A stretch of 64,000 nucleotides of DNA, from the NCBI RefSeq assembly GCF_009017415.1, contig NC_092405.1:2728001-2792000 (forward strand), read 5' to 3'. The notes below the pieces were generated by a model that was given only the letters and a program-made list of their open reading frames with translations, ran no database searches and had not been told where the DNA came from. The translations under genes and the position numbers were made by a program. This stretch comes from Aspergillus flavus. Lineage: Eukaryota > Ascomycota > Eurotiomycetes > Eurotiales > Aspergillaceae. Positions 1-64,000 of the stretch are shown one piece after another (position 1 is the stretch's first letter; each line of letters starts with the position of its first letter).

Positions 1-439
1 AATTAATGTGTTGCTCAACCAATGCTTCCGTCTCTGTCGGAAGCATAGGACCGAACAACGGCTCATCAGTGGCAACCTCTGTGAGCGAATCGTGGCGAGG
101 GAAAAGGACAGGATCCCTTGAAGAGCCAACTACCGCATCTCCCTCGACCTGCTCTGATGCATTTGACTTCCTTTTTTTGTTGCCTGTGTAGGGAGTGACA
201 GGTGGCGACGGCAAGTCCATCTCCGATTGTGTTCGCTTCCGGTCAACGGAGATGGGAGGAAGTTTCATGTCATGGCTGTATGAGGGATTCTGTGACAGTT
301 GATGGGGTGAAAATGCAGGGTTAAAACTATCGAACGGTTTGGACTCTGGGGGCGACATTAGGCTGGAAACGGATGGTAAACGATTCATGTTTGTTTTGTC
401 GCTTCGGCCCAAAGGTGAGGCAACAGTAAACGAGGTCAT
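1..439 (-). CDS. N-terminal part of an unrecognised nuclear-type protein (cut by window edge)
   Basis: On the minus strand an ATG at 439-437 opens a frame that stays open for 146 codons and runs off the window. I do not recognise the family. The visible protein is rich in Ser, Pro and Thr with no transmembrane or signal segment. Short proline-directed patches occur (LMSPPESKP near residues 27-35, LPSPPVTPY near 76-84). Basic groups DRKR (66-69) and KKRK (88-91) could form a bipartite nuclear import signal. The end turns acidic and helical (TETEALVEQHI). This suggests a disordered N-terminus of a nuclear regulator, which is inference only. The start has a G at -3 and a pyrimidine-rich leader upstream. 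Codon use and G+C are normal and there is no RIP damage, so this is a live gene next to the AT-rich block. An antisense frame at 6-191 is its shadow. Confidence 0.75.
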   Translation of the reverse strand, partial: MTSFTVASPLGRSDKTNMNRLPSVSSLMSPPESKPFDSFNPAFSPHQLSQNPSYSHDMKLPPISVDRKRTQSEMDLPSPPVTPYTGNKKRKSNASEQVEGDAVVGSSRDPVLFPRHDSLTEVATDEPLFGPMLPTETEALVEQHIN

Positions 440-2540
440 CCCAACAGACTGATTGTCAGTCGCAGACAAACAACAGACAACAACAAAAAATGAGGATGTG
501 AGTGAGGATAATAGGGAAAGTCACTGCTGATGTTTTGCTAAAGATATAGTGCCCAGAAGGCGATATTTGACGAACACTGATGGTATGTGTTTATGGAAGT
601 CAATGGAAAAGGGATTGGGCAATGTTGGCAAGGCACACGTGAAAGTGATTTGTCAGGGCCGCCTCTTTGTCTTATGGGTGGCAATAGGCAGATGACATAG
701 AACCCTTTCGGCGATAAGGCTCACTATGACCGAGCGCGCGGTGTTTGATATAAGAATTGGGCGATATCTCTTACGGTCTCAATTGGGAAGGGTGGGGGAA
801 TGCCGTGATGTATTTAAGGAACTCGAAGGACATATCAACAGGGCGAGTCTATTCCTATTCGGAATATAGGAAATACACTAAGGCCCCTGAGAAAGGTGGA
901 CGCGAAACAGAGAAGAGATCGAACTATGAGTCAATGCGCCAATGACTGGGGCTCATGCTTTAAGCGCAGTACCCATGATGCTCATGAGACATGCGGGGTT
1001 GGCGCGTGGCAGTAGAAACATCACCTAATCACAAGGTCAAGGCTCCCTCTGCCAACCACACACCAATTGCTGTGTCATCAGAAAGCATTGGAAGGTATGA
1101 TATTCATGTATAGGTGGCTTGAATATGTAAACAAGGCCTACCGGGTGTTAAGAGCTCTACAGTAACCTGAGGAGGAGGTGTCGATGTTTTCTAGTATTCG
1201 TAGTGCTCCGGTATTAAGGGCCATATGACGACAACTGCCACGGGAGAGCGGGGGTGAATTCTGTTATAAAGGGGGGCAGTGGTGTGGGTACACCCACGGT
1301 GTGGCATCCATCGAGGGGCAGATTTGGCAATGTACCCGCCAATAGCGGCCCAGAATTGGATTTTCGTCTCAGCAGGTTAGGCTGAAAGGGTGGGTAAGAG
1401 TCAGATCACCTGTAGTATCACACTACCTCTGGTGGATGAATCATGGGTGATCTTCAGCCCCACAGCTTGCAGTTGCCTGACGGTCAGACCTAACAATGGC
1501 AATCTCTCACAATATGTACAGTTGTATACGGAGTATATCACCGAGACAGCGACTGCCTGCCTACCCCGCCTAATCTGACGGCTTCCTGATCCTTTACTCG
1601 GTTCTTTTCGGTAAGCCTAACTATGACTTCATAGGACAGTAATGGTGGACAATTTACTATATCTTATATATGAATCCATAATATACTGCGGAGTACATAA
1701 AGTAGTAGCTTGATACCTACAATAGCTTGGGAGCCACGGACAGTTTGCCTTTCAGAGTTGAGTAATATTTAACTGGCACAGTAGCGCAGATGGTATAACT
1801 ATGCGCTGTATTAGAAGTCTTCAACTTTGTCTAATCCTAACATATGTGATATGTCTAGGCTCTGGCATCCAAGTTCAAAGCTGCAAACAAAACTTGGCTC
1901 TTCAAGCATTGACAGTCAGCAGAATGATTGCCTACGTATATAGTGATAATTACAGTGTTCATGGATAAGAGTATTACTCACATTGAGTCAGATGGGCACA
2001 TGACTCACAACACATGAGCTTTCAGGTGACGTCATGGCCAGAGATAAGCTTGGAGTCACTGACGAACATTTCACATGGCTTTAGCCAATAGAAATTCTAA
2101 CCTATGATAGCCGGTTATGTAGGGCTTTCACGCACGGGTGCCAGGAGGGCAGAATGTATTGGAATATAGTTATACAGTCCCAATCTGGCTCTACAGGGCC
2201 CAGGCTACAGCAGCGGTCAAGTGAAATATTCTTTTCTGAATACGTCCATTCTATCTTTAAAAGCCATAACCCTCTGTAGCACTACCAATATCAGTTTACG
2301 TATAAAACTGCTTAAATAGTAGTGTAGTCCTAGCAGTATTGGGCTTCTTCAGGGCCCTAGACCCAAGCTACCGGGCCCAAGCCCAACCCCTGGGTCTATA
2401 ATAGGCCCCTCGTGGGCCCCCCTCAGGTCAGTCAGGTGTAAAGTAAGTTGATTCTCTTGCCTAAGTATAGTCCCCACCACTAGTTTCCGTGTAAAATGCG
2501 TCATCCGCGATCACACGGTTCACACCTTTTTTTTACCTAT
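440..2540. other. Intergenic region of balanced composition
   Basis: No convincing protein-coding gene is seen on either strand. The only frames of 60 codons (757-945 and 1390-1578) begin with TTG or GTG, have no homology I can recognise and no supporting features. The first part (440 to roughly 1000) is probably the 5' leader and promoter of the minus-strand gene that starts at 439. A GC-rich run with repeated GGGCCC blocks lies at about 2340-2425. Base composition falls off sharply after about 2520. Confidence 0.6.
1984..2034. promoter_or_regulatory. Cluster of bZIP-type binding sites
   Basis: Three palindromic motifs sit within 51 bases: TGAGTCA (1984-1990), TGACTCA (2001-2007) and TGACGTCA (2027-2034). 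The first two are the consensus of Gcn4/CpcA-type and AP-1-type factors, the third is a full ATF/CRE site. A GATAAG (2043-2048) and a CCAAT box (2085-2089) follow. The spacing suggests an enhancer-like element. It lies 1.5 kb upstream of the minus-strand gene at 1-439; no other gene nearby could use it unless one has been lost to the right. Confidence 0.4.
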
Positions 2541-2559
2541 TTTTTAAATTATTCCACAA

Positions 2560-2682
2560 ATGGCTCCCCGAATGCCTCTAGGGATAATAAATTCTAATAG
2601 AACAAAGAAAACTGAGCTAAATCTCTATTCTAGGGATTTTATATACTTAGTGGCTAATAATCTTAATATTGGCAGAAACTAG
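2560..2682 (+). pseudogene. Possible N-terminal remnant of a Tc1/mariner-type transposase
   Basis: A 40-codon frame starts at ATG 2560 and ends with TAG at 2680-2682. Its beginning (MAPRMPLG) and the later KKTELNLYSRDFIY resemble the opening of fungal Tc1-like transposases, where a Thr-Glu-Leu-Thr and Arg stretch precedes the first helix-turn-helix. Further in-frame stops follow, and no catalytic core or terminal repeats can be seen. It sits exactly at the drop in G+C. The assignment is a weak resemblance by eye. Confidence 0.25.
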
Positions 2683-2882
2683 ACAGTTATTATAATACTA
2701 GTATCAGCCGTATAATATAGCTATTACAGATTTGGCTAGTAGATAGTCTATCTATCTAGAGATTATTTAATTTATAATTAGTATTTAGACTATATAAGTA
2801 CTTAATAAAAAGAACTAAATCTAATTATGTCACGGAGCCGATGCAGAATCGGCCCGTAGAATATACAGAACCCCTGTGCCTT

Positions 2883-2993
2883 TGTAAGAGATATTGCCAG
2901 GGCCCAATATTCCACAAGGCCAAAAGGTCAAATAATTCTGAATCAACGATTCAGAATGCCCTGGTCAGGCCTATATAGCTTCCCGCCGTTACA
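2883..2993 (+). mobile_element. Solo 111-bp LTR of the miniature element family
   Basis: The unit begins TGTAA and ends TTACA and is flanked by a perfect 5-bp duplication GCCTT (2878-2882 and 2994-2998), as expected for an integrase-made LTR insertion reduced to one LTR. Two further copies, also 111 bp, bound the miniature element at 25853-26468. This copy is the least mutated. It contains a perfect 10-bp stem with a 3-base loop (2935-2944 with 2948-2957), and CCAGGGC (2897-2903) can pair with GCCCTGG (2958-2964) directly next to that stem. Confidence 0.85.
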
Positions 2994-3023
2994 GCCTTCT
3001 AACCTCTACTCCACCTATATATA

Positions 3024-3294
3024 TGTAACAGCGGTTGACTTAGACAACTGGATCCCATATAAGTGAGCTGCTGGTGGGCTACTGGCGTATATAATATATA
3101 AATATATTTATATTAAAATTATATAAAGAAGTCTAATTTTTAAATAATTTATTTTATTATATTAGATAAAGAAATTATTATATAATTTTAAATAATTTAA
3201 AAATTTTTAATATTATATTTCTAAAGTCTATTAATTAATTATATTTTATAGATCTATTATTTATAAAAAATAATATACTAATAAAATATTTATA
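3024..3294 (+). repeat. 5' LTR of gypsy element A
   Basis: 271 bp, the best preserved of the three family A LTRs in its first 80 bases. The same length and order of motifs recurs at 9228-9498 and 59677-59947. The shared leader after it (3295-3343 continuing at 3916-4160) also matches 59948-60257, which shows this is the upstream LTR. Confidence 0.8.
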
Positions 3295-3343
3295 ACTTAA
3301 ATTATTTTTAATTACTAATTTTAAAATAATTAATATATAAAAT

Positions 3344-3915
3344 TATCAGCTACCCTAATTCTAAAGTGGAATAGTCTTAGGGCTAGTTAAAATAAATAGA
3401 AAAATTAAATAGAATAAATAAATTAAAAAAAAAACTAGAGTTAATTAAATAATAATTCTAAATTAAATAGATAGATAAAGCTTAAGTAATCTAAACTCTA
3501 GATTAAATAATGGAAATAAATAACTAGAGCTAAAATAGTTAAAGCTTTAGATTAAATATAAATAAAAAAAATTAAAAAAATAAATTAATATCTAATAATT
3601 AAATAATTAAATAATAATCTATTTAAAAAAATTAATTTAATTTAGTAGAGGATTAAATAGCTTTTTATATTAAATTAGACTTATTTAGATTTATTAAATT
3701 AAAAATTTATTTAATTTTTCTAATTTAATATTTATTTAATATTTTTTTAATTAAAATATAGTTATTTAATATTATCTAATTAAAATTTTTTATTTAATTT
3801 CTTTAAATAAATAATATTCTAGAAAGATTCTAGATTATTATCTAAAAAAGAAATATTCTAAAATAACTCTAGAATATTTAAAAAAATTTCCTAAATAGAA
3901 AATATATCTCTAACA
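3344..3915. mobile_element. Solo LTR, family B, inserted in gypsy A leader
   Basis: A 572-bp unit flanked by a perfect 5-bp duplication AAAAT (3339-3343 and 3916-3920). The uninterrupted site is preserved in the other family A copy near 59985-60000, which proves insertion into an existing gypsy A. On the opposite strand it begins TGTTAGAGATATA. It is the reverse complement of the copy at 47575-48133 and collinear with 56198-56790. No internal coding region is associated, so it is a solo LTR left after recombination. Confidence 0.85.
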
Positions 3916-5329
3916 AAAATTTAAATATTTTATTATTAATAAATTTTTAAAAATTAATAATATAGTTATTTAATGATTTATAATTTAAAGAATTTTTCAA
4001 GAAAGTTTTTTAATAATTTAAAATATTTAAATATTTAATACTCTAATAAAATTAATTATTAAAGAAAATAAAAATAAAATTTTTTAAAAAAAATTAATAT
4101 TATTATTTAATATAATTATATAAATAATTAAAATATTAAAAATAATTATTTAAATATATTTTATAAATAATAGATTTAACAATTTTAAATTATTTTAATT
4201 TATTTATATCTATTTTTTCTAAAAATAAAATTATATTATAAATATAAAAGATTATTTTACTATAAATATATTAATTATTTTAATAATAAAAATTAAATAA
4301 ATATAATATTTAAAAAGTTTTTTAAAAATTTAAATTAAAAAAATAATAGACTTTTTTTATATAGTTCTTAATTTAAAAATAAATTAATATTAAAATATTA
4401 TATATTATTTTATAAATAAAAGATAAAATAATAAAAATATATATAAATAATATATTTAAATTTTAAAAATATAATAGATTTTTTTAAATAATTTTTTTAT
4501 AATATAAATATAGATTTAAATATTTAATTAAAAAATTTAAAAAAATTATTTATATAATTTATTAGCTATAAATTTTAAAAAAATATAATATAATAATTTA
4601 ATATTAATTAATTTTTTATTATAAATATAATTTATATAATAATAAAAAAATATTAAAAAAAATAAAAAAAGAATTATAGAATTTAAAAATATTTTAAAAT
4701 TATTAATTTTATATCATTTAAATAAATTAATAAAAAAATAAAATTATATTATATAAATAGTAAAATAATTATTAAATTTTAAAATTAATAATAGTTTTAT
4801 TTTTTATTAATATTTATTTTAATATAAAATTATTATATTAAAAATTATTTTTAATTATTAATATATATAGAATATATTAATAATATATTAATATTATATT
4901 ATAATAAATTAATTATATTATAATAAATTAAATATTTAAATTTAAATAATTAATTAAAAAAATTAAATAAAAGAATATAAAATAAAATATTATATTATTA
5001 TTTTTTAAAATTTAAATTATTAAATTATTTTAAAATATAAATAAATATATTATTAAAAAAATTTAAAAAGTTTTTATTAAAATATTTAAATAATTTATAA
5101 AAATAATATATTATATTTTATTATAATAATTATATATTAATTAAATATTAATAATAAATTATTAAAATTATTATTTTACTATAAAATAAATCTATATTTT
5201 TTTAAAAAAAAATATTTAAATTTTTATTAAAAAAATATATATTTAATATTATTAATAAAAAAAATTTTTATTTTATAAATTTCTATATAATTTTTTATAA
5301 TATAAATTATAAACATTATAAAAATATTT

Positions 5330-5520
5330 TATTAATATAATTAAAATATTAATATTTTTTATTTAAAAATTTAATAGTTTATGGAAATTATATATTAATT
5401 ATTAAAAATTAAATATTATAATTATAAAAAATAAATATTTATTATTTTATATTAATAGATTAATAGATTAACTTATAAAAATAAAATATTTTATTAAATT
5501 TAATTTAAAAAATAATAAAT
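5330..5520 (+). pseudogene. Gypsy reverse transcriptase remnant (element A)
   Basis: In the plus frame around 5386-5513, the residues read KLYINY*KLNIIIIKNKY, then LLFYINRLID and KIKYFIKFNLK. These correspond, after reversal of expected RIP changes, to the gypsy reverse transcriptase block that contains the DYRxLN and KNRYPLP motifs and the FTKLDL start of the palm. The stop marked here stands at an Arg or Gln position. The same segment is found on the minus strand at 57130-57300, where it is better preserved. The catalytic YxDD box was not located with confidence. Confidence 0.6.
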
Positions 5521-6789
5521 AGAAAATAGTATTTTAAATATATAGTAATAGTATTTTAATGTATATAATATACTAGTAATTCTTTAAATATATATTATAT
5601 TATATATTTAAATAATTTTTTTATTTATTTATAAATAGAAAAAATATATATATAGTATATTAATAAAATATTATTATATCTAGAGTAAATAAATCTATAT
5701 ATAAAACTATCTAAGTATAATTTTTATTAAAAAAAATAATATTCTTAAAATTTATTATAGAATTTAATAATATATATATTAGTTTAGAATATATATATTA
5801 TTAATAAATAATTAATATTAAAGTTTTTTATAATATTTAGATATTTTTAAAATTTATAAAATATTTTAGAATATTTTATATATTAATATATCTAGATTAC
5901 TAAATTTTTATCTAATATATTAAAAAAAATATAAAAAAAAATAAGACTATTTATTTTTATTAAAAAAATATAAAAAGTTTTTAATAAATCAAAAATAATA
6001 TTTAATAATTTTCTAATTTTATATTTTAATTGTATATAATAGATTAAAATAATTATAAATATTTTAAGATTCACTATTATAAATATTCTTTTATAATCTA
6101 TTAATAGAATTAAAAAATTTTATTAATATTTTAATTAATAATTAATTATTTTTTATTTAAAAAAATTAATAAAGATAGAAGATTATTATTTTATTTATAA
6201 TTAAAAATTATTTACTATTATAAAATATTTTAAAATATAAAGATATTATTTTAAAAATATATTATATATAATCTATATATAAAATAATTATAAAAATTTA
6301 TAATATTTTTTTTAAAAAAAATTATAAAATTAAATAAATATTAGATTTAATAAATAAAGCTTTTAATAGCTTATAATTTTTAAATAAAATATTAATTTAA
6401 ATATTTAAATTTAATTTATATATTTTTATAATAAAAAGATTATAAAAATATTTATAAAAAAAGAAATATTAAATTATTATTTATATTTAAAAAAAATTAT
6501 AGATAATATTAAATAATTAAAAAATAATAAAGTATTTTTAATAACTAGACTAAAGATTTTAATTATAAATTTAAAAATTTTAGAATTTTTAATTTTTAAA
6601 ATAATAGTATAAAAAATTATTAAAAAAAATATTTATAAAATAATATTATATTCTTTTTTAAATATAATTCTATAGATTTAATAAAAAAATATTTTTATTA
6701 ACTAGATTTATAATAAATTATTATTTAATACAAAAAAGAGTATATATGAAAATAATATTATTAAATTAAATAATAATTTAATAAAATAA

Positions 6790-7330
6790 TAGTATATTAA
6801 TAATAAATTACTATATTATAGAGAAATTATCTATATATTTCTATATTTTATATTTAAATAAAAGATTTTAAAGAAATATTATAATAATTCTTTTATAAAT
6901 TATTTAAATTAAAAAAAATTCTCTTAAAATAATCTATATAAAAATATTAAAAACTATATTTAAAATTATTTTATTTATTAAAAAAATAAAGATTTTTAAA
7001 AAATTATTATAAAATAAATTAATTTTCTTTTTATGTTAAAAAAATTATAATAAGATTTAATAATAAACTTAATAATTAATTTATTATTATTAAATTAAAA
7101 TAATTATATATATAATATAATTTTTATAGTAATAAATTAATATATAAGAATTATAAAATATTTATTTATAATTAAAACTATAATTATAAAAAAACTAATT
7201 AATATATTTTTAAATAAAATTATTTATAAAATTAGATTTTTATTAATTTTAATTATTAATAAAGATTTACTCTTTATTAATATATATTAAATATAATTTT
7301 ATAAAAATTTTTATATAAAAAATTATTTAA
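6790..7330 (+). pseudogene. Gypsy integrase remnant (element A)
   Basis: The plus-strand frame starting near 6790 reads NKLLYYREIIYI, then KILKKYYNNSF, matching the DGLLYYRGRIYVP and EILxxxHDxPLAGH blocks of the integrase zinc-binding domain in Metaviridae-type elements. Downstream, a stretch equivalent to the PWxDISxDFI start of the core and an IINKDLLFI block (equivalent to ISDRGSxFT, carrying the second catalytic Asp) occur in order up to about 7330. Numerous stops interrupt it. It would integrate the element cDNA if intact. Confidence 0.6.
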
Positions 7331-9227
7331 ATATTATTTTTAATTTATAAATAAATAAATAAATAAATATAATATTAAAATTAAATTTTTAAAATATATC
7401 TATAGATATATATAAAATATTAATAAAATAATTAAATAGATTAATTAATTACTATAGAATTTATTTATAATAATATTAAAAATATTTATATAAAATATTT
7501 ATTTTTTATAGTTTAATAAAATACAGAATTAATAGTTTTTAGCTTTAAAATAATTAAATTAATAATATTAAATATATTAATAAAACTATAATTAAAAAAT
7601 CTAATTAATATTTAAATTAAATTAAAAAAAATTTAAAAAAGATAATAGAATAGTAAATAAAAAAATATAATAAATATTATAGAACTATATAATTATATAT
7701 AAAATAAAAAATTCTATTATTAATAAAAAATATTAAATTAGAATATTTAAATAAAAAATTAGATTTAAAGTATAATAATTTATTTATAATTATAAAGATT
7801 ATTAAAAAATAAATATATTATTTATAATTATTAAAAATATATAATTATATTTATTTTATTTTTTATATATTATTATTAAAATTATATTATTAATATATAA
7901 AAATAGAGACTAGAAAAGCTTAGCTAATTATTATTAATAATTAAAAAAATAAAAAATAAAAAAATATTTATTTATTAAATATATTAAAAATTATAATATT
8001 TTATTAAATAAAAAAAATAATTAAGCTATAAAAATTTATAAAAATTAAATAAAAATCTTAAAAATATTATTAAAATTATTATAATTCATTAAAAAATTAG
8101 TAAAATATGAGAGATATTTTATTAATTATAAAAAAAATATAATTTTCTTTTTATAGAATTTTAATATATTTTTAAATAATATACTAAAATTATTTTTTTT
8201 ATTTATAAAATTTTAAGATTTAATAAAAATATTATAAACGATTATATTTATATTATTAATAAAAATATTTATATAAAAAAATAAAATAATTTTATTCAAT
8301 TAAAAAATAAAAAAATAAAAAAAATAATTTAAAAATATAATATAAAGTATTTACTAGTAGATTTTAAATAAATAAATAGAAAATTAAATAAATAAATTAT
8401 TAAAAACTCTTTTAATTAATTAATTTATTTTTAAAAAAAGACTTTATATCACTAAGGTTTTGCTAGATATTTATTAAATAGAATAGATTATAATTTATAT
8501 TCTATAATATTATTAAATATAAATAGATTTTATTTAATTTATTAAAATAATTAATAATTTTTTTAATATATTTAGTTAAATTATTTATAGTTTTTATAAT
8601 TTTTTAATTTAGTAATAACATTTATAAATAAATAATTTTAATTTATATAAATTCTAATAATATAAGATATAGTTTTTTTTATATATTTTATATATAGAGC
8701 TATTTAATATTTTAAAATATATATCTTAAGAATTTTTTAATATTAATAAAAATAATAATAAATAATAATTTAATATAATATTTATAGAATATCTATAAAC
8801 TATTAGTATTATTCTTTTATATTATATTTAGAATTAGATTATCTATTTATTTAAAAAAATTTAAAAATATTAAAAAAAATAATAAAAATTATAGTAATAA
8901 TAAAAATAATTTCTAGAGAAATAAAAAAAAAGTTAAATTTATTATATTATCTATATTTTTAAAATAATTTAAAAAAATAAATATAATTATAAAAAATATT
9001 ATAATTTATATAAATAAAAAATCTATAATATTATTTTAAAAGTATTTTATTAATATTTTAATTATTTAGAACTATTATATAATAATATATTAATTTTTAT
9101 AATTTTATTATTAAATATTTTTAGTAAAGTATATTTTTATATTATATAGTTTATTAAAATAAAATATTAAATATTTTAACATATAAATTTAAATCATAAT
9201 AGTTTATTTTTTTTAAAAAAAGATAAT

Positions 9228-9498
9228 TATAATAGTAATTATTTTAAATAATTAGATTTTATATAAATAAATTATTAGTAGACTATTAATCTATATAATA
9301 TATAAATATATTTATATTAGAATTATATAAAGAATTTTAATTTTTAAATAATTTATTTTATTATACTAGATAGAAAAACTATTATATAATTCTAAATAAT
9401 TTTAAGTCTTCTAATATTATATTTCTAAAGTCTATTAGCTAACTGTACTCTATAGATCTACTATCTATAAATAGTAGTACGCCGGAAGAGCGCTTATA
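9228..9498 (+). repeat. 3' LTR of gypsy element A
   Basis: 271 bp, matching 3024-3294 end to end. Its first 70 bases are more heavily mutated than the left copy, whereas its last 60 bases (with GTACGCCGGAAGAGCGC) are better preserved than the left copy. The two LTRs together would allow most of the pre-RIP consensus to be inferred. Confidence 0.8.
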
Positions 9499-10984
9499 AT
9501 TATTTATTATAAAAATAAAGTTTTTTTAGTAATTTAAAATTTAATTATTCTCTTTAACTAAATTCCTTTATTTCAATAAATTTTTTTATAATATTTTATT
9601 AATATACTCTTTTATAAATAGTTAAAATATTTATTCTATTTAATTTTTTATATAATTTTTATATATCTAGAAAAATATAGACTATTTTTTATAAACTTTT
9701 AAAATAAAGATTTTTATAAGATTAAAATTAAGATAATATATAATTTAAAAAAATTAAATAAAATTAATATAAATAAGTAATTATATATTATATTATATTA
9801 TTAATTATAATAATATTTTTTTAATATTTAATATTATTTATAATTTCTAATATAATTATTTTTTAAAATATGTTATTTTTAATGATATCTATTAAAAATA
9901 TATAATATTTTTAATTAAAAAATTTAATATTTCTAATTTTAATTTAATTCTAAAGATTTTTTAATATTAGAATTAATATAATTTTATATTAGATATACCA
10001 ATTATTAGATCTTATTAAAATACTAAAAATTTATATAATTATAAAAAAATATATTATATTATATAATTTTGAAAAAGAATATTCTAAATAATTCTTTTTA
10101 ATACTGATTATTTAATACTATATTTAATTAAATAATTTATAAGAGATTATTTCTATTTACTATAGTAAAGGTAATAATAAAATTTAAATTATTTTAGAAT
10201 TAGTATTATCTTCGTGGCTACAATATACTACTATAAAAAATATCTATCTAAAATAAAAAATTTGATAGACATATTGAAAATCTACTAGATTCTATATATA
10301 TATAAAAATTATAGTTATTTTCTAAATCTATAGAAAATTAATAATTCTCTATTTTTTATAGTATACTACTTTTTATAATCTTATTCAATATTATATTTAA
10401 AAATTAAAGATAGAGTTTTAATTTTATTAAATATAGCTTTATAATATTTAGTTAAATTTTATAATACTAATAAAATATAATAAATTTTAATAAAAAACCT
10501 AAATAATATTATTAATTAAATTATCTATAAAAAATAGTATAAAATTTAAAAGAAAAGACTCAATTAATAAAATAATGCAATATTAAAATTATTTTAAATT
10601 TATTTAGATATTTTAAAATTTATCATCTCTTAATGTATTATGAAAATAAATGAATAATTATTTTTTTTAAAATTAATAATAACGATTTAGAAAATTTCTA
10701 AAATTTCTAATAATTTTGGTATTAATACTAATTACTATAGGAAAAATACTTTATATAAAAATCTATTTTTAAATAGTTTATAAAATAAATAAAAAAATAA
10801 TTAATAATTAGAAAAATTAAAAAGTATTTTGTATATTATTTAATTTAATAAAAATATAAATATAAATAATAAAGTAATATATAACTATAATAAAAATAAT
10901 AATATAATAAATAATAAATTTAACTATTAATAAAACTTGAAAAAAATAATTTAATATATTTTAAATAAATCTATATTATAGACA
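9499..10984. other. AT-rich stretch without recognisable feature
   Basis: Strongly AT-rich and full of stops in all frames. I see no LTR pair, terminal repeat or protein block. It probably derives from older mutated transposon DNA between gypsy A and the family C element. Confidence 0.4.
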
Positions 10985-11177
10985 ATTAATTAGATTGTTT
11001 CATCTATTATTTTATCTTAAGTATGGAATAAAGGCCGATTCATTATTAGATTTTAAATTTATTGATTTCTTGATAACTAAAGCTAATTTTTTTATTAAAT
11101 ATTATAAAATCTATCTAGTAACTAGAAGAATCTATCTTTTAGATTACTTAAGACTACTAGATAAAATCTTTTATTAA
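10985..11177 (-). repeat. Family C repeat, probable 3' LTR of gypsy element C
   Basis: About 190 bp shared with 23395-23565 and, more diverged, 54795-54955. Read on the minus strand, the best copy (23565 leftward) begins TGTTAGTAGGGGATTCC, a typical LTR start. The left and right copies bracket about 12.6 kb that contains the copia, pogo and Tc1 insertions, leaving about 4.8 kb of host element. Pairing of these copies as the two LTRs of a single element is inference. Confidence 0.5.
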
Positions 11178-14100
11178 TATTTTCTTTATGTTAATTAAAA
11201 TATAAGATTTAACTAGAGCTCTTTACAATCTATATTTAATAGATTAAAAAGATTAATAATATATTTAAATATATTATTAACTAGTAGATTAATAAATTTA
11301 TTTATATAGTTATTTTTTTAATAATATAATTAATTATAATTAATCTTTTTTTATAGAAATTCTATATTTATAAATATTATATATCAATCTATCTAAATAT
11401 ATATATTTAATTAATAAATAATATTATTATAATAATTCTATTACTATTAATATAGATAAAAATAATTTTATTTATTAAAAAACTAATAGATTTTATAATT
11501 TTTTAAAATTAGCATCTATTATAGACTACTAGAATAATTATGATTATTTTAATAAAAAATAGTAATTTATAGACTACTAATTATTTTAATATTTTTTATA
11601 ATATAGAAGTACTAGTATAGAAAACTATATATATTTATATAAATTTTTTATTTATTTATTTTTTATATATAGTATTAATATATATTTTTAAAAAGTTTTT
11701 TAATTTATAATCTAGAATAATTTTATAAATATAAATATATAAGTATTATAATAATTTTTTTATTATTATATAATTATTTTAATTAAAATTAAAAATATAA
11801 TATTAAAGTTAAAAAAGCGTATATATAATATTTAATTTAAATTTAATTATTAATTAATTTATATAATCTATAATTTCTATATGTAGATTAATTAATATAT
11901 TATTTATATTACTATTGATATTTTTAATTTTTATTTATTTTTTTTATTTAATTTTATTTTTAATATTATTTAAATATATGGTATAATATATTATAAATAT
12001 AAATATAAAATAAAAAATATAGTTTAGTATATTAATATAATATAATTTTTTTATATATATTTTTTAATAGTAAACTATAATTTAAAAATTTGGTTAATTT
12101 ATTTATAATTTTTATTTTAAAAATTTTAATAAAAAATTTAATATATAGTAATAATAATAGTTTTTATTGATACTAGTATAAATATATTATTTACATATAA
12201 TAATATAATTCTATTGTTTTTAATATAATATCTTTATTTATTAATATAAAATCTATTTTATATAATTTAATATTAATATTTTTATTTTATAGATATATTA
12301 TCTATTTAAAACTATATAATCATCTATTAAAATAATAGAATATTTTAATATTATTTTTATTAAAGTTAATAAATTAAACTATATAATATATTTTTTATTA
12401 ATATTTATATTTAAATATATAATATAAAAATTAGATTATTTCTATTTTAAATTTTAAATAACTATTAAAATAAATACTATTTTAATTAATATATCTATAA
12501 TTTTAAATATATAAATTTTATTAAAATTAATAAAATATTATTATTTATTTTTATAAAAATCTATATTATATATCTATTATTTCTAAAATATTTTAATATT
12601 TATAGAAAAGAGTATAATATTATAAATCTTATTTGTTTTATAATTTATAATTTTATTTTCTATTATATTATATTATTTATTAATATAGAATAAAGATATT
12701 ATTTTTTAATATAATTAAATATTTTAATCTATTATATATATAAGTCTTTATTTATAATAAATAATATCTCTATTTTAAAATTATTCTTATATCTTTTTAA
12801 TAATATTTCTAGATTATTACTTTAATTATATAGTAATAATTGATTTAATTATATTAAACTGTATTTTTAATGTTAGTATATCTATTATATATTATAAGTA
12901 ATTTAATCAATAAAAATATAATTATCTAAATCTAGTCTATAATTAAATTAAAAGATTTCTTTAATTTAGATTTTTTTATAAGAATATTAAAAATAATAAG
13001 CAATATATTATTATTTAATAGTACAGATTTATTTAATAGTTTTATTATTTTAATATATATAGATCTTATTAAATATAATATTTTATAATTATTTAATTTT
13101 ATCTATATTTAGATATTATATTTTAAAAATATAGCTATTATTATTTTTAAAATTAACAAAATAATTGATTTTAATTTAAAATAATATTTTCTAAATCTAT
13201 ATTCTATTTTTTAAAGCATATTAATATATTTTATATTTTAAAAAAATATCAAATTAATTAAAACTTTTATATTTGGTAATTTTAGCTACTTTTAATAGTT
13301 TCAAAAAAATAAGATTTATTATTTTTAATTACTAGATAATTAATAATTTTAATAATACACTCTATTATATATAGCTATATTATATTAAATATATTTGTAT
13401 TAATTAATATATTGTTTATAAAAAGATTAAAATATTTATTAATTCTTTCAATTAAGTTATTTAATTTTAAAATTTTAAAAAATATAATTTTAAGATTAAT
13501 TTTTTCTATAGTTATTTACATTATAAAATTATAGAATTTTATTTATTATTAGTTTATTATTTCAAAATATAATAATTAATAAAATTATAGAATTACTTAG
13601 TAAAGTAAATTATAGTATTTATTATAATTATTATTATTAAAAAATTTCTATAATTATATATCTATATATTAAAAATATAAAAAATTAATAAGCTTTATAT
13701 TATTTATGTATTTTATTATATTTAAATTAATTAATTTTAATTATTTTTATATATAATTTAAATGTATATAAATAAACTTTTAATAAAAAAAATTATATCT
13801 ATTATAATAAATAATATATTTTAAATAAAATGAAACTAAGATATATTTTACTAAATTATTATTTTATTAATAATTTCATTTTTTATGTAGAGATTATTTA
13901 TATAGATATTCTAGTTAAATTTTAATTTGTTTTTAATTTTTATTATATTAAATAGATTATATAGTATTTATAGATTATGGTCAATTTTAATTTATAAATC
14001 TATAATTTTATTTTTATATATTAAAAATAAAATTATATATCTGTAGTTTAAATTTATAGTAATTATAAAGCTTATAGTTTTATATAAATTTATAATATTA

Positions 14101-14972
14101 TTTTTATTATAAAAAATATAATTTTTAATATATTAAAATTTAAAATAATAGATTTATTTATATCTAGATATATTAAAAATCTAGTAAAAAAAATTTATTT
14201 ATCCTTTTTCTATTAATACTTTTAAGAAATTATTATAATTAATTATTATAATAAAATATCTTTATTCTTTTTAACTAAATATTAGATTATCTTTTCTAGA
14301 TTTTAAAAGAAATAAATCTAGATTATATTATTTAATAGAGTTTATAGTTTTATAAAATATTATTTAAATATTAAATAAAAATATTTAAGTATATAATATT
14401 TATTATCTAGATCTTTTTAATATTTATAAACTCTATCAATATATAGTATTTTTAAAAATAATTATATGTATTTTTCTATAGCTATTTTAAATCTAAAAAT
14501 ATATTTCTTTTATTTAGACTATTACTAGCTACTATTCTATAATATTAATATTATAAAAAAAGATTTTAATTTAATTACTATATTAATATAGATAATTAAT
14601 TAATCTTTATTTTATAATTTTTCTTAAAAATAGTATTAATAAATTTATATAGATTTTTATTAATAAATATTTATATAGTATTCTTCGTGAGAATTAATTT
14701 ATATACTTTTAACTAATTTAAAAGATTATTTTTAAAACAATATATTAGCTATTATAAAATAAAATATAGTAATATATTAAAATCTAAATTATTATAATTT
14801 TTACTAAAATATAATTATTATCTATAATAATTTTTTTAATTATTAGAAATATATTATTTATAAATTTCTTTATATTTAATAATTTTATTATTAATGTAAT
14901 AATATCTAGTAATAATTATATTATAAGTTATATTTATATTATATAATTAATTTTTATTTAATATATATATAT
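11178..14972 (-). other. Internal region of inferred gypsy element C, left part
   Basis: Heavily mutated DNA between the family C repeat and the copia insertion. The segment 14500-14690 is collinear with 59490-59670, which belongs to the second family C copy whose reverse transcriptase reads on the minus strand. That places this element on the minus strand too. A plus-strand protease-like string near 12160 was judged fortuitous. No intact gene. Confidence 0.4.
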
Positions 14973-15150
14973 TATAGTTGTCTAGAAGTTCTTTATTAGA
15001 ATAAAGGCTCTTTATCTATAACCACATAATTTAGGCTAGTATAAAAGACCTTTCTTTATTTATAGAATTATTAAGTATTCAAGAATTTTTATCTTTAATT
15101 AATATTTTATATTCTATATTTATCTATAGATTATAAATCTAGAGATTTAG
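14973..15150 (+). repeat. 5' LTR of copia element D
   Basis: Matches 21316-21495 over about 175 bases with mostly C/T and G/A differences, and is better preserved than the right copy (AATAAAGGCTC and ACCACATAATTTAGGC blocks). The start is uncertain by some 6 bases (TATAG at 14973 or TG at 14979), because both copies share the bases before TG. Confidence 0.65.
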
Positions 15151-15959
15151 TCTCTAGACTATTAGTTATTTATTCTAATTTTTTTAAAGCTATTTAGGAT
15201 TTTAATAGTATTTTTTTTATAATATAATTTTAATATACTATTCTCTAGAATTTAAAGCTATTAATTATCTTTAAATAATTTTATTTAGATTCTTAAAATA
15301 CCTATTAAACAATTATATTATTTAATAAATTATATTTATACTATAGTTGATAATAAATTAAATAATAGATATTTTAAAACTATTTCTATTGATAAATATA
15401 AAAAATTATTTTAAAAAAATATTTATATTATTAAATTTTTAATAATATTAAGTTTGTAAAAATAAAACCTAATTAATTTATATTATATATAATTTAATTA
15501 TCTATTATAGTTATAGAAAAAGAAGTATTTCTATTCTCTAAAACAAAGAAGAAAGTATTAAAAATAGAAATTAATAAAATTAAAAAAAAGTAAAATAAAA
15601 AAATTTAATAAAAAATTAATTAGTACTATCTATTTATTAGTATTATATATATAATTTAATATAAAGTTATTAAAATAGAAATTTTAAAAGTATTATAAAA
15701 TTATTTGTAAAAGAAATTTAATATTTTTATTGATGTTTAATTATTTAAAAATTCTTAAACTACTATTTATATTTAGTTTATAAACTATAAAAGTATTTAA
15801 AACTATATATTTAAATTAACTATTTTAAAAGTAGATAAAGTTTTATTTAAATCTCTAAAAATATAGTTTATTCTATATAATTTAAAAGAGACTTAGAACT
15901 TATTTCTTATCTTATATTTAAATAGTTATTTTAATAAAAAGACAACTATTTTTAATAAA

Positions 15960-16170
15960 GTTATATAAATCCTTATTCAGAAAGAAATAAGAATTAAAGT
16001 TCAACGCCTTACAAGCCAGTATTATTAAAGCCAACTGATTATTTAGAGAATAAATATTAGTAAGCTTATCTAGAAAAGTATAAGGAATACAAGGTAAAGT
16101 ATAAAGCTAAAAAGAAATTAAAAGATAAGACTAATACCACTATTTCTATATCAAAAAATAATAATTTTAT
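15960..16170 (+). pseudogene. Copia gag C-terminal remnant
   Basis: A frame reading TPYKPVLLKPTDYLENKY and then KYKEYKVKYKAKKKLKDK is unusually free of RIP changes compared with its surroundings and is strongly basic, as in the nucleic-acid-binding tail of copia Gag. The stretch lies about 0.8 kb inside the left LTR in the direction of the downstream reverse transcriptase. No zinc knuckle could be recognised. Confidence 0.35.
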
Positions 16171-18195
16171 CTATATAGTTAGGTTTATAGAGAACAATAG
16201 TCTTATTATAAAAGATATTAAAATCTTTTTTTAATTTAATTTAGATATTTAGATTATTAACTCTAAAGTAATAGACTATTTTATTATAGATTCTAATAAT
16301 TTTATTAATAAAATTATAAGATCTTATTAATATAGTATATAAACTATTATAAATTATATTATATATTTAACTCTTAAAAAAATATTAAACTATTTTTTAT
16401 ATTATTTTCTAATAAATATTTTTTAATACTAATAGATATATTATATATATTTAAAATTAAAATTAATTTTTTATTTAAAAAAATTATTTTTATTTATTTT
16501 AAAAAAAATATTATTAAATATAAAAATTTAATATAAAATTAATTTATTTTATATACTATAGAAAAAAAGATTAAATATATTAGCTCTATTAAAAAAGATA
16601 TTATAAAACTAATTAAAAAAATTAGATTTATTAAATTAATATAATATAATAAATATAATAATAAGATTATAGATATTATATTTATTAAGTTAATTATAAA
16701 TATTATAAAATAATAATTTTAAATTAAAAATATTATATATTTATTTAAAATAGCTAAAAATATTAATATTAAAAATCTATTAATATTAAAATATATTTAT
16801 ATATTATATAAATAAATTAATATAATTAAACATATCAATAAATAGTTTATATTATTAACTATAAAATATAAATAGTAAATCTTTATTAATATAAAAAGAA
16901 TTAAAATAATATAAATCTATATTTAAATATAAAAAAATCTATTATTTTTTTATTAATTAATATAATTATTTTATAACTATATATTTTTTAAAATATAAAT
17001 AGAAAATAAATAAAATAATTAATAAATTTAAAATAATTAAATATAATATAGATTATAATAATAAATTATTTTATTTTAATAATATTTATAAATTTATAAG
17101 TAATAATCTTAAAATATAATTTAAAAAAAAGATTATTTAAAAAATAATTATATTATATATATATAAATAAAATAGTATAGTTAAATATTTTAATTATATA
17201 ATTATAATTAAAAGATATATAATTTTTATAAATAAGCTATAAATATAAAAAAATCTATAAATAGAAAGTATAAAATTTATTATTTTATTTAAAATATATT
17301 ATAATAAATAATTTAATTTAAAATTATTTAAAATTATTAGATTATTTTATTAAATTATTATTTTAATTAAATTATAATTATTTAAAAATATTATAAAATT
17401 TAATCTATAAATTATATAGACTATATTTTTTAATTATATATATTTTAATAAATAATATAGTATTTATATTTTTAAAATAAATTATATAAAATAAGTATAG
17501 AATATTACTATTAATAAAAAATTAGATTCTAAATTTTTTAATAGTCTAGATAATAATTATAATAAATAAATAAAATTATTATCTATTATATTTTTAATTT
17601 AGAATTTTAATAAATAAAAAGTACATTTAAATCTAATATATTTAATAATAAATTAGCTAATTTAATTAATTAATAATTTTAAATATTTAATTTTAATAAT
17701 TTATATTAATTATAATATTAAAATAATATACTAATTAAAAAATTATATATCTAATTTTATTAATAAAATATTTAAATAATAATAATAAACTATAATTAAA
17801 CTAATATAATCTACTTTTATTTATAATATTAATAAAAAAAGATTATTTTAATTTTATTAAGCTATTAAGCTATTTTTTTTAAAAAAAATAATTATATTAT
17901 TAAAAGTATCTGAATAATAATAAATTATAAAAAAAATATAATAATTATATTAAATATAACATATAAAAATTTATTAAATTTCTAAAAAATATATAATTAT
18001 AAAAAAATATTAAATATTTAAAATAAAAATTAATATTAATAATAAGATTTATTACTATAAAATACAATAAATAATAAAAAGTTTTTTTTAAATTTTTAAA
18101 ATTAATTTTTTTATAATCTTTTTATTTATAATAAAGATTATTATTATATATTTATTTTTTATTTATATTATATAATTTAGTTAAAAATATATATA

Positions 18196-20063
18196 ACATA
18201 ATTAATAAGCACCCTATGTATATAAGCACACTGCGCACTATCCGCGTGTTTAACATACCTTAATTTTTTAGATAATTTAAATATTAGCTATATTACTAAA
18301 AATATTTAAATTCTTAAAATTACATATTAAGTAGAAAGACCAAATTCTATTAGTTATTTCTACTTTAAAAAAAATAAAATTAATAGCTTAAAAAAGATAG
18401 CTAAAATATTTAATATATCTAAATCTATTTTACGTAGTCGCTTTAAAAAGATCTCTTTTTTAAATAATAGATATGTTAATACTTATAAATTAACTACTAA
18501 TAAAAAAAATTATTTAAATAGTAGATTCTATTACTAGATAAATATAGAGTACCTTCCCAATCTATATATATATAAAAAATAGCTAATATTCTATTTTTAA
18601 AATATAATACTACTTCTTTTTCTATTACTATAGAAAAAAAATAGATATATAATTTTATTAATTATATATCTAGATTTAAATCTTATTTTATATATTACTA
18701 TAACTATTAATATATTAAAATAGAATTTTCTAAAATTCTAAATATTTAGTTTAAGTAAATAAATAAAACTATTTAGAAATATAGTATAATATTAAGTAAT
18801 ATCTATAATTTTAATAAAATAAAATTTATAATAGATCTAATAGCTATAGCTAAAATATTATTAGATTTAATATATTAAAAAAACTATTTTTATTATAGCT
18901 AAAAAACGAGAAATAGATTACTATTATAGAATATATTAATTTTAATAAATAGACTCTATTTTTTTATATTATTTTTAAAAATAAAATATATATAAAGTCT
19001 TAATATAAAAATAAAGATATTTTTTTAATTAAAAAATTAAGATTAGTTTTAATAGCTAAATAAATAATAAGATTAGTCTATATTAACTATAAAATTATTT
19101 TATATTTTATATTATTAGCTAATTTATAGAAAAATATTATTTATTTATTCTAGATAGCTATAATAGTTATTTATTATTTTAATTTAATTAGATCTATATA
19201 AAAAATAATATTATATTAATCTATATATCTTTATATATTTTTTATAAATTTTAATTATTTAATATTATTATTTTCTTACTATTAAAAAATTTATATAAAG
19301 ATTTAAGTAAATCTAAAATATATTATAAATTTAATTATATTAATAAATTTAATTTTTTAGAGATATATTTTTAAATCTATATAAAGATCTTTATTAAAAA
19401 TAATATTTATAGTATTTTTAAAACTATTAATCTAGTTTCTTTAAGCTTTAAATATATTTTTTTTAATTAATAATTTAATTTAAAATCTCTATATTTTTAA
19501 ATAATAAATCTAGTAATTAAAATAGCTTAGTGCTTAAAATATTTTATATAATTAAATAGTTAAAGAAATTAAAATCTATACTTAAAAAATTATTTAAAAA
19601 TTAATTTTATAATTCTAATTTATCTATTAAAACTAGTTTAAATTAATTAATTAAAGATATTAAATAAACTATAAATAATATAATAATATTAAAATATTAA
19701 TTAAAGTAATATTAAACTATATTTAAAAAATAGCTTAAAAAGTAAAAATACTTTACTAAATAGATTACTTTTAAAAAAGATATATTAATATTTAAAGCTT
19801 AAATTTTTATTAAGCGCTAAAATTAGATAAATAAAGCTATATAAATAGATAGATCTTTATCTATTAAATTAATTTCTAGATATATTCTATCTAAATATTC
19901 TAATTATAGTATATAGAATTATAAAATTATATACTATTTAAATTAATAGAACTACTTATTTTTATATAGAAATCTAAATTTATAGTATTTTAATTATTTA
20001 AATTTTTTATATAATGGGTAATGCGCAGAGTGCTTATATATACAGAATGCTTACCAATTATAT
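18196..20063 (+). mobile_element. pogo/Fot1-type DNA transposon, copy 1 (subfamily 1)
   Basis: 1868 bp with inverted ends of about 50 bp, flanked by TA (18194-18195 and 20064-20065), inside copia D. The left end begins ACATAATTAATAAGC and the right end is its near complement. Inside the ends the motif AAGCAC is repeated, a likely transposase site. The ends differ from copies 2 and 3, which carry AAGCGGGTCA motifs, but the inside is collinear with them. The plus strand carries a broken transposase, annotated separately. Confidence 0.85.
18390..19480 (+). pseudogene. pogo/Fot1 transposase, RIP-inactivated (copy 1)
   Basis: A helix-turn-helix of the Psq/CENP-B type is readable near 18390-18460 (IAKIFNISKSILRSRF). 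The first catalytic block, normally NFDETGF, survives as IYNFNKIKF near 18802-18830, where the Asp has become Asn through a G to A change. The second block (LILDGHxSH in the family) reads LFILDSYNSY near 19142. It is followed by the equivalent of PPHxSHxLQPLD and the FSPLKxxY block (FLLLKNLYKDL). Stops interrupt the frame throughout. The product would have cut and rejoined the transposon ends. Confidence 0.7.
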
Positions 20064-21315
20064 TAAATAAATATAAAGTTTATTTTTTTATAAAAAAAGT
20101 TTTTAAATAAAAAAATAATTTATATTTAATAGTCTATAAATTTTAATAATAAATAGAACTAGATTTATAAATTAAATCTATTTTTTTATAATTTTAAATA
20201 ATTTATAAAATTATAATATTTTAAACTCTATAATAATTAATTTTTATTTTATAAAACTAAATAAATATTTATTTATAGATTATTATAATACTATATTAAT
20301 TATATATATAGATAATATTATAATAATTAATTTTAATATTTATATTAAAAAAATAAAATTATACTTTAATAATTTATTAAATATAATAGATATTAATATA
20401 ATTAATTATTATTTTAAAATAAAGATTATATAAAATAAAAAATTTTTTATATTAATATCAATATAAAATATATATATAAAGTATATAATAATTATTTTTA
20501 ATTTTAATTTATATAAGATTTTATCTATTGTAATAGTAATAAATATTAAAATTATTAAGATTAATATAAAAATTAATTTATAAATTAAATTTAAAATAAT
20601 ATTTATAATGAAAAAGTTATTAAAATATATATATTATTTTAAAAATAATTTATTAAATTATATATTATAATTAATTTATTTTCTATATTTTATTTTTAAT
20701 AATAGAATTCTTTTTAAATTTATTAATATTAATAATTATTTTTTTATATATTTTAATAATGCTTTTAGCTATATTAATACTAATTATATAGAATATTTTA
20801 ATATATTATAATTAATTATTAAATATGTTTTTATATTAATTAATAATTTAATTTTATAATTATTTAAATTTTAATTTATAATAAATCTATTTATATATAA
20901 AACTAAATATACTACTATATTTATAATAAATAAAAAAATAAAATAGATTATTAATATTCTAAAAAAATAGATTTTAAAAATATAACATTAATAATTTTAT
21001 ATATTAATTTTATATTAATTATATAATATATTTAAAATATATAGTTTTAGATTTATTTTAAATATATTAAAATCTTAATATACTAGATTTATAAAACTAT
21101 TTATAATGATAATATTAATTTATAATATATATTTATAATATATATTTATAGAAATAAATTTTATAAATCTATTAATTAAATTATTTATAAAAGTATAATT
21201 TAAATAATTAATTAAAAAGATTAAAATTTACTAATAGATTTAAGATACTATAGATATTAAAGATATTATTTTTTTATACAATTTCTAAGATTTTAATTAT
21301 ACTATTGAAAAAATA

Positions 21316-21495
21316 TATAGTTATCTAGAAATTTTTTATTAAAATAAAGACTTTCTATCTATAATTATATAATTTAGACTAGTATAAAAAATCTTTCTTT
21401 ATCTATAGAATTATTAAGAATTTAAGAATTTTTATCTTTAATTAGAAACTTATATTCTTTATTTATCTACATATAGTAAATTTATAGAGAAACAA
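21316..21495 (+). repeat. 3' LTR of copia element D
   Basis: Right partner of 14973-15150. Similarity fades at about 21485-21495, just before the Tc1 element. Whether Tc1 inserted inside the last bases of this LTR or right beside it cannot be decided by eye. Confidence 0.6.
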
Positions 21496-21504
21496 CATAC
21501 ATGG

Positions 21505-22783
21505 GGGGTCAAAAGTCTGACTACACTAGCGCGTTTCCGCCGACACGTCAAAAAATTGTACTTTCTTCAACTACCTACCACGCCACCATTATGAGGTCTT
21601 TTGGAACCGAAATTAGTGGAAATAGAAGGTTGAATCAAGAGCTTTCTACTAAGACGCGCGCAGTAATTATATCTAGTCTAGAGAATAATATATCGCCTAC
21701 TTAACTTGTAAAGTAATTTAATGTCTGTCGCTCTACTATTTACTCAACCAAAAAATGCTTTTAGCACCACTATATCTTGAAAAGCAAGTCTAGAAAGGGT
21801 AGGTCTTAGAAGCTTATGTTCGCTGAAAAGCGCTATATATATCTACTTGCCCGCCGGAGGCCTAAAATAGGCTATAAGGCCCTAATCGCTAGCAGTGGTT
21901 TTTTAATCTTTTACTCTACTATTAAGCGCGTACTTAGAACTTTTTAATTAAAAAAATAGAAAGCTAAGAAGCGTATATCTCTAAGACCTAACGTGGCTAA
22001 AAAACGCCTTTAATTCGCGCGTATGTAGGCCAATTCTATCTATTTATTTAAAATAATATTTTCGGACGAATATTCTATCCAACGAAAGTCGAATAATTTA
22101 ATTTAATATATGTTCCGCTTTTTTAATAAAGTATATAGAAAAGATCTAGTTAATCTAACAAACTATAGAAAAGATATTTCTTAAATGGTTTGGGGCGCTA
22201 TATGGATTGGTGGCCGATCTAAATTGGTCATTCTAGAACAAGATGAATTATCGCCTCAAGGTGGATACTCTACCAAATCCTACCTTATTTGTCTAGAAAA
22301 GGGGCTTCTACTAATCTACAAGCCTGGATCTATATTCCAATAAGATAATACAAAGATTCATGTTTTCTACGAGGCGCAGGACTGGCTAAAAAGACATGGA
22401 ATTTAGATGCCGGATTGGCCTGCACACTCGTCTGATTTAAATTCTATTGAGCATCTCTGGAACCTGTTTAAAAAGAAGCTTTTAGAGCTCTATCCAGAGC
22501 TCTTTCTAGGCGGCAGATCACAGATTGATTAGAGGCAATTTAGGGAGAGTATTTAAGCTGTTTGGTGGGCTATTCCTTAGGAGCGAATAGATCGCCTTAT
22601 TTGCTCTATACCACGTAGACTTCAGGCTGTACGCCTAGCACGCGGCTGGTATACAAAGTACTGATATGGGGAATCTATATAATCAATTTGTAGATCAATA
22701 TTATTTAAATTGATTGAGAAAATCGAGTTTGAATTCATTGCATTTTTTGCCGAAATGGCGGGTGTAGTCAGACTTTTGACCCC
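21505..22783 (+). mobile_element. Tc1/mariner DNA transposon, least RIP-damaged element
   Basis: 1279 bp bounded by perfect 22-bp inverted repeats (21505-21526 and 22762-22783; starting GGGGTCAAAAGTC). A TA follows the right end (22784-22785). The left end is preceded by two extra G instead of TA, so one side of the target duplication looks altered. G+C is far higher than in the surrounding DNA. It encodes one transposase reading frame with no frameshift but many stops. Confidence 0.9.
21591..22664 (+). pseudogene. Tc1-type transposase with 15 nonsense codons and no frameshift
   Basis: From ATG 21591 (context caccattATG) to TGA 22662-22664 the frame is exactly 358 codons. The DNA-binding part (about 15-140) has a Tc1-type helix-turn-helix (FNVCRSTIY near 43-51) and a basic region. 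The catalytic triad is intact: D159 in IFSDE, D252 in DNTKIH, E287 in IEHLWN, with 34 residues between the last two, i.e. DD34E as in Tc1. Fifteen internal stops occur at codons 38, 42, 58, 73, 119, 123, 141, 146, 172, 198, 251, 272, 314, 322 and 330. All are TAA or TAG, and several stand where the family has Gln or Trp (for example before DN at 251). This is the pattern of RIP on a formerly intact gene. The upstream ATG at 21501 lies in the terminal repeat and is not the likely start. Confidence 0.9.
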
Positions 22784-22785
22784 TA

Positions 22786-23394
22786 AGTTTAGAATATTTG
22801 TTTAATTATATTAATAAAATTAAATATATATAATATATTCTTTATATAAAATATTTATATTTTATAGTTTTTATAATCTTTAAGTATTTGCTGTGTACTA
22901 AATATATTTATTAAAAATTTATTAATCTTAATTATTTAATTTATATCTCTAGTTAAATTCTATATTTAATAGATAATCTATTTAAAATCAAATAGAGATA
23001 TTTTATAATTATTAATCTTATTTTATCTATAATATTTAAGAATATTTTATTAATTAATTGTATTAATTTATATTTTTTAACTAATTTATGTAATAAAAAG
23101 TAATTTTATAAAAATTAATTATACTTAAGTAGACTATTAAATCTAATTTTAAATTTTATTTCTAATTCTCGCTAATATTCTAGTCTAGCTTAAATAAATA
23201 GTCTTCTAATAGTAGTAGATATTTAATATTTTTAATTATATCTAGTAAATTTAATAAAAATAGGAATTATAATTTAGTATATTAATAATACTTTTATTAT
23301 TATTATCTATTACTCTTAAATATTAAAAGTTTTTATTGTAATTAATAGATCTTTTATTTTTATTAATTTCGATAGTTTCTCTAGATTTATAATC
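22786..23394 (-). other. Right internal part of inferred gypsy element C
   Basis: About 600 bp of AT-rich DNA between the Tc1 element and the right family C repeat. By position it would be the leader and start of gag of a minus-strand gypsy element. I could not read a protein block here. Confidence 0.3.
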
Positions 23395-23565
23395 TTTTAA
23401 GTAGAGAATAAAGACTAATTTTTTATTAGATTTTAAATTTACTAATTTCTTGTTAGCTATAGCTAATTTTTTTACTAAATATTATAGAATCCGCCTAGCG
23501 GCCGGAAGAACCCATTTTCTAGACTACTTAGATGGAATCCCCTACTAACATTTTATTAAACTTTC
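23395..23565 (-). repeat. Family C repeat, probable 5' LTR of gypsy element C
   Basis: Best preserved family C copy. On the minus strand it starts TGTTAGTAGGGGATTCC near 23565 and keeps a GC-rich block (GCCTAGCGGCCGG, 23486-23498 on the plus strand) that is mutated to AT in the copy at 10985-11177. Confidence 0.55.
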
Positions 23566-24946
23566 TATTAAGAAATATATTTAATAAAAATAGTTTAAAT
23601 ATTAAAATAAATTGAACTAGAGTATTAGAAAGTATTAATATTAATAAATAATTATTTTTATTAAAAACCTTTTAATTTTAATAAATCTTTAAAATATAAT
23701 AACTATTTTAAAAATAAAATAATAAATAAACAATTATAATAAATTAAATAATATTTAAAAGATAAATAAATTTTTATAAAAATAAAAATTTAAAAAATTT
23801 AATTATTATTATTAAATACAAATTTATTAAGATTATTAAAAAATACTAAAAGAAGAATAATATTTTTAAAAAAATAATACTTTTCTTATTATTTTTAAAT
23901 AGTTAAAAAAATAGACTTATAATAATTTTAATAAATAATTCTAAAAATTCAAATTAATATAAATATATATTAATATTTAATTGAATATACTAATTTATAT
24001 ATTAGTTTTATTTTTAAAACATATATTTATTATTTAATAGTATAAATAGAAAAATTCTATAAATTATATTATTTAATATATTTATTTATTAATTAATTTT
24101 ATATAGTTATTTAAAGTAAAGATATGATTAGAATAAATCAAAATCTATATGTACAGTTAAAAAATAGCTATGTATTAATAAAATATTAAATTTATTAGAA
24201 CAAGTAAATATATAATTAATTATATCTTTAAATAAATCTTTATTTAAAATTAAAATATATTATTAGCTAATAGAACTAGAAATATCTAACTTAATCTAGA
24301 TAATTAAAAAGTTTTATTATTATATAAAGAATTATTAGAAAAATATATATATTTGTATAGATTATATAGCTATGATTAATATAGTGTAAATAAAGTATTA
24401 TTTTTATTTATTATAAATAAATTAAATCTATAACTAGTCTAAATATTAATTTATTTATTATAAATAAATTAAATCTATAACTAGTCTAAATATTAATTTA
24501 TTTATAATAATTTAAATTAATTATTTACTACAAACTAAATTAAATTTATTTAATATTAAATACTATATTTTATTTTATATTTATATATTTTTAATTAATC
24601 TAAAGATTTATTTAAACTATTTAATATTATATTAATTTTTTTATAATAAAAATTCAATGATTTAAAATTTTTAAATAATTAATTAAAAATAGATATAAAA
24701 TAATACAGATGTTCTATATCTAGCTATTTTATTATTTTTATTTAATAATAATAATTTATATATTTTATTAGAAAAGGTAATTTATATATTAAAAACTTTA
24801 TTTAAAAAATTTAAAATAGATCTATAATTAATTAAACTATCTAGATTAATATAGAATGTTAAAAGATTTTAAAAATTTAATATTTTATAAATTTTAATAT
24901 TATTTATAATATTTATGAAAAATAGTAAAATAGTATAAATTACATA
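23566..24946. other. AT-rich stretch, no gene recognised
   Basis: No readable protein block or LTR pair. It holds one exact tandem duplication (see 24403-24506). Confidence 0.4.
24403..24506. repeat. Exact 47-bp tandem duplication
   Basis: Two directly adjacent copies (starting 24403 and 24450) of a 47-bp unit containing AAATCTATAACTAGTC, with a partial third start. The copies are identical although the neighbourhood is saturated with mutations, so the duplication happened after RIP. Confidence 0.85.
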
Positions 24947-24951
24947 ATACT

Positions 24952-25080
24952 TGTTAAGGTATTAATACATTGATTATCCTTGATTTCTATTTAATAATTG
25001 TTAGCTGGCTTTCTATTAGCTAACTAGAGTTATCTATTAAAATTAACTATGTAAGACTTAATAAAATCTAGATTTTAATA
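24952..25080 (-). repeat. 3' LTR of gypsy element E
   Basis: 129 bp; begins TGTTAAGGTATT on the plus strand and ends TTTTAATA, from TTTTAACA by one C to T change. Same length as 32574-32702. Confidence 0.85.
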
Positions 25081-25852
25081 AATATTAATATTAAAAATAA
25101 TAATATTCTATTATTAATAATAGATATAGAATAATATATTAAATAAAATAATAAATAGAATATAATAAATAAAAATAAAAATAATAAAAAATATATATTA
25201 ATATTAATTAAGTACTAAGTTTTTTATCTTAATCTTTATATTTTTTAAATTTTTTATATAGCTTATTAAATATATATTTTTTATTCCATTTAACTATATT
25301 TTAAAAATTAATTTTTATATCATATAGTAATTTTTTAATAGAACTTAGTATTTTTACTGAAAAAATAATTAATTATATAATATTAATATATTTTAATTAA
25401 ATTAAAAAATATATTAAAACTAAATATATATTTCTATATAAATTAAGATTAAAATAATTAAAATATTTATTAAATTAATATAAATTAAAGAGATTAATAT
25501 ATATTATAATATTATATAAAATAGATTTTTAATATTATTATTATTATTCTAATTTTTTTAATTAATATTAGATAAGTAAATAATAATAGATTGATATAAT
25601 CTATAGATATAATAATAATAGTAATAAATAAACTATATAAATCTAAAAATATTTAGTATAATTAAAGATAATAATTATAATATAAAAAATAAATAAAAAA
25701 GTTAATTAATAATACTAGAGTAGTAACTAAAATAGATATTAAAAACTATATTTAATTAATAATAAAAAATATTAATAATTATTTTAAAATAATAATAGAA
25801 ACTATAAATAATTATATTATTATAGAAAAATCTAGAATTAATATTAATATAT

Positions 25853-25963
25853 TGTAAGAGATATCGCCAGGGCCCGATATTCCATAAGGCCAAAAGATTA
25901 AATAATTCTGAATCAATAATTTAGAATACTCTAATTAGATCTATATAGCTTCCCGCCATTATA
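25853..25963. repeat. Left 111-bp LTR of the miniature element
   Basis: Starts TGTAAGAG and ends TTATA (from TTACA). Its hairpin stem has lost some pairs through RIP-type changes relative to the copy at 2883-2993. Confidence 0.85.
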
Positions 25964-26357
25964 ACTCTTCTTTTTATAGAGAAAAACTTATTCCGAGCCT
26001 TTAGTATGCGCGCCTAGCTACTATAGACTTAATCTCTAATCTTTAAAGATTATAAGTAGATAAATCAGATTAAATTCTAGTATTGTTTAGGCCCCTTATC
26101 TAGTTCTCTCTAGGATCCACAGCGGTCTATATATATTTAAATAGACTATATAATCTATTCTATATATATCTAAGTATATGATCTATTCTATATCTGGGCC
26201 CTAGACCCCTATAGAATCTTCCTATCTCTGTAGGATTCTGCTTTATCTTTATAGAGATCTACCCTATCTGCCGCACACTATAGATAAAGGTTATATCTAG
26301 GATTTGAATCTAGAATCTCTAGGTCCTGTACTATCTATTCGTTGATTTAGAATTAAT

Positions 26358-26468
26358 TATAAAAGATATTGCCAGGGCCCAATATTCCATAAGGCCAAAA
26401 GATCAAATAATTCTAAATCAACGATTCAGAATATCCTGGTCAGGTCTATATAGCTTCCCGCTGTTATA
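26358..26468. repeat. Right 111-bp LTR of the miniature element
   Basis: Starts TATAAAAG (from TGTAAGAG) and ends TTATA. It retains CCAGGG and CCTGG pairing partners and most of the internal stem. Confidence 0.85.
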
Positions 26469-28039
26469 TATATTAAAAAATTATATAATAATAATAAAAA
26501 TTAATTATAAAATAGAAATTAAAATAATAAATAATAGAATTATAAAAACATATTATATAAAAAAATAGAGATTTATAAAGATTATTAAAATTATACTATA
26601 AATAAGTATTAATCTATTTCTATATTTTAACTATTATAGATTAAATATTTTTACTATTAAATAAAATTAAGCTATAAATTAATAGTTAATAATAAAAATA
26701 AATAAATATTATTTTACTAATATTTTTATTAAATAATAAACTATTTATTTTAAAATTAAAAAAGTTTTATATTAGAGTATCTCTAGTATTTATATTTATT
26801 AAATATAAATAAAATATAGTTAAATATTTTTTTAAAAATATATAATATCTGCGATATACTATTAATTAATAATATTTATTTTTTATTATAATAATTAAAT
26901 AGTTTTAAAATAGTCTATTTAATTAAATATTACTATTATTATTAAAATTATAAAAAAAATAATCTATTTTTATTTTTACTAGTAAATCTAATATTATTAT
27001 AATATATTAAGTATTATTTAATTTAATATTAGAAATAAATTAATTACTAAATAATAATAGATTCTAAATTATATTAATAAATATTTAATTTTTATTGAAT
27101 AAAATAAATATATTTAGATTATATAAATCTAATATTTATTTAATAGTAAATAATTTATAGTTTTATATTTTTTAAATATATTATTAGATATTATTTATCT
27201 ATTATTAATTTTATTGATTTAATTCTAATTATACTAAGACTAGTATAGTATTTTATTATAGTATAATTAATATAAAAAATAATTATTAAATAATTATATT
27301 AATATAATAAACAATAGTAAGATAATTAATAATTATAGAAAGAAATTATAGATATATTATAAAAAAAATATTTTATAAAAAATAAATATAGTTAAGTTAA
27401 AATAAAAGTAAAATAGTTAATAATAATATAATAAAATAAAATATATAATAAAGTAAAAAATATAATAAAATAAAATAAATAAAAGAATCTCTATAAAAAT
27501 AATCTATAATTATTTATAGTACTAGTTAATTATTTTTTAAATTTATTTATTAAATTCTATATATTAATATTATTTATTTATATCTATTAATTAATTTTTA
27601 TACTATAGTCTTTTTATTTAAGTAAATATTTAATAATAAATATTTTAGATTTTCTATAATATTAGATATATTTATTAAAAAAATTATTATTAATTATTTA
27701 TAGAAATTAAATATATTATTAATTATATAGATTTATAGTAGCTAGTTTAAATTATATAATAGAAATTATTAGATAGATTTTTTAAATTAAAAAAAAATCT
27801 ATCTTATATACTAGCTATTCTATCTATTTAAAAATAATAAAAAAATTAATATATTATTATATAAATTTTATTAATTTTTTTTTGAATTAAAAAATAATAG
27901 TTTTTATATAAATATAGATATATTTAATTATTAATATTAAATTTAATTATTTTATAAAATTAATTATAGATAATTTTTATTTATATTTCTATAAATATAA
28001 GTATCTTTTTTATATCTATTTTGATTAAAAAATTTTGAT

Positions 28040-28360
28040 TAATAGAATTTTTTATTATATTTTAAAACTACTAAAATTCTATTTTAAATAATAGTTTAAA
28101 TAGAACATTCTTTATTAAAATAAAAAATAAATTATTAATTATTATAGTAATTAATAGTAATAAATATATGTAATTAATAGTAAAATTTTTAAAGATTTAA
28201 TATTTAATTATTATTTTAATAGTTTAAATTATTTATTTAAACTATTTATTTATTTATAAATAATAGATAATCTTATATAGCTATTTAAATTTTAATTTAA
28301 TAAATAGTTTTTTTTAAAATTTATCAATAAACTTAGAATCTTTATCTATTATAAATAATA
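28040..28360 (-). pseudogene. Gypsy integrase core remnant (element E)
   Basis: Reading leftward from about 28360 the frame gives FIIDKDSKFIDKF, matching the ISDRDSxFTSxFW block with the second catalytic Asp. It continues through a match to the FHPQTDGQSERxNQ block (YYLQINKQFKQII after stops are read as Gln), which holds the catalytic Glu position, here mutated, and on to the NNSxHxxTGxxPFxLxYG block. Stops are at Gln or Trp positions. This is the part that fixes the element as gypsy and its strand as minus. Confidence 0.6.
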
Positions 28361-31300
28361 AATAATTAATTAAATTATTATTAATTAATAGATAGATTTA
28401 CTATAAAATCTATTATTATAATATAAAATAGAATTAATAATACTAATATAGATTAGAAAAACTATAGAATATATAATAATATATTTTATTAAATAAATAG
28501 ATTAAAGAATTTATAATATATATATATAATAGCTTTTTTTAAATATAATTAATTTATCTATAATTATTAAATATTTATTTAAATTTTAATAATTATTGTT
28601 ATTATATAATATTTTAAAAATAGATCTAATTAATAGTTAAGAAATATATAATTAAAGATCTCTTTAATAGTTAACTTTTTTTAATTATATATAAAATACT
28701 ATTAATTTTAATATAAAATAAAATAATTAATATTAATTATTTTTTATTAAACTAGATTATATTTAGTATAAGAAAAGTATAATAATTATCTTTATATATC
28801 TAATAGATAGATTTTTTAAAATTTAATAATAATTTAATTAATAAGTATATAAATAGAGTATTAAAATTAATTATTTTTTTATTTAAAATTAAAATATTTA
28901 TTATAAAAAGATATAATAATATATTAATAATAGTATTTATTTTATTTAATTTATAAAATAATTCTAGATAAAAGTATTATATATATATAGATATATAAAC
29001 TGAGTATTAATTTAAATATTTAATTATAATAGTATTTAATATTATTTATTTAACTATATTAATTATTATTATATAATTTATATAAATAATAGTTAATTAA
29101 TAAAAAAATTTTTATTAAATATTTTATTTTATATAGTATCTAGATTAAATAAAAGGTTTCTAATTTAATTAATTAATAGTACTATTTAACTATAATTAAG
29201 TATTTATTTAAAAATAGTATTAATTTTATACTAGTTTTAAAAAATAATATTATAAAATTTTAATATTTATAGATTATATAGTAGACTATTATTTTATAGC
29301 TTTTTTTTTAAATATTTAGATTAATATATAAATATATAATTAAATTTGAATATATTAAAAACTATAATTTTATAAATTTAGTTTATAATTTTTTAAATAA
29401 TTTTTTTTAATTAATATAAAATTAAATAAAGATATAGATTATAGTTATTTAATATAAAATTTATTAAAAGTTAATATATTTTTAAAGAATAAAATTTTAT
29501 AACTTTATAAAGAATCTATTTTTATTATATATTATTTAATAAAATATTTTAAATAGTCTATTATATCTAGATATTATTTAGAATTTTTTTTTAAATAGTT
29601 AAAAAAATAATTAATTATATAGTTTAAAATTTATTATTTAATATAAAAAAATCTAGACTATTTATTATTTATTTAAATAAATATATATTTAAAAAATTAA
29701 TAAATAATTTTTTTAATTTTAATTTAATATTTATTTCTATTAATTTATTAAGTATTTAAATTAAATAAATAATATATAAATAAAATATAAAAGTAATAAT
29801 TATATTATTAATATATATTTAATAAAATTAAGGTTTATTATTTAATAAATATATAATATTAAATTAATAAATTATATAATAATAAGATAAAATTACTCTT
29901 ATTCTTTATAGATAATAATTATTAATTATTTTTAATAATCGAATTATATAGAAAATCAATAAAAGAATTTTAAGATATTAATAACTATAATAAATTTATT
30001 CTATAACAGAACTAGATATAAGTCTAGTTCTAATTATTGATTTAATTATTATATATTAATTATTACTCTCTTTTTATTATCTATTTATTAGTCTTATTAT
30101 TTTAAACTAGTTTATAAATAATAAATAATAAATAGATAGATAATATATATCTAGTATATTAGAATATCTTTCTATAGCTATATAATTTATTAAATATTTT
30201 ATTATAGTATAATTTTTTAGTTCTATTTTATAGATTTTTAGTTTAGATAATTTAATTTTCTAATCTTTTTTAAATAAAATATCTATATATTAGTTCTCTA
30301 GTATATTAGCTATTAAATCTAGTTTATTTTATAAATATTTATATAGATTAATAAATTATTTTGATTAATTAGAAGTTTCTTAATTTTCTATATATATTAT
30401 TATACTATTATTAAATATTATTTCTTTATTTTTAAAGATTAAATAGTATTTATTAAGATGAATAGTATTTTTTTATATAGATATTATTTTAAAAATTTAA
30501 TATTTTATTTTCTTTATATATTTCTATTTATTATTATTTTTATATTATTAATTTAGTAAATTATAATATAGTTAATATCTAGTATAGTACCAAGATTCAA
30601 TATAAATAATAAAATTATATAAATTATTAATTATTATTATATAGAAAAACTTTAAATTAACTAAATATAAGTATATAACTAATTTAGTTTTATTAATTAA
30701 TTTAAAGAATAGATCTTTATTTTTAAATAATATATATTTAATATACTAGAATTTTAGTTTTAATTAAAAAAATATAATTATATATTTAGTAATATATATT
30801 AGTATAATAATTACTTAATATAATTTTATCTAAAAATAAATATCAGTATATTTTAATAAAAACTAGATTATTACTAGTTTAGTATTAAAATTAAATAAAA
30901 CTTTTTATAATCTAATATATCTATATTAACTAGAAATAAAGTTTTAAGTTTTTTAATTAATTTAACTTTAACTATTAGCTTTATATATATATTATTAAAT
31001 AATAAATTAAAAAATATAAGTTAAGTATAATAAATTAAATTAAAATATATTTAAATTTAATATCTAGTATTAATAAAAGCTCTATATTATAGATATTTAT
31101 AAAAAAAATTTTAGTAAAGATTTTATTTATTATACTTATTATATATATCTAGCTTATATATTAAAATACTTATATAATAATTTTTATAATTTAAATAATA
31201 TTTTCAATATCTAGAATTTAAATTACTTAACTATTAATATAAACTATTTTTATTTAAGAAATAAAGTATATAAAGATTATTTTTTAAAATTAATTTTAAT

Positions 31301-32573
31301 ATAAACTTTTTTTATAATTAATAATATTTTTTAATTAATTAATAAAAATATATATATTTTTATAATAAATTTAATTATTAATCTATTTAATAAAAATATT
31401 ATTTTACATATTTAGCTAGAAATGATTAATTTTTTCTATTTTTTATTAATTTACTATTTTATTATAAATATCAAATAATAAAATTAATTATTAATAATTA
31501 TTTAGATTTAGTTAATTATTATTTTTAGAATTATTTATAGCTAATAATATATAATTTTAAAAAAATTAATAATTTATTAATAATTAATAATTTAAATTAT
31601 TTATTATATTTTAAAATTATTTAAAACAATTATTAATTTTGTATTATAGATTATTTATTAAATATTTAAATTTTTAATATTAGTTATATACCAGTTTATA
31701 TAGATTATATATTATAAATTTAGATTTAAATTAAAATTAATAAAATAAAAAAGATTAATAAAATTAAAATAAAAAAAATAATATAGTAAAAAAATTTATT
31801 TTAGTATTTTTATTTAATACTATACTATTTATAAATAATAATTAAGATTTAAATAATTATTTAATAATAGTTAAAAATAAAATTAATCTAGACAATTAAT
31901 ATATTTAAATTTATTAAATTATAAACAAATAATTAATAATTATTTCTATAGTAGATTTTTTAATAATATTATTAATTTAATAGATAAATACTAATCTATA
32001 TTAAATTAATCTATATCTATAGATATAGCATATTTTAAGAATTATAATCAAAAATATAAATTAAATCTTAATTTTTCTAGTAGATTTTATATATATAAGG
32101 AGTAGAGTTTAGATAATTAAACTATTATTTATTTTTTAAAATTTAATATTTTAAATAGTAATAGAACTTTTTTTTAAAAAAATTTTAATAATATAATATA
32201 AATAAAACTAATTAATATTTTAGTCTAGTAGATAGAAATAATATTTAAATAATAATAAAGAAGTAGAGTATAATTATTTTTATAAAATTAATAAAATATA
32301 ATTTTTTAGTATTAAATTAATAAATAGAAATAAAATAAATAAATTAAAATAATATAGAGTAGTCTAATATATTAATTTAATAATATATTAATTAATTAAT
32401 ATAGAGATTATAGTAGTAATATAATAATACTAATAATAGAATATAAATAATTATAAAGTAATATAATAATAATAAAATATATAGAATAAGATAAATAAAT
32501 AAATAATAATAATTAATTAAATATAGTATTAGATTTAGAGATCTCTACTCTAATAAAAGATATACTACTATCA

Positions 32574-32702
32574 TAATAAGATATTAATATACTAATTATT
32601 CTTAATTTTTATCTAATAATTATTAGCTGGCTTTCTATCAGCTAACTAGAGTTATTTACTAAGACTAACTACGCAGGATTTAATAAGCTCTAGGTTTTAA
32701 TA
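32574..32702 (-). repeat. 5' LTR of gypsy element E
   Basis: 129 bp, right partner of 24952-25080. It is better preserved at its right end (AACTACGCAGGATT and AAGCTCTAGG) than the left copy. Confidence 0.85.
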
Positions 32703-32707
32703 ATACT

Positions 32708-35700
32708 TTTTAATTTATTAGTATATTAGATATTATTAATTATATATTTATAATCAATATTATTATTATATTATTAAAAAAATATTATAATATAATTTTA
32801 ATAATTATAAGTTTATTAAAAAGATTATTTTAATTTTATTTTAAAATATATAAGATATATTGACTGTGGGATTCTAATTAGATGTAGTACTAAAGCGTTT
32901 TTTTATTAAATAGCTAAATAATTATAATCTTTTTTCTAAAAAAATTAATAATTTCTATTTTATAAAGATTTATTAGATTATAAACTTAGTTAATTTAAAA
33001 AGATCTAGAAAATTATTTAATCTATTTAAAAAAAAGTCTTATAATTTAAAAATTAAAACAAATACTAATTTAAACTTTTTATTTACAAAGAAAAGAATTT
33101 TAAAAAAAGAATTTATAATATATATTAAAATAACTAATAATAGCTAAGGCTTTTAAAAAAATCTTTTAAAAAAAATAGAATTTAAAATTAAAATTAAAAA
33201 ATATTATAAAGAAAAATAAAAATATAAAATTATTTTTTATTTAAAAATTTAAAAATTTATTAAATAAAATAAATAAAGTTATACAATATCTAATAAATTA
33301 ATTTAACTATAAAATATAAAATTTTTATATTTAAGATATATCATAATTTTAAAATCTTTAATAACATTATTAATTTATATAAAATAAAAATAAATATTTT
33401 AAATATTAAGATTATAATTAATTTTATAAAAATTAAAAAATATAATTAAATAACTATTAATTATTATTAATTTTATTATATATATAAATAAAATTTATAA
33501 AATAATAAAAAAGAATATTTTAAAATATAAATATATTTTTATATAACTTATATATATAAAAATCTTTAATATAAAAAAATATTTTATATAATTATTCTAT
33601 AATTTATTTAATATTTTTATAGTTTAATAAAATTTATAAATAATCTTTATTATACAATTATATTTTAATGTACTATTTTAATTTTTGTATAAAAATTTAA
33701 AATAAAACTATTTATTTAAATAATATATATTAAAAATAAATTTCATTTAGAAATTATATAAAAAATTTTAAACTATATTCTTTTAAGAATATATATATTT
33801 ATTATAAAAAAAATTTTATTTTGATATAATTTATTAATAATTATAATTAATAATATTAATTTAAATAATAAATCTAAGACTAACAATAAATTATTATTTA
33901 AGATAAAAAAGTAATAATAATAAATAAAAAAAATAAAATATTTTAAAAATTATAAAAATAGAAAACTAGAAAGAAAATATATATTTTTAATATAAATTCA
34001 AATATAATATTATAATATATTAATAGTTTATTTTATTTTATAATTAAATAATTAAATTTTATATAATTAAATTTTATAAATATATTAAATTTTTAAATTT
34101 ATAATTAAACTAAAAAAATAGATATAAATTATATAATATGTATATAATTTTTAAATATTAATTTAAATTTAAATATATTATTTTTTAATAAACTAATAAT
34201 TATAAATTTTAATATATTAGTAATATTATAATAGTTATTTAATATTAATATTTAAAATATTTAATTTTAAATGAAAAAAATTTAATAGAATATTAAAATT
34301 TTTTTTATAAAATCTTCAAATATAATATATTTATAGAAAATATTATAAAAATTAAAAAAAACTATATTAAAATAAATCTAAATATTAAAAATAGTTAAAT
34401 TATAAGATTATATATTAAAATATACTATTAATCTAAATTATATTTTAAAATTTTTTTGATTTAAAAAATTAAACAAAAAAAAAATCTTTTAAAATAATTT
34501 AAATTATATATTTAAATTAATTAATAATATTATAAAAAACTCTATTTAAGATATTTATAATATTTTTTTTATTTATATCTACGCGCTGAGAATTATTTTT
34601 ATAAAAAGATTTTTTAAATATATAAAAAAATATTATAACTATAATAATTCATATTATAATTTTATATTATTATTTTTATTATATAAAAATATTAAAAATT
34701 ATAAATATAATAATAATATAAAATATTGAATTAAAATTTAATAATAGTATATACTATAAAATATATTATAAAATTAAAATAAAATATTAAATAGTTTAAT
34801 TATTATAAATTTATTTTATTAATTTTTTAAATCTTTAATATATAAATATATAGAAAATTAATTTTAATTAACTATAATAAATATAATTATTTTTTAATTA
34901 TAATTAATAATATAATAAATTTAATATATACTATAATAATTTATAATAAAAAAACTTTTGAATATTTTAATCAAAATGAATTAAAAATATTATAATATAA
35001 TAAAGAAATATACTATTTATTAATATTTAAAAAAAACTTTATAATTTTATTATAAATAAAAAGGTCTAGTAAATATATATAAATTAAATTAATATTTTTT
35101 TATATATTTAAAATAAATAATAAAATGAAAAAAATTTATTAAATATAGTATAATAATTTTTTAAATAAATAAAATAATTAAATTAATTAAAAATTTAATT
35201 AAATAATAAATAAATTATCTATATGATCAAAAAATAAATAGATTTATAAAATATAGTTTAGAAATTAAAGAATTTAAAATATAAAAAATTTTTAAAATAT
35301 TATATAAATAAATATTAACACAATCTTGTATTTAAAATTTTATAAAATTAAAATTTTTAAAAATTATATAAAAAGATTAATATTTTTTATATAAAATATT
35401 AAAAGAATATATTATATATTTAAATTAAAAAGACTATAAAATTTAATATATATAATATTATAAAAAAATTAGAAAATATATATATTTTATTAAGTAAATA
35501 AATATTTAATTTAAAATTTAATGAAAAAAATTATAATATTAATTTTAAAATCTATTAAATAATATATAATAATTTTTAATATTTTACTATTAATTATACA
35601 TAAATATATATTTTAATAATAAAAAAAATATTTTTAAAACTATTTTTCATTATAATACTTATAAAAAAGTTAAAATAAAAATAATATAATATTATTTCTA

Positions 35701-38576
35701 TTAATTTTTATATAATATCAAAAAATATAGAGATTTTTATATATTAATTAATTAATTTTATTAAAAAAGTAAATATATTCATTTAATTAAATCTTATATA
35801 ATTTTTAAAAAAATAATAAATCTATAATGTAAAATCTTTAAAAAAAATTAAAAAAATAGACTTTAAATTTATTTAAAGAGATTTATATGTTTTTATATTA
35901 AATATTATTATATTAATAATATATGTTAATAAAATATATTAATAATATATGTTAATAAAATATATTAATAATATAATCATTATAATAAAAATATAGAAAA
36001 AAATTAACTAAATTTAAAACATTTCATAAAAAACTTTTAAATTAAAAAGTATATAAGCTAATTTACTCTTTAAAATATAATATAATTAAAATTATAAAAA
36101 AGATTTTATATTATTTTTTTAATCTATATATAATAAAAAAATATTTATTAAAATAAAAATGATTAATTATTTTAATCATTAGATTTCTATAGATCTAGAT
36201 TATAAAAAAATAGAATATTACAATTTTTAATAAATTTTTAAAATATTAATATTTATTTAAAAGATTTAAGTAATTTATAGATTAAAAATTTATATTACTA
36301 TAATATATTAAATTTATAAAAATAAAAGATTAATTAAAAATATTATTATAATATATATACAGATCTTTATTTTATAAATCTTATATAAATCAATTTTTAT
36401 AATATCATTAAATATAATTGCGATATTTCTTATATAATATTATAATTAAAAAGTTTTTTTTATTAAAATATTTACAATATAAAATCTATTTATTAATCTA
36501 GAAACTATAAATAATTAAAATAGTATAAAAATCTTTTAATATAGTAACTATATATTAATTATAAAATAATTTAATAATTAATATCTTTTTATATAAAATC
36601 TTTTAAAGATTAATAAAATTTATCTAAAATTATACTATTAAAAAATGATATACTAGATATATTAATTAAATCTCTAAATTATAAAATCTTTACTATTATA
36701 AAAAAAATAATATTATAGATTATTAATATTTTAAAGATTAAAAATAATATCTAAATTAAAAAATTATTTTGATTTTTATAATATAAAATTTCGAGAGATA
36801 TATTAACTATAAAATTTTAATTAAATTTAGTATTAAAATATTTTTTTATTAACTAGCTAGATAGTTAGAATATTTTTTTTAAAAAAATCAACGATTTCTT
36901 TTTTATGAGGATTTGTCAAAATATTTCTACTTAAATAGATATTTTATTAAAAAGATTAACTATTAGTAACTAAAATTCTTTATCTATATTTATATTACAT
37001 TAAAATTTAATTAATTATATTTAATTATTTTAAAATATAGTATAAATTTTTAACTCTATATTATATATATATAAGTAATTAATTGAAAACAATTAATTCT
37101 AATGATAGACATATATTTATATTATATAATTAGTTTATTTAAAAATAACATAAAATTAATCTTAAATATTGCTATAGTTATAAATTAGATTGAATATATT
37201 TTATTTATTAATACTTTTATTATTTTTATATAAATTAATATATAGTCTATAATTATCTATTTTATTTAATTTACAATTATTTTACAATATTATAAATCCA
37301 TTTATTTAATTTTTTATAATAAAAGTTATTATAACTAAAGTATTAAAATTAATTTAATTATTTATAAAAAATAATATAATAAAAAGTATATTTTTATTAT
37401 ATTTAAAACAAAAAGAATTACTATATCGATATCAAAAATATATTAAACAAAATGTTAAAAAATTAGAAGTTTTATCTATAAATTAGATATATTAAAAAAT
37501 TAAAAAATATATTTAATTATTTTTATTATTTATTTTATTAAAACAATTTTTTTTAAATAAGAATAAAAGTAAAATTTAATTTTTATATAAAATATATAGA
37601 CCTATAAATTTTATAAAATTAAATAACTTTTATAAAATAGATTGAAAAATAAAAAGAAATTATATGTAATATTATCTAGTATTTTATTAAATAGAAAGAT
37701 TAGAATAATAATTAAAATAGATAATATACTATAAATTAACTAAGAAATATTTAATAATTTATTAATATATTTGAGAGATTTTGAAAGTTTTAATTTTAAT
37801 TTAATTATTTTTATATTAATATTACTATACTTTGTATTTTTTTAATTTATAATAGCAATATAAGTAATATCTAGATAGGAATAACTATAATTAACTATAT
37901 ATTAAGTATATTTATGTATTATAATTAAATATAAATTAAATACAATTAATTTTATAGATTAAAGAATAAAATATTTATACTAGTAAAGAAAATAAAAATA
38001 GTAGATTAAATGAATTCTCTATTTAAAAAGAGAAGAAAATTCTATAAAAATAAAAAGAAATAAAAAATCTAAATATTAGATTAAAAAAGATAATTCTAAA
38101 TGAATTAAATAAATTCATAAATAAAATGATTCTGAATAAACTATTAATTTTAATTATACTAATTTTAAATAAGAAAAATTTTTAAATAGTCTAAACTTAG
38201 TTAATGAAGTATAATTATTAAAATTCAAAAATATTAACTATAATAGTAAAAATAAAAATAAAATATATTTATTAATCAATTTTTATTAAAAATTAATCTG
38301 TTTTATATTAATAATAACTATAATCTATTAAAGGTTTTAACTATTTTAGATACATTTAATTAAAAATTAAAAAGATATTAGTAGAATATTTTAAATTATT
38401 ATTTTTATTTAAAATAAAATCTATATCGTAAGGATATATCTATTTATTAATTATATTATATTTAAAAATTAAAGTTTATATATAAAGCTTATTAATTATA
38501 ACAAAAAAATAATAAAAATAAAAAGATTATTTTGTTTTATAATGTATATTTAAGCTAAATAAATTAAAATAGATAT
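32708..38576. other. AT-rich stretch, unassigned decayed DNA
   Basis: Strongly AT-rich. Plus-strand frames at about 34250-35900 look protein-like if TAA and TAG are read as Gln, but I cannot assign a family. A 26-bp tandem repeat lies at 35911-35977. No LTR pair or terminal inverted repeat was found. Confidence 0.35.
35911..35977. repeat. 26-bp tandem repeat, about 2.6 copies
   Basis: Unit TATTAATAATATATG followed by TTAATAAAATA starts at 35911, 35937 and 35963, with identical copies. As with the 47-bp duplication, identity in mutated DNA points to a late local duplication. Confidence 0.8.
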
Positions 38577-39842
38577 TCAATCAATCAATCAAAATTCATT
38601 AACCTGATGTAGCCTAACTATTGAAACGTTTAGCTATGCAAGGAGGAAATAGATATTATTATTATTAAAACAATATTAAAATAGCTAGATTCTACTAATT
38701 AAAAACTTTAAAATTACTATAATTAATTAGAAAAAATAGCGATATACTTAAAAATTATAGTTTTTTGAAAGATATTTTAATTTATTTAATTTATAAAATA
38801 AATAGTCTATATATCTAAATCAAAATTAAAAAAAATATTATTTATTTAGTAAACATTAAAAATAAAAGAAACTTTAATTAAAAATTTTAATATTATTAAT
38901 TTTAATATTAATTAATTATAATCTTTTTATTTAGATATTTAATTATTAGTTTTAAAAATAGTATTAAATTATATTTTAGATATAAATAATCTACTATATA
39001 TTATTTTAGAATAGAATAGAATAGTAACATTTAAATTTATAAAGATTTTTAATAAATTTAAAGAAGAATTAATTTATAGAAGACTACTATTGAAAGATAT
39101 AAAAATGGATCTATTAATAATTTTTTTATAATAATTTTTTAATATAAAATAGCTTTGTCAAAATATATATAAATAGTTATATAAAAATTTAAAAAATATC
39201 TTTATAAATTTAATAGATTTATAAATTTAAATTTAAATAACTAGTTCACTTTATATAAGTTCTTTTAAATTAATTTATTTTAAAATACTATAAATAGTCT
39301 AGAAACTATAATAAAATTACTAGATTTATTATAGAATTTAAAGATTATTGAAAATTAATATATCTATTTTAAAATCTATCTAGCCTCTATTTTCTTTCTA
39401 GAAATACTTAAATATTTTAAAAAATAGTTATAATTAATAAGTAGAGAAAAAGTTATTTAAATACAATTAAAATCTAGTACTTTTGAATATTAATAATAAA
39501 ATATTATAAATAGCTATAAGATTACTATATAATATTTTAAAAAGTCTTTATAGATTTATTCACTATACTAGTATATTTTATAGATAGAATAAAAATTTAT
39601 TAAAGATTTAATAACTCTAGTAAAGTAGAATATATATATCTAACTGTTTTAGTTAACTAAGTCTAGAGTACTTAACTACTTTGCCTGCTTTATCTAATTA
39701 ATTACTTTATTTTACTAAATTAATTTATAGTATTGTTGCTTTATACTTATTTTTTTTCTGATTCTTTAATAGTTTACTTTATCGCTATATCTATTAATGT
39801 CTAATTTTATTATATTTGCCATTATATTTAGTTTTTTCTATT
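38577..39842 (+). pseudogene. Coding-like island, possible gag of an unidentified LTR element
   Basis: A TCAA microsatellite (38577-38592) is followed by a short block with unusually normal composition (38597-38653) that contains ATG 38605. From there the plus frame reads like protein if TAG/TAA are read as Gln (MQPNY, then LCKEEIDIIIIKTILKQLD). Several less-mutated spots follow up to 39.8 kb. The family is unknown to me. The island ends at a purine tract GGGGGAAAG (39843-39851), which could be a polypurine tract before an LTR. Confidence 0.3.
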
Positions 39843-39960
39843 CGGGGGAAAGTATTGTATACAATACTGATGGTTCTATATAATAGATTATTGTGGATTT
39901 CCGTAGAGAACTTAATATTGTTAGTTTTACATAGAAAACAAGAATATTATGCCTACCATC
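39843..39960 (+). repeat. Purine tract and palindrome, possible LTR start
   Basis: GGGGGAAAG is followed by the perfect palindrome GTATTGTATACAATAC and then TGATGGTTC. The CCATC near 39957 is a partial inverted match to the GATGG. The block is markedly less mutated than its flanks. No second copy was found in the window, so calling it an LTR is inference. Confidence 0.3.
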
Positions 39961-40699
39961 CATAATATTTGTAAATTAAAATTATTTAACTATTTTTTAT
40001 TTTATTTATTATTTTATTATTTTTCTAACTTTCTTTTAGATTATTAGTAGCTTTATAAAATCTAGAGACTTTTAAATATAGTATAATAATATATTGAATT
40101 AATTTTCTAATTTTATAATCTTAATATACTATATTAGTATAAATCTCTAGTCTATATATATAATCTATACTTAGTTTAATTTCTAAATAATTTATTATTT
40201 TTAGATATTTAAATATAGTTATTATAGTCTTTTAATCTATTTTAATAAATATATTTATGTAATATAAAAATAAAAATACTATATTTTTAATATTAAACTA
40301 AATCCTAATTATAAACCAGTTAAATCTTTTAATTAAATATTGTTATTTTAAAAAATTATTAAAAAGGTTAGTATTGTATTTCTTTTATAATTTAAATCTA
40401 TAAAAATCTAGTATTTAAAATAATTATTTCTATTATAATAAGTATTGCTTTAATATATATAAATTAAAAAAGTATAATAAAGGATCTACTATATAGAGTA
40501 GAGAGCCTATTAATTAAATAAGGAAACAGAAGACAAAAGATAAAGCTCTATTATTAATTAGATAGTAGAATAAATATAAAAAAAGACTACTTTATATATT
40601 TTTTTGTATATTTTCAGCAGCGTTTAAATAGCTTAAGAATCTTTGTTTTTTAAAAAATTCTTTTTTTTAGAATCCTAATTAAATAGTTAATAAATCCTT

Positions 40700-40856
40700 T
40701 TATTAAAAAAAATTAAAAAATTATGATATTAATTTTGTTAAAATTAATTTAGAAATATAAAAAAAGCTAGAATATATATAGATTAAATAAAAATTAAAAA
40801 TTCTAAAAATTCTATATATTTTATAGACTAATTCTATATTAACTTTATAATAACTA
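40700..40856. repeat. Family G direct repeat, left copy
   Basis: About 155 bp matching 46055-46212 in the same orientation, clearest in ATTAAATAAAAATTAAAAA and the following CTAATTCTATATTA block. It could be one LTR of a 5.5-kb element, or a piece of a repeated coding region. Confidence 0.5.
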
Positions 40857-43800
40857 TTCTCTTTTCTATTAATTTAACTATTTTTAGTTAACTAGTTTTG
40901 ATATATATTATTTATTTTATTAAAGATAATATTATTAAATATTAAGAAATTATTAATAAAAATATATTATTGGTATTAATTAATAATAATAATAATAATT
41001 ATTATTAATAATTAAAATTTTTTTTTTATTTTTTATATTTTTCTACTTTTTCTTTTCTTTATTTTTTTAATTTTAAATAGTATATTTATATTATAGATTT
41101 TAATAATTTCTTTTTATTTTATTATAATTAATAATTTAATTTTATTTCTTTTTTACTAGTATATATATTACTTATATATTTAAATTATTATTAAAATCTA
41201 TAATATAAATATACTATTTAAAATTAATTATATTTTTGATAATATTATATTAATAATATAATTATTATAAAATTTTTTATAAATCTTTATATTCTTGTTT
41301 AATTAATAATATTTTTATTAATATATCTAGATTTTTTTTATGTTATTAATAATAGATATAATTATTTATTACTTTTAAAATAAATAAAAAATAATTTTTT
41401 CTATAATTTAAAAAATAAATATAATAAAGTTTTTTAATATTTTCTATTAAAATCTATAAAAAAATTATTATGACTATTTTTTATTAAATAAATTTTTTAA
41501 TTATATAAAATTTATATATTACTATTAATTTAATATAATTAGTAATAATAAAATTAATTTAACTATAAATAATATAATTAAATATTTAACATTTTAATTA
41601 ATTAATATTATTTGTTTAAAATTTTATAAAAATTTATAAAAAAATATTTATTAATTATTATAATTTTATTTGATTCAAATTCTAATTTTATTTAACTAAA
41701 AATACTATTTAAATAAAAAACTATTAATAAATTATTATACTAAACTATAGTTATAAAATAATAAAATAATTATATATAATATTATTATTTACTAATTTAT
41801 TTTATATACTAAATGTTTAATTTTTTTAATACTAAAAAAAATAATAAAAAAGATAATAAATAAATTATTATAATTACTTTTTTATTATTTTTTTTAAAAT
41901 TTAATAAATAATCTTTTATTAAAATTTTAATAATTTATATTTATAATTAAATTATATTTTTGAAAATAAATAAATAAATATTTATTTTATAATATTTAAA
42001 GAAAAATATTATATATTATATATTTTTTTAATTAATATTTTTTTATAAATATTTTTTAATTATTATAAATTTATTAAAATTATATTTAAACTATATTAGA
42101 TATATTAATAATTCAATATTTTATTTATTTTTTTTAATTAAGTATTATATTTTTATTATTTATTATAATTTTATATATATATTCTATATTTTTATACATT
42201 AATATTTTTTAATACTTTTTTATATATTTATTATATTTTCTTTCAAAATTTATTAATTATATTTTAAAAACTATTTTTTTATTTACTTAAAAAAATTTTT
42301 ATTATTAAATTTTTATTTACTTTTAATTTTTTTTAATTTTAATGTTTTTATTATTATTATTATTAATTAATTTTAATAATAATATATAGAAAATATTATA
42401 AATATAATTATATTTATTAAATAAATATAAATAATATATTTAAATTTTAATAATATTAAATATATAAAATAATTTAATAAAATTAAAAATTAATTTTTAA
42501 AATAAAATTTTAAATTTAATATATTTAATAAATAATATTATTATATTTTTTTTAATTAGTAATATTTATTATAATATTTTTTTATAATTTAATTAATTTT
42601 TATTAATATTTTTTAAATTTTTATAAATTTTTAAAAGCTTTTTAATATATATTTATATTATTAAATTTTTTTAAAAAATATTATTTTTAGTATATGAATA
42701 AAAATTAAATAAATAATTAAATAAAATTTTAAATAATAAAAATTTGATTATTATATTCTATATATAAATTTTATTATAAATAATAAATTTAATTAATTAA
42801 TTTATTATTTATTAATAAAATAGTGAAAGTAATTTTTTAAAATTTATTTTATATATTCTATTTATTTATTAATTTATAAATAAAATATTATAAAGAATTG
42901 AAATTAAATATAATTTTAATAATAAAATTTAAATTAAAATTTATTAATAAGTATAGATTTTTTATTTAATATTATATTATTTAAAAATCTAAACTATAAT
43001 CTTATTTTATTATAAAAAAGATCTATAAAATCTATTATATTTATTATTAATAAAATTAAAAATAATAATAAATATTTTATAGATTAATTAATAATAATTA
43101 AAATTATATTAATAATTTTAATTTAATATAAAATAAAAAATAATTCTATAATAAAATCTATTAATAATTTTTTAAAAAATTATAAAAAAATTAATAAAAA
43201 CTAAAAAATATTATATAATTAGTATTTTAATATAATATTTTTTTAATATATTAAATATTTTTGGATATATTTATTAATATTTTATTAAAAAATTATTATA
43301 ATATAAAAATAAAAATTTTTATTTTAATCTTTTTTTTATAAAAATATAGAACTATTTTTTATATTTAATAAATTTATTAAAATGAATTATTTAATTTTTA
43401 TTTTTTATAAATCTTTATCTTATAGTAATTTTTAATTTATTTTTAGATTTTTAAATTATATTTATTAAATTAAATCTTTTAAATTTTAATTTATTTTAAT
43501 AATATATACTTTTTTAATAATATAAAAATTTTATATAAAAAACTGGAAAATATATTAATTATAATTTAATTTTTCTTTTATAATTTAAGTAATTATTTCT
43601 ATATTTATTTTTTTACAATTTAATATTATATAAATATTAAATTTAAAACTTTTTTATAAAAATTTTTTATATAAAAAATTTTTAATTTTAAAAATTTATA
43701 TACTATTAATCTATTATTACATTAATAATATTAATTTTATATGTAAAAAATATTTTAAAACTTTTTTGATTATTTAAAAAAATTTATTAATTAGATTTAA

Positions 43801-46054
43801 TTTTCTAGCTTTATATTTAATTATAAAATTAAAAAAAATTAAAAATATAAATTAATAAATCTATTATTTATTGAATTTTAGCTATTTTATAAAGATTTAT
43901 AAATTAAAATATATAAAAATAATTTTAATACTATGTAATAAATCTTTAATATATTATTATTAATATTTAAATAAAATAATAATAATAATAAATTTTTAAT
44001 TAAAATATACTATAATTTAATTTAGCCTTATTAAATTTTTATAATTATATTATTATTAAATAATAAATATTTTTTTTAATAACGTAAAATAAAATTTCTA
44101 TTCTTTTTTTATTTAAAGTATTAATTTCTATTTAAATTAATAATTTAAAATTAAAATATTAAAGAAATAGTATGAATTAAAAAATATTAATTATTAAAAT
44201 ACTAGTTTATTAATAAATATAAAATAAATTAATTTTAATTTTTATCTATATTTTAATTTTTTGAATAAAGAGATTAAAAATAAAGTAATTTATAGAAAAT
44301 TTTAAATAAATCATTAATAAAAATTATAAAATTTAATAAATATTTAAATTCTGTAAAAAATATACGATTGTTTTTAAATAATTATATTAAATATTCATTA
44401 AAAATCTATAAATATATCATTTTTTTAAAATAATATATTTTAAAATATTATAGTTATTTCTAATAAAAACTATATTTTAAGAGTTTAATATATAAATTAA
44501 TTTTTAATAATATTTTAATATTTTTTTATATATTTTCTATAAATCTTTAGAGTAAAAAAAATTCAAATATTATTAAAATAGACTATATAAAATATAATTT
44601 TTTGTTTATTTATTTTTTTTTAATTTAAATCTAATAGTAGATATTATATAAATTAGTTTTTATAAAATATTTTAAATTAATTAATTAATTAAAAATTTCT
44701 AAAATTAAAAATAAAAAATATTAATTTTTTATTATTATTTTATTAAATCTCTAGTAATCTATATATAATTATAGATCTTTACTTTTTTATAAAATAAAAA
44801 AAATAAATATTTTTATAAAATTTTTACATAATAGATTTAGCTATAAACAAGATTTTTATTTAAATATTAATATAAAATATATTAATTTATATAATAAAGT
44901 TTTATTAATAATTATATTAGTAGTATATTAATTATTTTATATAAAAAAATCTTTTTATATTTTCTAGTAAAAAGATATTTTTATATTTAATAAATTATAA
45001 TTAAAATTTTAGATTATTATTAAATAGCTAAATATTTTTAAATATTTTAAAATGATAAAAATATAAATATAATTTTTATAAATTTCTTTTAAAATAATAG
45101 TTTTCATAATAAAAACTTTAAATTATTAATAATAATTCTATATTAATAAATAGATATATAAATTTTATAGTATAGTTATAAAAAGAAATATTAGAGTTTT
45201 TTTAATTAAAGATTTTTATTAATAATAATATAGACTTTAATAAATATTTAAATAATTTTTTTAAATCTATAATAAAAATAAAAAGTCTCTAGAATTTATC
45301 AATAAATATAATAATTTAATTAACTATTTGTATTAAAAATATAAAAAAATAAATTTTTTATAATTTATAATTTTAAAAAAATTTAAAATTCATGATATTA
45401 ATTTTAATATAATTATTTATATTTATAAAGATTTTAAGTATATTTTAAATATAAATAGAAATATAAAAATATATATATAGAGTCTATATTAATTTTTTAT
45501 TATTTTTTATTTTAAAAATTTTTTCTATTTAAATTAATTATACTAAAACTTTTCTTTTTATAAATATTTATTAGTAAAATAAAATTTATTTTTATAAATA
45601 AAATACTATAAAGTTTTTTTTAAATTAATATTATTTTATTAATTTTTTATTAATTTATTTTTATTATTCTAAAACTTTTTATGTTTTTTGTATTTTGAAA
45701 TATTATTTTTTAATATTTTATTATATTTTTATTTTTAATAAAATTATAATAAATTTTAATAATAGATAATTAATATTATTATTTTATTTTATATTTTTAG
45801 AAATTTTAAATAGTATTTTTAAATATATTTTTTTAGTTTAGCTATTAATTTTATAAAAATTATAAAATCTTAATTTATTATTATTATTTGATTTTTTAAT
45901 AAAATATTAATATTATTTTTATTTATAAATAAAAGCTATATATAATAAAATAATAATAATTTTTCATTTATTTTTTTAAATTTTTATTAAGATGTTTTGA
46001 ATAAATATTTAAAATTGAAAAACTATTTTTATTTTTATTAAATTCTAAAATTAA
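40857..46054. other. Most AT-rich part of the window; nothing readable
   Basis: Long runs without any C or G. The composition leaves no protein block that I can assign, although length and flanking repeats suggest a fully decayed retrotransposon. Confidence 0.4.
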
Positions 46055-46212
46055 AAACAAATTTAAAAAAAATATTATAAAAAATTTTTAAATTAAAAAA
46101 TTAATTTAAAATTATAAAAAAAACGTAGAGTATATATAAATTAAATAAAAATTAAAAAATTTAAAAATTTTATATACTCTATAAATTAATTCTATATTAG
46201 TTATATAATAAA
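46055..46212. repeat. Family G direct repeat, right copy
   Basis: Partner of 40700-40856; differs mainly by C/T and G/A changes. Confidence 0.5.
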
Positions 46213-47569
46213 AAATAATATAAAATTTTTTTTATAATTATTAATTATATTATAGTTTAAAAAATAAATTAATTTTTTAATTTAAAAATTCTTTATAATA
46301 TTTTTTTAATTTAATTAATTTTTTTTAAATTTTTATTATAATAATTATATTATTAATATATCTTATTAATATGATATTTTTTAATACAAAAATATAAAAA
46401 CTTTTTTAAATAAATTTAAAATTTATTTTTTTTAATTTTTTTAAATATTTTATATTATATATTTACTATATTATTTATAAATTATATAAACTTTAATTAA
46501 ATTAAAATATTTATTTATTATTTTTTTATAAAATTAATTAATTAATATATATAAGAATCTTTTTATTTTTTAATATTGTATAAAAATAAATAAAAATAAT
46601 ATTATATTATTTTTATTTTATTTTTTTATTATTAAAATATAAATTAATTTATAATTAGTTTTAAAATATTAAAAATTATTATATATTATTTAATAAATAA
46701 GAAAAAATTAATTAATATTAATTTAATTTATTATATATTTTTTTTATAACTAGTAAATTATAATTTTTTTTTAATTTTGAAATTAAATATTTATGTATTT
46801 AATAAAATATATATGTTTTCTACTTTTTTTATAATATTATATATGTTAAATTTTATAATTTTTTTAATATTTTATAAAAAAATATTAGTATTTTAATATA
46901 TATAATTTTTCAATAATTTTGTTTTATAAATTTTTAAATGAAGAATTTAATTAATATATATTTTATAAATCTATTTATTTTTTAATTATATAAAGTTTTT
47001 TTTATTATTTAATTAAATTTTTATATTAAATTAAAAATAATTAAATCAATTAATAATTTTAAGATTTTTTTAAATTTTTTCTTTTATATTATATTATTTA
47101 AATTTTTAATTGATTTTATTTTTTTATTTATTTATAAAACTATTATACTATATTTAATAGATTTTTTATTTTAAAACTTTAAAATTATATATATTTAATT
47201 TATAATAATTTTTAAAAATATAATAAACTATTTTTTAAAAATATTTAACTTATATATATAATATTAATTTTTTTATTAAAATACTAGTAAATAATATATT
47301 TTTATTATATTATAATATTTTTAATTTATTTTTCTTAAAATATCTAAAAATTCTTTTTATTATAAAATATAATATTATAATATATATTAATATTTTATTA
47401 TATAATAATTTTATATAGATTTTTTCTATAATAAAAAAAATATTTATACTATAATTAGTATCCTTTATTTTTAATAATTATTTATTTAATTTTAATTTAC
47501 GATTCTGTAGCTAATAAAGAAAATATATTTATAATTTAAAAATTTTAATATTAAATTTTTCTATTAATT
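46213..47569. other. AT-rich stretch, no feature seen
   Basis: No repeat pair, terminal repeat or protein block recognised. A small less-mutated spot (TTACGATTCTGTAGC) lies at about 47498-47512. Confidence 0.4.
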
Positions 47570-47574
47570 AAAAT

Positions 47575-48133
47575 TGTCAGAGATATATTTCCTATTTAGA
47601 AAGTTTTCTTAAATATTCAAGAATTATTCTAGAATCTTTCTAGAATATTATCTATCTAGAAGAAATTAGACAAAAAATCCTAACTAAATCATATTAAGTA
47701 ACTATATTCTAATTAAAAAATATTAGATAAATTTTAAATTAAAAAATATTAAATAAATTTCTAATTTAGTAAGTCTAAGTAAGTCTAATTTAATATAAAA
47801 AGCGGCTTAATTCTCTATTAAATTAAATTAATTTTTTTAAATAGATTATTATTTAACTATCTAATTATTAGATATCGATTTATTCTTTTAATCTTTTCTA
47901 TTTATATTTAATCTAGAGCTTTAACTACCTTAGCTCTAATTATCTATTTTTATTATCTAATCTAGGGCTTAGATTACTTAAGCCCTACCTACCTATCTAA
48001 CCTAGGGTTACTACTTAGTCAACCCTAGCTTTCTTATGTAATTTAGTCATTCAATTCATTTATTCTATTCAACTTTTCTATTCATCCTAGCTAGCCCTAA
48101 GACTATTCCGCTTTAGAATTAAGACAGCTAACA
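47575..48133. mobile_element. Solo LTR, family B, best preserved copy
   Basis: 559 bp from TGTCAG to CTAACA with a perfect 5-bp duplication AAAAT (47570-47574 and 48134-48138). It is the reverse complement of 3344-3915 and of 56198-56790. Its right half keeps normal words (CTAGCCCTAAGACTATTCCG), giving a good guide to the original sequence. Flanks do not match gypsy A, so this is a separate insertion that happens to share the same 5-bp duplication as copy 1. Confidence 0.85.
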
Positions 48134-48203
48134 AAAATCTATATTATGTAACTGCTATTAATTTTATTTTTTTAACTATTTAATTATATAATACAATAAT
48201 ATA

Positions 48204-50074
48204 ATGTAATTGGTAAACAAGTGGGTCACGCAAACAAGCGGGTCAATATACACATTTTTCTATGTATCTATTTTTTTAAGGCTATTTAACCACTAGCTAT
48301 ATTACTAAAAATACTTAAATTATTAAAATCTTAGATAGAATAGAAAGATAGAGTTTTATTAGCTATATTAACTATTAAAAAAAATTATTAATATTTATAT
48401 ACTAACTTATATTTTTAATATATCTTTTATAATATTTTAAAAATATCTATTAAATAATATATTTTAATTAAATATATATATAAATAATTATAAAATAATT
48501 TCTAATAAAAAGAAATTATTTAAATAGTAGATTCTATTACTAAATAAATATAAAGTATTTTCTTAATCTATATATATATAAGAAATAGTTAATATTTTAT
48601 TTTTAAAATATAATATTATTTTCTTCTCTATTATTATAGAAAAAAAATAAATATATAACTTTATTAAATATATATTTAAATTTAAAGTTTATTTTATATA
48701 TTATTATAATTATTAGTATACTAAAGTAAAAAATTCTAAAATTTTAGATATTTAATTTAAATAAATAAATAAAACTATTTAAAAATATAATATAGCTTTA
48801 AATAATATATATAATTTTAATAAAATAGGATTTATAATAAATCTAATAGTTATAGCTAAAGTTATTACTAGATTTAATATATTAAAAAAACTATTTTTAT
48901 TATAGTTAAAAAATTAAAAATAGATTATTACTATAGAATATATTAATTCTAATAAATAGATTTTACTTTTTTATATTATTTTTAAAAATAAAATATATAT
49001 AAAGATTTAGTATAAGAATAATAATTTTTTTTTTAATTAACAAATTAAAATTAGTTTTAATAGTTAAATAAATAATAAAATTAATTTATATTAACTATAA
49101 AATTATTTTATATTTTATACTATTAATTAATTTATAGAAAAATACTATTTATTTATTCTAGATAATTATAATAATTATTTAATATTTTAATTTAATTAAA
49201 TCTATATAAAAAATAATATTATACTAATCTATATATTTATATATATTTTTTATAAATTTTAATTATTTAATATTACTATTTTTTTATTACTAAAAATTTT
49301 ATATAAAAATTTAATTAAATTTAAAATATACTATAAATATAATTATATTAATAAAATTAAATTTTTAAAAATCTATTTTAAAATCTATATAAAGATTTTT
49401 ATTAATAATAATATATATAATATTTTTAAAATTATTGGTCTAGTTTTTTTATTTTCTAAGTGTATTTTTTTTAGTTAATAATTTAATTTAAAATCTCTAT
49501 ATTTTTAGATAGTAAATTTAATAGTTAAAATAATTTAATATTTAAAATATTTTATATAGTTAAATAATTAAAAAAATCAAAATCTATATTTAAAAAATTA
49601 TTTAAAAATTAATCTTATAATTTTAATTTATCTATTAAAATTAATTTAAATTAATTAATTAAAAATACTAAATAAACTATAAATAATATAATAATATTAA
49701 AATATTAATTAAAGTAATATTAAGCCGTGTATAAAAGATAATTTAAAAAATAAAAATATTCTATTAAATAGATTATTTTTAAAAAAGATATATTAATATC
49801 TAAAGTCTAAATTTTTATTAAATACTAAAACTAAATAAATAAAACTATATAAATAGATAGATCTTTATTTTTATTAAATTAATTTTTAAATATACTTTAT
49901 CTAAATATTTTAAATATAATATATAGAATTATAAAATTATATATTATCTAAATTAATAGAATTATTTATTTTTATATAGAAATCTAAATTTATAGTATTT
50001 TAACTATTTTAATTTTTAATATAGTAGCGCATTGACCCGCTTGTTTATATAACCCGCTTATTTACCAATTATAT
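48204..50074 (+). mobile_element. pogo/Fot1-type DNA transposon, copy 2 (subfamily 2)
   Basis: 1871 bp flanked by TA (48202-48203 and 50075-50076). The inverted ends are about 46 bp and start ATGTAATTGGTAAACAAG. Within each end the motif AACAAGCGGGTCA occurs twice, a likely pair of transposase sites. The interior is collinear with copies 1 and 3 and carries the same plus-strand transposase remains. The first catalytic block reads IYNFNKIGF near 48803, so this copy keeps the Gly that copy 1 lost. Confidence 0.85.
48360..49450 (+). pseudogene. pogo/Fot1 transposase, RIP-inactivated (copy 2)
   Basis: Same order of remains as copy 1: the IYNFNxxGF catalytic block near 48803-48830, the LxxFxLL stretch equivalent to the FSPLK block near 49300, and dense stops at Gln and Trp positions. 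The DNA-binding region is more damaged than in copy 1. Non-functional. Confidence 0.6.
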
Positions 50075-50078
50075 TATA

Positions 50079-51946
50079 ACATAATCAATAAACAAGCAGA
50101 TTATATAAACAAGTAAATTAATATACCCATTTTTCTACGCGTCTATTTTTTTAAGACTATTTAATCACTAGCTATACCTCTAAAAATATTTAAATTATTA
50201 AAATCTTAAATAAAATAAAAAAATAGAGTTTTATTAGCTATATTAATTATTAAAAAAAAAGAAATTACTAATATTTATATAGTAACTTATATTTTTAATA
50301 TATTTTTTATAATATTTAAAAGATATCTATTAAATAATATATTTAAATTAAATATATATATAAATAATTATAAAATAATTTTTAATAAAAAGAAATTACT
50401 TAAATAATAGATTTTATTATTAAATAATTATAGAGTATCTTTTTAATCTATATATATATAAAAAATAATTAATATTCTATTTTTAAAATATAATATTATT
50501 TTCTTTTCTATTACTATAAAAAAAATAGATATATAATTTTATTAAATATATATTAAAATTTAAAGTTTATTTTATATATTACTATAACTATTAGTATATT
50601 AAAATAAAAAATTTTAAGATTTTAAATATTTAGTTTAAATAAATAAATAAAATTATTTAAAAATATAGTATAGTTTTAAATAATATATATAATTTTAATA
50701 AAATAGAATTTATAATAGATTTAATAATTATAACTAAAGTTATTACTAAATCTAATATATTAAAAAAACTATTTTTATTATAATTAAAAAATTAAAAATA
50801 GATTACTACTATAGAATATATTAATTCTAATAGATAGACTCTATTTTTTTATATTATTTTTAAAAATAAAATATATATAGAAATTTAGTATAAAAATAAT
50901 AATATTTTTTTTAATTAAAAAATTAAGATTAGTTTTAATAACTAAATAAATAATAAAATTAATCTATATTAATTATAAAATTATTTTATATTTTATATTA
51001 TTAACTAATCTATAGAAAAATATTATTTATTTTTTTTAAATAATTATAATAATTATTTAATATTTTAATTTAATTAAATTTATATAAAAAATAATATTAT
51101 ATTAATTTATATATTTATATATATTTTTATAAATTTTAATTATTTAATATTACTATTTTCTTATTACTAAAAATCTTATATAGAGATTTAATTAAATTTA
51201 AAATATATTATAAATTTAATTATATTAATAAAATTAATTTTTAAAAATCTATTTTAAAATCTATATAAAGATTTTTACTAGTAGTAATATATATAATATT
51301 TTTAAAATTATTAATCTAGTCTCTTTATTTTTTAAGCGCGTTTTTTTTAACTAATAATTTAATTTAAAATTTCTATATCTTTAGATAATAGACTTAGTAG
51401 CTAAAATGGCTTAGCGTCTAAAATATTTTATATAATCAAATAATTAAAAAATTAAAATCTATACTTAAAAAATTATTTAAAAATTAATTTTATAATTTTA
51501 ATTTATCTATTAAAACTAGTTTAAATTAACTAATTAAAAATATTAAATAAACTATAAATAATATAATAATATTAAATATTAATTAAAGTAATATTAAACT
51601 ATATATAAAAAATAGTTTAAAAAATAAAAATATTTTATTAAATAAATTACTTTTAAAAAAGATATATTAATATTTAAAATCTAAATCTTTATTAAATACT
51701 AAAATTAAATAAATAAAGCTATATAAATAGATAAATCTTTATCTACTAAATTAGTTTCTAGACGCGCTCTATCTAAATATTTTAATTATAATATATAAAA
51801 TTATAAAATTATATACTATCTAAATTAATAGAACTACTTATTTTTATATAGAAATCTAAATTTATAGTGTTTTAACTATTTTAATTTTCAATATAGCGGC
51901 GCGTTGACCCGCTTATTTGCATGACCCACTTATTTACCAATTACAT
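50079..51946 (+). mobile_element. pogo/Fot1-type DNA transposon, copy 3 (subfamily 2)
   Basis: 1868 bp flanked by TA (50077-50078 and 51947-51948), directly to the right of copy 2 and in the same orientation, with only TATA between them. The left end (ACATAATCAATAAAC) is more mutated than the right end, which keeps AATAAGTGGGTCATGC on the minus strand. The plus-strand transposase frame is broken throughout. Confidence 0.85.
50240..51330 (+). pseudogene. pogo/Fot1 transposase, RIP-inactivated (copy 3)
   Basis: Collinear with the remains in copies 1 and 2. The catalytic IYNFNxxxF block lies near 50678-50705. Stops are frequent, at positions largely shared with copy 2 but not fully, which fits independent rounds of mutation. 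Confidence 0.55.
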
Positions 51947-53754
51947 TATAGCTAATGGAGAAGCTCTATAAATAAATCTTTCTAATTTTTCATTTATAGA
52001 ATCTTTTTAATAATAAATTTTTATAGAATATATAAATTTAATAATCTGTAATATAATTTTTATAAAGTTTAATAACTAAATAATAGATTATTTATTTAAT
52101 AAACTAGCTATATATAATACTATAGATACCATTATTATAAATAATATTAAAAGTAACTATTAAAAATAGGTTTATAAATATTTCTATATGTTAGATTTAT
52201 TTAGTCTATTATTTTTAATTCTATAATTAAAAAAAGATATATCTATTATATTAGTTTAAAATCTATAATTATAAAGTAGACTTTATAATAATACAAGACT
52301 TATAATTACTAGTTTATAATTTTATATTAGTTAAATTTATATTTTTATAAATAATTATTCTAGCTAATATTATTTAATTTTATATATATTATTAATTTAT
52401 TAAGAAAAAATCTACTTTTTATTTTAAAGTATCATTAATTTCTAGTCCGGTCTTTATTATAATTATTAATAAATCTTAGAATTAATCTCTATAGTTAATA
52501 GATATTAATCTATAAATACTAGTTTTTTTATATAGTTAACTTTATATAATAATATCTAGAACTATAGATATATAAAAGTTAACTATACTATTATTTTTAA
52601 TAATTAAAATAATTATTAATATTATATATTTTAAAGTTCTATAGAGCTTTTCTTAATTTATAATTTTAATTATATTTTTAATTTAAAGATCTATCCTATT
52701 CTATAAATTAAAATTATTTTATTACAGTCTATAGATATATTATTTATATAAAGTTTAACTCTAATATTATTATTTCTTTTATTAAATTACTATTTTTTAG
52801 TATTTTATAATTTAATAAATCTAGTTTCTTTTTATCTTTTTTTTAATATCTTTAAATTTAGTTTTCTAGGCATATATTTCTATAATTATAATTATTATTT
52901 ATAAAAGAATTATTAAAGTTAAAGCTATATAAGTAAAATAGATTATTATTATCTAAAAAAGTTAATATACATAGACTATATAATAGACAATAGTACTATT
53001 AATAAATTAGAATTAAAAAAAATAGCTAAAATTATTAAACTATATCATTTTTTTCTTATTTTTTTCTTTATATTTTTTTTATCTTTTATATCTTTTTGAT
53101 TCTTTTTTTCTTTCTTCACTTTCTTAGTTTTTTCAATAAAAATAATTATTTATAGTTCTAGTTAATTAATAATATAGTCTATATAGTATAATTACTAATT
53201 TCTAAATAAATATTTTATTTTAAATAAATTAAAATGATAGTTAATATATATATCTATAAAATAGCTTAGCAAGATTATATATCTAAAGAATAGATTATTT
53301 ATTTTCTAGTAGTAATTATATATTATTATTAAGCTGTTTTGTTTCTATAATCTATATAAAAAGGATCTTATAGTTTGGATTATAATATAGATTTAGTTCT
53401 ATTACTACACTATTAGATTATAATTATAGTTTATAAAAAGTAGATATTACTACTATTAGATATATAGTAGTTAATAATTAAAAAAATATTTATAAAATCT
53501 TGAATAAGTATAATTATATTAATAATATTTTTATTTCGTATAGCCAAAGAAGAACATAGAGGAGGAGATATTATATTAGTAGATTTAAAAAATTTAATTA
53601 GTCTAGAAATTGGTATTATAGTTATAAATTATATTACTATTAGTCTATAAACATAGAAAAAAAATATTATTATTATTTATAATATATAGATAGAAAGAAT
53701 ACTTAATTTTTTTATTTTTTATAAAAAAATTATTTTTTATATTCTATTAATTAA

Positions 53755-53820
53755 TATTATAATTTATAAAATATTATAATTTATAAAATATTATATTTAT
53801 AAAATATTATATTTATAATT
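53755..53820. repeat. 16-17-bp tandem repeat, about four copies
   Basis: Unit close to AATTTATAAAATATTAT repeated head to tail with one-base length variants. Confidence 0.7.
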
Positions 53821-53883
53821 CATATTGAATAAACAATAGAATTTTTATATTACAATTATATTATATATTACTAAGTATAAAAT

Positions 53884-53919
53884 ACAAGCCGCCAAGCGAA
53901 GTGAGGGCTTACGGCTTGT
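53884..53919. repeat. GC-rich 36-bp hairpin
   Basis: Perfect 8-bp arms ACAAGCCG (53884-53891) and CGGCTTGT (53912-53919). Inside them AAGC (53894-53897) can pair with GCTT (53907-53910). It is the only G+C-rich word for kilobases around and keeps CG dinucleotides, so it has escaped mutation or arrived late. Function unknown. Confidence 0.6.
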
Positions 53920-54794
53920 TTATTAATTAGAAAATAAAGCTCTATAAATATGTAATATATCTATCATTTTTATTAATAATTCTAAAGTATTTAAAATTTA
54001 AAGACATTGATTTTTTATTATAACTAGTATAATATTTATATTTTTCTATTTTTTAATTGTTTATTTTTATTTTTAAAAAAAATATTAATTAGTATATTAA
54101 TTAATAAATAATTTACACTATAATATAAAATATTTTTTATTTTATAATAAATAACTTTTTACTTTTAATTTTCCAATAGAAATATGAGATTTAATATAGA
54201 TTTAACTTACTCATTCTAAGCTTTTATTTATATAAAAACTTTTTAAAAAAATAAAAATAAATTATATTTATCTTTAGAAAACATTTAATATTTTATTAAT
54301 TTTATTTTTATTTTTTATAGATTATAAAAAATAGTAAAAATTTATATTTTTTACTAAAATATAATTTATTATATATTATAGAAAAAATAAAGATTAAGAT
54401 AATAGATACTATCTATTTAAAAATAATAACTAATAATATTATTTATTTAATTTTATATAAAATAATCTATTATAATAATTGAATTAATTTTATTATTTTC
54501 TTTAGTATCATAGATATATGTATTCTTTATTTTTTATTTAATATTATTTATTATAGTTTATATATTTTGTTTTAAACTTTTACTTTTAAATTTATATATT
54601 TTAATTTTATAGTCTCTATCTATATAATATCTATATTTTAGAATATTTTCATAGACACGGGTAATATATCTATATTTATAGTAATTATAATGTCTAATAA
54701 TTATTATATTAGATTAAATAATTCTATATTTTTAATCTTATTATCTATTATAAATTCCTTTTACTACAATTAGCTTTTTTAGACTATGTTATAC

Positions 54795-54955
54795 GGTGAA
54801 TAGGAACTTATAAATAAAGCTTAAATTTTTACTATCCTATCTTTGGCTAGCTTTCTAACTAGATATTGTAAATAGGTATCTATTTAGTAGCTAAAAGAAT
54901 CTATCTTCTAGATTAGTTAAGATTGCTAGATAGAATTCTTTATTATTTTAAATTA
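54795..54955 (-). repeat. Family C repeat, third copy
   Basis: Diverged copy of the repeats at 10985-11177 and 23395-23565, sharing AGAATCTATCTT, TAGATTAGTTAAGA and TAGATAGAATTC-type words. It probably marks the left end of a second gypsy C copy that extends to 59670. Confidence 0.5.
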
Positions 54956-56197
54956 ATTGTTTTAAATTTTTTAATAATTAAATTATAGATAATTTTAAAT
55001 TTAGAATTTAGATAAAAGAATTTAAATTAATTTAGAGTTTCTAAATTAAATAATTAATTACTAGATTTAATAGAATTATTAATATAAAAATATTTATTAA
55101 ATAAATAGAGATAAAGTTATTTTCTAGAAATAGAATTTTTTGAATTTTATTTTAATTATTTTAATTAATTAAATCAATAGATCTAAAATTAAATAAACTC
55201 TATAGAATTATAGTAATAATTTTAAATTTAAAATTTTTATATTAATTTAATTAATTTAGTCTAGTATAATCTCTAAATTATTTCATTATTTTATAAAAAA
55301 ATAGTATAATACTATTATTAAATTTTATAAATAATTTATTTTATTATAAAACTGAAAAGATAGATAAAATAGTAAAATTTAATTTTAAAAAATTAAATAA
55401 AAGTTACATAAAATTTTAAATCTTAAAAATTTCTAAATCTAAAGTTTTAGTATATAGATTTTTCTATATTAATATATAAAATTTTATAAATTAATAAATA
55501 AAGCTTTAAGTTTAGTATATTATTTAATTAAATCTTATTTTTTAGATTTATTAATAGAGATTAATTTAATAAATAAGATTCTTAAAATTTAATAAAGTAA
55601 TTTAATTAATAGAGTTATTTATCTATTATTATATAATATTAAATTAATAATAATTAATAATAAAATTAAAATCTTAATTAAAATTATTTAATATTTTTTA
55701 GCTCTAGTTTTATAGTTTTTAATAAAATTTTTATAAAATTTTTAATTTAATAATTTTAGATTAATTAAAGTTCTAGTTCTAGATTAAATATTATTAAAAC
55801 TAGATTTTATAAAGTAGTAAAATAAAATTAATTCTCTAGATAAATTAGAATCTATTCAGTTCTAGATCTTTTTAATCTTAACTATTAATCTAATATATTA
55901 GCTTTATTAAAGCTAATTATTTATTTAACTAAGTTAAATAGAAATATTTAAATTAATTAATATAGTTATATAATTCTATATATATAAACTATATAGATCT
56001 ATATATATATATATTAGATTAATAATTAATAAATAAAATAGATTATAAAAATTAATATAGAAATCTAATATACTTAATTAATATATAAGATAATAGATTT
56101 ATATATATATATATATTATATATATATATAAAATTAATTAATATAGAAGATTAAAAATATTATTAATTTAAAATTTTAGATAGAGCTAATCTAGACT
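54956..56197. other. AT-rich internal DNA of gypsy C copy 2, left part
   Basis: No protein block recognised. It has several runs of alternating AT (for example 56100-56125) and lies between the family C repeat and the third solo LTR B. Confidence 0.3.
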
Positions 56198-56790
56198 TAT
56201 AACTATTAATTATTTTAATTTTAAAATAAAATAGTCTTAGAACTAGTTAAAATAAATAGAAAAATTAAATAAAATAAATAAATTAAATAATTAAATTATA
56301 TAAAAAACTAGTATTAATTAAATAATAATTTTAGATGAAATAGATAGATACAGCTTAAATAATCTAAATTCTAAATTAAATAATAAAAATAGATAGCTAA
56401 AGTTAAGATAGTTAAAGCCTTAAATTAAGTATAAATAAAAAAGATTAAAAAAATAAATAAATATTTAATAATTCAATAGTTAAATAATAATCTATTTAAA
56501 AAAATTAATTTAATTTAATAGAGAATTAAGTAGCTTTTTATATTAAATTAAACATGCTTAGACTTATTAAATTAAAAATTTATTTAATTTTTCTTAATTT
56601 AATATTTATCTAATATTTTCTAATTAGAATATAGTTATTTAATATTATCTAGTTAAAACCTTTTTATCTAATTTCTTCTAGATATATAATATTCTAGAAA
56701 GATTCTAAATTATTATCTAAAAAGGAAATATTCTAGAATAACTCTAGAATATTCAAGAATATTTTCTAAATAGACAATATATCTCTGATG
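56198..56790. mobile_element. Solo LTR, family B, third copy
   Basis: About 593 bp in the same orientation as 3344-3915 and collinear with it over its length, including the AAGATTCTAAATTATTATCT block and the CTCTGA end. No matching target duplication is visible (agact against tattt), and the left 30 bases carry extra bases, so the left end is set only approximately. Confidence 0.7.
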
Positions 56791-59676
56791 TATTTAAATT
56801 AATTAACTTTAAAAAATAATCTCCATATATTTCATTTTTTAAATAGAAATAGTTTATTATAATAGTTAAGTAATTTAGATTATAAACATTACAAGTATTA
56901 GCTAGATTATAAGAGCTATTCTATTTTAAATATAATAGTATTTACTAATATACTATATATATTTCTTTTTTATTTATAAATAAATAAAAATATTATCTAA
57001 GTATATAATATAATAATTATCTAGAATCTTTTTTATAATTTTATTAATATATATTTAAAAAATTACTAGTATATTATATAAATTAAATACTATTATTATA
57101 TATTTAGAATATCATTTTCTATTTATTATTTTTTTAAATTTAAATTTAATAATCTATATCGTTTGAAATTAAGTTTAATAAAGTATTTTATTTCTATAAA
57201 TTAATCTATTAATTTATTAGTATAAAATAATAAATATCTATTTTTTATAGTTATAGTATTTAATTCTTAATAATTAATATATAATTTTAAAAAGTTATTA
57301 GATTTTTAAATAAAAAGTATTAATATTTTAATTATACTAGTAGAATATCTAATCTATTTTTATATAAATATTTTATTAAAATATTTATATAGTACTTATA
57401 ATTTATACTATAAAAAATTATATAAAGATTTAAATAATAAAACTTTTTTTTATTAATAATATTAAATATATAGTTTTCTTATTTAAAAGCTTAGCTATTT
57501 TCTTTTTTAAAAAATATAAATTTATTTTTTATATTAAAATAATAGCTTTAATAATCTATTATTAATATTTAGCTAATATATAATTATTAATATAAAAATA
57601 TAATATATTTTTTTTATAAATTATTTAAAATTTTTAATAAAAATCTTTAAAAATTTCTTTAAATAATACTATATTTCTATTAAAAAATAATATTAAAATT
57701 AATATAATATATTAATTTATATTTTAAATAATCTAATAATCTAGATCTTAAGAATTAAGAATATAGTATTTTATTTTATATTTTTTTATCTAATTTTCTT
57801 AATTAATTATTTAAAACTTTTTATAACTAATTTACTATAGTATAGTATTAAAATATTATTAATATATTTTATATATATTAATAATTAAAAATAGTTTTCT
57901 AATATAATAATTTTATATTATAGTAAATATTAAAAAAAAATAAAACTATTATTAATTTTAAAGTTTAATAGTATCTTTATTATTTATATAATATAATTCT
58001 ATTTTTCTATTAGTTTAAATATTAGTACTAGACAATTTTTATTACTTATAAAAAATATCTTTTTTTAATATATTATTAATAATCTTAGAATATTTCTAAA
58101 TTCTATAATTTTCTTATTATATTAAAAATAATATTTTTTTTCTACTAATCTTTTCTATATTTATAGATTATTTATATACTTTTATTCTATTAATAAATTT
58201 TAAAAAATAATTATTTAATTAAAGATTAGCTACTATAGAAATATATAATAAAGATTTTATTTTTATAAAAATATTTCTTATCTTTATTAAATCTATTAAA
58301 ATTCTAATGTTTTTAGTATATTTTTAGCTATCTTTTTTACTATTATATAGACTATATTTATAATAAAAAATTAATTAATATTAAATTATTATATTATATA
58401 ACTTTTTAAAAATTTATAATTAATAAATTATATAAATAGTCTGTTTTTAGAGTTTTTAATTAAATATTTAAATTTATATTTAAACTATAAAAAAATATTT
58501 AAAAAGATTTATTATATTTTTAAACTTTAAATATATTATTTCTAGTATTCTATTTTTTATTTATAAAATAATATATAATATTTTAATATAAATCTATTTT
58601 TAAATTAATAAACATATAAAAAAATTTTTATATTTTTTTAATTTAATTTTTTAAAACTTTTTTTTTAAAATATTATATTTATTTAGTTTTACTATTAAAA
58701 TAGCTAATAGTATATAAAACTTTATTTTTATTATTGTATTAAATTAATATATTTATAGTAAAATAATTTTCTATAACTATAATATAATTCTATATTTTAT
58801 CAATAGTTTTATTTTTTTAAAAAATAAATATAGATAATTTAAAATTATTAGGTCTACTATTTATAGAACTAGTTTATATAATTATTTTTAATATTTTAAT
58901 TATTTATATAATCGCATGAAATAATAATATTAATTTTTTATTTCAATATTTTTATATTAGTTTTTTTTAGAAACTTTATTTTTATTTTTTTTAAATAATT
59001 AGTTCTATTAAAATTTTGAAGATTTAAATATTTTAAACTATTAAAAGCTTTCTCTAGAAAGCTTTATAAATTATAAATAATTATATAGTTATATTATTAG
59101 CTTTTTAAAGATTTATAAATAATAAAATATTTAAACTTTATATACTAATTATTTTAAAATTATTAATTTAAAATAATTTAAATTATAAGCGCTCTACTGA
59201 TATACTATTATTTATAAATAATAGATTTATAAAATATAATTAACTAATAGACTTTAAAAATATAGTATTAAAAGATTAAAAATTATTTAAAATTATATAG
59301 TAATTTCTTTATCTAATAGAATAGAATAAATTATTTAAAATTAGAATTTTCTATATAATTCTAATATAAATATATTTATATATTATATAAGCCAGCGATC
59401 TACTAATAACTTACTAATATAGAATATAATTATCTAAAGCAACCGCCATTATATAATTATAGATATTTATTAATATTTATTCTAAAACTAGATATATAAT
59501 TTTTTTCAAGACTACTATTAGCTATTATCTTAAAATAAAAAAAAGAAAATAAAATAATTTAGACTTAATTATAATATTTAAAATAGATAATTAATTTCTA
59601 TTTTATTTTTTTTTAAAAATAGTATTAATAAATTTATATAACTTCTTATTAAAAAATATTTTTATAATATCTTTTA
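56791..59676 (-). mobile_element. Partial gypsy element C copy 2, minus strand
   Basis: A gypsy reverse transcriptase block reads on the minus strand at 57130-57300, and the segment 57130-58000 is the reverse complement of gypsy A 4780-5520, so the two elements share pol ancestry. The segment 59490-59670 is collinear with 14500-14690 in the first C copy. The element is cut off on the right by the LTR A at 59677. Confidence 0.55.
57130..57360 (-). pseudogene. Gypsy reverse transcriptase remnant (element C copy 2)
   Basis: Leftward from about 57304 the frame reads KSNNFLKLYINY*ELNTI, then TIKNRYLLFYTNRLID, then IKYFIKLNFKRYR. These are the LRxCVDYRxLNxIT, KNRYPLPL and AKYFTKLDLxxAY blocks of gypsy reverse transcriptase. 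It is the clearest reverse transcriptase remnant in the window after the copia one. The metal-binding YxDD box should lie near 56.9 kb but is not readable. Confidence 0.65.
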
Positions 59677-59947
59677 TATAACAATGATTATCTTAGACAA
59701 CTAGATCCCATGTAAACAAGCCATTAGCAGACTATTGGTTTATATAATACATAAATATATTTATATTAAAATTATATAAAAAATTCTAATTTTCAAATAA
59801 TTTATTTTATTATACTAAATAAAAAAATTATTATATAATTTTAAATAATATTAAATTTTCTAGTACTATATTTCTAAAATTTATTAACTAATTATATTTT
59901 ATAAATCTATTATATATAAATAATAATATATTAATAAAGTACTTATA
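59677..59947 (+). repeat. LTR A, third copy
   Basis: 271 bp, same length as 3024-3294 and 9228-9498, and well preserved at 59694-59745. The following 310 bp (59948-60257) match the leader downstream of the first LTR A, so this is the 5' LTR of a second gypsy A that inserted into gypsy C copy 2. Its right end is outside or destroyed. Confidence 0.8.
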
Positions 59948-60258
59948 GTTTAAATTATTTTTATTTAATAATTTTAAAATAATTAATGTATAAAATTTAA
60001 GTATTTTATTATTAAAAGATCTCTAAAAGATTAATAATATAGTTACTTAATTATTTATAATTTAAAAAATTTCTTAAAAAAAGTTTTTAATAATTTAAAA
60101 TATTTAAATTTCTAATATTTTAATAGAACTAATTATTAAAAAAAATAAAAATAAAATCTTTAAAAAAAATTAATATTAGAGGGCTAAAGTAAAAAACTAA
60201 TATTATTATTCAATATAATTATATAAATAGCTAGAATATTAAAAATAATTATATAGAC

Positions 60259-60930
60259 TAGTATTATAGACCCTTGTCTAGTGCATCTTATCAAAGACAG
60301 ATATATAAGATAGAATAATAATAGAATAATAATAGCCAATTTTAAAATAAAAAATACCCAATAAATTGTTTATCTAGTAATTATTTAAAAAGAACTATAA
60401 ATATTAATAATAGTTTTATTATATAATATCTACTTTAGTATCTATTTTAGAAAAAGTATATTAAGAGTATACAGTATTATATACTATAATTAAATATATT
60501 TTATTTTCTATTTTTAAAAAAATTATAATAGAAGTAGATACTTAAGAATATATAAAAATATTTATTCTATATATTTAATTTAGTTTTTTATAATTCATAT
60601 ATATTATTACTATAGAGTTATCTTTAGTAGTAAAACTAATCTTAATTTATTTATACTCTTTTAACTATTAGATATATATATTTAATAAATTTAGTTTTTA
60701 AACTTAAGTCTAGGATTAATTATATTTCTATAATAATAATAGTCTAGTATCGATTATATCTTAATAATAATAATAGTCTAGTATTAACTATATTTCTATA
60801 ATAATAGTAATCTAGTATTAATAGTAGTTTAGTAATAATAAAAATTAAAGAATAACTTTAAATTAATAATCCTTAAAATATAGTCTACTAACTAGTCTTA
60901 AACTTAATAATAAAGTCTTAAATATAATAT
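60259..60930 (-). repeat. Left arm of a long inverted repeat
   Basis: About 672 bp that is the reverse complement of 62873-63524. The outer end begins TAGTATTATAGACCC. The arm contains an array-like part with repeated TAATAATAATAGTCTAGTAT (60731-60830). It interrupts the gypsy A leader. It could be an LTR in opposite orientation to the right arm. Confidence 0.75.
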
Positions 60931-60949
60931 ATTAATTACTAGTCTATAT

Positions 60950-62860
60950 AAATTAAACTATATTTAAATTTAAAATATTAATAATATATCTTTTAATTAT
61001 CTAGTAATAAAAAGACTTTAATTAAACATATTTTATTAATAGAAACTATTTTTAAAAATAAAGAATTTATAAAAAAATAGCTAAAATAAAGAAAAATATA
61101 ATTATTTAGTTAATTAATAATACTAAAGAAAAGAATTAAAAAATTAAAATCTTTAAAATATAGCTTAAAGAAACTAAAAAGATTTAAAATAAATATAAAA
61201 ATTATATTATTTAATTTAATAACTAAATTAAAGTAATAGTATTTAAAAATATAATTAAAAAAATAAAATTATTAAAAATTAAATTTTTTAATAGAATTTA
61301 CTTTAAATTATAAATATTTCTAATATAGATAAATATAGATATTTATATAAATAAAAAAAGTATTATTAATAAAATTAATACAATTATTTTTATATTTATT
61401 TACTTATATAGAATAGTATAGAATTAATTTAAAGTATATATTTAAAAATATTATAAAATTATATTAAATAAATAGTTAAATATTATATAGAAATTATTTA
61501 TTAATCTAAAAAATCTATATAAATATCTTAAATAAATTTTTAAAAATATTAATATTAAAATAATAGCTAAATATAAACTAAAATAATTATACTAATAAAA
61601 TAATATATTAATATATATAGTAGAATTTTAATAAATTATATTTAAAATAAACTAGAATAAAAAGATCTATATATTAATCTTTATTAATAATTTTAAAAAA
61701 TACATAAAAAATAAATTTATATAAATTAATAAATTAATAATATTTAATAAAATAATTAATTTTATTATTAAAATAGATAATTACTATTATAAATAATTAA
61801 TAAAAAAATAGAATAATAAAATCTAAAAAAAAGTAATCACCGGCTAAAAAAATAATATAAATTAAATAATTAATAAAAATATATAGACACTAAGTACAAT
61901 AATTCTTATAGATTATAATCTATAGAATTAAATACTACTAAAAAATAAGATTAATTAAAAAATATTTTTATTTAAAAAAAAGAGTATTAAAAGTATGAAA
62001 AACTTTATTATAACTATAAAAAAATAAAATATATATTAAAAAATTATTAAAAAAAATAATTATTAATTAAATTAAAAATCTTAATAAATAAATATTATAG
62101 AGAATAAAATAAAACTATAAAAAAATAAGATTTATATAATTTAATACTAATATAGACATTAATAAGCTATATAATAAAACTAGAGAAATCTATTATATTA
62201 CTAAAATTAAGAGTTTAATTATAAATAAAATTAATAGAGAAATTAAAAATATATAGTTTAATACTAATATAAATTTATTAATAAAAAAATAGAATAATAT
62301 AAAAAAATAAACTAAATAATAATAATTAGATTATATTAGATTAATTTATTACTTATACTAATTAAGCTATATAATTATATATTAATTAAAATTAAAATAA
62401 TTTATAAAATATTATAGAGTAATAGTATAGTTAATTTAATAAAATTAAAATTAATAAATTAATTAACTATATAAATAATAAAACTAATAGATTTAAATAA
62501 ATTAATAGTAAATTATAATATAAAACTATTATAGAATTAATTAAAAAATATATAAAATATATACTAATCTATTTTAAATATTAATTAATTAAATTAAATT
62601 TTAATTAAAATTAATTTTTTAAATAAGAAATATAGTATTTAATAGATTAGCTATAATTCTAATATAGAGAGATTTTTTAAAATATTTAAAATACTAAAAA
62701 ATCTCTAAAATAAAAATAAACATATATATTAATAAATTATAATATTTATTAATATGCTATAAAAAATACTATTATTAAAATAAAGAATATTTATATCTAG
62801 ACTATACTAAATATAGTAAATTAAAATTAAGCTATTATAAAAGTAAGAGATTTTTATTAA
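60950..62860 (+). pseudogene. Gypsy gag remnant enclosed by inverted arms
   Basis: The plus frame from about 61271 reads LKIKFFNRIYFKL, then INIDIYINKKSIINKI, IIFIFIYLYRI and FKVYI, and further on IVEF**IIF. This is the order of a fungal gypsy Gag: the PFDGxRxKLxxFLxQ start, the helical AxTYLxGxAxxWF block, the EIFxSYxxF and FGDID segment and the YAxEFxxI block. A degraded CCHC zinc knuckle is possible at about 62750-62805. The frame runs to about 62870, just before the right arm, and is then not followed by pol. All stops can come from Gln, Trp or Arg codons by C to T or G to A. Confidence 0.6.
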
Positions 62861-62872
62861 TTAAATTAATAA

Positions 62873-63524
62873 TATAATATTACGCCCAGGGCTTTATTAT
62901 TAAATCTAAGATTAGTTAGTAGACTATATTTTAAGAAATATTAATCTAAAGTTATTTTTTAACTTCTATTATTATTAGATTATAATCTTAGTAAAATAAA
63001 GATCGCCGTAGAACTTCTATTATTATTTAGATTACTATTAATACTAGACTTAAGTCTAAAAAACTAGATCTATTAAGTATATATACTTAATAGTTAAGAA
63101 AATATAAATAAATTAAAACGAGTTTTACTATTAAAAATAATTTTATAATAATAATATATAATATATATTCTAAATAACTAAATAAATTAATTATAAAAAA
63201 TTAAACTAAATATATAAATAAATATTTTTATATATTTTTATTTATTATATTACTATTATAATATTTTATATTAATAATATAATATATTTTATTAGTACTA
63301 TAAGCTTATTATATTATTAATATATTTAGTTATATTACTACTATAATATATATAACTATATTATAGTAGCTAGTATTAGTATCTATAGTTTTTTCTAAAT
63401 AATTACTAAATAAATAATTTATTAAGTATTTTTTACTTAAAAATTAGTTATTATTATTCTATTATTATTTTATTTTATATATCTATCTTTAATAAAATAT
63501 ACTAGATAAAAATCTATAATATTA
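62873..63524 (+). repeat. Right arm of a long inverted repeat
   Basis: About 652 bp, reverse complement of 60259-60930. Read on the plus strand it begins TATAATATTACGCCCAGGGC and ends GATAAAAATCTATAATATTA, so its own ends are inverted with respect to each other (TATAATATTA at both), which is LTR-like. Two better preserved spots, at 62882-62893 and 63000-63012, keep CG dinucleotides. Confidence 0.75.
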
Positions 63525-64000
63525 TTCTTTTTTTTTTAGATTTTTATTTTTAAAAATATAAAGTTATAGTTTTATTTAAATAAAAGATATCTATTCTTAA
63601 CTTTTTTTTTATTTATATTTTAACTATATCTTTTAATTTTATTTATAAATCTAAGCTTTATTAATAAATTAAAAATAAAAGATTTTAAATAGTATTTTTT
63701 TATAAATATTATATCTATCTTTATTATTTTTATATTAAATCTAAAAATTCTAGTTATTATAATAAGTATATAAAAGTAAATAATACTTTTTATAAAATAT
63801 TTAAGTCTTTTTTTTCTAATACTAAATAGAAATGGTTTATAAAAATCTAAATTACTATTAAAAAAAAAGATTATTTTAGTAAAGCTTTTTTAATTATAAA
63901 AATAAAAATAATTATTATAAAAATATATAGATAATTTTATTATATATAATATTTAAAAAATTAAAAAATTTAAAGAATTAAAGTATTAAAAATAAAAAAA
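63525..64000. other. AT-rich end of the window
   Basis: No assignable feature. It may be the continuation of the gypsy A copy that starts at 59677, but I could not align it to 4160 onward in the first copy. Confidence 0.3.

What the first reader, a model, noticed from the sequence alone, without database searches (positions are those of the whole stretch)
25853..26468. A 616-bp miniature LTR retrotransposon (TRIM-like) with certain ends
Two LTRs of exactly 111 bp, an internal 394 bp without coding capacity, and a perfect TATAT duplication. A solo LTR of the same family with its own perfect GCCTT duplication lies at 2883-2993, so the family moved and was mobilised in trans. TRIMs are mostly described from plants; a fungal family with such short LTRs deserves naming and survey.
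Basis: partly seen in the sequence, partly recalled or inferred. Interest (0 to 1): 0.8.

Follow-up and report, generated by a model that had tools for sequence, protein, structure and literature searches.

The report
Miniature LTR retrotransposon in Aspergillus centromere
A 616-base scrap of mobile DNA in a mould's centromere is a real, coding-free miniature retrotransposon with one sister and about thirty single-end relics in the same genome, and its layout suggests that its own RNA end may prime its copying.

Summary
Two 111-bp LTRs (25853-25963, 26358-26468) flank 394 non-coding bases, with TATAT on both sides; the solo LTR at 2883-2993 has GCCTT. The host is, by matching chromosome lengths, Aspergillus flavus NRRL 3357; the window is its chromosome-4 centromere. 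Searches (lower bounds) give 36 LTR matches, a second complete element (587 bp, other 5-bp duplication, homologous interior) and one old interior fragment; no longer element with these LTRs was seen. So this is a TRIM family. Fungal TRIMs are already in print, and the LTR may be Repbase LTR2_AO, which I could not check. New here: the element most likely reads on the minus strand. There it has a purine tract before the 3' LTR, a TATA box early in the LTR and, two bases after the 5' LTR, 17 bases complementary (16 of 17 to a clean LTR copy) to an LTR segment about 30 bases past the TATA box: the layout of Tf1-type self-priming. The old fragment keeps 10 of 10; the sister is undecided by sequence match. 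Centromeres, 2.4% of the genome, hold 8 of 35 loci. Priming and partner are inferred, not shown.

The parts
25853..26468 (-). TRIM element, 616 bp, sense strand inferred as minus
   Evidence: LTR pair, TSD, homologous second element on C3; orientation from purine tract, TATA position and PBS complementarity
26358..26468 (-). LTR, 5' in the inferred sense
   Evidence: 94 of 111 identical to the other LTR, 101 of 111 to the solo LTR
25853..25963 (-). LTR, 3' in the inferred sense
25964..26357 (-). interior, 394 bp, no coding capacity; best conserved against the C2 fragment in its first ~80 sense bases
25848..25852 (.). target-site duplication TATAT, left copy
26469..26473 (.). target-site duplication TATAT, right copy
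26447..26452 (-). TATATA at LTR positions 17-22 (sense), candidate core promoter
   Evidence: read directly from the LTR
26410..26432 (-). LTR inverted repeat (10-bp arms, 3-nt loop, LTR positions 37-59); one arm pair flips between LTR subfamilies
26408..26424 (-). LTR positions 45-61: proposed 5' end of the RNA and self-primer
   Evidence: complementary to 26339-26355
26339..26355 (-). proposed primer binding site, starting 2 nt after the 5' LTR
   Evidence: 16 of 17 to the complement of LTR copy L002, 0 of 5000 shuffles reach it; 17 continuous pairs with the element's own 5' LTR, -21.2 kcal/mol
25965..25975 (-). purine tract AAAAAGAAGAG one base before the 3' LTR (candidate PPT)
   Evidence: counterpart AGAAGAGA four bases before the 3' LTR in the C3 element
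26300..26310 (-). tRNA B-box-like 11-mer, present in all three interior copies (box consensus recalled)
   Evidence: no tRNA found by ARAGORN or Rfam
26387..26397 (-). A-box-like 11-mer at LTR positions 72-82 (speculative; consensus recalled)
2883..2993 (-). solo LTR of the same family at the edge of the AT-rich block
2878..2882 (.). target-site duplication GCCTT of the solo LTR, left
2994..2998 (.). target-site duplication GCCTT of the solo LTR, right

Best explanation
This is one of two complete copies found (plus an old fragment and 32 further LTR or partial-LTR matches) of a non-autonomous miniature LTR retrotransposon (TRIM) of Aspergillus flavus, lying in the chromosome-4 centromere and read on the minus strand. 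Inferred cycle: transcription starts about 30 bases after the TATA box in the LTR (LTR position ~45-51); the 5' end of this RNA folds back on the complementary site just after the 5' LTR and, after cleavage, primes reverse transcription as in Tf1; the purine tract primes the second strand; enzymes from another retrotransposon, most likely one of the Tf1/sushi type such as AFLAV/Gypsy4, do the copying and insertion with 5-bp duplications; LTR-LTR recombination then leaves solo LTRs. Shown: anatomy, family, duplications, complementarity, decay by C-to-T changes. Inferred: start site, self-priming, partner, origin of the solos. My odds: TRIM family 0.95, minus-strand sense 0.85, self-priming 0.6, Tf1/sushi partner 0.4.
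For: TRIM: 36 LTR matches in the genome (31, 3 more, 2 more); same interior in a second element with its own AGTAA duplication; 19 of 22 solo LTRs aligned over at least 105 of 111 positions have 4 or 5 matching bases in the duplication. Minus sense: a purine run of 8 or 11 within four bases of the 3' LTR in 2 of 2 complete elements, and none of 8 or more near the other end. Self-priming: the first interior bases match the complement of the LTR over 16 of 17 in the window copy (0 of 5000 shuffles, 0 of 339 other interior windows) and 10 of 10 in the C2 fragment (16 of 5000, 0 of 261), at the same place; duplex energies beat nearly all shuffles in all three (0, 1 and 3 of 1000 as good; 0 of 246 other windows each; the C2 copy was tested against LTR copy L002 because its own LTR is lost). 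The leader starting at LTR position 45 folds with this pairing in both complete elements. The leader region is better kept in the old C2 copy (78-79%) than the middle (48-52%). Decay: 43 of 45 LTR changes in the elements are C-to-T/G-to-A against 15 of 49 in 7 euchromatic solos.
Against: The C3 sister keeps 10 of 11 sites of the PBS match, but 376 of 5000 shuffles and 50 of 312 other windows do as well. The LTR inverted repeat means that the PBS also resembles an LTR arm in the direct sense, though less well. The window leader folded from LTR position 51 does not form the pairing. The whole LTR does not fold unusually well (z -1.33; 22 of 200 shuffles as good), and the number of hairpin pairs with two-sided change does not exceed shuffles (424 of 500 reach it). 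In all three copies the last LTR base and the next seven form the palindrome AATTAATT, which recalls the site of fungal GalEa Copia elements. No transcript start is known; tRNA priming was not tested against a host tRNA set; no intact LTR-retrotransposon enzyme gene was recognised. In the C2 copy another stretch (columns 401-466) is also well kept (71-78%).
Confidence: 0.6

Rival explanations
1. TRIM as above, but primed by a tRNA or tRNA half, or by a GalEa-like hairpin site, and moved by a Copia element; the match of PBS to LTR is a by-product of the LTR inverted repeat.
For: [quoted passage not shown] Fungal FunCo1 Copia elements have a PBS beginning ATTAA, complementary to an internal tRNA-Lys region, and GalEa elements have a palindrome that includes the last LTR base; this interior begins ATTAA and has such an 8-base palindrome in 3 of 3 copies. 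Decayed Copia RT relics exist in this genome.
Against: By eye only 6 of 11 sites of the FunCo1 PBS match. The best counterpart of the GalEa second half is 6 of 9 in each copy. The complementarity to the LTR is 16 of 17 and sits where a PBS belongs.
Confidence: 0.25
2. The family is a deletion derivative of an autonomous LTR retrotransposon with the same LTR that is extinct here or lives in other strains; the LTR is possibly already listed as LTR2_AO.
For: PMC9910759 lists LTR2 as known only by its LTR, with 4 copies in non-centromeric AT-rich elements of NRRL 3357 (section read). TRIMs are held to need a partner.
Against: No pol-bearing element with this LTR or interior was found in this genome. 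This does not contradict the TRIM reading; it concerns its origin.
Confidence: 0.3
3. The 111-bp unit is a small DNA transposon (TGTAA...TTACA ends, 5-bp duplication) and the 616-bp thing is a composite of two.
For: The unit has 5-bp inverted ends and 5-bp duplications and occurs mostly alone.
Against: Two elements with the same orientation of units, homologous interiors and outer duplications, and a purine tract next to one LTR. Of the 36 matches only two same-direction pairs lie within 1 kb, both about 0.5 kb between starts.
Confidence: 0.03

Closest known systems
[quoted passage not shown]
   Same: Under 1 kb, direct terminal repeats of 100-250 bp, no coding capacity, PPT (definition as in PMC6934838, passages)
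   Different: That definition has a tRNA-complementary PBS; here the site matches the element's own LTR
Helenus / TRIMp3 (fungal, animal and plant TRIMs with a tRNA-like sequence in the LTR; PMC10886601, passages)
   Same: Fungal TRIM, 5-bp duplications, similar size
   Different: No tRNA found in LTR or interior; only a B-box-like 11-mer, and it lies in the interior
Tf1, Tj1 and other self-primed LTR retrotransposons (PMC4600332 and PMC6934838, passages)
   Same: Site after the 5' LTR complementary to an upstream LTR segment
   Different: Those encode Gag, RT and IN; here nothing is encoded and the RNA start is not known
AFLAV / Gypsy4 of A. flavus (Tf1/sushi by the title of its paper in a reference list; equated with Gypsy 4 in PMC9910759, section read)
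   Same: Same host, Gypsy 4 relics listed in the same centromere (section read)
   Different: Full-size coding element; its LTR was not compared with this one at sequence level
LTR2_AO (Repbase 2006; seen only in a reference list)
   Same: An LTR family of the A. oryzae/A. flavus group known only by its LTR
   Different: Sequence not available here, so identity is open
Fungal GalEa Copia elements with a Conserved Hairpin Site (PMC5445492, passages)
   Same: A palindrome including the last LTR base lies where a tRNA PBS is expected (8 bases here)
   Different: No good second half (best 6 of 9); their authors found no LTR complementarity

Membership tests
TRIM | Total length under 1 kb | tested here: met
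   616 and 587 bp
TRIM | Direct terminal repeats of 100-250 bp | tested here: met
   111 bp in both elements
TRIM | No coding capacity | tested here: met
   longest ATG frame in the window element 19 aa; the C3 element was not scanned for frames
TRIM | Target-site duplication | tested here: met
   2 of 2 elements; 19 of 22 near-full solos with at least 4 of 5 bases, 3 of 22 with 2 or fewer
TRIM | Polypurine tract before the 3' LTR | tested here: met
   AAAAAGAAGAG and AGAAGAGA on the minus strand
TRIM | PBS complementary to a tRNA | not tested
   no host tRNA set was compiled; complementarity to the own LTR found instead
TRIM | Mobilised by an autonomous partner | tested here: inconclusive
   no element with the same LTR plus pol found
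Tf1-like self-priming | Site next to the 5' LTR complementary to an LTR segment | tested here: met
   window 16 of 17, C2 10 of 10; C3 10 of 11 but not beyond shuffles
Tf1-like self-priming | That LTR segment is the 5' end of the RNA | not testable with these tools
   only the position relative to the TATA box supports it
Helenus / TRIMp3 | tRNA-like sequence in the LTR | tested here: not met
GalEa Conserved Hairpin Site | Palindromic CHSeq1 that includes the last LTR base | tested here: inconclusive
   8-base AATTAATT in 3 of 3 copies, not one of the two common published sequences
GalEa Conserved Hairpin Site | Complementary CHSeq2 12-41 bp further on | tested here: not met
   best 9-mer matches 6 of 9 in each of 3 copies

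The most novel reading that the evidence does not exclude
A self-primed TRIM made by RNA polymerase III: TATA about 30 before, an A-box-like site about 22 after and a B-box-like site about 109 after the proposed start (the layout recalled for the yeast U6 gene), so that a precise Pol III start would create a precise primer end. Against it: T5 and T7 runs before the 3' LTR, which could stop Pol III, an A-box mismatch, and no tRNA structure.
Probability: 0.07. Interest if true: 0.75.

Novelty: new variant of a known kind. Interest (0 to 1): 0.42.

Why it matters
TRIMs are usually read as tRNA-primed parasites of larger elements. One whose primer site matches its own LTR would extend self-priming to coding-free elements and would say which kind of enzyme can move them. 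Its excess in three of eight centromeres, with some insertions probably younger than the AT-rich DNA around them, bears on whether small retroelements are aimed at fungal centromeres or only survive there.

Tried and rejected
tRNA gene or tRNA-derived LTR: ARAGORN on the window and Rfam on the window and on three loci gave none; the one weak Rfam hit, mir-3938 in L031, is an AT-rich inverted repeat and not credible. Hammerhead (retrozyme) LTR: no Rfam match. Autonomous partner by domain: rve 0 matches; RVT_1 3 matches, of which, by my reading of the frames and from recall, the C7 one is a LINE-type ORF and the C1 one looks like telomerase, while the C2 one was not examined; RVT_2 2 matches with stops. 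None of the four fetched neighbourhoods (L047-L050) holds this LTR at E 1e-3 (the printed rows are unlabelled and were assigned by position). A Gypsy4 relic region (L057) was too decayed (4-18% GC) to read LTR ends. Segmental duplication as origin of the C3 sister: with low-complexity masking the 600-bp flanks share nothing; without it only AT-rich stretches at 66-75% align (first rows seen). More interior copies by pattern: one search gave 4 places, three of them the known copies, the fourth at 3 mismatches where the control gives 2; one search gave 16 places against 11 in the control, of which three are the known copies and one is the end of a known solo LTR. The hairpin change is one evolutionary change (6 of 31 copies), and the count of two-sided pairs is no higher than in shuffles. 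CpA preference of the C-to-T changes is modest (19 of 43 against 13 of 52 available).

Full report
Check of the observation. The two LTRs are at 25853-25963 and 26358-26468, 111 bp each, 94 of 111 sites identical, with TATAT on both sides; the solo LTR at 2883-2993 has GCCTT on both sides. All 17 differences between the two LTRs are transitions. The element is 33% GC between 1-kb flanks of 9% and 7% and has no ATG frame longer than 19 aa. The finding's coordinates are exact.

Host and place. The window is C4:2728001-2792000 of a 37.74-Mb genome in 8 contigs. Contig lengths C1 6,509,668 and C3 5,196,380 equal the last coordinates of chromosomes 1 and 3 of Aspergillus flavus NRRL 3357 in Table 2A of PMC9910759 (section read). 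Its table of chromosome-4 centromeric relics lists a Gypsy 2 relic at 2731528-2736930 (section read), which is window 3528 on; GC falls below 20% at about window 3100. So the window is the chromosome-4 centromere of that strain; this is an inference from matching numbers.

Family census. The solo LTR finds 31 matches, a diverged copy adds 3, a RIP-tolerant pattern adds 2 (its reversed control finds 0): 36 LTR matches, a lower bound. Two same-direction pairs lie within 1 kb, so these are 34 loci, plus a C2 fragment with an LTR remnant, 35. On C3, further copies in the same direction lie about 14 and 22 kb from the second element, each with its own perfect duplication. The interior occurs three times: here, at C3:2783097-2783453 and as a fragment at C2:6055011. 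The C3 copy is a complete 587-bp element with AGTAA on both sides. Of 22 solo LTRs aligned over at least 105 of 111 positions, 11 have perfect 5-bp duplications, 8 have 4 of 5, and 3 have 2 or fewer. No longer element with these LTRs or this interior was seen.

Orientation and anatomy. On the minus strand the interior has AAAAAGAAGAG one base before the 3' LTR in this copy and AGAAGAGA four bases before it in the C3 copy; at the plus-strand end there is no purine run of 8 or more near the LTR. The LTR has TATATA at positions 17-22 of its minus strand. Two bases after the minus-sense 5' LTR, 17 bases match the complement of LTR positions 45-61 at 16 sites (against the clean copy L002), which 0 of 5000 single-base shuffles and 0 of 339 other interior windows reach. 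The C2 fragment has 10 of 10 at the same place (16 of 5000; 0 of 261). The C3 copy has 10 of 11, which is not beyond chance alone (376 of 5000; 50 of 312). As RNA duplexes with the LTR the three sites (window, C3, C2) score -21.2, -9.3 and -11.9 kcal/mol; 0, 1 and 3 of 1000 shuffles and 0 of 246 other windows each do as well; the C2 site was paired with copy L002 because its own LTR is gone. A leader beginning at LTR position 45 folds with this pairing in both complete elements; beginning at 51 it does so in part in the C3 copy and not in the window copy. This is the layout described for Tf1 and Tj1, where a 5' segment of the RNA is the primer (PMC4600332, passages). The start of transcription is not known.

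Other signals. The LTR carries a 10-bp inverted repeat with a 3-base loop; 92.6% of 310 cells pair, and one pair flips from T-A to A-T in 6 of 31 copies. That is one event in a subfamily; 0 of 500 shuffles reach the covariation score and 2 of 500 the number of such cells, but 424 of 500 reach the number of pairs with two-sided change. A B-box-like 11-mer is present in all three interiors and an A-box-like 11-mer in the LTR (consensus recalled), but no tRNA is found, and T5 and T7 runs lie before the 3' LTR. The last LTR base and the next seven form the palindrome AATTAATT in 3 of 3 copies, as in part of the GalEa site, but the second half of that site matches at best 6 of 9. Against the old C2 copy the first 81 interior columns are kept at 78-79%, the middle at 48-52%, a later stretch at 71-78%.

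Decay and distribution. Against L002, 43 of 45 changes in the four LTRs of the two elements and 28 of 36 in six centromeric solos are C-to-T or G-to-A, but 15 of 49 in seven euchromatic solos: RIP-like decay in the centromeres. Of 35 loci 8 lie in AT-rich DNA on both sides, on chromosomes 3, 4 and 7; two more sit at edges of AT-rich blocks and were not counted, and three unfetched matches were counted as outside by position only. The eight centromeres sum to 889,576 bp (lengths), 2.4% of the genome; the binomial chance of 8 or more is 1.3e-6. That the C3 and C7 places are centromeric is inferred from base composition. Three solos 96-99% identical to L002 (L005, L009, L011) sit between 1-kb flanks of 6-13% GC, so they probably came after that DNA had decayed. 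Preference or survival cannot be told apart here.

Comparison with the known. TRIMs are defined by size, LTR length, lack of genes, PBS and PPT (PMC6934838, passages). The tested points are met; the PBS matches the own LTR, and tRNA matching was not tested. Fungal TRIMs are not new: Helenus (PMC10886601, passages), Cochliobolus (PMC4112212, passages), Phakopsora (PMC10067951, one passage), and Pseudocercospora, where they were searched for (PMC13041039, passages). In the held library 'retrotransposons in miniature' with 'self-priming' is in one paper, the bivalve paper, which mentions self-priming only as known from other elements; a broader search listed 20 of 73 papers, two of them holding both 'trim' and 'self-priming'. 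'Retrotransposons in miniature' with 'Aspergillus' is in two papers, on Zymoseptoria and Phakopsora by their titles (listing). The wider searches were swamped by other terms and show nothing. The library is open-access only, so absence from print is not shown. LTR2_AO remains a possible earlier name for the LTR.

Verdict. A real TRIM family with two complete copies found, probably reversed in sense relative to the finding, with a self-priming layout that is well supported in one copy, supported in a second and undecided in the third by sequence match. New variant of a known kind, moderate interest.

Noticed in passing
window 21505-22783: A GC island (up to 42%) in the centromere: perfect 22-bp inverted ends about 1.28 kb apart and a short frame with a VWGAIW stretch, likely a Tc1/mariner-type DNA transposon relic (family recalled).
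   Followed up: partly
window 21300-21488 and 22789-22889: The DNA on both sides of that island recurs: among the 40 listed matches the first part is found at 83-90% (one at 72%) on C1, C2, C3, C4, C5, C6 and C8, and the second part also at 94% on C7. The places look centromeric by position (their composition was not checked), so this may be a repeat shared by all eight centromeres, although PMC9910759 reports no significant similarity between centromeres of non-homologs.
   Followed up: partly
L049 (C3:2697370-2698041): A Copia reverse transcriptase relic with 7 stops in an AT-rich element that the paper assigns to Gypsy 1.
   Followed up: no
L047 4050-8048: An open 1332-aa frame with reverse transcriptase on C7, of LINE type by its layout (recalled), next to an ankyrin-repeat-like frame.
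   Followed up: no
L002/L029 (C3:1674299-1674623): A truncated LTR copy in inverted orientation about 160 bp from a full solo LTR.
   Followed up: no
window 47801-48300: A small GC island (up to 28%) in the AT-rich block, not identified.
   Followed up: no
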